A DNA stretch of 37,402 bases from a virus: positions 1 through 37,402 of IMG/VR virus record IMGVR_UViG_3300033148_007370; one strand, given 5' to 3'. Positions 1 to 37,402 of the stretch are shown piece by piece (positions within the stretch are counted from its first letter, which is position 1; each line of letters begins with the position of its first letter). The notes beneath the pieces are model-generated. The model was not told the DNA's origin. It did not search any database and saw only the letters and a list, made by a program, of their open reading frames with translations. The position numbers were made by a program, and so were the translations under genes.

Positions 1-53
1 GTTCATCCTTAAAAAACTCCGCTATGTGGGATATTTGAATTTTAGGATATTTG

Positions 54-557
54 ATGGCAGGCAGTAAAAAACTTCCTGTTCAGATGATAGCGTTTTCAAA
101 TAAATCTCATCGATCAAAAACTGATTTGAAAGCTAGGGCTGATACTGAAATTCAATTAGGTAGTAGGACGTTTGTTGTTCCTTTAACTGTCAAAAAAGAT
201 AAAGTAGCTCTTAAAAAATGGAAGTGGTTGATTGAACTATACGCTGGTTTTGACTTTATTACATCCGCTGATACTGATATCATGGAACAGTATTGTTTAT
301 CCTATTCTCAATACTGTGAAATGATTATTAGAAAAGAGCAGTTCGAAAAGCACCACAAAAAAGAAAAAACCCCACCTTGGGAAATCCCGGAGCTCTATGA
401 TAAAACTAAACTTGACCATAGCATAAATAAGAAGAGTGTGCTTTTGCAACAACTAGGGTCAAAACTTTATTTAGATTCTGTTATTAGAGTAAAGGCCATC
501 CCCATTCCAAAAAAAGAAGCACCACCAACAAAAGCTTCTAAGTTTAAGGGCATATGA
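54..557 (+). CDS. terS: Terminase small subunit (P27 family-like)
   Basis: This 167-residue protein sits directly upstream of, and overlaps by ATGA, the terminase large subunit gene. By position, size and composition it is the DNA-recognition subunit that binds the packaging site and loads the large subunit. The N-terminal half is basic and contains an alpha-helical stretch; the C-terminal tail is rich in Lys and Pro. I chose the ATG at 54 over a TTG at 51 because AGGA at 44-47 is better spaced for it. The family call rests mainly on synteny and general resemblance to P27-type small subunits. No intergenic promoter is obvious between the window start and the gene. Confidence 0.8.
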   Translation: MAGSKKLPVQMIAFSNKSHRSKTDLKARADTEIQLGSRTFVVPLTVKKDKVALKKWKWLIELYAGFDFITSADTDIMEQYCLSYSQYCEMIIRKEQFEKHHKKEKTPPWEIPELYDKTKLDHSINKKSVLLQQLGSKLYLDSVIRVKAIPIPKKEAPPTKASKFKGI

Positions 558-2338
558 AAAAGAAGAGCCACCCATATTTACAAAAGCTTGTAGATTACTC
601 TACTGATGTTATTAGTGGTAAAATAGTAGCGTGCCAAAAGAATATATGGAGTTGTGAGCGATTTCTTAACGACCTAAAACGATCCGAAAACAACGATCCT
701 ACTTTCCCCTATGAATTTATTCCAGAACAAGTAGAGTTGTTTGAAGATTGGTGTGCAATGTTTAAGCATACCAAAGGTCCATTGACAGGACAGTTTATTT
801 ATTTAGCTCCAGTAATTAGTTTTGTTGCTGGAAATATCTATGGATGGTATAATAAAAAAGATGGTTCAAGGAGGTTTAAAAAATCTTACTGGCAAGTTGC
901 GCGTAAAAATGCAAAAACACAACTCCACGCTCTTATTGGTTCATATGAGTTATTAGTATTTTCAAGAGATGAACAGGCTGAAGTATATGCCGCCGCAACA
1001 AAAGCAAAACAAGCTAAAATTACACTCAAAGAAACAATGACAATGTTAAGGCGGTGTGAAGATCTTGAGGAGGGAACTCAGTTTGCTATTAGATATGGAG
1101 AAATTGAACGAATAAGAACCGGCGGAATAATGGCCGCACTCACTCAAGATGATAAGAAAGATGGTGATGGTCTTAATCCTAGTTGTGGATTAATTGACGA
1201 ATACCATATGCACAAAACATCTGAGATGCTAGATATAATTACCAGTGGACAGACCGCCCGAGAAAATCCACTTGCATCAATAATTACAACTGCTGGGTTT
1301 GAGTTTAGTTACCCGTGTTACCGTGTTGAATATCCATTGATATCAAAAATTTTAGATCCTAATAATCCAATCAATATCGAAACATACTTTGTGATGGTTT
1401 GTGAACTCGAAATGAACACCTCTTCAGATACTATTGAGGTTGATGGAAGAAGTATTGCACCTGGTGAATTGATCGATGATATCAATGATGAATCTGTGTG
1501 GGTAAAAGCGAACCCAGTGCAGTGTTCATATCCTAAAGGCATCTCAAATACTCGTGATGATTTGGATCTAGCTAAAGCATCTCCCGAAAAAATGAAAAAT
1601 TTTCTCACAAAAAATATGAATGTGTGGGTTAACCAGCGTGAGTTTGGTTATATGGACATGGCAAAGTGGAGTTCTTGTGGTGTTTCATCTGATGAACTGA
1701 TTGAGCAAATAAAAGAGTATTGTGATGGGACTGTTTACATTGGTGGTGACCTATCAAAGCGAATTGACTTAACCTCTTTGGCGTTTGAGTTTGTCGGTAA
1801 CAATGATAAGTTTTACGTAATTCATCATTCGTTTATACCTGAAGCTATGTTTCACGAAAAAATAGCAGTGGATGGTGTCCCCTATGATCTTTGGGAGAAA
1901 CAAGGATATCTTACAGTTACCCAGGGAAATGTTGTAGATTATCGGGCGGTGAAAGATTGGGCTTTAGATTTTGCGAAAAAGAACGGTTGGGCAATAAATG
2001 AAGTTTGCCTTGATCCTCACGGAGCGGTTCAGCTTTCCGGTGATCTTATTGATGATGGTATTGAGGTTGTAGATATAAGGCAGGGGGCGTTGACCTTATC
2101 CGAACCAACTAAAGATATTAGGTATATGGTTTATAGTGGAAGGTTTGTTCACGGTAATGATCCAGTTTTAACTTGGGCTATGGGTAACGCTGTTACTAAG
2201 GTTTATCATAATGAGAGTATTTTATTGGATAAAGAAAAATCAACCGGTAGGATAGACCCAGCGGCGGCACTCATGAACTCTCATACAAGAGCTATGTATG
2301 TTGAGGCTAAACCTCAGAATAGAGTAATGTTTATCTAA
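554..2338 (+). CDS. terL: Terminase large subunit (ATPase/nuclease)
   Basis: The 594-residue protein has the layout of HK97-type large terminases, the motor that translocates DNA into proheads and cuts it. A Walker A-like RKNAKT motif lies near residues 117-122 and a Walker B LIDEYH near 213-218. The C-terminal nuclease domain shows GGDLSKRIDLTS (Asp399) and CLDPHG (Asp487), with a further Asp near 568. Length is normal for the family (about 550-600). The ATG overlaps the terS stop (ATGA). It ends tail-to-tail with, and overlaps by 8 bases, a minus-strand gene. That is unusual: portal normally follows directly. Confidence 0.95.
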   Translation: MKKKSHPYLQKLVDYSTDVISGKIVACQKNIWSCERFLNDLKRSENNDPTFPYEFIPEQVELFEDWCAMFKHTKGPLTGQFIYLAPVISFVAGNIYGWYNKKDGSRRFKKSYWQVARKNAKTQLHALIGSYELLVFSRDEQAEVYAAATKAKQAKITLKETMTMLRRCEDLEEGTQFAIRYGEIERIRTGGIMAALTQDDKKDGDGLNPSCGLIDEYHMHKTSEMLDIITSGQTARENPLASIITTAGFEFSYPCYRVEYPLISKILDPNNPINIETYFVMVCELEMNTSSDTIEVDGRSIAPGELIDDINDESVWVKANPVQCSYPKGISNTRDDLDLAKASPEKMKNFLTKNMNVWVNQREFGYMDMAKWSSCGVSSDELIEQIKEYCDGTVYIGGDLSKRIDLTSLAFEFVGNNDKFYVIHHSFIPEAMFHEKIAVDGVPYDLWEKQGYLTVTQGNVVDYRAVKDWALDFAKKNGWAINEVCLDPHGAVQLSGDLIDDGIEVVDIRQGALTLSEPTKDIRYMVYSGRFVHGNDPVLTWAMGNAVTKVYHNESILLDKEKSTGRIDPAAALMNSHTRAMYVEAKPQNRVMFI

Positions 2339-2519
2339 TACTCTCTTTCCATTTTTTCTGAGCTTCACGGATTAACTGATTAAATTTTTGATGACCGATG
2401 TCTTTTGGGTTATTGAACATTTTATATAGACCATCTTTTGTATATCCTACAAGATGCCCCGCAGCGGTTAGTGAAATTGTTAAACCTAATTCTTTTTTTG
2501 CGTGTTCAGATGCTTTCAA
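2331..2519 (-). CDS. Small hypothetical protein, 62 aa
   Basis: This is the most promoter-distal gene of the leftward block, convergent with terL and overlapping its stop. The 62-residue product is basic and helical. The segment LTAAGHLVGYTKDGLYKMF resembles a small helix-turn-helix, but no family is recognised. The start is a TTG at 2519 preceded by only a weak purine-rich stretch (AAAAGAGAA). It lies 27 nt downstream, on the minus strand, of an attC-like site, the position of a gene-cassette ORF, though no attC follows it. Its function is unknown. Confidence 0.55.
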   Translation of the reverse strand: MKASEHAKKELGLTISLTAAGHLVGYTKDGLYKMFNNPKDIGHQKFNQLIREAQKKWKESIR

Positions 2520-2546
2520 TAGTTCTCTTTTCTTTTAAAATTGTTA

Positions 2547-2593
2547 ATAACCAATATGTTGTCTAGCCTTGAGCGCAACACATCGGTTGTTAT
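2547..2593 (-). repeat. attC-like recombination site (short)
   Basis: Read on the minus strand, the site starts ATAACAACC and ends TTGGTTAT, 47 bp long. The outer arms pair (TAACAACCGATGTGTTG with the complement of CAACATATTGGTTA) with unpaired bases on one side, the architecture of an integron attC hairpin. The stop of a 20-codon ORF lies within its 5' core. The spacer is shorter than in the other sites and lacks the GAGGAACGAGG-type central motif. Confidence 0.7.
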
Positions 2594-2652
2594 TTAAAAT
2601 CTATCTGCATACCCATCATAAGATGAACCATACCATTCTGTAATTTTCTCAT
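2590..2652 (-). CDS. Mini-ORF, 20 aa, in a cassette-like unit
   Basis: An ATG at 2652 follows AGGAGTACAA, a good Shine-Dalgarno, and the frame runs 20 codons to a TAA within the next attC-like site. The peptide is Met-rich and matches nothing I recognise. The 29-nt leader is nearly identical to leaders before the genes at 30086 and 34341. It could be a truncated gene, a leader peptide, or the remnant of a cassette after internal deletion. Expression is uncertain. Confidence 0.35.
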   Translation of the reverse strand: MRKLQNGMVHLMMGMQIDFK

Positions 2653-2681
2653 TTGTACTCCTATTTAAGTTTGTAGAAGCC

Positions 2682-2740
2682 ATAACCAACTTGTGCAGTT
2701 GACTTCCTCGCCCCTCGTCGCAACCGACAAGTGGCGTTAT
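2682..2740 (-). repeat. attC-like recombination site
   Basis: On the minus strand this 59-bp element begins ATAACGCCACTTGT and ends CAAGTTGGTTAT. The two ends are imperfect inverted repeats with an extrahelical base in one arm. The centre contains GCGACGAGGGGCGAGG, matching the central motif of the plus-strand sites at 34254 and 34712. It lies 6 nt past the stop of the winged-helix gene. Confidence 0.8.
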
Positions 2741-2746
2741 CTGTGA

Positions 2747-3073
2747 TTAACTTTTTGACCATTTTTCCATTGCTTTATTTTCTCTAACTTCTGCTTCTTT
2801 GGCTATTAGATGTTTATCCCCTTTTTTAGTTGTGCAATATCCCCAATAAGGCGGTATATTTTCCATCTCACAAGGCTCACAATTTTGAGGAACAGCAACA
2901 CAAACCAACTTCACCAAACCATCTTCTTTAAGCTTTTTTACAGCTTTTCTTGTTTTATACACGCTCTCACAAATCATAGATGAAATATTTACAATATTAA
3001 TACACATTGTCCCATTCCAACAATAACCAGAATTAATAATCACTTTGAAACACTTTTCTTCTATCTCAGTCAT
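2747..3073 (-). CDS. Winged-helix-like DNA-binding protein
   Basis: The 108-residue protein looks like a small winged helix-turn-helix regulator: an N-terminal helix, a Cys-containing stretch, then SVYKTRKAVKKLKEDGLVKL, typical of a recognition helix plus wing start, then a C-terminal helical tail. The open frame begins at an ATG at 3088 inside the truncated attC, but the ATG at 3073 is more likely because AAGG lies at a workable distance. It is flanked by attC-like elements, so it is a cassette-type gene. Its target is unknown. Confidence 0.6.
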   Translation of the reverse strand: MTEIEEKCFKVIINSGYCWNGTMCINIVNISSMICESVYKTRKAVKKLKEDGLVKLVCVAVPQNCEPCEMENIPPYWGYCTTKKGDKHLIAKEAEVRENKAMEKWSKS

Positions 3074-3076
3074 ATC

Positions 3077-3101
3077 ATAACCTTTCATATTGGTGTGTTA
3101 T
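3077..3101 (-). repeat. Internally deleted attC-like site
   Basis: Only 25 bp remain: on the minus strand ATAACACACCAATATGAAAG then GTTAT. Compared with the intact site at 30410, both ends match, with TAACAC at one side and ACCAATA-GAAAGGTTATG at the other. The intervening ~33 bp are missing, joined at a short CAC identity. The hairpin needed by an integron integrase would not form, so this site is probably inactive. Confidence 0.6.
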
Positions 3102-3382
3102 AGTTCTATATTTTCTGGAAATAGCGAAAGCACAGAAAGATTAATATCAGCCAGCACCTCTTTAATTTCATCTAAACATATAGGTGCAAGTTCAACATAT
3201 TTGTAATTACAGTCAGGGATACTCGCATTATTCTTTGAAGCGGTGTTAAGATCCCAATGTATTCTCTCTCTGAATGCCTAGCAACGTCAGGCCCCTTCCA
3301 AATACTCCTCAGCAGACTCTATTGAAGAAGTTAATTGTCTTGCTATCCCTCTAAGCATTATTGCAGTTTGTTCATTAGTCAT
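3098..3382 (-). pseudogene. Decayed cassette gene with two in-frame stops
   Basis: From an ATG at 3382, preceded by AAAGGATAGAAA, a 95-codon frame runs to a TAA inside the deleted attC. It is interrupted by TGA at 3287-3289 (codon 32) and TAG at 3278-3280 (codon 35). Both sides of the break look coding: EGA-stop-RC-stop-AFRERIHWDLN, with TGG to TGA and CAG to TAG the simplest origins. If the first stop is respected the product is only 31 aa. The full-length product has no recognised family. Sequencing error is possible but two stops four codons apart favour real decay. Confidence 0.65.
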
Positions 3383-3406
3383 TTTCTATCCTTTCAAAAT
3401 TGTGGC

Positions 3407-3468
3407 ATAACCGTGCGTGTTGGTGATGACTTCATTCGTTCCTCATTCGCCCACCATTTAGGTGTTAT
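3407..3468 (-). repeat. attC-like recombination site
   Basis: This 62-bp minus-strand element starts ATAACACCTAAATGGTG and ends CATCACCAACACGCACGGTTAT. ATGGTG pairs with CACCA-type bases near the 3' end, and the centre holds GAATGAGGAACGAATG, like the plus-strand sites. The TAA of the 53-aa gene upstream lies inside its 5' core. Confidence 0.8.
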
Positions 3469-3626
3469 CTAGGTGTTGCCACCATTATCATTTTTCTCGG
3501 ATGTAATGATATTGTACACCGTGATTCAATCATATCTAAAACTTTTCTTTGATGTGGTAGAATCTCCCGAATATCACCTGTCTCATAATCTCTTATAAAA
3601 TCAACTAGATTATTTTTTTTATTCAT
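3465..3626 (-). CDS. Small hypothetical protein, 53 aa
   Basis: The frame runs from ATG at 3626 to a TAA at 3465 within the attC-like site. The start overlaps the stop region of the preceding 131-aa gene and follows TTTTGGGAGGGAAA, a strong Shine-Dalgarno, so it is translated as part of the leftward operon. The product is charged and amphipathic (VDFIRDYETGDIREILPH) with a Lys/Arg-rich C-terminus. No family is recognised. It is the last operon gene before the attC sites begin. Confidence 0.6.
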   Translation of the reverse strand: MNKKNNLVDFIRDYETGDIREILPHQRKVLDMIESRCTISLHPRKMIMVATPR

Positions 3627-4018
3627 TTTCCCTCCCAAAATGGTTTTTTATTCTCACCAAAAGTTCCACCAACTTCAAAATTAGCTTTTGCAATGTCAAA
3701 ATCTTTAACACTTTTTGCAATGATTTCTCTTAATTTATCCTCATCAATATCACACGTCATATTGATATTTACAGAAGAGATTTCAGTTTCGATCGCCTTT
3801 GTGTTTTCTCCTCCTAAAATTGCTATAATTTCATTTGCGCACGCCACATTAAGGGCTAGAATTGCAACCGCTTTTACTTGTTTCGGAATATCAAGTTTAC
3901 CAACATGTATTTGATAGTATAAATATTTCATAGAAGTTCCTTTAACAGAACCAGCCTTTTGAGCTTCGAAGAATCTTTTCATATCTTCTTCGGAGTATAT
4001 TGTTTCATCGTTATTCAT
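3623..4018 (-). CDS. Hypothetical protein, 131 aa
   Basis: It overlaps the gene upstream by 8 bases, so the pair is translationally coupled. The product has an acidic N-terminus (SEEDMKRFFEAQKAG), a central small-residue helix VKAVAILALNVACANEIIAIL, and a C-terminal alpha/beta-like region ending FGENKKPFWEGK. The hydrophobic stretch is short and more likely a buried helix than a membrane anchor. No motif identifies a function. It belongs to the leftward accessory operon inserted between terL and portal. Confidence 0.7.
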   Translation of the reverse strand: MNNDETIYSEEDMKRFFEAQKAGSVKGTSMKYLYYQIHVGKLDIPKQVKAVAILALNVACANEIIAILGGENTKAIETEISSVNINMTCDIDEDKLREIIAKSVKDFDIAKANFEVGGTFGENKKPFWEGK

Positions 4019-4370
4019 CTATCTCACTCTCCTTTTCTCCGAAAAAAGAACATTTAAGCTCACAACTATCAGATTCTACCGAAAAACAGTCGTACTCATT
4101 GTTAAAGTATTGACATTGATTATCATTATTAACAATTAAAAACTCTTCGCATTGTGAGCATATTTCTGTAATTTCGGAATGGATAGCTTTCTTTGCTGGA
4201 TTAATAGGTTCCCTGCTGAAACTTACCCATGCAAAAAAGTTTGAAAATGTTCCAAAATTACGACCAATAAAAAGAAAGAATTTGCAATAAAATACTAAAA
4301 ATAGAGGTGTTAATATGATAGTTGTAATTAATTCTGCGTTTGTGTTTGTGCTGCATTCTAAGCAAATCAT
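4011..4370 (-). CDS. Cys-rich membrane protein, 119 aa
   Basis: An N-terminal CxxC (residues 4-7) is followed by a hydrophobic segment of about 22 residues (LITTIILTPLFLVFYCKFFL), so a single-pass membrane protein is likely. The C-terminal part contains several further Cys (CSQCEEF, CQYF, CFSVES, CELKCSFF), suggesting a metal-binding or disulfide domain. The start ATG overlaps the TGA/TAA region of the preceding gene. No family is recognised; the same Cys-rich style recurs in the two genes upstream. Confidence 0.65.
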   Translation of the reverse strand: MICLECSTNTNAELITTIILTPLFLVFYCKFFLFIGRNFGTFSNFFAWVSFSREPINPAKKAIHSEITEICSQCEEFLIVNNDNQCQYFNNEYDCFSVESDSCELKCSFFGEKESEIDE

Positions 4371-4657
4371 TATTCACTCCAAAGTTTGCAAGATGGTGAA
4401 AACTTTATCCATTCGATTTCTGGGTGCAGAAAACCAACATCCAAATGTTTTATTGTACCATCTTTAAAGTGTGCACACTCTTCAGCACAACAAGAGTCAG
4501 TTGGAGAAAAAGCACACTTTTTATCTCGCATTGCAATTTGCCCTTTATCTATTTCGGTTTGTAGCTCCTGCATTCTAAAGTCAAAATATTCATGATTTAT
4601 TTTTGGATCCATTCCTAAAAACTTTTGAAGTTTTGTTTGTGGCAAATATTTTTCCAT
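4370..4657 (-). CDS. Cys-rich hypothetical protein, 95 aa
   Basis: The start and stop overlap both neighbours by one base, showing tight operon packing. The product has an acidic helical N-terminal half and then CAFSPTDSCCAEECAHFKDG, a Cys-rich cluster that could coordinate metal. It resembles the CxFxxxDxC...CxxF pattern at the C-terminus of the gene downstream, so the two may share a fold. Function is unknown. Confidence 0.65.
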   Translation of the reverse strand: MEKYLPQTKLQKFLGMDPKINHEYFDFRMQELQTEIDKGQIAMRDKKCAFSPTDSCCAEECAHFKDGTIKHLDVGFLHPEIEWIKFSPSCKLWSE

Positions 4658-4842
4658 TACTCATCACCCCTATCTAAAACCTTTTCACAATAACCACATC
4701 TAAAAATATCGGCGTTAATTTCTTGTTTCCACGGCTTAACAATCTGTGAATTTCTGTCCTTATAAGCAGAGAAATTAACGTCCTCTTCTGTCTTTAGAAT
4801 GTAAACACAACCGCATTGACATGTAATCGGCTTTTTTGCCAT
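4657..4842 (-). CDS. Small zinc-ribbon-like protein, 61 aa
   Basis: This is the first gene of the leftward operon. Two knuckles are visible, CQCGC near the N-terminus and CGYCEK near the C-terminus, the arrangement of a small zinc ribbon. The ATG at 4842 is preceded by GGAGG at ideal distance. A promoter with TTGCAT and TATATT boxes spaced by 17 nt lies just upstream. No specific family is recognised; nucleic-acid or protein binding is plausible. Confidence 0.7.
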   Translation of the reverse strand: MAKKPITCQCGCVYILKTEEDVNFSAYKDRNSQIVKPWKQEINADIFRCGYCEKVLDRGDE

Positions 4843-4876
4843 CTTATGACCTCCAATAAATTAAACAATTTCCTTT

Positions 4877-4905
4877 AATATATTCAAAAAACAAATACAA
4901 TGCAA
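4877..4905 (-). promoter_or_regulatory. Sigma70-type promoter of the leftward operon
   Basis: On the minus strand TTGCAT (4905-4900) is separated by exactly 17 nt from TATATT (4882-4877). It points into the zinc-ribbon gene, whose start is about 35 nt downstream of the -10 box. Nearly the same boxes with 17-nt spacing occur at 28216-28244. Confidence 0.65.
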
Positions 4906-5004
4906 CCAAAACCGCAAAAAAACAAATATTACTCTTCATATTTATTATATTGAAAAAATAGAACCATCAAAAAAGAGGCTCTCTGAGTTTAAAAAGGTGA
5001 AAAG

Positions 5005-5151
5005 ATGAATAAATTCTTTCGTGAACTATTTGGATCTGCTGGTTTTTGTCTTGCTACTTATGGCATTTTCTTAATGCACCCACCGACTGCCTGTATTATT
5101 TCCGGTTCACTCATCTTTTGGCTCGCATCTCCTAAAAAGAGCGATAAATAA
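5005..5151 (+). CDS. Small membrane protein before portal, 48 aa
   Basis: This short gene starts at ATG 5005 behind AAAAAGGTGAAAAG. Its TAA (5149-5151) shares a base with the portal start (TAATG), so the two are coupled. The product has a hydrophobic core (SAGFCLATYGIFL...CIISGSLIFWLA) forming one or two membrane segments and a Lys-rich C-terminus. Small membrane proteins occur near portal genes in some HK97-type phages, but the role here is unknown. Confidence 0.7.
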   Translation: MNKFFRELFGSAGFCLATYGIFLMHPPTACIISGSLIFWLASPKKSDK

Positions 5152-6428
5152 TGTTTCCATCTTGGTTTTCAGAAAAGCGTAATGCTTCTTTTAGTGCTAG
5201 TAATATTCCCAAACATTTATTAAATATCTTTGGAGGCGGTCTCACTGCTTCTGGTGTTTCTGTTAATGAGGAGAGATCACTTACACTTACTTCTGTCTGG
5301 TCTTGTATTGCTATTATTTCTCGTACTATGGCAACTATGCCACTTCCTGTTTTTGAAAGATCTAAAGATAACAGAAATAAAGAAGTCGCTTACGACTCTC
5401 CACTATACGAACTACTACACAATAATCCTAATCCAGAACAGACCGCGTATCAATGGCGGGCATTAATGGCTGTTCATCAACTCCTTTGGGGTGCTGGCAT
5501 TTCTTGGATTGAGTTTGATAGAAAAGGGCAACCAATAGCGTTGTGGCCAATTCCTCCTTGGATGGCATCACCTGAGAGAACTAGAAGTGGTGCTCTTGTT
5601 TATAAGGTTACGTTGTTTGACGGCACTCAGAAAGTTTTACAAGCTAGCGAAGTTGTTGTATTTGAGTCGATGAGTACAACTCGTGACCGTTGGATGTCTC
5701 CTATTCAGGTTCACCGTGAAACAATCGGTGCGGCAATGGTTGTAAAAGAGTTTGGTGCAAAAGTGTTTGGTCAGGGTATAAATCCTGCTGGAGTAATGAC
5801 AATACAAAAATTTGGGAAAGAGGAAACTCAAGAATCACTTCGAAAAAAATTTGGGGGTTATGAGGGTTTAGGAAATGCTCATAAATTAATGTTTGTTGAG
5901 GAGGGAATGAAGTTTGAAAAAATCGGACTTCCTCCACAGGATGCTCAATATCTTGAAACTCGTGCTTTTAATGTAACAGAAGTAGCTCGTATTTATAACG
6001 TTCCTAATTTCATGTTAAATCTAACTGATGGCTCTTCTAATTGGGGAACTGGTTTAGAGCAACAGAGTAGAGCGTTTATGACGTTTACAATGCTAGCTTA
6101 TACTACTCAATGGGAGCAAGAACTAAATAAAAAGCTGTTTTTTAAGCGAACGTTCTTTCCAGAATTTAATATGAACGCTCTTTTAAGAGCAGATATAAAA
6201 GCCCGAACTGAAGCATATTGGAAACTCTTTCAAATGGGATCAATGAGCCCAGATGAGATAAGAGCAAAAGAGAACATGAACACTATCCCAGAGGGATTAG
6301 GGGATCACTATTATCTTCCTCTCAATATGGGAGAAGCTCAAAGTGTAATTGATGGGACTGTTGAGACAGATACTTCCGGTAAAGATAACGGCAATAATAC
6401 AAGTGAGGACAATAAAGATGAAAAATAA
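5151..6428 (+). CDS. Portal protein (HK97 type)
   Basis: The 425-residue protein matches the HK97-type portal family, which forms the dodecameric vertex through which DNA is packaged. Typical features include the N-terminal VSVNEERSLTLTSVWSCIAI stretch, the YELLHNNPNPEQT segment, WGAGISWIEFDRKGQ, and the C-terminal stem/crown region with FNVTEVARIYNVPNFMLN. Length is in the usual range (380-450). The C-terminus is acidic and polar and its coding sequence overlaps the protease start by 11 bases. Confidence 0.95.
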   Translation: MFPSWFSEKRNASFSASNIPKHLLNIFGGGLTASGVSVNEERSLTLTSVWSCIAIISRTMATMPLPVFERSKDNRNKEVAYDSPLYELLHNNPNPEQTAYQWRALMAVHQLLWGAGISWIEFDRKGQPIALWPIPPWMASPERTRSGALVYKVTLFDGTQKVLQASEVVVFESMSTTRDRWMSPIQVHRETIGAAMVVKEFGAKVFGQGINPAGVMTIQKFGKEETQESLRKKFGGYEGLGNAHKLMFVEEGMKFEKIGLPPQDAQYLETRAFNVTEVARIYNVPNFMLNLTDGSSNWGTGLEQQSRAFMTFTMLAYTTQWEQELNKKLFFKRTFFPEFNMNALLRADIKARTEAYWKLFQMGSMSPDEIRAKENMNTIPEGLGDHYYLPLNMGEAQSVIDGTVETDTSGKDNGNNTSEDNKDEK

Positions 6429-7068
6429 GAAGAGAGAACAGCGATTTTTAAAAGTCAATGATGTTCATATTCGCAGTGTAGAGTCTGGTGAAGGTGACGA
6501 CAAAACAGAACAGCGGTTTGTAAGCGGTGTTGGTATCGTTTACGGAGAAGAAGTTACAATATGGGACGGATTTAAAGAAACTATTCGTGCCGGAGCTTTT
6601 ACAGAGAGTCTTAATTCTGATATTAATGTTAAAAGCTTTTTTAATCATAATGCCTCTTTTGTTCTTTCTACTCAAAGAAGTGAACCGGCTTTAACTATCA
6701 CAGATGGTAAATCTGGGCTGGATTTTGATTCTCCTATCCCAGATACTACGTACGGAAGAGATTTGATTGAGAATCTTGAACGTAAAAATGTTGAAGGTGC
6801 TTCATTTACTTTTTCAGTTGATGAGGATATTTTAATAATTGATGAGGATGATGTTTATCATCGTGAAATTGTTAAAGCTACTCTCTACGAAGTGGGACCC
6901 GTTACAAATCCAGCTTATCCTCAAACTGAGGTTGGCGTGAGAGATAGAGATCAGTCAATGGATGAGGCAAAAGCTAGAATTGAGAAACAGAAGGATGATG
7001 AGCGAAGAAAAAGTGGCTCTAATCTTGATTTATATAAAAGAAAACTCAATATTTTAGAGTTGAATTAA
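6418..7068 (+). CDS. Prohead protease (HK97 family, U35-like)
   Basis: The 216-residue product matches HK97-type prohead proteases, serine proteases that process capsid subunits during maturation. The opening GIVYGEEVTIWDGFKETI, the catalytic-type His77 in FFNHN and Ser129 in EGASFTF are in family positions, followed by VGPVTNPAYPQTEV. The frame is open further upstream, but the ATG at 6418, with GAGG near 6405 and an 11-base overlap with portal, is the natural start. The C-terminal tail is charged and helical. Confidence 0.93.
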   Translation: MKNKKREQRFLKVNDVHIRSVESGEGDDKTEQRFVSGVGIVYGEEVTIWDGFKETIRAGAFTESLNSDINVKSFFNHNASFVLSTQRSEPALTITDGKSGLDFDSPIPDTTYGRDLIENLERKNVEGASFTFSVDEDILIIDEDDVYHREIVKATLYEVGPVTNPAYPQTEVGVRDRDQSMDEAKARIEKQKDDERRKSGSNLDLYKRKLNILELN

Positions 7069-7088
7069 TTTAATTAAAGGAGCATCTG

Positions 7089-8330
7089 GTGATAGATGTT
7101 AATGCGTTAAAAAGAAAAAGACAGGCTGCTGTTGATAGTGCAAGAAGCATTATCACCACTGCTGAAACTCGTGACGACAAGAACCTTAGTGATGAAGAAC
7201 GTTCAAGCTTTGACGGTTTCCAGGCAGAAGTAAAAAAACTTGATGGTGACATTACAAGAGCTGAGTTCTTGAATGCTGAGGAAACTCGTGATGTTAATAA
7301 TGAAAACAGTCACAATCGCGGAAGCGGTGATCGTGGAAATGGCGACGGTGACGGCGACGAATTCCGCAGTTTTGGTGAATTTGTTGACGCGGTTGTTCGT
7401 GGTGACACTAAAAATCTTGAAACTCGTGAAATGTCAATGGGAGTTGGCTCTAAGGGTGGTTTTTTAGTTCCAAAACAGTTTGACACTGAAATTAGAGCGA
7501 TGCAACCTGAAGACGGTATTGTTCGCCCTAATGCTATGGTGATACCAGCTGGTGCCACGCCTGATGCTGCAATTGATTTACCATCTCTTGATCAAACGGG
7601 TGACAAGGGTGTTCATGGTGGAATAAAGATGAATTGGACTGCTGAAACTGGAGAAAAGAAAGATTCTGGTGATCCTAAGTTTATTCTTATTACACTTGAG
7701 CCTGAAAACATCACTGGTTATATCGATGTTACAAACAAACTTCTAAGCAACACAACCGCCTTCGCCTCTTACATTCAGCAGCTTATGGCTGGTGCAATGG
7801 TTGGTGCGGAAGAGCACGCTTTCTACGTAGGTGATGGTAACGGTAAGCCACTAGGGATTTTAAATTCTGATGCTGTGGTTAAAGTTGGGCGTGAAACAGC
7901 TGATAAAATCACTTATGAGGATCTTGTAAATATCAATGCAAAAATCAAAGGTACGAATCTCAAGTGGGTTCTAAACAGATCTGCATTGCCTCAACTGCAA
8001 ACAATGGTTGCTAAAAACACAAATACTCTTGCTTGGCAACCCGGTGCAGTTGTTGGTGCACCGGATACAATCCTTGGTACTCCTGTACTTTACAATGAGT
8101 ACGCTCCATCTCTTGGTGAGTTTGGTGATATTGCCCTTCTAGATATGAAAAAGTATGCAATTAAAGATGGAACTGGTCTCTCAATCTTTATTGATACCGT
8201 TACTCAGTACGGTACTGGTAAAACGCGTATTTATATGTCTTGGAATGTTGACGGTCAATCTCTTCTTAAGGATTCAATCCTTTCAGAAGATCAGAAAACA
8301 CGCCGCTCGCCATTTGTTGTGTTGAACTAA
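7089..8330 (+). CDS. Major capsid protein (HK97 fold)
   Basis: The 413-residue protein forms the icosahedral shell. The N-terminal ~110 residues are charged and coiled-coil-like (KRKRQAAVDSARSIITTAET onward), matching the scaffolding delta domain removed by the protease. The HK97-like core begins around ETREMSMGVGSKGGFLVPKQ. Later features such as GAEEHAFYVGDGNGKPLGIL and the C-terminal DTVTQYGTGKTRIYMSWNVD are typical. Translation starts at GTG 7089 behind AAAGGAG; no ATG competes. Confidence 0.95.
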   Translation: MIDVNALKRKRQAAVDSARSIITTAETRDDKNLSDEERSSFDGFQAEVKKLDGDITRAEFLNAEETRDVNNENSHNRGSGDRGNGDGDGDEFRSFGEFVDAVVRGDTKNLETREMSMGVGSKGGFLVPKQFDTEIRAMQPEDGIVRPNAMVIPAGATPDAAIDLPSLDQTGDKGVHGGIKMNWTAETGEKKDSGDPKFILITLEPENITGYIDVTNKLLSNTTAFASYIQQLMAGAMVGAEEHAFYVGDGNGKPLGILNSDAVVKVGRETADKITYEDLVNINAKIKGTNLKWVLNRSALPQLQTMVAKNTNTLAWQPGAVVGAPDTILGTPVLYNEYAPSLGEFGDIALLDMKKYAIKDGTGLSIFIDTVTQYGTGKTRIYMSWNVDGQSLLKDSILSEDQKTRRSPFVVLN

Positions 8331-8338
8331 AAGTTAAA

Positions 8339-8370
8339 TTTAGATAAGGAGGTCATACTTCCTATCTAAA
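8339..8370 (+). terminator. Intergenic hairpin after the capsid gene
   Basis: TTTAGATA and TATCTAAA form the base of a stem continued by GGAGG pairing with CTTCC (one G-U, one bulged A), loop TCATA. No T-run follows immediately, though TTTTTT occurs 14 nt later. It may be a weak terminator or an mRNA-stabilising hairpin that separates capsid from downstream expression. Confidence 0.5.
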
Positions 8371-8426
8371 ACAAAACTGTTAGATTTTTTAATAAAAATG
8401 TTAAATTGATAAAATGAGGTTTAAAA

Positions 8427-9203
8427 ATGTCACATAATTATTTATCAGAGGTCAATAAACTCGATTCAGGAATTACTCCTGCATCGATCAACGGTGCGCA
8501 AACTGGGCTCTATTTCCCAATGAGTCTACACCGTAAAGCTTTATTTGTTGCAATATTTGGCGTAATGGCAACTGCTGCAACTGCTGAAATTCAAGTTCTT
8601 CAGGCTGTAGATGCTTCTGGGACTGACTCTAAAGTTGTTACTGGTGCTATTGCTACTGTTACAGCAAATACGAGTTCTGCAAGTTTAAAACTTGCAATTG
8701 TTACCGCCGCTGGTGGTATTCACGTTGCTGGTCAGACTGTTACAATTACAGTTCCTGTTAATGGTGTTCCTGAAGCTTTTGTTTTCACAGCGGCAGCGGC
8801 AGATGTCCCAGAAACTCGTGAATATGCAGTGGGTGCTAGTGGTGCGGATTCTGCGGCTAATCTCCTTGCAAAAATTAACAGCTCGTATGATGATATTCGT
8901 GTTCCTGGTGTTATTGGAGTTGCAAGTGTTGAAACTACAAACTCTATTATTACTCTCAAATCTGAGGAGCCTGGAGAAACAGTAATTACAGCGGTAGCAA
9001 GTGCTGTAACTACTATTGTTTCAACTATCGAAGCGATTTCTTATGTTGAGATTGATTCTTCTGCTCTTGATGTTAACAACGGATTTAGTCACGTTGCAGT
9101 TCGAGTTACAAATAGTGCTGCAACTCTAACTGGTGTAACTCTTTTACGCGGTCAGAGTCGTTACACTCCTGATCAAAATGTAGCAGCTTCTGCTATTCTT
9201 TAA
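8427..9203 (+). CDS. Head accessory/decoration-type structural protein
   Basis: The 258-residue product is rich in Ala, Thr, Val and Ser, with long beta-rich runs and no catalytic motif. Its position immediately after the major capsid gene, with its own hairpin-bounded transcription unit (hairpins on both sides), suggests an abundant virion protein such as a capsid decoration or head-fibre protein. The N-terminus MSHNYLSEVNKLDSGITPAS looks like a virion-docking segment. A good but slightly distant Shine-Dalgarno (GAGG) precedes the ATG. The assignment is by position. Confidence 0.6.
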   Translation: MSHNYLSEVNKLDSGITPASINGAQTGLYFPMSLHRKALFVAIFGVMATAATAEIQVLQAVDASGTDSKVVTGAIATVTANTSSASLKLAIVTAAGGIHVAGQTVTITVPVNGVPEAFVFTAAAADVPETREYAVGASGADSAANLLAKINSSYDDIRVPGVIGVASVETTNSIITLKSEEPGETVITAVASAVTTIVSTIEAISYVEIDSSALDVNNGFSHVAVRVTNSAATLTGVTLLRGQSRYTPDQNVAASAIL

Positions 9204-9210
9204 TTAGAAG

Positions 9211-9241
9211 ATGAGGTGGGGGTAAAATCCCACCTCATTTA
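9211..9241 (+). terminator. Rho-independent-type terminator
   Basis: ATGAGGTGGG pairs perfectly with CCCACCTCAT around an 8-nt loop and is followed by TTT. It lies 7 nt past the stop of the accessory head protein. The T-run is short, so read-through into the connector genes is likely. Confidence 0.7.
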
Positions 9242-9252
9242 ACGAGGTCATT

Positions 9253-9423
9253 ATGAAAAAATGTTATACTAATTCAATGAGTGGAAACAGTGCTCTAAAT
9301 GCAGTCTCTAAAGTTCCAAAAATAGAAACTGCAACAGAAAGAAATCCACGGCTTGAAAATCGTTCAACTCCTCATTTTTTTAGAGGAGAAACAGTGCACG
9401 TAAATAAGAAGAGTTTAAAATGA
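9253..9423 (+). CDS. Small hypothetical protein, 56 aa
   Basis: The gene starts at ATG 9253 behind AACGAGG and ends in a TGA overlapping the next ATG (ATGA), so it is co-translated with the gene downstream. The product is polar and lacks a membrane segment; it ends with a basic stretch (VHVNKKSLK). The N-terminal MKKCYTNSMSGNSALN is not a signal peptide. No family is recognised. Its place suggests a small head-associated or regulatory protein. Confidence 0.6.
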   Translation: MKKCYTNSMSGNSALNAVSKVPKIETATERNPRLENRSTPHFFRGETVHVNKKSLK

Positions 9424-9887
9424 ACAAATATCCAGTAATAAAAGAGTTTACAGATAATAACGGAGACCATAAAGTAGGTGAAAGTATTGAGCTTGTTAAT
9501 ACAAGAGCTGCAAAACTTATCTCTCTTGGTAAAGTTGGTTCTGCAATTGTAGAGAAAGCAACTGAAGCTAAAACTGTAGAAGTTAATCTTACAGGTTCAG
9601 AAGAGGTTCAAGAACTTCTTGAAAAAGCAAATGGAATTATTGAACTTAGAGATAAAGAGATATTTTCTTTAATCGAATCTTCCAATAAACTTACTGAAGT
9701 TAATGAGACGCTCAAAACAGAACTCACAGAAGCTAATGAAGACCTTTTAAATGCTCAAACAAACATTCAAAATATCAGTACTGCTCTAATCGGTGCTAAA
9801 ACACTTGCAGATTACAAAGAGGTTTCAATATCTCTTGTTGAAGCGATTGAAAAAGCAAAATCTGATTCAGAAACTGAAGAGAACTAA
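9420..9887 (+). CDS. Coiled-coil head-region protein, 155 aa
   Basis: The N-terminal ~45 residues (DNNGDHKVGESIELVNTRAAKLISLGKV) match the short beta-rich module often encoded between capsid and connector genes in HK97-type phages, where a basic VG...E...A..L..LG pattern is common. Residues 60-150 form a long acidic coiled coil. It lies two bases upstream of the connector gene. Function is not established; it may assist head-tail connection. Confidence 0.6.
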   Translation: MNKYPVIKEFTDNNGDHKVGESIELVNTRAAKLISLGKVGSAIVEKATEAKTVEVNLTGSEEVQELLEKANGIIELRDKEIFSLIESSNKLTEVNETLKTELTEANEDLLNAQTNIQNISTALIGAKTLADYKEVSISLVEAIEKAKSDSETEEN

Positions 9888-9889
9888 AA

Positions 9890-10465
9890 ATGGACGGGCT
9901 ACCATCTCTTAAAACTCCTCCTACATCCGAGCCTGTTACAGTTGAACAGCTTAAACTTAGTGTACACATTTCGCACGATGTGCAGAATTCTACACTAGAG
10001 GGCTATTTGAAAGCAGGACGGCAAGCTGCGGAGAATTACCAGAGAAGATCTTTTATTACTCAACAGTGGGAAATTGTTTTTGATTGTTTCCCAGTAGGTG
10101 AGATGGCTCTTTTAAGGGGCCCCGTTCAATCTGTCGAGTCTGTAGTTGTTACAGATGTAGATGGAGCTGAAACAACAATGGATTTATCAGACTTTATTAT
10201 TCTAACAAATACCTCTCCTGCAAGAATGTTGCTAAAAGGTTCGGCATTATGGCCAGCGGTAGAGCTTCAGGAAATTGGCGGAATAAAAATAAATTACACC
10301 ACGGGATACGGTGACGCTGCGGATGTTCCAGCAGATACAAAACACGCTATAATTATCTTTGCATCTTTTGCAGATGATAATAGAGGTGTTGAGGATGGTG
10401 AACTCCCCCCTGCATTTTACAGCTTGTTGGATTCGGATAGACTTTTTGAGGTTACCGCAGTATGA
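9890..10465 (+). CDS. Head-tail connector (gp6-like adaptor)
   Basis: The 191-residue protein carries hallmark features of gp6/HK97-type adaptors: an N-terminal helical region starting TSEPVTVEQLKLSVHI, then AGRQAAENYQRRSFITQQWE, a beta segment with LRGPVQSVESV, and the C-terminal INYTTGYGDAADVPADTKHA preceding a final helix. These proteins form a ring under the portal. It overlaps the next gene by four bases (ATGA). Confidence 0.88.
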   Translation: MDGLPSLKTPPTSEPVTVEQLKLSVHISHDVQNSTLEGYLKAGRQAAENYQRRSFITQQWEIVFDCFPVGEMALLRGPVQSVESVVVTDVDGAETTMDLSDFIILTNTSPARMLLKGSALWPAVELQEIGGIKINYTTGYGDAADVPADTKHAIIIFASFADDNRGVEDGELPPAFYSLLDSDRLFEVTAV

Positions 10466-10854
10466 GTAGTCGTAGAGGAAACAACCTTTCTCGTATGGGA
10501 AAAAACAGATCGCTCTCAACAGAAAGCAACACATACGGATTTATTCAATCATGTGTGTTGGTTTCTGATGATAGCGCTAGTTTAGTTGAGGAGTGGGCTA
10601 ACACCTCAACAAATCCTCATTATTTTGCGCTTATCCCGAAAGCTTCTTTGCAAGTTTGGGAGGAGAAAACTGTTAATGTAGAGGCAACTCATATTATAAA
10701 AATGAGAGCTGAAATACCAGTTTCACAACTCGACCGAATTGTAGTAGATCCTGGTGGTGGAAAACCGGAGAGAATCTTTGAAATATTAACTGTAAGTGAT
10801 ATTCAAGAGCGTGGGATTGTTAATTGGATTATTACTAAAGAGCGGTTGGATTAA
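10462..10854 (+). CDS. Head closure protein (head-tail joining)
   Basis: The 130-residue product fits the small beta-barrel head-tail joining family by order, size and C-terminal features (VDPGGGKPERIFEILTVSDI, then a W-containing end). These proteins plug the portal until the tail docks. The N-terminal 20 residues are basic and likely disordered. It is coupled to the adaptor by ATGA and abuts the next gene without a gap. Confidence 0.75.
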   Translation: MSSRRGNNLSRMGKNRSLSTESNTYGFIQSCVLVSDDSASLVEEWANTSTNPHYFALIPKASLQVWEEKTVNVEATHIIKMRAEIPVSQLDRIVVDPGGGKPERIFEILTVSDIQERGIVNWIITKERLD

Positions 10855-11247
10855 GTGGCTTTTAAAAAAAACGCATTCACTTTAAATACTTTTGCCAAAG
10901 AGGTTTTTGCAGATTTAAATAAAGGACAACATAAGCAATTAGCAAAAGCGTCTTCAGTTGTTAAGAGACAAATGAGAGCAAATATAAGATCAAAGAATTT
11001 GGTTAAAGAGGGGAATCTGCTAAAAGGAATAAAAGATGATAATTACGGTGGTTTTATTCTAATTGGAGCCGCACCACCCGCTTTTCATGCTCTTCTTGTG
11101 GAATTTGGGCACGCTGTTGTACTTCCTGATGGGCATAATCAAAAAAATCCAAAAGCGTTAAAGATTGTTCCGGGTAATCCTTTTATGTTGCCTGCGTTTC
11201 AGTCAACTACTTCAAAAGTTATAAATATTATGTCGGAGGAGTGGTAG
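10855..11247 (+). CDS. Neck/tail-completion protein (HK97 gp10-like)
   Basis: This 130-residue basic protein has the usual gp10-type pattern: an N-terminal helix with many Lys, then FHALLVEFGHAVVLPDGHN and the terminal NPFMLPAFQSTTSKV motif, which is strongly conserved in this family. Such proteins sit at the head-tail interface. Translation begins with GTG at 10855, directly after the stop of the preceding gene. It ends in a TAG sharing a base with the next start. Confidence 0.85.
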   Translation: MAFKKNAFTLNTFAKEVFADLNKGQHKQLAKASSVVKRQMRANIRSKNLVKEGNLLKGIKDDNYGGFILIGAAPPAFHALLVEFGHAVVLPDGHNQKNPKALKIVPGNPFMLPAFQSTTSKVINIMSEEW

Positions 11248-11687
11248 TGTTTTATTCTGAACTTATAGCCTGTTTACAATCTGATGCGGCTGTTGCTGCA
11301 ACGGTTTCTACGTACAAGGTGAAAGTTGGTGTAACTATTAGCGATGTTCCTTCGGTATTTAGAGATTTGGCACCTGAGAAAGCTAAGCTGCCTTATATCG
11401 TAGTTGCAATAGACAGTAGAAAAGATCCTGCAAGTATTATTAAAGTTGCAGATGTTAAGATAGATTATTACGATCACAAGAAATCAAGAGCCCTTGCGGA
11501 TCAGTCCGCTAAAGCTGTTGAAGATTTACTGGATTTGGCTTTAATGAATTCAGCCGATTATAACCATATTAGATTTAAATTGTCAGATGATGGATATATC
11601 CCTCAAACTGACCCTAGAATTATTCACTATAATACTACATTCAGTGCTCGTGCAAGTCGCAAGGGTTGGATGCAGAGAACTAGATAA
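11247..11687 (+). CDS. Tail terminator protein
   Basis: The gene lies between the neck protein and the major tail protein, the standard place of the tail terminator, which caps the tail tube and joins the head. The 146-residue protein has an N-terminal helix, beta strands around KLPYIVVAIDSRKD and VADVKIDYYDHKK, and a second helix SRALADQSAKAVEDLLDLAL, the alpha/beta order of that fold. I prefer GTG 11247 to GTG 11241 because GGAGGA ends just one base before the latter. Confidence 0.75.
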   Translation: MFYSELIACLQSDAAVAATVSTYKVKVGVTISDVPSVFRDLAPEKAKLPYIVVAIDSRKDPASIIKVADVKIDYYDHKKSRALADQSAKAVEDLLDLALMNSADYNHIRFKLSDDGYIPQTDPRIIHYNTTFSARASRKGWMQRTR

Positions 11688-11701
11688 AAGGAGGCCATAT
11701 T

Positions 11702-12487
11702 ATGGCGGGTCCAGTAAAATTAAGTAACGGTATAAGCGCGGATACGTGGAACCGTGTTGGAGAAGATTCAGGAATTGTTTATCAGGATTATGGTTTACCT
11801 GGTCAAAGAATCCTTGGTGCTACCAATGGTGGTAATACTTTTACAATTGAAGTTGAAAACCGTGAAATGGTGGTGGATGGTTCCGCTGGTCCTATTAAGG
11901 GTTCACAGCGTAGAATTAAATCAACCGCAAAATTAGTGGCTAATATCGTAGAAATAACAGATGATAATATTAAGTTGTTATTGCCTGGTGTTAATCTTGA
12001 AACTCTTGGTGCTGGTACTAAATTTACAAGAGATTGTCAAATAAAAGCCGGGGATTATGTCGATAATATTACATTGTTGGTTATGAAGGGCGGAACGGAT
12101 GAGCTAATAGGTTTGACCGTTAAAAATTGTCTAAATCTTGGGAACTTTGAGTTTGGAGCTACAGAGGATTCAGAAGCAGTATTTCCTCTTGAAATGACAG
12201 CCCATTTTGACCCTGCTAATATGGCAGAAGAACCTTGGGAGGTATTCAATCCTGAAGAAGTTTCTGCGGTTACTCATAACCTTACTTACATTGCTGGTGC
12301 AAATGGTTCAGTAGTAGGAATATCTTCTCAAATTATCCCTGATGGTGATGATGGCACTGAAGTCGCGGCTTCTCCAGATGCTGGTTTTGTGTTTGATGAT
12401 TGGAGTGATGCATCAACGGAGCAGTTTAGAACAGATCTTGCTGTAAGTACAGATATTAGTGTTACTGCAAATTTTGTTGCTGAATAG
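11702..12487 (+). CDS. Major tail tube protein with C-terminal InlB-type repeat domain
   Basis: The first ~190 residues form the beta-rich tail tube protein expected at this locus; the ATG follows a strong AAAGGAGG. Residues ~193-261 (LTYIAGANGSVVGISSQIIP, then AASPDAGFVFDDWSDAST and VSTDISVTANFVAE) match the divergent InlB B-repeat domain (ubiquitin-like beta-grasp repeats of surface proteins). In phages such C-terminal domains decorate the outside of the tail tube. The gene ends just before a strong terminator, in line with high expression. Confidence 0.85.
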   Translation: MAGPVKLSNGISADTWNRVGEDSGIVYQDYGLPGQRILGATNGGNTFTIEVENREMVVDGSAGPIKGSQRRIKSTAKLVANIVEITDDNIKLLLPGVNLETLGAGTKFTRDCQIKAGDYVDNITLLVMKGGTDELIGLTVKNCLNLGNFEFGATEDSEAVFPLEMTAHFDPANMAEEPWEVFNPEEVSAVTHNLTYIAGANGSVVGISSQIIPDGDDGTEVAASPDAGFVFDDWSDASTEQFRTDLAVSTDISVTANFVAE

Positions 12488-12512
12488 GCAGTAGGATTTG
12501 TGATTGATTTTT

Positions 12513-12541
12513 GCGGGGTTAATTTTTAGCCCCGCATTTTT
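12513..12541 (+). terminator. Rho-independent terminator
   Basis: GCGGGG (12513-12518) pairs with CCCCGC (12530-12535) around an AT-rich loop and is followed by ATTTTTA. It lies 26 nt past the major tail protein stop and probably sets the stoichiometry between the tube protein and downstream tail genes. Confidence 0.85.
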
Positions 12542-12579
12542 AAAATTGTTTAGAAAACTTAAAAACTTAGGAAAAACTT

Positions 12580-13047
12580 ATGAATAACAAACCAGAGCTT
12601 AAAAAAATCAGAGAGCTAACTAGAGCTGATAGAAAAAAACTCACAAAAATCTTTAAAAAAGCAATGCTAGAGCTTAAAGATAACTCTCTTAAAAACATTA
12701 TTTCGTCAAAAAACAATAGTAAGAATTCAGAAGACGAATCTGTCGAGATGGCTTCTACAATTGTTAATTTTGGGGTTGGATTTATAGAAAAAGCTCTTGA
12801 TGTTGTAGATGATGATTTGGGTGAATGGTTTGCTTCTCTTCTAGGTGTTACAATAGAAGAGTTTGACCAGATGCCTATTGATATTGAATTTAAGATTCTT
12901 GAGCAGATAAGGGCAGATCCCGCAGCGGAGAATTTTTTTACGCAGTGTTGGCAACGTGCCAAAATGATGAACGTGTTAGAAGCTCCATTGAGAGCAATGA
13001 GAGGGCGGTTCGGTTCTATATTGGAGGAAGCAAAGCAGAGCTCTTAA
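12580..13047 (+). CDS. Tail assembly chaperone, short form (gpG-like)
   Basis: Located between the major tail protein and tape measure genes, this 155-residue protein is the expected short tail assembly chaperone that keeps the tape measure soluble. It is highly charged, with a Lys-rich N-terminus and acidic helices (FIEKALDVVDDDLGEWFASL). A second frame open from 12903 to 13337 overlaps its 3' end, the arrangement used by most siphoviruses for a frameshifted long form. A T7 slippery heptamer in phase lies at 12933. Confidence 0.78.
   Translation: MNNKPELKKIRELTRADRKKLTKIFKKAMLELKDNSLKNIISSKNNSKNSEDESVEMASTIVNFGVGFIEKALDVVDDDLGEWFASLLGVTIEEFDQMPIDIEFKILEQIRADPAAENFFTQCWQRAKMMNVLEAPLRAMRGRFGSILEEAKQSS
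12933..12939 (+). promoter_or_regulatory. Candidate -1 frameshift slippery site
   Basis: The heptamer T TTT TTT is phased as AAT TTT TTT ACG in the short-chaperone frame, satisfying X XXY YYZ. Slipping back one base gives TTT TTT TAC and enters the -1 frame, which is open from 12903 to 13337. It is the only canonical slippery heptamer I found in the 145-bp dual-open region. No downstream pseudoknot was identified. Confidence 0.55.
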
Positions 13048-13337
13048 AACTCCCTTATGAACAGGTGATCTTTATCTCTGAAATGCTTAATGAAAAAGAA
13101 TCAAAAGAGTACCGCAACCAAATGGAAGCGGTTTCTTTTAATGCTTGGCAACAATTATCGGCAAAAGGAGCTTTGAAAAAAGGCACAAGTTTTGAGAAGT
13201 ATAAAAAGCAAATGGGTCTAGGTGATCCTAAGTCGAGTAAAATTGGTAAGCAAGCAAAAAAAGAAGTTGTGAAAACAGCTTTGACTATTCATCAAAGAGT
13301 GCAAAGGTTACAAAATGTCAAGCAGAAAAATATTTGA
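12939..13337 (+). CDS. Tail assembly chaperone, frameshift extension (gpT-like)
   Basis: This -1-frame segment lacks a convincing start: the first candidate, GTG 12945, has no ribosome binding site. It is best read as the C-terminal part of a frameshift fusion. A slip at 12933-12939 would give a 252-residue fused protein with about 132 residues from this frame. The sequence GGSKAELLKLPYEQVIFISE followed by a basic C-terminus is typical of the T-type domain that recruits tube protein to the tape measure. Its end overlaps the tape measure start by 23 bases. Confidence 0.7.
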   Translation, partial: YAVLATCQNDERVRSSIESNERAVRFYIGGSKAELLKLPYEQVIFISEMLNEKESKEYRNQMEAVSFNAWQQLSAKGALKKGTSFEKYKKQMGLGDPKSSKIGKQAKKEVVKTALTIHQRVQRLQNVKQKNI

Positions 13338-16300
13338 ACTCTTTGGATCAATAGTTGTTGAGGGCTTAGGAACTGCAAAAAAAGAGTTTACTGAGTTTCA
13401 AAAAGACCTTAAAGCAACTAATAAAGCTCTCAATAAAATGGGGCGTGATGCTGGTAAGCTCGGTAAGGCGATAACCAAGGGGCTCACAGTCCCCTTGGGA
13501 ATTGCAGGCGGTGCAGTTATCAAGTTTGGAGCCGATTTTGATCAGGCTATGACTAACTCACTTGCAATTATGGGTGATGTTAGCGATGAAATGCGTAACA
13601 AGCTTGAAATGACCGCCCGTGAAGTTGCAAAAACTACTAAATTCTCCGCAACACAAGCAGCAGAATCGTACTACTTTTTAGCTTCTGCGGGTCTCGATGC
13701 TGCACAATCAATGGCTCTCCTCCCTAAAGTTGCCGCATTTGCTCAAGCTGGTAATTTTGACATGGCAAAAGCTACCGACTTACTCACAGATGCACAGAGT
13801 GCATTAGGGTTATCATCTGACGATGCGGCTACTCATATGGCAAATCTTGTTTCAATATCAGATCAATTTACACGAGCAGCGTCTAACGCGAATGCTACCT
13901 CTCAGCAATTCTCAGAGGGTATTACTAACAAAGCCGGTGTTGCTCTCAAAGATCTTGGTAAAGATCTGTCTGAAGGGCTCGCTATTTTACAGGTTTATGC
14001 TGATAAGGGTTTGGCAAAAGGAGTTGATGCTGGTACTCAACTTAATATCGTTCTCAGAGATTTACAAAATGCATCGGTAAATAATACAAAAGCTTGGAAA
14101 GATGCTGAAGTCGCGGTGTTTGATGGTAATGGTAAAATGATGCACATGGCTGATATCGTTGAAGGCCTTACTGGTCATCTTAGCGGTATGAGTGACGAGC
14201 AGAAGCGATCAGAATTATTGATGCTTGGTTTTACAAGTAAATCAATGGATGCTACAAAAGCTCTACTTGGAACATCGGATGCAATAAGAGACTTTGAAAA
14301 ACGAACAAAAGAAGGGATTACCACACAAGAAGTTGCCGACAAACAAATGAAAACGTTCTGGGTTCAACTCGGATTAGTTAAAGATAAAGTGGTAGATTTA
14401 GGGCTCACATTATGGAAAGGATTAGCTCCTATCCTGATGGATGTTGTCCTTCCTGCGATAACAGCTGTAACAGAAGCGATGGCTTGGTTTATCAATTTGA
14501 TGGGCGAACATAAAAACATAACTGCTTTTATAGCTACATTCGTTGGCGTTTTGGCGGTTGCTGGTCCATTCCTTTTATTCTTCGCAAAAATCCTCCCCAT
14601 GATTAAAAGTATGGTTGCACTTTATAAAGTTCTAACCGCTGCGCAAATCGGTTTAAACGCATCAATGACTGCCAATCCAATTGGATTAATAGTTGTAGGA
14701 ATTGCGGCACTTATTGCCGCTGGTGTTTTGCTATGGAGAAATTGGGATGCTGTTAAAAAGGCTTTTGTAGATACGTGGGATTTTATAAGCTATCACTTCA
14801 AGAATGTCTCTTCCACTATCGCAATGGCTTACGGCTCTATGATTCTTGGTATCCTAGACGGTATTAATAAAATTGCTAGATTTATTCCTGGTATAAATAA
14901 AGGGCTTGGTAGTTTAATTGAATCTGTGGAAAATACTGTTGACGCTCTTGCTGCACAAAAAGCGGCAAGAATAGCACTCCACAAAGTGCAAGTAGCTAAT
15001 AAGAAATTGACACTTGCAGAAAAAAAAGCAACTGATGAAGCGGCGAAAGCTCTAAAAGAAATAAATGGATCAATTAAAACTAATACCACCACGACAGAAG
15101 ATAATACCGATGCAAAAGATAAAAACAAAGCCGCAACACTAAAACAGATAGAAGCTGCTAAAAAGTTAGCAGAAGAGAAAGCTAAGTTTGAAGATGAGTG
15201 GAATAAGAAATTAGAAGAAGCGACTTCTTCGAGACAAGAATTACTTCTTGCCGAAAAAACACATGCACTTGCAGAAGCAGAAAAATTAGGTGTTGATAAA
15301 ACAAATATCTTAAAATTTTATGCTAACGAAGAATTAAAAATATCTAAAGACAAAGCTAAATCAGATTTTAAAATATCTAAAGAATTAAATAAAGCTAAAG
15401 CAGGGTTAGAAGACGATTCTTTAACAAAGCTGAGGATGGTTACCCAACAAAAGCTTACAGAAAATGAGTTTGAAAAAACCGAGGCTATAAGAATTGGAAC
15501 GGAAAAGGGTTTAGATCTTGCCAATATAACAGAGCTTTATAAGGCAAGAGAGATTAAAATAATAAGAGATTCTGCTGTTATTGAGGTTAAGATTGCTAAT
15601 GACGTAAAACGTGAAAAAATATCTACTCTTCAAAAAGTGTTGAGTGCTGTTGGAAATGTAGCGGGTCAAATGAATGCTGTTTGGCAAGCTGGATTAAATC
15701 GGAGAATGATACAGCTCGACAAAGAGACTGAAGCGAAAACAGCGGCAATGGAAGAACAGCTAGGAACTGATGAAGAGCATTCTGCTGCAATAGAAGAAAT
15801 TAAAAATAATGAACTGCTATCTGATGAGGAAAGGTCAGAGCAGATTAAAGTAATCGAGGAAGAAAGAGCCGCCGCAATTGCTGCGATCGATGAAGAAGCG
15901 GACGCTAAAAAGCTTGAGCTCCAAAAAGAGAATGCTCGTCGTGAGAAATTAGCATCTATTATGGGTATTGTTCTAAACACGGCACTGGCTGTTAGTGCCG
16001 CACTTACTCTTCCACCTCCTGCAAGTTTTATAATGGCAGGAATAACCGCCGCTCTCGGTATCGCTCAACTTGCAATTGCTGTTGCAACTCCAATCCCTTT
16101 TGCTAAAGGTGGACTGGTTCGATCTGATCCGGGTACAGGAATTATTGCACAAATTGGAGAGGGTGCACAAGATGAGGTTGTTTTACCGATGAAAACTGGA
16201 GCTTTAGAGATTGCACGGGGAATTATGGGTGCAATGGGTTCGGTTGGTGGTGGGCTTGCTAGCGGTGCTAGAAGTGTTGTAAGCGAAACTCATGTTCATT

Positions 16301-16404
16301 TCCATACGGGAGTTTTGGTTGCTAGTGATTACTCAGTTAAGAAATTTTCCAAAGAGATAAACAAACATATTGTGGCAAACAATCAACGAACTGGGATAGC
16401 ATAA
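13315..16404 (+). CDS. Tape measure protein
   Basis: At 1029 residues this is among the longest genes and has the classic tape-measure pattern. The N-terminal part holds the TP901-type core (GADFDQAMTNSLAIMGDVSD, VAKTTKFSATQAAESYYFLA, GLDAAQSMALLPKVAAFAQA). Two hydrophobic regions follow near residues 360-430 and 450-475, then Lys/Glu coiled coils (570-780 and 800-870). Near 880-970 is a hydrophobic segment with FAKGGLVRSDPGTGIIAQIG. Length predicts a tail of roughly 150 nm by the usual 0.15 nm per residue rule. AAAGG precedes the ATG. Confidence 0.95.
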   Translation: MSSRKIFELFGSIVVEGLGTAKKEFTEFQKDLKATNKALNKMGRDAGKLGKAITKGLTVPLGIAGGAVIKFGADFDQAMTNSLAIMGDVSDEMRNKLEMTAREVAKTTKFSATQAAESYYFLASAGLDAAQSMALLPKVAAFAQAGNFDMAKATDLLTDAQSALGLSSDDAATHMANLVSISDQFTRAASNANATSQQFSEGITNKAGVALKDLGKDLSEGLAILQVYADKGLAKGVDAGTQLNIVLRDLQNASVNNTKAWKDAEVAVFDGNGKMMHMADIVEGLTGHLSGMSDEQKRSELLMLGFTSKSMDATKALLGTSDAIRDFEKRTKEGITTQEVADKQMKTFWVQLGLVKDKVVDLGLTLWKGLAPILMDVVLPAITAVTEAMAWFINLMGEHKNITAFIATFVGVLAVAGPFLLFFAKILPMIKSMVALYKVLTAAQIGLNASMTANPIGLIVVGIAALIAAGVLLWRNWDAVKKAFVDTWDFISYHFKNVSSTIAMAYGSMILGILDGINKIARFIPGINKGLGSLIESVENTVDALAAQKAARIALHKVQVANKKLTLAEKKATDEAAKALKEINGSIKTNTTTTEDNTDAKDKNKAATLKQIEAAKKLAEEKAKFEDEWNKKLEEATSSRQELLLAEKTHALAEAEKLGVDKTNILKFYANEELKISKDKAKSDFKISKELNKAKAGLEDDSLTKLRMVTQQKLTENEFEKTEAIRIGTEKGLDLANITELYKAREIKIIRDSAVIEVKIANDVKREKISTLQKVLSAVGNVAGQMNAVWQAGLNRRMIQLDKETEAKTAAMEEQLGTDEEHSAAIEEIKNNELLSDEERSEQIKVIEEERAAAIAAIDEEADAKKLELQKENARREKLASIMGIVLNTALAVSAALTLPPPASFIMAGITAALGIAQLAIAVATPIPFAKGGLVRSDPGTGIIAQIGEGAQDEVVLPMKTGALEIARGIMGAMGSVGGGLASGARSVVSETHVHFHTGVLVASDYSVKKFSKEINKHIVANNQRTGIA

Positions 16405-16769
16405 TGTCAAATTTAATTGAACTAGGACCCGTTGGAGATGTTCAAGAAATCTCTATGTTTGGAAGAAATTTTAATGAGCGGTGGATTGATGGATTAAAAC
16501 GCCGTGATCGTGCCGCTTCTGGAAAACTTCGTGAAGATATAACTTCAACTAAGAAAGCTTTTCTGCTCTCTTACGAAGCCAGTGATCAAGAAGTAAAAGA
16601 TAGAATGGATTACCTCTTCGAGTTGGGTGGTGAGTTTGAGCTTAGAGTAACGCATTTGACCGAAACTAAAACATACACTGTTTTAATGTCACCATTTGAA
16701 GCTCAAAGAATTCTATCAGTCTGGGGTGGTCTTTGGGGTGGTATTGCTGTGGAGTTTGAGCAGGTATGA
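16404..16769 (+). CDS. Minor tail protein, 121 aa
   Basis: It starts in the TAATG overlap with the tape measure stop and ends by ATGA overlap with the next gene. That places it at the tail-tip position where a small minor tail or distal-tail-related protein is expected. The product is beta-rich (LLSYEASDQEVKDRMDYLFE, ELRVTHLTETKTYTVLMSPF) and looks like a compact tail-tip domain. No catalytic motif is seen. Dit-like identity is possible but it is short for a full Dit. Confidence 0.65.
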   Translation: MSNLIELGPVGDVQEISMFGRNFNERWIDGLKRRDRAASGKLREDITSTKKAFLLSYEASDQEVKDRMDYLFELGGEFELRVTHLTETKTYTVLMSPFEAQRILSVWGGLWGGIAVEFEQV

Positions 16770-18628
16770 GTCTTGAAACGTTAAGAGCTGAGTCTAAACA
16801 GACAGTCCGCCGACCAATTGCAAAAGTGGTTGTAACTTGGACTGATCCCCTAATTGATTTATCCCTTGATACCGAGCAGTCGGAAAACAATAGGGTTTCA
16901 TATCCGGAGCAGATCGCCGATCTTGTAACTGATGTTCCTAAAAAGTGGTTCCACACAAACGACACTGATGTGATTTTAGACGGTTCCTTTTTCCCAATGC
17001 CATCAACTCTTTTGGAAGCTCGTAAATATCAAGTGGGGTGGTGGGGAACTCAAAACGCGGGGGTATCGGGTGAGTTTTTAGCTCCGAATAAGCCTACAAT
17101 AGCATCCACCTTTACTAAACGCCCTGTTTACAGCTTTGTAGTAGCAGGAGACAGTGCTCTTAATGAATTTCCTGTAGATTTTAATGTAACTGTTTTTATA
17201 AAAATTGGTGATAACTACGCCCCTGTTGAAGTTTTCTCCGTTACCGGTAATACTGAATTGAAATATTCTGCTAACTTTCTCAATCCTCATTTTACAGCAG
17301 CAAAAATTGAGTTGGAGATTTCGAGATGGAACACTCCTGGCAAGATTGTAAAAATAGTAGAGTTCTACACATCGATAGTAGAAACATTTGAAAATGATCA
17401 GCTCTTTTCTATGAATATCCTGCAGGAGTTTGAGGGGACTGAGGGAAGTTTACCGGTTGGTAATATCTCGTGTAATGATATGGATATAAATTTTCAAAAT
17501 ATTACCGATCGCTTTTTCTCAGAAAATACAGATTCAGATATCCATACATTTATAAAACGTAATAGAAAAATGGAGCCGTTTATTGGGTTTCAATATCCTA
17601 ACGGGGATAAAGAATATGTCGCTAAAGGTCTCTATTGGTCTGGTGATTTTACGGCTGGGGACAACGACACGGGAGCCCAAACAACCGCAAGAGATCGTTT
17701 TGAGCTATTAAGAAAATATGATTTCCCATGGGAAACTGTATTTCCAGAAATTCTCGAAAATGTTAGTTTAAAAAGCTTAACTGAAGCTGTTTTATTTAGT
17801 GTGACAGCTTACATGTATGATTTCTTTTATGATCTCTCAGATTTAGATGATTTCTACTTTGTTCCTCATTTTGAGCCTAAATTTTTTAAGGGTAAAACAT
17901 ATTTTGATGTTATAAAAGATCTAGTCACTGCTGGTTTAAGTTACGCTTATATGGATTTACCAACAGAGAATGAAATTGAAGAGAACGGACCACTTAATAA
18001 AGACATTTTAAGAGTAAAAAAAGTTACAACAGTTTTCCCGATAACTGCACTTCCAGAGGATGCAATTGAGATGACTAAAGATGATTTTATAGAAAAAACT
18101 CAACCGGCTCTTACTGAAAGCATGGCTAATACTATAAAAGTATCCTATAAGACTTTCACTCAAGATCCTGACGATCCCGAAAAGTGGGATGATGAAGAGT
18201 TGCTAATTACTCGGCAGGATAGTGATAGTGTTGTTGAGTATGGGATTATGACCTACGAGTATAAAAGCAGTGATTTAATTCAAACTGCTGAGCTAGCAAT
18301 AGTAATTGCTAATTCTCTGTTGGTGACTTATAAAATCCCAAAAAAAGATATTGAGCTTCAAGCCTTTGGAGATGTAACCCTTAATCTTGCAGATCAGGTT
18401 GAGATTCCAGAGTATCAAAAAAATGGGATAGATAAGCGTGGAATTTTTGCAATAACTAAATTGAGCACTCAATACGATGGTGCGTTGCGAATGAGTATTT
18501 CAGGACGAAAATTAGTAGAAGAGACCGGGGATACAATTTTTAAAATGTTACAAGATACAGACAATTCAGTTGAAATATTACAGGATACAGATAATTCAAC
18601 ATTAAAATATCAAGATACAGGAGCGTAA
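16766..18628 (+). CDS. Tail-tip/baseplate hub protein, 620 aa
   Basis: Position and size fit the tail-associated hub that follows the distal tail protein. The N-terminal ~280 residues look like beta-sandwich modules (SRWNTPGKIVKIVEFYTSIV, GNISCNDMDINFQNITDRFF). The middle has KTYFDVIKDLVTAGLSYAYM, and the C-terminal third resembles the Tal-like fold with a final LSTQYDGALRMSISGRKLV. The very C-terminus carries short repeats of QDTDNS, an adhesin-like tail that probably anchors the next fibre gene. No lytic domain is evident. Confidence 0.72.
   Translation: MSLETLRAESKQTVRRPIAKVVVTWTDPLIDLSLDTEQSENNRVSYPEQIADLVTDVPKKWFHTNDTDVILDGSFFPMPSTLLEARKYQVGWWGTQNAGVSGEFLAPNKPTIASTFTKRPVYSFVVAGDSALNEFPVDFNVTVFIKIGDNYAPVEVFSVTGNTELKYSANFLNPHFTAAKIELEISRWNTPGKIVKIVEFYTSIVETFENDQLFSMNILQEFEGTEGSLPVGNISCNDMDINFQNITDRFFSENTDSDIHTFIKRNRKMEPFIGFQYPNGDKEYVAKGLYWSGDFTAGDNDTGAQTTARDRFELLRKYDFPWETVFPEILENVSLKSLTEAVLFSVTAYMYDFFYDLSDLDDFYFVPHFEPKFFKGKTYFDVIKDLVTAGLSYAYMDLPTENEIEENGPLNKDILRVKKVTTVFPITALPEDAIEMTKDDFIEKTQPALTESMANTIKVSYKTFTQDPDDPEKWDDEELLITRQDSDSVVEYGIMTYEYKSSDLIQTAELAIVIANSLLVTYKIPKKDIELQAFGDVTLNLADQVEIPEYQKNGIDKRGIFAITKLSTQYDGALRMSISGRKLVEETGDTIFKMLQDTDNSVEILQDTDNSTLKYQDTGA
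18548..18622 (+). repeat. 30-bp tandem repeat at the 3' end of the hub gene
   Basis: Two 30-bp units (from 18548 and 18578) and a partial third (from 18608) encode LQDTDNSVEI, LQDTDNSTLK and YQDTGA. The phase is kept, so the repeat is coding. It may mediate fibre attachment or be a site of repeat-number variation. Confidence 0.8.
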
Positions 18629-18631
18629 AAA

Positions 18632-21600
18632 ATGGGTGCTAATGTTCATATCGTACCAGGTGCTGACGAATTTAGTTATTATTTCCGTAATTTCGATTAT
18701 AATACTATGCTGTCAGATCTTCCTACTCTTTCTCTTCTGCTTGAGAATGATCTGAAAAGGTTGTTTTACAAAGATTACTTTGGCGAAGCATTTAAAATAA
18801 TGATTGATGCCTCTGAGGATACAAATCTAGCAGATGGCGTGGTGATGATCACCAGTGACGGCGGGAAAGCGAATGTTTCTGATATTACAGATACAGAGCT
18901 TAGCGCCCTTGAGGGGATTAATAGTAATATTCAGGAACAGATAGATGCTATTGATCTAGCGGTGGGAGTCTTCTCAACCGCTGAAGAGCTACAAGCTCGA
19001 CATGATGAAGGTTACACCACTTTCGCCCAGAAAAACGGATCTCATGGGATTTCTTATGTTTCAGGATATATAACAGGAGAGGTAACATTTAACAGTGCTT
19101 CTGATGGAACTATTATAGACTACCAGTTTTTAGGCAATTTCAATTTCAGAAACTTTCAAATAAAAAATAATGATTTAGGGGGTCGACCAAGTAGTTTGAT
19201 CTTTAATGGTAGAATACTTTTTGAAGAGAACTTTATAATTGATGACAGGGGGATATTAAGTGAAATAAACTTCATTCAGGGTGACAACAAAGACACCGCC
19301 ATTTTTAGTGGAGCGGAGGTTTTGTATTTAAACTATGTAAGTAACCTAACATTTAATGTTACTAACGCAACAACCATGGGTTCCTATGATAACATATCCA
19401 CTAATAGCACGGTAGATATAACTACTGTGGGGCACAATAACGATGCTATAGGAATAACCGAAATTTTTGAAGTGGGGGATTTGGCGGATGCTAATAAAGT
19501 TGGTGTTGTTTCGGAGTCCACTCTATTTCATAAAGCAAATAAAGTTCCCACCGCAACAGAAAACAACATTACAGCCTTTACAGCAGACGGTGACATTAAG
19601 GATAGTGGGGTTGCAGTTTTTGGAATGCGTAGGATTATAAACGGGTTCACTACTGATGCTTCAATAGTAGATGTATTAACGTCCAATATCCTAATTACAT
19701 ATCAAGACAATAACGACACAGGTACTAACAGACCACAGGTTACGGTACAGGCTCGTGATGGTGTTACAGATATTGAATTTTTCTCTAATAAAAAACGGCT
19801 AATTATTCCCGCTTCCACTCCTCTTGTATGGGTTGGTGATTCGGTTCCAACGGGGGAGCATTGGATAGGAATTGACGATGCTGGTGTAATGGGTATTGTA
19901 TCCTCTCCCGATCAAATAAGAAAATACTGTGCAACATTTCTGCTTAATTGGGATGATAATCTCAAAATGAAAATATGGGCTAATCCTCAACCACACGGGC
20001 ACATGGATGAGGCTACCCATGAGGTCAGGCATTTTACTGAGGGCAGTAAGCGTAGACTTGGTTATGATGAATTAAGAATAAATAATTTTACTTTTTCTAA
20101 TGGGTCTGATAATACCCATGCTCAGTTTGGAAGAAAAACTGGACATTATTATGATGAAGATTTACTCTTTACCCTTCCTGAAGTTCCTGTAATTACTGCT
20201 CCCGCTTATTATATTGATAGTAGGGGTTTACCTATTTTGGGTGTACAAGTTGGTTATACATTTCTTAATGCTCCAAGCGGACGACCGTATTACAACAAAG
20301 TTAATGAAACCACAGGAGCAGGTGAACTTCTTGAGATACCTGATACTAACTATTTTATTGTAGTAAGTTTTGCAGTAGGAAACTGTTTAGGTACGGGGAT
20401 TCAAGATATTGTAATGGTTCCACGAGCACATTATGAAACTCTCCATGATGCTCGACTTGCCTGTAAACAAGAGGTGCATCATTTCAAGCAAGGCTGGAGT
20501 ATTCTTCGTGAGATACCCGCCATTGGAGTTGAAATATTTCAAACTAGTAATGAGTTTACTAATGATGTTAAAGCCCGCCTACTCCCATACTCAACTGAGT
20601 TAGATTCTATTCAGCAAGACTATTTTGATTCTCGTTATCCCGAAATGATGGAGATGCCTCCACAGAGACAGGGGGTAACTGAAGATGAAGTTTGGGTTAA
20701 CGATTGGCAGTATCAATCCAGTGGTGCTTGGTGGGGTAGTTGGAGTACAGATAACGCAACTCTTGGGAGTTCGACAGTATTTAGTTTACATCAAACATCT
20801 CAGGATGGAGCTAATAATAAAGCCTTTATTGAAGATACATTCTTAACAGGGTTGAAGCTTGGGTTACATACTGCAAGTGGAGATACTCTTAGTTTTACTC
20901 TTAACTCAGCACCTTCTTATAATGCTACAACTAAGCAATTCTCTTGGGATATTACTGATGTAGTCTTAGTTGGTACGTTCGACGAATTAGAGCTTACATC
21001 AATTAACTATGTAACTGAAACAAGTGTTACTGGTACTGATGATGTAACTAACCAGAGTGGTGTAGTTGGCGAGACGGCTAGTGATGCTTTAAACACTTTA
21101 AATAGTACTTCTCACGACCCAGTAACAGTAGCAACAGTATCGGCTTTAGAGTTAACGGGTCAACAACTTGATATTAAAGTTGGTGAGACTATTGGTAAGG
21201 TTGGTAATAAGCTTGATGTTTTGCCTAATCTTTATGCTGATAAAGTACATGAACATGTTGAAGCCGATATTACGAACTTTAGTGGAATTCTTGACACTGG
21301 TGATGGAATTGACTACACAGGTAAACTGATGGTGGCTCGGCAAGGTGCAATTACTCCACATGGTACTAGTGGCAATGATTTTATTATTGGTGTCGGTTTA
21401 CCTGATGGTAAAGTTCAGTTGGGTGGAGTCGTTGAAATGTACTTGGAAAACCATACAGGGAGCTCCATATACATTACAAAAGGAACGGGTGTTTTCCGCT
21501 ATTTAAGTGGTACTTACGCTTATGGAAAAGTTTTAAGCAGTGGTGGAGCTGACCCCATTAATGGAAATACTCAGTATGGACAGGCTTTTCTCGGTCGAGT

Positions 21601-22117
21601 TGTGGAAGTATATGGTACACTCGATGCATACTCTGCCACACCTGTAACGGTTAAAGTTGTATGGGAATACTTACCCCTAATCACAGATGATTTAAAACTC
21701 GACAAAACAAACGGAACCTCCACCAACCTAAAAACCACAAACACTCCCGCTGAGATACTGGCACTCGGTGACGAGGGGTTGGCTAGTAATGGTAGTGTAA
21801 ACTCTAGTGTAGACACATTTGGTACAGATGTAACGGGAACAGGGGGCAGTTCTTTAGATGGATTCCTAGATTGGTTTGAAGCTCAACGCCAAGCCCAAAT
21901 ATCCTTCATATTTGAAGTTTTAAGTACTACTATGCTAATCGCCATAATTGCAGAAGGTGCTAAGAGACCCCTGCGACCAGTCAGAGGTTGTGTTACAGAC
22001 TATAGTTCGGGGGACTCGTACCCCATCCTTATTAATACTACTGGGGAAATCTCTTCACGGGTACTTTTGCCAGTAGGGACAACTTACGAAATGTCTCTGT
22101 TATATGTTACAATTTAA
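18632..22117 (+). CDS. Large tail fibre/receptor-binding protein, 1161 aa
   Basis: The largest gene of the window, three bases after the hub stop. The N-terminal ~100 residues (MGANVHIVPGADEFSYYFRN) are a likely virion-docking domain. The rest is rich in Thr, Asn, Asp and Gly with many short beta stretches, typical of trimeric fibres. There is a helical linker (SNIQEQIDAIDLAVGVFSTA), a Trp-rich patch QYQSSGAWWGSWSTDNATLG near residue 700, and a C-terminal region with a hydrophobic helix (FIFEVLSTTMLIAIIAEGA). No depolymerase motif was recognised. Confidence 0.8.
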   Translation: MGANVHIVPGADEFSYYFRNFDYNTMLSDLPTLSLLLENDLKRLFYKDYFGEAFKIMIDASEDTNLADGVVMITSDGGKANVSDITDTELSALEGINSNIQEQIDAIDLAVGVFSTAEELQARHDEGYTTFAQKNGSHGISYVSGYITGEVTFNSASDGTIIDYQFLGNFNFRNFQIKNNDLGGRPSSLIFNGRILFEENFIIDDRGILSEINFIQGDNKDTAIFSGAEVLYLNYVSNLTFNVTNATTMGSYDNISTNSTVDITTVGHNNDAIGITEIFEVGDLADANKVGVVSESTLFHKANKVPTATENNITAFTADGDIKDSGVAVFGMRRIINGFTTDASIVDVLTSNILITYQDNNDTGTNRPQVTVQARDGVTDIEFFSNKKRLIIPASTPLVWVGDSVPTGEHWIGIDDAGVMGIVSSPDQIRKYCATFLLNWDDNLKMKIWANPQPHGHMDEATHEVRHFTEGSKRRLGYDELRINNFTFSNGSDNTHAQFGRKTGHYYDEDLLFTLPEVPVITAPAYYIDSRGLPILGVQVGYTFLNAPSGRPYYNKVNETTGAGELLEIPDTNYFIVVSFAVGNCLGTGIQDIVMVPRAHYETLHDARLACKQEVHHFKQGWSILREIPAIGVEIFQTSNEFTNDVKARLLPYSTELDSIQQDYFDSRYPEMMEMPPQRQGVTEDEVWVNDWQYQSSGAWWGSWSTDNATLGSSTVFSLHQTSQDGANNKAFIEDTFLTGLKLGLHTASGDTLSFTLNSAPSYNATTKQFSWDITDVVLVGTFDELELTSINYVTETSVTGTDDVTNQSGVVGETASDALNTLNSTSHDPVTVATVSALELTGQQLDIKVGETIGKVGNKLDVLPNLYADKVHEHVEADITNFSGILDTGDGIDYTGKLMVARQGAITPHGTSGNDFIIGVGLPDGKVQLGGVVEMYLENHTGSSIYITKGTGVFRYLSGTYAYGKVLSSGGADPINGNTQYGQAFLGRVVEVYGTLDAYSATPVTVKVVWEYLPLITDDLKLDKTNGTSTNLKTTNTPAEILALGDEGLASNGSVNSSVDTFGTDVTGTGGSSLDGFLDWFEAQRQAQISFIFEVLSTTMLIAIIAEGAKRPLRPVRGCVTDYSSGDSYPILINTTGEISSRVLLPVGTTYEMSLLYVTI

Positions 22118-22134
22118 GGGAGAGAGAGAGAAAC

Positions 22135-22443
22135 ATGAGTTATAATAATGAAAACGGAAAACTAATCGAGAGATTAGAAGATCAAAACGCAACTATGATT
22201 TATTGTTATGCCTTCGATCTCGGTTTAACTGATATTAATCCAATTAATTTAGAGCGTGGTGTTATAAGAATGCACTCTGCGATTACTCAACTTAAGACCA
22301 ATGACTTCCCGATTGGGACACCCCAAACTAGTCAAAAAGACCAAGTCCTTGTACAGCTTAGTGAATTAGGTACAGGAGGGTTTGCAAAATTAACAGAGCT
22401 TTATATTGAGAAATTCCTTGAGAAACAGAATGGGGGTTGCTAA
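22135..22443 (+). CDS. Hypothetical protein downstream of the fibre, 102 aa
   Basis: The ATG follows a purine-rich GGGAGAGAGAGAGAAAC leader and the stop overlaps the next small gene (TAATG). The product is soluble, with two helical segments (IRMHSAITQLKTNDFPIG and KLTELYIEKFLEKQ) and no known motif. Its position after the fibre suggests a fibre chaperone or small virion protein, but this is inference. Confidence 0.6.
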   Translation: MSYNNENGKLIERLEDQNATMIYCYAFDLGLTDINPINLERGVIRMHSAITQLKTNDFPIGTPQTSQKDQVLVQLSELGTGGFAKLTELYIEKFLEKQNGGC

Positions 22444-22544
22444 TGACTGAAAAAATCACAGCAGTTAGTATTATTGTATTAACTGTTTTAGAGTTCTCGT
22501 TAATGTTATTTATTATAGGGGCTTCGTGCAAATGGATAAATTAG
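22443..22544 (+). CDS. Very small membrane protein, 33 aa
   Basis: A TAATG start overlaps the preceding stop, and the frame runs 33 codons to TAG 22542-22544, overlapping the next gene. Nearly the whole product is one membrane helix (AVSIIVLTVLEFSLMLFIIG) with a short charged N-terminus. Its tight packing beside lysis-type genes makes a holin-related or small membrane role possible, but there is no direct evidence. Confidence 0.5.
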   Translation: MTEKITAVSIIVLTVLEFSLMLFIIGASCKWIN

Positions 22545-23209
22545 TAAAAGTTATTAATTTCATAATGGATTTATCACCTACTAGTCAGTTGGTTTTGGCG
22601 GTAGGTGTAATAGTTGTTTTGCTTGTTGTAGTAATTGCAGGGCTTGCTACTATTGTTTGGTTTAAAATAGCGGATATCAAGCATGAATATTTTGCAAAGA
22701 TTATGGAAGTTGCCGAAGATAAATTGTACCAAAATTTCAACATAAGTTTTGACCTCATTAAGAAAGATATCGAAAGAGTCGAGAGTAATTTACAAGGTAG
22801 TTGTTTATCGTGTATTCATCCTATTTACTCCAAAGAATTTCAGCTAAGCACAATTGAAACATTAATGGAAAAGGTGCTAATCGAGAGGCAGAAACTTAGA
22901 ATAAGAACACGATTTAAGAAAAATCATTTTAGAAAATTGAGTACTAAACGACTCGAAGAGGAGATCACTTTATTTTCGGATCGGCTCTATTACAAATCTA
23001 TGAATGACTTTAAAGTCTTAGGTCTCTATAAGATTCCCCTTTTGAAGGGTATTTTAAGAAGCAATCAGTTTACAATTGAGGACGCTAATAAATCAGGTCG
23101 AGAACTCATAACAGAATATATTGAGCTAGATAAACTACAGGCAAAAGCTATTAAGCAAATAGTTTTTATGCCCGTAACTTTTTGGAAGTGGTTTAAAGAA
23201 AATGACTGA
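22532..23209 (+). CDS. Membrane-anchored protein, 225 aa
   Basis: An N-terminal helix is followed by a strong membrane segment (LVLAVGVIVVLLVVVIAGLA, about residues 19-40) and a long soluble, basic, helical part with CLSCIHPIY and Lys/Arg-rich stretches. I use ATG 22532 with GGGG 11 nt upstream rather than GTG 22526. Lying between the fibre genes and the peptidase gene, it may be a lysis accessory (holin/spanin-like) or superinfection protein; no family is recognised. Confidence 0.6.
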   Translation: MDKLVKVINFIMDLSPTSQLVLAVGVIVVLLVVVIAGLATIVWFKIADIKHEYFAKIMEVAEDKLYQNFNISFDLIKKDIERVESNLQGSCLSCIHPIYSKEFQLSTIETLMEKVLIERQKLRIRTRFKKNHFRKLSTKRLEEEITLFSDRLYYKSMNDFKVLGLYKIPLLKGILRSNQFTIEDANKSGRELITEYIELDKLQAKAIKQIVFMPVTFWKWFKEND

Positions 23210-23217
23210 GAGATTAA

Positions 23218-23541
23218 ATGAAAATTGATATTTTAAATCTTGAGTTTATTGATGAAACTCTTAGGACGATTGTTGATGGAATTGTAAAGGATACAGGTCT
23301 TGAATTTACTATCACTAGTCTTTATAGAATAGGTGATAGTGGTGTTCATGGTCAACTGCCGTTGCGTGGCATTGACTTGCGAGTGTGGGCTTATGAAATT
23401 GGTTTAGCTATTGAGAAACACATAAATGATAGGTGGTGTTACGATCCAAAAAGACCAGAAAAAAGGTGTGCAATATTACACGATGTGGGGCAAGGTCTTC
23501 ATTTACATGTACAGTCTCACCCCAATACTATCCTGATATAG
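23218..23541 (+). CDS. M15/VanY-like peptidoglycan peptidase (minimal endolysin)
   Basis: The 107-residue protein shows the zinc-binding signature of LAS/M15 peptidases: SGVHGQLPLRGIDLRV supplies His44 and Asp53, and LHLHVQSHP supplies His95/His97. This family cleaves peptide bonds in peptidoglycan stem peptides. It has no separate wall-binding domain and no signal peptide, so release would need a holin or another membrane factor; several neighbours encode small membrane proteins. It is slightly shorter than typical phage M15 endolysins. Confidence 0.75.
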   Translation: MKIDILNLEFIDETLRTIVDGIVKDTGLEFTITSLYRIGDSGVHGQLPLRGIDLRVWAYEIGLAIEKHINDRWCYDPKRPEKRCAILHDVGQGLHLHVQSHPNTILI

Positions 23542-23567
23542 AGTCTAAACCCAAAAGAGGAAATAAT

Positions 23568-24224
23568 ATGTTTAAAATAAGCAAAAAACTTTACAATTCA
23601 GCAAAAACATCTCTTTTAAACCTTAAGAGAGCTAGAAAGAATTGTAAATATTTAAAAAGTGGAACTAAGATTAGGTCTCGTTGGGACGTTTGTTTCTTTG
23701 AGATTGTCGATGATACTTTAACAGTCACTATGGACGGTTCTAGTAGATTATTGGAATTTATGAATAATCTATTCCAGTTCGGGTGGTTTCGCAAAAAGCG
23801 AGAAGATGAAAAAGATCGACATTTTGGCGGTGCTAGAAGTGGAAATCTTCTTTATGACAATTTTAGACGCAAGTGTCCTGACTTACGCAATATCGAAAAG
23901 GTACATGTTGAGGGTAAAAGCAGGGGCGGTTGGCTTGCGTTACAATTTACTGAGAGACTAGTAAGCGATTATCATTTCCACTCACCACCAGTTGTCAACA
24001 CTTTTGGTTGTCCTGAAATGTATGAAAAAGATTTAGCAAGACATTTTCAAAGGCATAACCCTTTTATACATAATAGATTTATTTTGGAGAAAGATTTCGT
24101 TCCTCATTTAGGGTTAAATTTGCATCACTGGGAAACTAATTTAATTTTAATGCCGACTGTTAAAGGTAAAATTGACCACTTGGCTTATAATGAGTCTTTA
24201 GCTATGATGGAGGTTGTAAAATGA
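23568..24224 (+). CDS. Class-3-lipase-like alpha/beta hydrolase
   Basis: The 218-residue protein carries a nucleophile elbow VEGKSRGGWLALQF (Ser118) in the place of GHSLGG. A downstream FGCPEMYEKDLARHF equals the usual FGSPRVGN strand. NRFILEKDFVPHLG supplies Asp176, and DHLAYNE supplies His204, completing a Ser-Asp-His triad. An HFGGARSGN segment sits where lipase_3 proteins have a HxGF motif. I chose ATG 23568 because AGAGG precedes it; the frame is open further upstream. It follows the peptidase gene, so a lysis role against a lipid or ester barrier is plausible. Confidence 0.75.
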   Translation: MFKISKKLYNSAKTSLLNLKRARKNCKYLKSGTKIRSRWDVCFFEIVDDTLTVTMDGSSRLLEFMNNLFQFGWFRKKREDEKDRHFGGARSGNLLYDNFRRKCPDLRNIEKVHVEGKSRGGWLALQFTERLVSDYHFHSPPVVNTFGCPEMYEKDLARHFQRHNPFIHNRFILEKDFVPHLGLNLHHWETNLILMPTVKGKIDHLAYNESLAMMEVVK

Positions 24225-24577
24225 TTAAAAAAATGTTATTCATGCGTGACGACTACGCGAGGAAACGCGGACAAATTGCAGACCACCCGTTTCGAGAAGA
24301 TCACCCGATTGGAACACTCAAATATCACATAGTGGTAACTATTGACTTAACGTGGTTCGACATCTCCGTAATCGCAGACCCGACAACGGTGACGCTTAAA
24401 CTACCTCAGTTAATGGCTCGTTATCCTGACTCAACAGAGCAATATACTGTGACTGATGAAGACGGTAACGAGGAGACTAAAACTCGTATTGTCTATGGCT
24501 ATTTCGATAAGCTCGGGAAATCAACCGTTGAGGGTGAGCGTATAACTATTGACGATTTAGAATGGGATGGTAAATAA
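24221..24577 (+). CDS. Hypothetical protein, 118 aa
   Basis: Coupled to the lipase-like gene by ATGA and to the next gene by TAATG. The product is soluble and beta-rich (KYHIVVTIDLTWFDISVIAD), with an acidic C-terminal half containing TDEDGNEETKTR. Its codon choice looks more GC-rich than that of its neighbours. No family is recognised; a tail or lectin-associated accessory is possible from position. Confidence 0.6.
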   Translation: MIKKMLFMRDDYARKRGQIADHPFREDHPIGTLKYHIVVTIDLTWFDISVIADPTTVTLKLPQLMARYPDSTEQYTVTDEDGNEETKTRIVYGYFDKLGKSTVEGERITIDDLEWDGK

Positions 24578-25608
24578 TGGCTAATATAGTTGTAATTGAT
24601 ACGCTTGCTGATGCGGGTGGTGTGGGAGTGCTAGATTGTGATGGGATTGATGATCAGGTTAGTTTTGGAATTATAGCTGATTTAGAGTCGTGTAGTTGGG
24701 AGGGTGTGATTGCTGGAGGGGTTAATACAGGGTATATATTAGGAGTTAATCTAGGGGCCAGATTTGAAGTGAACGGTGCAAACATAACATTCTTGGGGAG
24801 CATAGATGGTACAACTTGGGATTCGTCATTTTCTTTTAGTTCCCCTCTTATACCCGATGGGTACAACTCTGTCAGCGTTACAAATGACGGTGTTAATGTT
24901 ACCGTAAACATTAATGGCAATACTCATGTAGCTCCGTATTTAGGGTTTTGGGCTTGTCCCGAATCTTTCAATGTAGCAAGGAGAGAGGCAAGAAGCGACA
25001 GACTTGAATGTATAATGTACAGTCTTGTCATAAATAGCTGTGATTACCACATTAGTAGTTCATTTGGTGACACATCATTAACCTCTAGCGGTTGTAATAG
25101 CGGAACGATAAGCGGTGCAACATGGAACAAAGTAATAAACGGTCAACCAGTAGATGAAGTATTCGCAAGTCAAGCAGTCTACAAGGGCACTTGGGGAGCT
25201 AGCCCGATACCTCCTCAGATAGTTTATGATACAGTTGGAACTTTGCCTCCAACTGGGGATGCATCTTGGGATGGTGAGGATGTTACGGTGGTCGATGTTA
25301 GCAAAAAAAGTATATTATATTTATTAAAATTTTTATTAGGAGAAGCTATTATGTTAGATGTAAATGGTTCAATTCGCGGTGAAACTCTTCCTGCTAGTGG
25401 AAAACACACCCTTCCTACCGATGTAGGATATTTTAAGTATCTAAAAGCGTTAAGTGCCGGTACTATTGTGGCAAGATTACGAGACAATAAGCATTTTTCT
25501 ACAATAAATGTTTTATCTGATGGGGCTTGGTACCCCACTGCACCTATTTTTGAAATTGATATGACCGCATCAACTGTAAATTTTGATGATGTTGAAATAG
25601 GATACTAA
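24577..25608 (+). CDS. Lectin-like (LamG-type) tail/adhesin protein, 343 aa
   Basis: The N-terminal ~160 residues look like a concanavalin/LamG-type jelly roll (GIDDQVSFGIIADLESCSWE, IPDGYNSVSVTNDGVNVTVN). A linker and a second beta-rich domain with RGETLPASGKHTLPTD follow. It probably binds host or glycan surfaces. The frame stops at TAA 25606-25608 but continues open for 43 codons to TAG 25740. The stop could be a true end, a recent nonsense change, or a site of programmed read-through. Confidence 0.65.
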   Translation: MANIVVIDTLADAGGVGVLDCDGIDDQVSFGIIADLESCSWEGVIAGGVNTGYILGVNLGARFEVNGANITFLGSIDGTTWDSSFSFSSPLIPDGYNSVSVTNDGVNVTVNINGNTHVAPYLGFWACPESFNVARREARSDRLECIMYSLVINSCDYHISSSFGDTSLTSSGCNSGTISGATWNKVINGQPVDEVFASQAVYKGTWGASPIPPQIVYDTVGTLPPTGDASWDGEDVTVVDVSKKSILYLLKFLLGEAIMLDVNGSIRGETLPASGKHTLPTDVGYFKYLKALSAGTIVARLRDNKHFSTINVLSDGAWYPTAPIFEIDMTASTVNFDDVEIGY

Positions 25609-25740
25609 TTTTATATTAATAAAGATGGCTCTTACTCGTTTCACGGTGATCTAATACCAAATTTTTCAGATTGGTTTAGAGATAGGTCTGGTGAGTTTAA
25701 GGAAGATACTTCTATTTTTGTTAGTGGAATGTTAGGTTAG
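25609..25740 (+). other. In-frame extension past the lectin-like gene stop
   Basis: After TAA 25606-25608 the same frame stays open, coding FYINKDGSYSFHGDLIPNFS and then DWFRDRSGEFKEDTSIFVSG to a TAG. The residues look like normal protein rather than random translation. A CAA to TAA change would explain the break. It has no start codon or ribosome site of its own. Confidence 0.5.
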
Positions 25741-25945
25741 TGAGTTACATTTATTACTCTTTTAATAAAAATTGCAACAAAGAAACAAAAAAAGAACTAT
25801 ATTAAAATTGTCGGTGGGTGGTATTCGATCCCTTTAGACACCTAAAAACTTGTATATTATACTCAATAATTTGAGAGATAGGTTAATTCCTGTTTTTACT
25901 TAAGTTTTACAGGTCTGAACGATCGAACTATTTTCTCAATTGAGG
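25741..25945 (+). other. Non-coding interval with possible short transcript
   Basis: No gene is visible. TATATT at 25798-25803 with TTGCAA at 25772-25777 (20-nt spacing, too long for a good promoter) resembles the boxes found at 28216 and 4905. Small hairpins occur: CTCAA/TTGAG near 25860-25876 and CCTGT/ACAGG around 25889-25913. The stretch ends at a clear terminator. A leader or small RNA is possible; a tRNA was not found. Confidence 0.35.
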
Positions 25946-25978
25946 GCTCTCGACATTTTGGTGTTGAGGGCTTTTTTT
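25946..25978 (+). terminator. Rho-independent terminator
   Basis: GCTCTCGACA pairs with TGTTGAGGGC (two G-U pairs) around TTTTGG and is followed by seven T. It precedes the small membrane gene at 25994 and separates the late region from the replication-side genes. Confidence 0.75.
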
Positions 25979-25993
25979 AGTTTCGGAGAAAAA

Positions 25994-26134
25994 ATGATAA
26001 ATAAACAACAAATACTACCTACTGTTTTAATCGTAATAGATCTTTTTGCTGCTGCTGGTTATATCGGGCATGACACAAGAAAAGTTATTTATTGGGTTGC
26101 TGCTGCTGTTTTAACATGCTCGGTAACTTACTAA
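25994..26134 (+). CDS. Small membrane protein, 46 aa
   Basis: Starts at ATG 25994 with GGAG eight bases upstream, directly after the terminator. The product has two hydrophobic helices (LPTVLIVIDLFAAAGYIG and VIYWVAAAVLTCSVTY) joined by HDTRK, a hairpin-like topology. Such tiny two-helix proteins recur in phage genomes with no known function; a holin-like role is possible. Its end overlaps the next frame. Confidence 0.6.
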   Translation: MINKQQILPTVLIVIDLFAAAGYIGHDTRKVIYWVAAAVLTCSVTY

Positions 26135-26319
26135 AAATGTTTCCTCAAAAAGTTAAAGCTTTATTCAATGCAACAATAAGAGGTAAGCATCTTCTTAAAA
26201 CAATTGAGAGGAACACAGGACAATGTCAGAAAAATGCTTTGATGGAATATGTTGATCAGCTTCATACTTTTCACGGTGGATATCGTGCTGCTGAGAAAAT
26301 TTTTAAACGTGGCGTGTAA
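26116..26319 (+). CDS. Small basic hypothetical protein
   Basis: ATG 26116 overlaps the preceding gene; ATG 26137 is an alternative. Neither has a clear Shine-Dalgarno, so the start is uncertain. The product from 26116 is 67 residues, basic and helical (PQKVKALFNATIRGKHLLK). No family is recognised. Its position among small genes before the replication initiator suggests an early gene. Confidence 0.5.
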   Translation: MLGNLLKMFPQKVKALFNATIRGKHLLKTIERNTGQCQKNALMEYVDQLHTFHGGYRAAEKIFKRGV

Positions 26320-26334
26320 AAAGGATAAATTATT

Positions 26335-26598
26335 ATGTTAGATGAATTAGAAACAATGGATGAATTAAAAGCTCTACATGAGATAGCTTGTAATACTAAT
26401 AGCTACCTTTATCAGTTTAGGAAAAAGATTGGAGTTATTAAAAACTCAGTTCACTCTATCTTAAAAAAATACAGAACTGATAATAAAATTCTAATAAGTG
26501 CAATAGAGAAATGTCTTGATGAGAACGGCCATCTTGCAGATGGTGATGTTTGTACTTTGATCGATCTTAAGATAGCTTTGAGGAAAGTAAAAGAATAA
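26335..26598 (+). CDS. Helical hypothetical protein, 87 aa
   Basis: ATG 26335 follows AAAAAGGATAAATT. The product is nearly all helical, with an acidic N-terminus (LDELETMDELKALHEI) and a Lys-rich centre. No motif identifies its role. It lies in the same direction and close spacing as the replication genes, so it is probably an early gene. Confidence 0.55.
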   Translation: MLDELETMDELKALHEIACNTNSYLYQFRKKIGVIKNSVHSILKKYRTDNKILISAIEKCLDENGHLADGDVCTLIDLKIALRKVKE

Positions 26599-26618
26599 CT
26601 TAAAACAAGGGTTGTTAA

Positions 26619-26945
26619 ATGAGAATATTATATGTCGGTGGAGATCCATCACTTAAACTACTGCAGTTTGCAGTTGATAGCGATATGGAAATAGTTTGGC
26701 CTCATCAATGCCAGATTGAGAAACAGCCACTTCCACAAGAAACATATTTATTACACCAATCTCTTGTTGGTTTTGATGATTCATTAATGAGCTTAAGACA
26801 TATTTCAACAACAACTGCTGTATATTTCCCAAGGGAAGACAAAAGAAATAAAACTAAAAAATTAAACAAAGGTCATAAACATGAACACAAACGCCGTAAA
26901 ATTCTCAAACCTCCTGCAAGATATTCCCGTAAAAAAAGGGATTAA
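26619..26945 (+). CDS. Hypothetical protein with basic tail, 108 aa
   Basis: ATG 26619 follows AAGGG. The first half is globular (RILYVGGDPSLKLLQFAV) and the last ~35 residues are strongly basic (KGHKHEHKRRKILK), suggesting nucleic-acid contact. The 3' end overlaps the replication gene by 65 bases in another frame. The basic tail lies in the overlap, so it may partly reflect dual coding. Confidence 0.5.
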   Translation: MRILYVGGDPSLKLLQFAVDSDMEIVWPHQCQIEKQPLPQETYLLHQSLVGFDDSLMSLRHISTTTAVYFPREDKRNKTKKLNKGHKHEHKRRKILKPPARYSRKKRD

Positions 26946-27810
26946 GAAATCAACTGTTAAGCAATTACTCTGTTATATGGCATCCTACACCGATATGAAT
27001 AGTAGCGAGTTCTATTTAGCCCGTAAAAAGATAATGGCAGAAACTGGATTGAGTAAAGAGGTTGTTATTGCTACACGCAACTGGATTTTCCAAATTGGGT
27101 TAATAAGAGCTACAAATAGAAGCGTTAACGGGAGTAAGGTGTATAAATTCACTTCTGAGATTAAAATGTCAACTGAAGCCGCTCTTTTGACCGCTCAACA
27201 TACTGTGGGTTATAAATCACCTCTCAAGAATATCAAAAGGCTTAAAACTCCTCAGCCAGAACAGCAAATATTGCTTTCCGAAAACTCGGACACCTTACTG
27301 TCCGAAAACTCGGACACCTTACTGTCCGAAAACTCGGACACTAAAGAAGAACCTAAGATTAAAAAGAAAACCTCCTGTGAAAATGAGGCTCTAAAATCAT
27401 CTCCTATCTTACAGAAAGAGGCAGCTTCTTTTGAGGGGGAGGAGGGTTTTCTTTTTCTTCGTAAAATATTAAAAAGAAGCAATCAAATTGATAAAATGAA
27501 AATGCTATCAAAAAAACATTCTCTTTACTCGCTAAAGTGTCACCACCAAAAAATCCTAAATGAGATTGAAAGCGGTGGAGCTGTGAAGAGCATTGGTGTA
27601 TTTCTGTCTCGTTTAGATATCGAGGATGAGTGGCGTGGAAAATTTCCAATGGCGATTAAGAGCGGTGGGGGTAAGACTCAAGCATCACAAACTTACATAA
27701 ACCTAATATCTGAGGTTAAGGGGATAAAAGAGAACTCAGCGGCTCCTAAAGAGGAAAATGTATATTCAAATCTTGGAGCTAATTTTAGGGAGATGCTGGC
27801 AGCGCAGTAG
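26881..27810 (+). CDS. Replication initiator-like protein (O/DnaD-like), 309 aa
   Basis: The N-terminal ~105 residues look like a winged-helix initiator domain (STVKQLLCYMASYTDMNSSE, then RKKIMAETGLSKEVV and RNWIFQIGLIRAT), the pattern of phage O-type proteins. A low-complexity linker with three LSENSDT repeats lies at residues ~133-154, encoded by iterons. The C-terminal part is basic and helical, ending in a linker. AAAGG precedes the ATG. It probably binds its own internal repeats to open the origin, as in lambdoid phages; this is inference. Confidence 0.7.
   Translation: MNTNAVKFSNLLQDIPVKKGIKKSTVKQLLCYMASYTDMNSSEFYLARKKIMAETGLSKEVVIATRNWIFQIGLIRATNRSVNGSKVYKFTSEIKMSTEAALLTAQHTVGYKSPLKNIKRLKTPQPEQQILLSENSDTLLSENSDTLLSENSDTKEEPKIKKKTSCENEALKSSPILQKEAASFEGEEGFLFLRKILKRSNQIDKMKMLSKKHSLYSLKCHHQKILNEIESGGAVKSIGVFLSRLDIEDEWRGKFPMAIKSGGGKTQASQTYINLISEVKGIKENSAAPKEENVYSNLGANFREMLAAQ
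27277..27342 (+). repeat. Three iterons, candidate replication origin
   Basis: A 24-bp unit repeats from 27277, 27301 and (partial) 27325. Each holds TCCGAAAACTCGGA, a 5-bp palindrome around AAAC, extended to GTCCGA/TCGGAC in copies 2 and 3. A run of A-rich sequence follows (27341-27375). Iterons inside the initiator gene are the classic origin layout of lambdoid phages. Confidence 0.65.
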
Positions 27811-27814
27811 TTTT

Positions 27815-28198
27815 ATGGAAAAGAAAGAGTTTGTAGAAATTTACAGAAGATTTTTAAGAGATGTTGCAAAAATAACTCCTGTGAATGATGCAGGCGAAAA
27901 TCGAATATTCTTTTTGTACAAAGAACGACCTCTGAGTGAAATTAAAAAGGCTCTTACTGGTTTTTTCTATAAAATTAATGATAATAAATATCCTTCTGGA
28001 GTTGAGCCGTTGGCTGTTGATTGGGAAAACATGTTTCTCTATCTAAATTTGGATCATAAATATAAAACTGGAGTTCGTCTTATTCCTCAAACTGAAGATG
28101 TGAGAAGAGGTATAGGAGAGCAAGCTAAAAGAATGCGAATACTGTTGAGTGGCGTTAATGGGGACGACATAAGCGGATTGATTAAAAAAATAAAATAA
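27815..28198 (+). CDS. Hypothetical protein after the replication gene, 127 aa
   Basis: ATG 27815 lies four bases past the preceding stop; the frame is open upstream but the overlap makes this start likely. The product is basic and helical, with EFVEIYRRFLRDVAKITPVN near the N-terminus and DVRRGIGEQAKRMRILLSG near the C-terminus. Position suggests a replication partner such as a helicase loader, but no ATP-binding motif is seen. Confidence 0.6.
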   Translation: MEKKEFVEIYRRFLRDVAKITPVNDAGENRIFFLYKERPLSEIKKALTGFFYKINDNKYPSGVEPLAVDWENMFLYLNLDHKYKTGVRLIPQTEDVRRGIGEQAKRMRILLSGVNGDDISGLIKKIK

Positions 28199-28215
28199 AA
28201 TAGTAAATAAAATAT

Positions 28216-28244
28216 TTGCTTTTATGAAGAAGAAGAGTTATATT
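28216..28244 (+). promoter_or_regulatory. Sigma70-type promoter before structured RNA
   Basis: TTGCTT (28216-28221), a 17-nt spacer, then TATATT (28239-28244). The boxes are nearly the same as those at 4905-4877. The predicted start near 28251 leads into the multi-helix element and terminator at 28303-28397. Confidence 0.65.
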
Positions 28245-28250
28245 AATATT

Positions 28251-28397
28251 GCAAGTGGATAGTTACCGTTTGTTTTTTGAAATTGGTCATACAAAAATTC
28301 TCAAGCCCCTTTTGGTTATGAAGAATGCACACACGATTATGACCCGTGTAGGTGGTAACCCACCAATAGCATTCTATTAAACTTAAGGGGCTTTTTT
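28251..28397 (+). ncRNA. Candidate structured non-coding RNA with terminator
   Basis: No ORF of note lies here. Nested helices are seen. P1: AAGCCCCTT (28303-28311) with AAGGGGCTT (28385-28393). P2: AGAATGC (28322-28328) with GCATTCT (28369-28375). P3: ACACG (28331-28335) with CGTGT (28345-28349). P4: GGTGG (28351-28355) with CCACC (28360-28364). P3 and P4 sit side by side inside P2. P1 is followed by TTTTTTC and would act as the terminator. It could be a small RNA or a 5' regulatory element of the gene at 28417. Confidence 0.6.
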
Positions 28398-28416
28398 CGT
28401 TTAAGGTGGTAAAATT

Positions 28417-28959
28417 ATGTCAGGTAATTACAAGTTTTTACAGGATAGACTAGAAGAAGGTTCGGGGTTCATTGAAAAGTTTACAATGCTTGCTCTTGAA
28501 GAAGTAAGGTGCTTTCAAAGTGATTCAGTTTCTGAGTTTATGGAAGAGTTTTTTGATCGTACACCAAAACAGCTTTGTGATATTTTAAATTTTAAAAAAG
28601 AAAAAGAGGTTTATGCGAGAATTGAAGGGTGCTACGTAGATTGTGGCAAGAGAGAAGGCCATTCAGAACTTCTTGGGTTTATTATTAGAGCTGCTGGTAT
28701 GGATGGTTTTTTGGCTGAAATTAGAACCCCTCGCAGACAAAATTTTAGATTTAAAGATGATGGTACTTACAGCTCTTGTGAATTATTAACTGGATGGCAG
28801 CAAATTGATTGGATTTATGCAGAAACATATTCTGAATTAGTAGAAAAAACAATCATCACCACCAATAAAAACGTTGAAGATATGAGAACCAAAGAGTTTG
28901 AAGAGCTGTTTGGTGGGTTGAGAGTAAAATCAGATAAAGAATCTAGCCATGACTCCTAA
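28417..28959 (+). CDS. Hypothetical protein, 180 aa
   Basis: ATG 28417 follows AAGGTGG. The product is mixed helical and beta with several Trp and Cys, including CYVDCGKREGHSELLGFIIR and TGWQQIDWIYAETYSELV. No known motif is seen. It directly follows the structured RNA and overlaps the next gene by 11 bases, so the pair is coupled. It precedes the first attC-like site, so it is probably native phage cargo rather than a cassette. Confidence 0.6.
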   Translation: MSGNYKFLQDRLEEGSGFIEKFTMLALEEVRCFQSDSVSEFMEEFFDRTPKQLCDILNFKKEKEVYARIEGCYVDCGKREGHSELLGFIIRAAGMDGFLAEIRTPRRQNFRFKDDGTYSSCELLTGWQQIDWIYAETYSELVEKTIITTNKNVEDMRTKEFEELFGGLRVKSDKESSHDS

Positions 28960-29488
28960 GCAATACTTCCACGGAATAGATCAAATAACAAAGAAAGTTG
29001 GTGGCATATGCTACTCACTTTCTGATATTACATCTAAAGAGCTCATAGCTGAGTTTGACGCTCTTAATTTAGAGTTTGTTCGTTCTCATACTAGTTTCGT
29101 TATTGGGGATAGAGTCCAATATGATTGGTGTTATCCTGCTGGAACAACTAAAGCTATTGGAAAATTTGTTGTTCTTAGTGTTCAGATAATTCTTTTCAAA
29201 GATATTCTTAAAATTGTAGCTCAAGGTAAATACATAAACTTAAGGAAAAAAACTGGTAAAGTTGCCAGTGTAAAAGAAATTAAATTTGATGTATCTGAGA
29301 TCTATAAACCAAGATCTATTAAATATTTCCAAAGCAGTGTTAACTTGATAAACACAATTGAAGATGATGGTGATTGTCCTGCTGAAAAGTGCAATAAATG
29401 CTCTCATAAAGATCCGATGAATGATAATTATGGGATGTCGGTCATGTGTGGTATTGTTGGGCGTAAATTTTTAGAAAAAACTGTTTAA
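28949..29488 (+). CDS. Hypothetical protein with C-terminal Cys cluster, 179 aa
   Basis: Overlaps the preceding gene by 11 bases. The C-terminal third contains CPAEKCNKCSHKD followed by MCGIVG, four Cys that may bind metal. The remainder is mixed alpha/beta (YDWCYPAGTTKAIGKFVVLS). No family is recognised; it may be a small nucleic-acid-binding protein. It lies two bases before the next small membrane gene. Confidence 0.6.
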   Translation: MTPKQYFHGIDQITKKVGGICYSLSDITSKELIAEFDALNLEFVRSHTSFVIGDRVQYDWCYPAGTTKAIGKFVVLSVQIILFKDILKIVAQGKYINLRKKTGKVASVKEIKFDVSEIYKPRSIKYFQSSVNLINTIEDDGDCPAEKCNKCSHKDPMNDNYGMSVMCGIVGRKFLEKTV

Positions 29489-29489
29489 A

Positions 29490-29642
29490 ATGGATTGGGT
29501 ATCATTAATTATTCTTGGTGCGATTGGATTAGCTGCAATATCTGTAATGTTAATAATTGCTAAAGATGATAAAAAAATTGAAGATGAAAAGTTATATCAT
29601 GAAATTTTAGAAAAACATTACGGAGAAATTAATAATTATTAG
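29490..29642 (+). CDS. Small membrane protein, 50 aa
   Basis: ATG 29490 lies one base past the preceding stop region and the TAG abuts the first plus-strand attC-like site. The N-terminal half is a membrane helix (WVSLIILGAIGLAAISVMLI); the C-terminal half is charged. No family is recognised. It lacks an independent ribosome site and may depend on coupling. Its end at the attC 5' core could make it the last native gene before the array or a cassette gene. Confidence 0.55.
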   Translation: MDWVSLIILGAIGLAAISVMLIIAKDDKKIEDEKLYHEILEKHYGEINNY

Positions 29643-29691
29643 TAATGCCGAAATGGTGGGCGCGTAGCGTCATCACCAATTGATCGGTTAT
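29643..29691 (+). repeat. attC-like recombination site (variant 5' core)
   Basis: This 49-bp site reads TAATGCCGAAATGGTG at the 5' side, with TAAT where others have TAAC, and ends ATCACCAATTGATCGGTTAT. The inner arms (ATGGTG and CACCAAT) pair as in the site at 30410. The centre is a short GGCGCGTAGCGTC. The changed 5' core may mark the edge of the array. Confidence 0.7.
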
Positions 29692-29713
29692 AGCCTTTTC
29701 AGAAAGAACAATA

Positions 29714-30004
29714 ATGTCAGAATTAGATTTATATAAATTTATCCAAGATAAAAATGTAGAATACCATTGGTACAGAAACGAAAAAGATGAAAGTAAGAGG
29801 ACACCTTATCTTTTTGTAATGTTTGACGACCTAAAAGAGTTTACAAAACTGCTTGGTTTTATCTTTTTTGAAGAAGGGCACGAAACAATAATTAAACAAG
29901 ATTATGTATGTTTTGATGGTGACGAGATATGTGAGTACTTTGGATTGGAAACTAGCAAGGTTCTGCCCGATGTAGACGAAAGTGGAATTCGATTTAATCG
30001 CTAA
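29714..30004 (+). CDS. Cassette-type hypothetical protein, 96 aa
   Basis: A 22-nt leader with CAGAAAGAACAATA links the preceding attC to the ATG, and the TAA falls at the 5' core of the next attC, the classic cassette layout. The product is acidic and helical/beta (DLYKFIQDKNVEYHWYRNEK), with no known motif. Its leader is nearly identical to that of the gene at 30798. Function is unknown. Confidence 0.7.
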   Translation: MSELDLYKFIQDKNVEYHWYRNEKDESKRTPYLFVMFDDLKEFTKLLGFIFFEEGHETIIKQDYVCFDGDEICEYFGLETSKVLPDVDESGIRFNR

Positions 30005-30056
30005 TAACCCTTGCGTCGATTGCCGACGCAAGAGGTCAACCGAACGCCCTTGTTAT
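30004..30056 (+). repeat. attC-like recombination site
   Basis: 53 bp from ATAACCCTTGCGTCGATTG to CAACCGAACGCCCTTGTTAT. Outer and inner arms pair (TGCGTCGATTG against the complement of CAACCGAACGC) with an unpaired base in one arm. The centre is CCGACGCAAGAGGT. Confidence 0.75.
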
Positions 30057-30085
30057 GGCGTTCACAAACTTAAATAGGAGTACAA

Positions 30086-30382
30086 ATGTTAGAAAAAATG
30101 ATTGAGCTTAAAAATGAAAACCCAAATCACGAAGTCCATTTTCTAGTTGACAACGATTTGTTTGATATTGATTATTCTTGGACACACGGAATAATTAAAG
30201 ATGTTCAAATTGGAGTTTGGTTGAAATTAGAGAGTGGTACTATTTTGACAACGATTGACCAAATTGAAGAGTGGTTTGATGAGAACGATACAAAATATTC
30301 AGAGTATTACGATGATATTAAGCCAGAGCTTGAAGAAATGAAATCAAATGCAAAACCTGCAATATTGGTTACTATAAATTAA
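30086..30382 (+). CDS. Cassette-type hypothetical protein, 98 aa
   Basis: ATG 30086 lies 29 nt after the attC and behind AATAGGAGTACAA, a leader shared with cassettes at 2652 and 34341. The product is acidic (IEEWFDENDTKYSEYYDDIK) and appears to be a single small alpha/beta domain. A short GTGCA/TGCAC hairpin lies between its stop and the next attC, so the 27-nt gap is unusual. Function is unknown. Confidence 0.7.
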   Translation: MLEKMIELKNENPNHEVHFLVDNDLFDIDYSWTHGIIKDVQIGVWLKLESGTILTTIDQIEEWFDENDTKYSEYYDDIKPELEEMKSNAKPAILVTIN

Positions 30383-30409
30383 CAAAGTGCAATAAATGCA
30401 CATTCTTAT

Positions 30410-30467
30410 ATAACACCGCTATGGTGTGTTGTAGCGTAGCGGAAATCATCACCAATAGAAAGGTTAT
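30410..30467 (+). repeat. attC-like recombination site
   Basis: 58 bp from ATAACACCGCTATGGTGTG to ATCACCAATAGAAAGGTTAT. TATGGTG pairs with CACCAATA leaving one extra base, as in integron attC L boxes. The centre is TTGTAGCGTAGCGGAA. It serves as the intact reference for the deleted site at 3077. Confidence 0.8.
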
Positions 30468-30472
30468 GAAAA

Positions 30473-30715
30473 ATGTGGACAAGAATAAAAGCAGGTAATA
30501 TGTCAAAACTCCAAGTTGGAACTTACGTTTTGACTTTGGATTTTGAATCGCTGAAATTTAATGGTATTGACAGCCACGTATGCTTTGAAAACAAAGACAA
30601 AGAGCAGGCTTGGTGTTTACCAAAAGAAGAAGTGATAAGTATTAAAACAGTAGACTTTGAAAAATACTGCGACAAAGGCGATAGAATAGAAATTCCGTGG
30701 CCTAAAATATACTAA
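30473..30715 (+). CDS. Cassette-type hypothetical protein, 80 aa
   Basis: The frame starts five bases past the attC at ATG 30473, using AAAGG inside the attC as ribosome site; ATG 30500 after GCAGGTAAT is an alternative giving 71 residues. The stop lies at the next attC core. The product is beta-rich with SHVCFENKDKEQAWCLPKEE. No family is recognised. Use of part of attC as a ribosome site would be a notable arrangement. Confidence 0.65.
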   Translation: MWTRIKAGNMSKLQVGTYVLTLDFESLKFNGIDSHVCFENKDKEQAWCLPKEEVISIKTVDFEKYCDKGDRIEIPWPKIY

Positions 30716-30775
30716 TAACAGCCTACGTCGTGTGCGACGACGAAGGAGGAAGACATCACGAACGTGAACGGTTAT
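30715..30775 (+). repeat. attC-like recombination site
   Basis: 61 bp from ATAACAGCCTACGTCGTGTG to CATCACGAACGTGAACGGTTAT. ACGTCGTGTG pairs with the complement of CATCACGAACGT, with an extra base. The centre is CGACGACGAAGGAGGAAGA, close to the common GAGGAACGAGG motif. Confidence 0.8.
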
Positions 30776-30797
30776 AACCTTTTCAGAAAGAACAACA

Positions 30798-30992
30798 ATG
30801 GTTGATAGAAAATATGTTCAAGAACACTATGATGGAACTGGCGGAAATATGATTGACACCGCAAACCATATTTATGAATTAGGAGATGTTGCCTATGACA
30901 AAAGCGAAGATGAAACGCTATTTGTAATTTGGTTTGATTGGGGTGTTGCGGTGTTGAGTTCGGGCGGAATTGAATTTGTAGAGAGAAAGTAG
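30798..30992 (+). CDS. Cassette-type hypothetical protein, 64 aa
   Basis: The 22-nt leader (CAGAAAGAACAACA) matches that of 29714 at nearly every base. The product is acidic with YVQEHYDGTGGNMIDTANHI and a beta-rich Trp-containing end (TLFVIWFDWGVAVL). It ends five bases before the next gene with AGGAAG between them, so this unit carries two genes. Function is unknown. Confidence 0.65.
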   Translation: MVDRKYVQEHYDGTGGNMIDTANHIYELGDVAYDKSEDETLFVIWFDWGVAVLSSGGIEFVERK

Positions 30993-30997
30993 GAAGT

Positions 30998-31180
30998 ATG
31001 TATCTGTATATTTTAGAAGATGGAACAATCCTCAAAAACTTTTGTGAACCAACCGAAAGCGATATTGAGAGTTGTGATGAAGGTGTATTGTCAATTATAA
31101 AAATTGAAGATGGTTCATCGTTCCCGCAAGAATATCAAAATGGTGAATGGGTTGATATTGAGCAGTACTTTGAAGATTAA
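30998..31180 (+). CDS. Small acidic hypothetical protein, 60 aa
   Basis: ATG 30998 follows AGTAGGAAGT. The product is strongly acidic (EPTESDIESCDEGVLSIIKI) with no known motif. Only a half attC (GGTTATGAC) follows, suggesting that a once complete site was lost when two cassettes fused. Function is unknown. Confidence 0.6.
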   Translation: MYLYILEDGTILKNFCEPTESDIESCDEGVLSIIKIEDGSSFPQEYQNGEWVDIEQYFED

Positions 31181-31187
31181 GGTTATG
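31181..31187 (+). repeat. Residual attC 3' core
   Basis: GGTTATG directly follows the TAA of the 60-aa gene. It has the 3' core seen in every attC of the array but no 5' core or central motif within reach. The next gene starts four bases later. Confidence 0.4.
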
Positions 31188-31191
31188 ACTT

Positions 31192-31500
31192 ATGGAAGAG
31201 TCAATCGGATTAAAGATATTAAAATATCGTAGACTAAAAAGCATTGACCAAAAAACACTTGCTGAACAGTGTGGAATTTGTCAAGCTATGATTTCAAACT
31301 ACGAAAGAGGAAAACGAAAACCATCTTCAAAGAATTTGAGAAAGATTGCAAAAGTCCTTGGTGAAGAGGTTGCAGTGTTTAATGTTTATGAGAATTTATT
31401 AATATCTCAAATTATAGAAAATACTGAATCAATGTCTGATGAAGAGTTGAAAGAACTAAAAGAGTTTTCAGACTTCATCAATTGGAAAAGAACTAGGTAA
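31192..31500 (+). CDS. XRE-family (Cro/cI-type) regulator, 102 aa
   Basis: Residues ~8-62 form a canonical helix-turn-helix of the Xre/cI family: LKYRRLKSIDQKTLAEQCGI followed by QAMISNYERGKRKPSSKNLR. The C-terminal 40 residues are acidic and helical, perhaps for dimerisation. The stop lies inside the following attC, so it is a cassette gene. It could regulate phage genes or be an antitoxin-like cargo regulator; no toxin partner is recognised beside it. Confidence 0.8.
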   Translation: MEESIGLKILKYRRLKSIDQKTLAEQCGICQAMISNYERGKRKPSSKNLRKIAKVLGEEVAVFNVYENLLISQIIENTESMSDEELKELKEFSDFINWKRTR

Positions 31501-31559
31501 CACGCCTTATGGCGTGCAAATGAGGAGCGAATGTAGTCATCACCAATAAGCACGGTTAT
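31497..31559 (+). repeat. attC-like recombination site
   Basis: 63 bp beginning GGTAACACGCCTTATGGCGTG and ending ATCACCAATAAGCACGGTTAT. GTAAC replaces ATAAC at the 5' core. TTATGGCGTG pairs with the complement of CACCAATAAG-type bases. The centre is CAAATGAGGAGCGAATG, close to that of 3407. Confidence 0.78.
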
Positions 31560-31581
31560 AACTCAAATAGAAAGAACGAAA

Positions 31582-32103
31582 ATGGAAATCAAAAAATCAG
31601 ATGTAGTAGAAAAATATGAAATTACAGGAGCTAAAAACCTTGATCGAATTTTCGTTTTTACGGAAGATTTCGCAGAGAGACAAGGCCAAATAACAATGCG
31701 TTGTTGGGGGACTTGCTGGACGGCATATTGGGGCGGTATTGGAAGTAGACCTGTTAAAGAGTTCTTTTTGAGTTGTAATAATGGTTACTTAGCAGACAAT
31801 TTTGTTAGAGACTCTGGAGTTGAAAGAGATGTTTTAGACTATGATAAAATTATTGATGACATCAAAAGTGAGGCTTGTAAGAGGCGTAGAGATGAAGAGC
31901 TTGACAAAGAGAAGGCTCGCGAGTTTTTTGACAATGCTGATGATATAGAAGAAGGCTGTGAGATATGGCAACACTGCGAAGCTCTTGAAATGGCTTATGG
32001 TGATGATTACGCCTATGATCTTCCTAAAAGATATAGCACGGAGTTTAATTACTTGATGAGAGTTATACAGGCTGTTAGAGAAGCCTTCGAAATGGAAAAG
32101 TAA
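31582..32103 (+). CDS. Cassette-borne conserved hypothetical protein, 173 aa
   Basis: The 22-nt leader contains AATAGAAAGAACGAAA, as in other cassettes. The N-terminal 85 residues (GAKNLDRIFVFTEDFAERQG, then MRCWGTCWTAYWGGIGSRPV and FFLSCNNGYLADNF) closely recall a conserved protein common in enterobacterial prophages and plasmids. The C-terminal half is helical with DEELDKEKAREFFDNADDIE. No attC follows, so the cassette is open at its 3' end. Function is unknown. Confidence 0.75.
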   Translation: MEIKKSDVVEKYEITGAKNLDRIFVFTEDFAERQGQITMRCWGTCWTAYWGGIGSRPVKEFFLSCNNGYLADNFVRDSGVERDVLDYDKIIDDIKSEACKRRRDEELDKEKAREFFDNADDIEEGCEIWQHCEALEMAYGDDYAYDLPKRYSTEFNYLMRVIQAVREAFEMEK

Positions 32104-32228
32104 ATCATTGCTGTATAAATCCCCTCAATTACAATTTTATTTTAAAATACACAACAAATACACACGCTCTACATATAAAAGGTTTATATTATCTTTACGG
32201 TAGTAATAATTGAACTAGGTAGGATAAA
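32104..32228 (+). other. Intergenic region before the integrase module
   Basis: 125 bp without a gene. TATATT at 32185-32190 is a candidate -10 box without a good -35; TTTACGG follows. AGGTAGGA precedes the next ATG. The absence of an attC at this array edge is notable. Confidence 0.4.
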
Positions 32229-32408
32229 ATGAGCAATAAAAAGCGCGTCAATCTTAATTTGCCTAAAGTATTGGTAGATAAAATTGATGAAGCTATTGGT
32301 AATAGCGGTGGGGTAATACAAAACAGAACCCACTTTATTTTACTAGCTTCTTCTGAGAAGTTAAAGAATATTAGCAAGCCATTGGCGGGGGTTGAATATG
32401 GTGTCTGA
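32229..32408 (+). CDS. Ribbon-helix-helix DNA-binding protein, 59 aa
   Basis: ATG 32229 follows GGTAGGATAAA; the TGA at 32406-32408 overlaps the next gene. The N-terminus RVNLNLPKVLVDKIDEAIGN has the beta-strand plus helix pattern of Arc/MetJ-type proteins, followed by NRTHFILLASSEKL as the second helix. It is short for a regulator but complete for an RHH fold. It lies before the integrase and may control it. Confidence 0.7.
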   Translation: MSNKKRVNLNLPKVLVDKIDEAIGNSGGVIQNRTHFILLASSEKLKNISKPLAGVEYGV

Positions 32409-32619
32409 ATTAGCAACCATGAGTTGTGTTTACTGTAGGAGCGATGCCCGTTTTTTAAGAGTTGACACAAAGAAGTTTCCTAGGTTAGAAGAGGACGAAA
32501 TTATTGAAGTTAATATTTATAAGTGTAAGGATAAATCTTGCAAAAGATTAAATTGGAGATTCACAAAATTTGATAGTAACGATGTTTCACATGAAACATC
32601 TAAAAAGATTAAAAAGTAA
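32392..32619 (+). CDS. Zinc-ribbon-like protein, 75 aa
   Basis: It overlaps the RHH gene by 17 bases, with GGCGGGGG as ribosome site. CVYC near the N-terminus and CKDKSCKRLNW about 35 residues later form a plausible zinc ribbon; the C-terminus is basic. No family is recognised; a nucleic-acid-binding role is likely from composition. Confidence 0.65.
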   Translation: MNMVSELATMSCVYCRSDARFLRVDTKKFPRLEEDEIIEVNIYKCKDKSCKRLNWRFTKFDSNDVSHETSKKIKK

Positions 32620-32630
32620 GGCGGGTTATT

Positions 32631-32957
32631 ATGCGCGAAGAGAAATTCTATGATGTTGTGCACGAGGTTGAACGGTTATTTGATAGGCTCAAAGATGATG
32701 TAACTGTTGATGTGATCGAGAATAGTTCTCACAGTATAATTATTAAGAAGTTTGGTGGCTATACTTATTCTCAAACTAGATACAATAATAGTAAAAAGTT
32801 TAGAAATAATTTTAAGCTGTGTGATACTATAATACTGGAGATTGTTGTAGAGTATGGCATTATTGACTCGTTTAAGTTCGATGCAGGACTATTCAAGGAA
32901 ATGAAAGCGTTTGTCGCAAAATATGAAAGTAAGAAAGAATTGCAAAATGGTAATTAG
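32631..32957 (+). CDS. Hypothetical protein before integrase, 108 aa
   Basis: ATG 32631 follows AAGGCGGG and the 3' end overlaps the integrase start. The product is helical and charged (VVHEVERLFDRLKDDVTVDV) with a central beta segment (HSIIIKKFGGYTYSQTRYNN). No family is recognised. Close coupling with the integrase suggests a role in recombination or its control. Confidence 0.6.
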   Translation: MREEKFYDVVHEVERLFDRLKDDVTVDVIENSSHSIIIKKFGGYTYSQTRYNNSKKFRNNFKLCDTIILEIVVEYGIIDSFKFDAGLFKEMKAFVAKYESKKELQNGN

Positions 32958-34080
32958 GCTAAATAAAAACGGTCAATGGTACGTCTCTTTTACTCTTCCA
33001 GATAAAAATAGAAAGAGGGTAACTTTCCCCAAGGGAACATTAAAAAGGGACGCTATTTCTTTCGTTAATGAAAATATGAAGCTCGATAAAGCTTCTATTT
33101 CTGTAAATATGAAAAAGAATTTTGATAATCTTAAGTTTGCGGAGATAGCTAATTTATACATTGGCTATCTATCTAAAACTGATGCTTCAGATAATGTTTC
33201 ATATGTTAATAAAACTATTGAGTATTGGAAAGATTGTAAAATCTCAGATATTACTCCAGCTCTTTTGAGCGATTGGATTGAGTCTCTTTTTGTAGATGAG
33301 AAGAATTACGCTGTTGCTACTGTTGAAAAATACTTAGCATATTTCAAGACGGTTTTTAATTATGCTGTAAAAAAAGAAATTATAACTCATAATCCTGTTT
33401 CAAAAGTTGAGTTTACAAAGGAGTTTAAAAAGAAAACTAAGAGAAATTTTGTCATATCAAGAGATGAGTTTAAGAATCTCAACTCTCTATTTAGTACTTC
33501 TAAACCTCAGATAAAAGACGTCCTAACTGCTCTTTGGCATAGTGGAATGAGGATCAATGAGGTTCTAAATCTAAAATGGCATAGCGTTCAAATGGGTAGA
33601 GGTGTTATAATCCTCAATCCTAGCGAGGTTAAGGAAAAAAAGACTAGGTATATCGTCTTAGAAAAAGAGTTTATTGAAGTTTTAAATAGGTTAAGACTCG
33701 GTAATAATGGTGAGTATGTGTTCTGTTTTAATGGTGTCTATAAAATTAGCTATCAAGTATGGCGTAGCAGGTGGTTGAAAAATACAAAATCAACTGATTT
33801 TGGGAGTATGACAACACACGATCTACGGCATTGCTGGGCTACTATCAGATATCAAGAAGGGTGGACAAAAGAAGAGATAAAGCTACAGTTGGGGCATACA
33901 ACTGAATCAATGTTTGTTACTTATAATACTACAGGAATCCAAGATCTCCAAAAAGCCGCAGGTTTTCTTTCTGAAAAAAGAGATGTCATTGATGATGATG
34001 TTCGAGCGCTAATGAAGAAGGTAAAAGATAGAGACGTCCCAATAGGAACTCTTCAAGCTTCAATTCGAGATTTTAGGTAG
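32947..34080 (+). CDS. int: Phage tyrosine integrase
   Basis: The 377-residue protein has an N-terminal arm-binding-type beta region (RLNKNGQWYVSFTLPDKNRK), a SAM-like core-binding domain (~50-160) and the catalytic domain. Catalytic residues are visible: Arg201 in HSGMRINEVL, a Lys near 231 in VKEKKTRY, His291 and Arg294 in HDLRH, His317 in LGHT and Tyr326 in VTYNTTG. It is lambda/P4-like and does not show the extra patch of integron integrases. The start is uncertain: ATG 32923 and 32947 both lack a strong ribosome site. Confidence 0.9.
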   Translation: MVIRLNKNGQWYVSFTLPDKNRKRVTFPKGTLKRDAISFVNENMKLDKASISVNMKKNFDNLKFAEIANLYIGYLSKTDASDNVSYVNKTIEYWKDCKISDITPALLSDWIESLFVDEKNYAVATVEKYLAYFKTVFNYAVKKEIITHNPVSKVEFTKEFKKKTKRNFVISRDEFKNLNSLFSTSKPQIKDVLTALWHSGMRINEVLNLKWHSVQMGRGVIILNPSEVKEKKTRYIVLEKEFIEVLNRLRLGNNGEYVFCFNGVYKISYQVWRSRWLKNTKSTDFGSMTTHDLRHCWATIRYQEGWTKEEIKLQLGHTTESMFVTYNTTGIQDLQKAAGFLSEKRDVIDDDVRALMKKVKDRDVPIGTLQASIRDFR

Positions 34081-34253
34081 TTAGTTTTTTTATTTGCCTA
34101 AAAGTGGGGTTAAAATATTGGGCATTTTTGGGCATTTGAAAAGAGTTGATTAAGGATTGGTGTTAGTATGTTACTAGTGATTGTAGTTGTATTTAAAAGG
34201 GTTTATAATCCTTTATTGGTATTAGAAGAAAATAACGGTTTAGGTGGTGAATT
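34081..34253 (+). other. Non-coding region downstream of int, attP candidate
   Basis: No gene is seen. GGGCATTTTTGGGCATTT (direct repeat, 34119-34136) and AAAGGGTTTATAATCCTTTA (imperfect inverted repeat around TTATAA, 34196-34215) are the sort of arm and core elements expected at a phage attachment site beside int. The first attC of the second array begins at its right end. Confidence 0.4.
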
Positions 34254-34311
34254 ATAACACCTGCGTGAATTGCGACGAGGAACGAGGAAGTCAAATCAAC
34301 GCATTGGTTAT
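34254..34311 (+). repeat. attC-like recombination site without upstream ORF
   Basis: 58 bp from ATAACACCTGCGTGAATTG to CAAATCAACGCATTGGTTAT; TGCGTGAATTG pairs with the complement of CAAATCAACGCA. The centre is CGACGAGGAACGAGGAAGT. Unlike most other sites it does not follow a cassette ORF; the nearest upstream gene is int, 173 nt away. Confidence 0.8.
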
Positions 34312-34340
34312 GACTTCTACAAACTTAAATAGGAGTATAA

Positions 34341-34715
34341 GTGAGTAAGTAAAAGATTTTATCAGCTCTAAAAAATAAAGGGCTTGAAGTTAAAGATTTG
34401 GAATACCAAAGAAGTGTTCCAACTCCATCGGGATTTGCACAAGGTTGGGATATTGTTCTAACTGAGAAAAGCCAAGATTTATTATTAGCTTGTGGAACCG
34501 ATTTCAGTAGTTTGCAGAATTGTTGCGACACAACTAAAGATGTTCTTAAAGAGATAGAGGCTTTCCCAAATATTAATGAAGATGCAAAGAGAGTTGTATT
34601 GGAAATGTGGGATTGTATTCACGAATTTAATACTGAATTAATCAAAAGTGGTGATCAGACCTCAGTTGATAAAATTTCTGAGAAGTTTCCTTTGTGGACT
34701 TCAAAATACATATAA
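34341..34715 (+). pseudogene. Cassette gene with early nonsense codon
   Basis: A GTG at 34341 lies behind AATAGGAGTATAA, 29 nt after the attC, at the expected start position. Codon 4 is TAA (34350-34352), after which the frame is open to the next attC and encodes KILSALKNKGLEVKDLEYQR and so on. The simplest history is ATG to GTG and CAA to TAA. Internal starts (ATT 34356, TTG 34398) could still yield a shorter protein of about 105 residues. No family is recognised. Confidence 0.6.
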
Positions 34716-34771
34716 CGCACCAGTGGGGTGCAACGAGGAACGAGGCAGTCATCCCCAACGGGATTGGTTAT
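34712..34771 (+). repeat. attC-like recombination site
   Basis: 60 bp from ATAACGCACCAGTGGGGTG to CATCCCCAACGGGATTGGTTAT. GTGGGGTG pairs with the complement of CATCCCCAACG-type bases. The centre CAACGAGGAACGAGGCAG is the clearest copy of the common motif. The TAA of the preceding frame lies inside the 5' core. Confidence 0.82.
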
Positions 34772-34792
34772 GCTCGAATAGAAAGAGCTAAG

Positions 34793-35122
34793 ATGGAATG
34801 TGGTATGGATATTAATACAGATCCCGATTCAACGAAAGTTGCTTTGTGTTTTGAGAATGAAATTTACATTGGTGAAGATCTTGATTCACTTATTGAAGAA
34901 GTTCGAGAAGCCACAGGGTATGACATAGAAACTATCGCAAGTATGTTGCAAAGAACAGTACAATCTTTTGAAACTCTTGGAGAGGCAACTTCTACACTAG
35001 AAAAATCTATGATTGAATTTAAGAGACTCGTGACTGAAGGAGATGTTTATCTTCCAAATACCAATTTGGATACAAACCACTTCTTTGACCCAAAGCGCAG
35101 TAAGAAACGGAAACAGTGGTAA
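34793..35122 (+). CDS. Cassette-type hypothetical protein, 109 aa
   Basis: ATG 34793 lies 21 nt after the attC behind AATAGAAAGAGCTAAG; the frame is open upstream through the attC, but that part is not coding. The product is acidic and helical (EDLDSLIEEVREATGYDIET, SMLQRTVQSFETLGEATSTL) with a basic C-terminus (PKRSKKRKQW). No family is recognised. It ends 13 bases before the next attC. Confidence 0.65.
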   Translation: MECGMDINTDPDSTKVALCFENEIYIGEDLDSLIEEVREATGYDIETIASMLQRTVQSFETLGEATSTLEKSMIEFKRLVTEGDVYLPNTNLDTNHFFDPKRSKKRKQW

Positions 35123-35135
35123 ATTGAATCACTAA

Positions 35136-35193
35136 ATAACAACCAGATCGAGAGCGAGCCTTAAGGCGAAGGCTCTTGAATATGTCTGGTTAT
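35136..35193 (+). repeat. attC-like recombination site
   Basis: 58 bp from ATAACAACCAGATCGAGAGC to GCTCTTGAATATGTCTGGTTAT. The ends pair well (CCAGA with TCTGG, GAGAGC with GCTCTT) with unpaired bases on one side. The centre GAGCCTTAAGGCGAAG differs from the common motif. The site is followed by an 18-nt leader. Confidence 0.75.
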
Positions 35194-35211
35194 GACTTTT
35201 AGGAGGTCAGA

Positions 35212-35592
35212 ATGAAAACATTATTAATATTAATCTGACTGCTAATCACCGGATGTGCAGAGGGAAGATCTTTTATCGAAGGATCTGACGCGGTGGTAAA
35301 TAAAACAGTACACTTTCAGAAGTGTTTCTTTCCCGTTAGTTTGGTTATAGAAAGAGGGAAACACCATATAGAGGCAACGGCAGGGGATACAATTAATGTT
35401 CCTGATGCAAATATGAAATATATTAACTTGGTAGATGGCGAATGGAGCGGTGGCTTGGTTGAAATTGTCATGGGTTACGACTCTTCGACAGTTGTTGATA
35501 CCATAAAAGACCTCGCTGATAGTGAGTACTTAACTGATACTGTTTTGGTTCAAGTTTATCATGCTGGCATTTACACAGTCAGTGTTAAATAA
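35212..35592 (+). pseudogene. Lipoprotein-like cassette gene with nonsense codon in its signal peptide
   Basis: ATG 35212 follows AGGAGGTCAGA. Without the stop the N-terminus is a textbook lipoprotein signal: MKTLLILI, stop, LLITGCAEG, with lipobox LITGC. The interrupting codon is TGA (35236-35238), codon 9. The rest of the frame encodes a beta-rich ~100-residue domain (VHFQKCFFPVSLVIERGKHH). TGG to TGA is the simplest change. A GTG at 35293 could start a version lacking the signal. The product would have been an outer-membrane or periplasmic lipoprotein. Confidence 0.65.
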
Positions 35593-35629
35593 ATAGAATA
35601 TTATGTAAGTAGAAAAGATTGGAGTAGTT

Positions 35630-35770
35630 GTGTTTAGAAAAAAATATATTGAGCCTGTAATATGGCTCGGTTGTGTGCTTTTTTTGTTGGTTGCAATTAA
35701 CATTAAAAAGCTTTTCGGAGGGTTTAATTTTGGGATTAATAGAAAGAGGTTTGAGGATGGCAGGAGTTAA
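35630..35770 (+). CDS. Small membrane protein, 46 aa, GTG start
   Basis: GTG 35630 follows GGAG by five bases. The product has a hydrophobic helix VIWLGCVLFLLVAIN and a basic C-terminus (KKLFGGFNFGINRKRFEDGR). Its 3' end overlaps the next gene by 41 bases in a different frame, and the overlap includes that gene's ribosome site. A role as a holin-like or membrane-signalling protein is possible but unproven. Confidence 0.5.
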   Translation: MFRKKYIEPVIWLGCVLFLLVAINIKKLFGGFNFGINRKRFEDGRS

Positions 35771-35993
35771 GAGTGATGGCACTCCATTAAATGAATTTAA
35801 GGAATACCTGCACGGTGGGATTGACCATCTTGTAAAAGCGTTTGAGGATTCTGAGACAAAGAAAAGAGAAATGGCTGTTGTTATTGAACTGCTATCTTCC
35901 AAGGTCTGTGAATCAGATTTATCGGATCTTGGAATAAAAAGAGATGAATTAGAGAAGTTTTGTGTTGGTGTTAGCCAATCGGTTGAGGGGTAG
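35730..35993 (+). CDS. Hypothetical protein, 87 aa, TTG start
   Basis: TTG 35730 is preceded by GGAGGG at seven bases, better supported than ATG 35757. The product is helical and acidic (DGTPLNEFKEYLHGGIDHLV, KAFEDSETKKREMAVVIELL). No motif is recognised. It ends three bases before the next gene. It overlaps the small membrane gene, implying coupled expression. Confidence 0.6.
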   Translation: MGLIERGLRMAGVKSDGTPLNEFKEYLHGGIDHLVKAFEDSETKKREMAVVIELLSSKVCESDLSDLGIKRDELEKFCVGVSQSVEG

Positions 35994-35996
35994 TCT

Positions 35997-36557
35997 ATGG
36001 CTTGTGATGGGAATTGGCATCCGCCTAAAACTGATTGGCATCCATCTAATCAACAGGGGATTACAGGTGAAGATCTTAATTTGATTGGGTGTGATCTTCA
36101 GTATTTGTATGCCGAATTAAACGGATCAGTTGCGGAGGCATCGGTTGAAGTTAGGGTTGCGGGTGTAAAATGTAATTATGGGAGTGTTCCAGTAACATTA
36201 TTTCATAAGATTGGAAAAAATGTTACATTGTCTCAAGATCGTGCTCTCTCTTTCAGAAATTTAAATTCTGGTGTTATTGAATTATTTTTAGGGGATAATT
36301 TACCGTGGGATCTTTTGCCTAACTCAAACTCTGTTAGCATAATAATGAGTTTACGGTGGGATAAAGCGGGGGGTGTTTTGGATATGTTTGTTATTGGTCA
36401 ATTAGTTCAAACGTCTGTTGTTAGCAATGTGAGTTGGAGTGGGAAAATAATTATTAACAGATTGCAACAAACTAAACAATTGTTAGAGTTGAGTAGTGCT
36501 ACTACTGGAGTATCAGACATAAGTAGTTTCACGATGTTATATCGTTCGTTGGTTTAA
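35997..36557 (+). CDS. Beta-rich structural-type protein, 186 aa
   Basis: The N-terminus MACDGNWHPPKTDWHPSNQQ with its repeated WHP motif looks like a docking peptide. The remainder is beta-rich (VPVTLFHKIGKNVTLSQDRA, VSIIMSLRWDKAGGVLDMFV), typical of a virion accessory or carbohydrate-binding domain. No catalytic motif is seen. It lies opposite the HNH gene, with only 15 bases between their stop codons and no visible terminator. Confidence 0.55.
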   Translation: MACDGNWHPPKTDWHPSNQQGITGEDLNLIGCDLQYLYAELNGSVAEASVEVRVAGVKCNYGSVPVTLFHKIGKNVTLSQDRALSFRNLNSGVIELFLGDNLPWDLLPNSNSVSIIMSLRWDKAGGVLDMFVIGQLVQTSVVSNVSWSGKIIINRLQQTKQLLELSSATTGVSDISSFTMLYRSLV

Positions 36558-36572
36558 TTTTTTCATTAGGTG

Positions 36573-36944
36573 TTATTTCTTCTTTTTACATCTTAGTTCA
36601 ACGAGGTGGCAGTTGTTGCACAATGAGTGTAGGTACTCGGTGCTGAATGGGTTTAGCCCCCTTCTAAGTAGCTCTTGCAGAGGTGGTTCGTGGTGAACCA
36701 TCTCTGCAATTTTTGTTTTACCATTCTCTAAGCACCCCTCACATAATGGCTCTCTCCTTCTCTGATCTTTGCTGGTCTTTGTCCATCTATAAGAGCTGTA
36801 GAACTTCTTCATTTCTGGTGTTTTCTTCTTGTCAAGCGTTCGGAATGGCTTCTCATTCTTTTTGTGCTTATCACAGTACCCTGGTGTGCTAATTGTTGTG
36901 GTGCAGTTTGTTTTTCTACAGATAGATTTAGCTCTGGTCGGCAT
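36573..36944 (-). CDS. HNH endonuclease, 123 aa
   Basis: The protein carries a zinc-binding HNH pattern: CEGCLENGKTKIAEMVHHEP (His-His of the catalytic motif) and LCNNCHLVELR. An N-terminal CRKTNC...CDKH cluster may form an additional zinc site. Such HNH proteins sit next to terS/terL in many cos-type phages and are required for DNA cutting with the terminase. Here the gene is reversed relative to the terminase genes. AAGGAA precedes the ATG at 36944. Confidence 0.88.
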   Translation of the reverse strand: MPTRAKSICRKTNCTTTISTPGYCDKHKKNEKPFRTLDKKKTPEMKKFYSSYRWTKTSKDQRRREPLCEGCLENGKTKIAEMVHHEPPLQELLRRGLNPFSTEYLHSLCNNCHLVELRCKKKK

Positions 36945-36991
36945 GGTGTGTTCCTTTTAATGCAACTTATTTATTTTGCCAATCGCTCTTC

Positions 36992-37010
36992 TGTGCTTAT
37001 GTACAGCACA
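36992..37010. promoter_or_regulatory. Inverted repeat in the divergent HNH/HTH promoter region
   Basis: TGTGCT and AGCACA flank a 7-nt spacer (TATGTAC), a 6-bp perfect inverted repeat about 47 bp from the HNH start and 48 bp from the HTH start. It could be an operator. No close second copy was found. Confidence 0.4.
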
Positions 37011-37022
37011 TAATAAAGATTA

Positions 37023-37050
37023 TTGACAATGATAGTTATATTAATATATG
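37023..37050 (+). promoter_or_regulatory. Promoter of the small HTH gene
   Basis: A consensus TTGACA at 37023-37028 is separated by 16 nt from TATATG at 37045-37050. The predicted transcription start (37057-37058) coincides with the A of the ATG at 37058, and no ribosome binding site precedes it, so the message is likely leaderless. Confidence 0.6.
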
Positions 37051-37051
37051 T

Positions 37052-37079
37052 TATAGTATGAACAGTGCATCATACTATA
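37052..37079. promoter_or_regulatory. Operator-like palindrome across the HTH start codon
   Basis: TATAGTATG (37052-37060) and CATACTATA (37071-37079) are perfect 9-bp inverted repeats with a 10-nt spacer. The left arm contains the start codon. It is either an operator for autoregulation or a hairpin at the 5' end of a leaderless message. Confidence 0.65.
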
Positions 37080-37276
37080 CTACGAAATTATATGCAGAAC
37101 ACCACGGCTTGAAAGCGGCGGAGGTAAGGTACCATTGTCTCGTTGGTAATCTTGAGTGTATTAAGCTCGCTGGCAGTGGTCATGGTTGCTATATGATTCC
37201 TGAAGGTGCTGAAATAAAAAAGAAGAAGGTCGGTCGAAAGATCGGATACAGAAAACCGAAGGGTGGTGTGGCTTGA
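37058..37276 (+). CDS. Small HTH protein (excisionase/MerR-like), 72 aa
   Basis: The product has the N-terminal helix-turn-helix pattern of short phage DNA-binding proteins (TTKLYAEHHGLKAAEVRYHC) and then beta strands LECIKLAGSGHGCYMIPEGA, resembling excisionase or MerR-like wings. The C-terminus is basic (KKKKVGRKIGYRKPKGG). No Shine-Dalgarno precedes the ATG. Its place next to the packaging genes suggests late control or a DNA-architecture role; excisionase is less likely so far from int. Confidence 0.65.
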   Translation: MNSASYYTTKLYAEHHGLKAAEVRYHCLVGNLECIKLAGSGHGCYMIPEGAEIKKKKVGRKIGYRKPKGGVA

Positions 37277-37402
37277 TATTCTTACATACACAGTTGATAT
37301 ATTTATTATTTGTGGTCACAGTCACGAATAGTTTTTTTATTATAAAAAAACATCTGGCTAGGGTAGGGGGGTCTAATACTTCCACAGGGGTGATTCCAAG
37401 AC
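37277..37402 (+). other. Non-coding region before terS, candidate cos/packaging site
   Basis: No gene is visible from 37277 to the end, nor from 1 to 53. The region contains TAGGGTAGGGGGGTC near 37361-37372 and CAGGGGTGATTCC near 37385-37397. GC-rich, G-run sequence between an HNH gene and terS is where cos sites of HK97-type phages lie. No paired ends are visible in a linear window. Confidence 0.45.

Follow-up and report, generated by a model that had tools for sequence, protein, structure and literature searches.

Does the genome of a tailed phage carry genuine integron gene cassettes, and by what route could they have entered it? The question is raised by the window analysed here, the entire IMG/VR virus record IMGVR_UViG_3300033148_007370 (37,402 bases). 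HK97-type packaging and tail genes are present, and the window is a tailed siphophage-type genome from an uncultivated virus of bacteria. An initial annotation described eight plus-strand attC-type elements in it as a single integrase-less cassette array.

We built a covariance model (R1) from 39 aligned sites of five other viral contigs (G001-G005), with the window excluded and the attC structure assigned by hand. Exact patterns taken from the window sites and leaders were used to reach other viral contigs. In the window, R1 finds 11 full attC sites at about E≤4e-4 as well as a truncated one, and nothing else up to E 1. All eight plus-strand elements are recovered by this held-out model (E 4.8e-11 to 1.2e-4). 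R1 also matches sites on the minus strand, and there are therefore three arrays, not one: the plus-strand set comprises arrays B and C, and array A lies on the minus strand.

2542-3470, minus strand: array A, three sites and one truncated, between terL and portal
2542-2595, minus strand: terminal attC of array A (R1 28.8 bits, E 4e-4), R' being GTTATTA, not GTTATRR
2677-2742, minus strand: attC of array A (R1 43.2 bits, E 2e-7)
3072-3103, minus strand: truncated attC of array A (R1 19.1 bits, E 0.059), left half and centre deleted
3402-3470, minus strand: attC of array A (R1 51.9 bits, E 2.5e-9)
29640-31564, plus strand: array B, five sites
29640-29696, plus strand: attC 1, array B, GTAAT ... 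GGTTATAG (R1 36.5 bits, E 7e-6)
30002-30061, plus strand: attC 2, array B (R1 38.6 bits, E 2e-6)
30408-30472, plus strand: attC 3, array B (R1 59.5 bits, E 5e-11)
30713-30780, plus strand: attC 4, array B (R1 50.6 bits, E 5e-9)
31495-31564, plus strand: attC 5, array B (R1 31.1 bits, E 1e-4)
34252-35198, plus strand: array C, three sites
34252-34316, plus strand: attC 6, first of array C (R1 57.7 bits, E 1e-10)
34710-34776, plus strand: attC 7, array C (R1 56.0 bits, E 3e-10)
35134-35198, plus strand: attC 8, last of array C (R1 32.4 bits, E 6e-5)

The sites share one order of elements: R'' (ATAAC, GTAAC or GTAAT), spacer, left arm, variable centre, right arm, spacer and R' (GTTAT). The right arm contains one extra base, mostly A. 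The RYYYAAC-like R'' and GTTRRRY-like R' cores of integron attCs, in which AAC and GTT are conserved, are recognised, with GTTAT in every full window site, and R' reads GTTATRR in most sites. The motifs originally assigned to the plus-strand elements hold to different degrees. The 5' core ATAAC is found in six of the eight, with GTAAC at 31495, as described, and GTAAT at 29640. The 3' core GGTTAT is present in seven, the site at 30002 having TGTTAT, and the GAGGAACGAGG centre occurs in two of the eight only. In the truncated site, R'' is fused to the right arm and R', and the right half matches an intact site of G003 (3890-3955). Site attC 7 has a near-identical counterpart in G002 (L030 2014-2077).

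The evidence for the attC hairpin is covariation. In the 39-site alignment, 84.8% of the arm cells are paired, compared to at most 55% once the partner is slid, and 51 double-change cells are observed versus 16.8 in shuffles. The covarying helices 13-16/75-78 and 17-20/62-65 flank one unpaired column, which is the arm pairing of attC sites; in the same alignment, pairing in the outer L helix extends to only 60% of cells. A model-free test agrees: within the window, arms pair better with their own partner than with the arm of another site, a result equalled in 0 of 2000 shuffles, the test being partial in that several sites were missed by the arm parser. A hairpin scan returned 10 window candidates (score ≥9), whereas 100 Markov-generated sequences averaged 1.07 and never exceeded 4, and the larger array-bearing contigs resemble the window. 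Folding the bottom strand had been proposed as a check. The unconstrained minimum-energy fold is mostly another hairpin than that of attC, because the left arm pairs with the variable centre too; it is the covariation of the arms that speaks for the attC structure.

It could be argued that these elements are phage intergenic stem-loops, either terminators or regulatory hairpins, that merely resemble attC. Several left arms form a local hairpin with the centre, and attC sites are considered weak terminators (PMC9892861). However, the conserved ATAAC/GTTAT cores and the bulged, covarying right arm are not features of terminators, nor are the stops inside R'', the shared leaders after G|TT and the recurrence across unrelated packaging genes, which are described below. 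This reading is already disfavoured, and we consider it highly improbable.

R1 is specific for its type. It detects no Vibrio or Shewanella integron attCs and does not match the experimentally tested phage attCs of Qi et al. (PMC9892861). A second model (R2), small and equally type-bound, was made from 10 Vibrio/Shewanella integron attCs and matched no site in the window. Its best two matches in the sister contigs, at E about 0.35, both fall exactly on R1 sites.

The phage genes that border the arrays are the following.

554-2338, plus strand: terminase large subunit (TerL), 42-49% identity to Geobacillus/Bacillus phage TerL; array A starts just past terL
2331-2519, minus strand: phage gene directly after array A, with a G005 homologue of 55% identity
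31582-32103, plus strand: phage protein phrog_3451, directly after attC 5 and ahead of the integrase module
32911-34080, plus strand: phage tyrosine integrase, not IntI (phrog_1, E 2e-53), between arrays B and C

The term 'integrase-less' is accurate for intI, as neither the window nor ten further contigs contain an intI above the TIGR02249 cut-off. It does not extend to the phage tyrosine integrase at 32911-34080, which separates the plus-strand clusters. This enzyme reaches 31.4 bits on TIGR02249, with a cut-off of 265, which places it outside the IntI family. No attI was recognised in the window either, and a complete integron is therefore not present there. With at least two attCs close together and no integron integrase nearby, the arrays are, by their sequence architecture, CALINs.

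The phage's own tyrosine integrase might nevertheless move the cassettes, which would make the locus a phage-borne relative of the integron, and integrase genes do lie beside arrays in the window phage and in contigs G002 and G007. However, G005 carries a 12-site array and has no PF00589 match, other array contigs, some of them fragments, also lack such a gene, and the window enzyme falls far short on the IntI model. We regard this explanation as improbable.

Array-free counterparts of these borders exist. The G005 homologue of the gene at 2331-2519 has no adjoining attC (no R1 match in L105), and R1 finds no attC between terL and portal in G005. In the TerL relatives L155 and L165, terL directly abuts portal, and no R1 site was found in twelve TerL relatives. 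The R1 search of the window shows no attC between the phrog_3451 gene and the integrase; homologues of phrog_3451 occur in many enterobacterial, Pseudomonas and Vibrio phages. Scans for close relatives using the ORF at 28949 and the integrase found none. A terminator-like hairpin followed by TTTTTTCG stands upstream of the array in both G005 (reversed, 24720-24871) and L030 (about 1240-1350), and the window stretch at 28273-28419 is ~75% identical to that of G005. An Rfam scan of the window gave no match.

The intervals between the sites have the geometry of gene cassettes. In the window and the ten further contigs, 90 sites bound 71 cassettes, with an inter-site median of 358 nt. The cassette ORF has a median length of 99 aa and fills 94% of the interval. 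The stop codon overlaps R''/the 5' end of the site in 42 of the 71 cassettes and is at most 30 nt away from it in 63, in agreement with the original description of small ORFs with stops in or next to the 5' core; in 30 cassettes it is the TAA within aTAAc. The pattern is that of a single small ORF for each attC, in the same orientation, with its stop at or in the site. Leaders following G|TT recur among cassettes, for example TTTTCAGAAAGAAC. The window contains these cassette genes.

2747-3088, minus strand: cassette ORF of array A, 113 aa
29714-30004, plus strand: cassette ORF, 96 aa (phrog_37287, function not known)
30086-30382, plus strand: cassette ORF, 98 aa, no known function
30473-30715, plus strand: cassette ORF, 80 aa, stop at the 5' end of attC 4
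30798-31180, plus strand: two small ORFs (64 and 60 aa) after attC 4
31192-31500, plus strand: HTH_3 regulator, 102 aa (PF01381, E 2e-13), final ORF ahead of attC 5
34398-34715, plus strand: cassette ORF, 105 aa from TTG; the GTG frame upstream is broken by TAA
34793-35122, plus strand: cassette ORF, 109 aa, 89% identity to G002 cassette 4673-4999

The frame after attC 6 is interrupted at about 34342 (GTG AGT AAG TAA), and a lipoprotein-like ORF after attC 8 (35213-35592) has an in-frame TGA as its ninth codon. These breaks are due to either decay or sequencing error. Most of the 68 cassette proteins searched against Pfam have no match. The recognised cargo includes three DNA methyltransferases and Lar-like restriction alleviation proteins, as well as an HTH protein, an ASCH domain and a DUF5131 protein. 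One cassette of G007 (34372-34941, L144 14372-14941, minus strand) encodes a radical-SAM-like protein with a CSHDCSYCYM motif, an unusual cargo.

The same attC type is found in ten further IMG/VR contigs; the 11 contigs together have 2 to 14 sites each at E≤0.001 and up to three arrays per phage. This number of carriers is a lower bound and biased to the attC type of the window, because arrays were sought by attC sequence patterns. One contig, L098, was rejected as a carrier, being a chance pattern match in an unrelated phage. The carriers have at least three unrelated packaging gene types: TerL of phrog_2 (G004, G006 and G008), TerL of phrog_15 (G007 and G009) and that of the window. Unrelated phages therefore bear the same attC type. 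As the same kind of cluster occurs with mostly different genes in at least ten other contigs, it seems that phages have repeatedly tapped a single bacterial pool of mobile genes. The proposal of integron-type attC arrays without intI in a tailed phage is thus upheld by R1, the compensatory arm changes, the cassette geometry and the ten further contigs. The claim that such arrays are rare needs qualification, given at least 11 viral contigs with this attC type and the phage CALINs published in 2023 (PMC9892861).

All of these contigs are metagenomic, and chimeric assemblies or misclassified host integrons could produce arrays next to phage genes. The ends of G008 (L146 1-230 and the end of L147) share a 230-nt overlap that differs only in the attC centre and right arm. 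The two flanking cassettes are the same and the attC between them occurs as two alleles, a sign of population heterogeneity or misassembly. The arrays are, however, located within colinear phage genomes from independent metagenomes and share their contigs with terminase and portal genes, and an artefact of this kind has a very slight probability.

Variation of arrays between related phages, another of the suggested checks, is observed. G005 is the closer, colinear relative of the window phage: identity is 59% for TerL and reaches 86% in tail proteins. An array of 12 sites occupies the homologous position in G005, following the replication genes, and none of its cassettes is found in the window. 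G002, a further relative (tail proteins 44-66%, integrase 36%), carries an array of 12 sites next to its integrase, plus two more sites, and the orientation relative to the tail genes is opposite to that in the window. The cassette at 34793-35122 adjoins different attC sites in G002 than in the window. Overall, five pairs of cassettes are shared between contigs, at 33% to 89% identity. A 34-nt identity between the window (35187) and G005, considered as a conserved array boundary, was dropped, since it is a shared cassette leader before non-homologous ORFs.

The array ends carry a distinct sequence. GTTATTA is found at 7 of 19 array ends versus 0 of 71 internal sites (Fisher p 7e-6), where R' is GTTATG or GTTATA. 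In integron insertion, crossover takes place between G and TT of R', and the last attC of an inserted array therefore retains the right half of the target. This crossover point has been shown for phage attCs (PMC9892861). The GTTATTA ends suggest the footprint that cassettes entering the phage genome at a G|TT target would be expected to leave. Not every one of the seven ends is an independent case, as G005 (L104 1806-1862) and G007 (L144 11648-11706), which are unrelated phages, share a near-identical terminal element on the minus strand, ending in GTTATTATAGGGTATAGAA. The feature could thus partly reflect common descent of a terminal element. In G001, an inverted pair, CTGCTGTTATTATAG ... 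CTATAATAACAGCAG, is observed. Cassette insertion outside integrons, at attG sites, is attributed to Loot et al. 2024 in PMC12444791, PMC12901181 and PMC11389934. As these papers cite it, attG insertion would share with the window a target that is neither attI nor attC, which predicts a terminal attC with a target-derived R' half; it was shown in bacterial genomes, whereas in the phage genomes described here the footprint is what we see.

The window most likely contains three CALIN-like clusters whose cassettes were inserted by a host integron integrase acting in trans, and the arrays have probably been reshuffled since. Cassettes would enter by attC-specific recombination at G|TT points of the phage genome. 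The catalyst would be the integron integrase of the bacterial host. Arrays could later gain, lose and exchange cassettes as phages encounter the cassette pool of the host. What is seen directly is the attC and cassette organisation, the differences in array position and content between related phages, the sharing of cassettes and the array-end footprint; we infer the host integron, its integrase and ongoing recombination.

It is possible that the arrays are instead fossils of a few past captures from host integrons, now passed between phages only by vertical inheritance and ordinary homologous recombination, without any integrase acting on them. The lack of intI in every contig would fit such a history, as would signs of decay (the truncated attC at 3072-3103 and the broken frames in array C) and the near-identical terminal element common to G005 and G007. 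Against this, the window phage, G002 and G005 are related yet have almost no cassettes in common, the positions and orientations of their arrays differ with respect to the tail genes, and most sites have kept their pairing arms and core. We therefore consider such fossil arrays rather unlikely and favour insertion by a host integrase in trans with later reshuffling.

A search of 84,980 genomes with two exact patterns gave nothing but one chance match, in GC-rich coding sequence, and R1 had no match in 189 genomes of one unrelated phylum. The terminase of G007 (70% to a Shewanella phage) had offered a guess at the host, which was not backed by attC sites in that phage. In the genomes scanned, we found no host, attI, intI or integron with the attC type of the window.

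The recurring and changing arrays, with their methyltransferase and Lar-like genes, suggest that integron recombination may also arm phages. Recent work cited in PMC12444791 has demonstrated that integron cassettes of bacteria include anti-phage defence genes. We tentatively propose that a guild of phages infecting one host clade might use integrase-less arrays as plug-in loci, with cassettes swapped by the host integrase in trans. If so, cassettes including methyltransferases and anti-restriction genes would pass between unrelated phages and the integron of the host, and the integron would be an exchange for counter-defence as well as defence genes. The recurrence of the arrays provides a concrete set of genomes for testing the action of a host integrase on phage DNA.

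Several known systems resemble these arrays. Sedentary chromosomal integrons have similar single-ORF cassettes mostly without known function, similar attCs within an array and shared leaders, while the arrays here have neither intI nor attI and reside in phage genomes. Vibrio anguillarum phage p16 and Shewanella phage M16-3 (MK672802, MZ568829) also have attC arrays in phage genomes, and their sites show the R''-L''-bulge-L'-R' order and a GTTATG-type R'. Unlike the window, they contain intI and represent segments of host integrons that have been identified, and the Vibrio sites measure about 126 nt versus 54-70 nt here.

The closest counterparts are the phage CALINs of Qi et al. 2023 (PMC9892861), who reported 17 CALINs in 10,705 genomes and found that IntI1 could recombine five of the six phage attCs they tested with attI1. 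Both sets consist of attC clusters with small ORFs and no intI, and both include DNA methyltransferase cassettes. The published CALINs are illustrated with few attCs each, whereas here a single type extends over 11 contigs, with contents that differ among relatives. Phage CALINs as such are thus already known; what is new is the recurrence of one attC type in several lineages, the turnover of the arrays between relatives, the presence of up to three arrays per phage and the footprint at the array ends.
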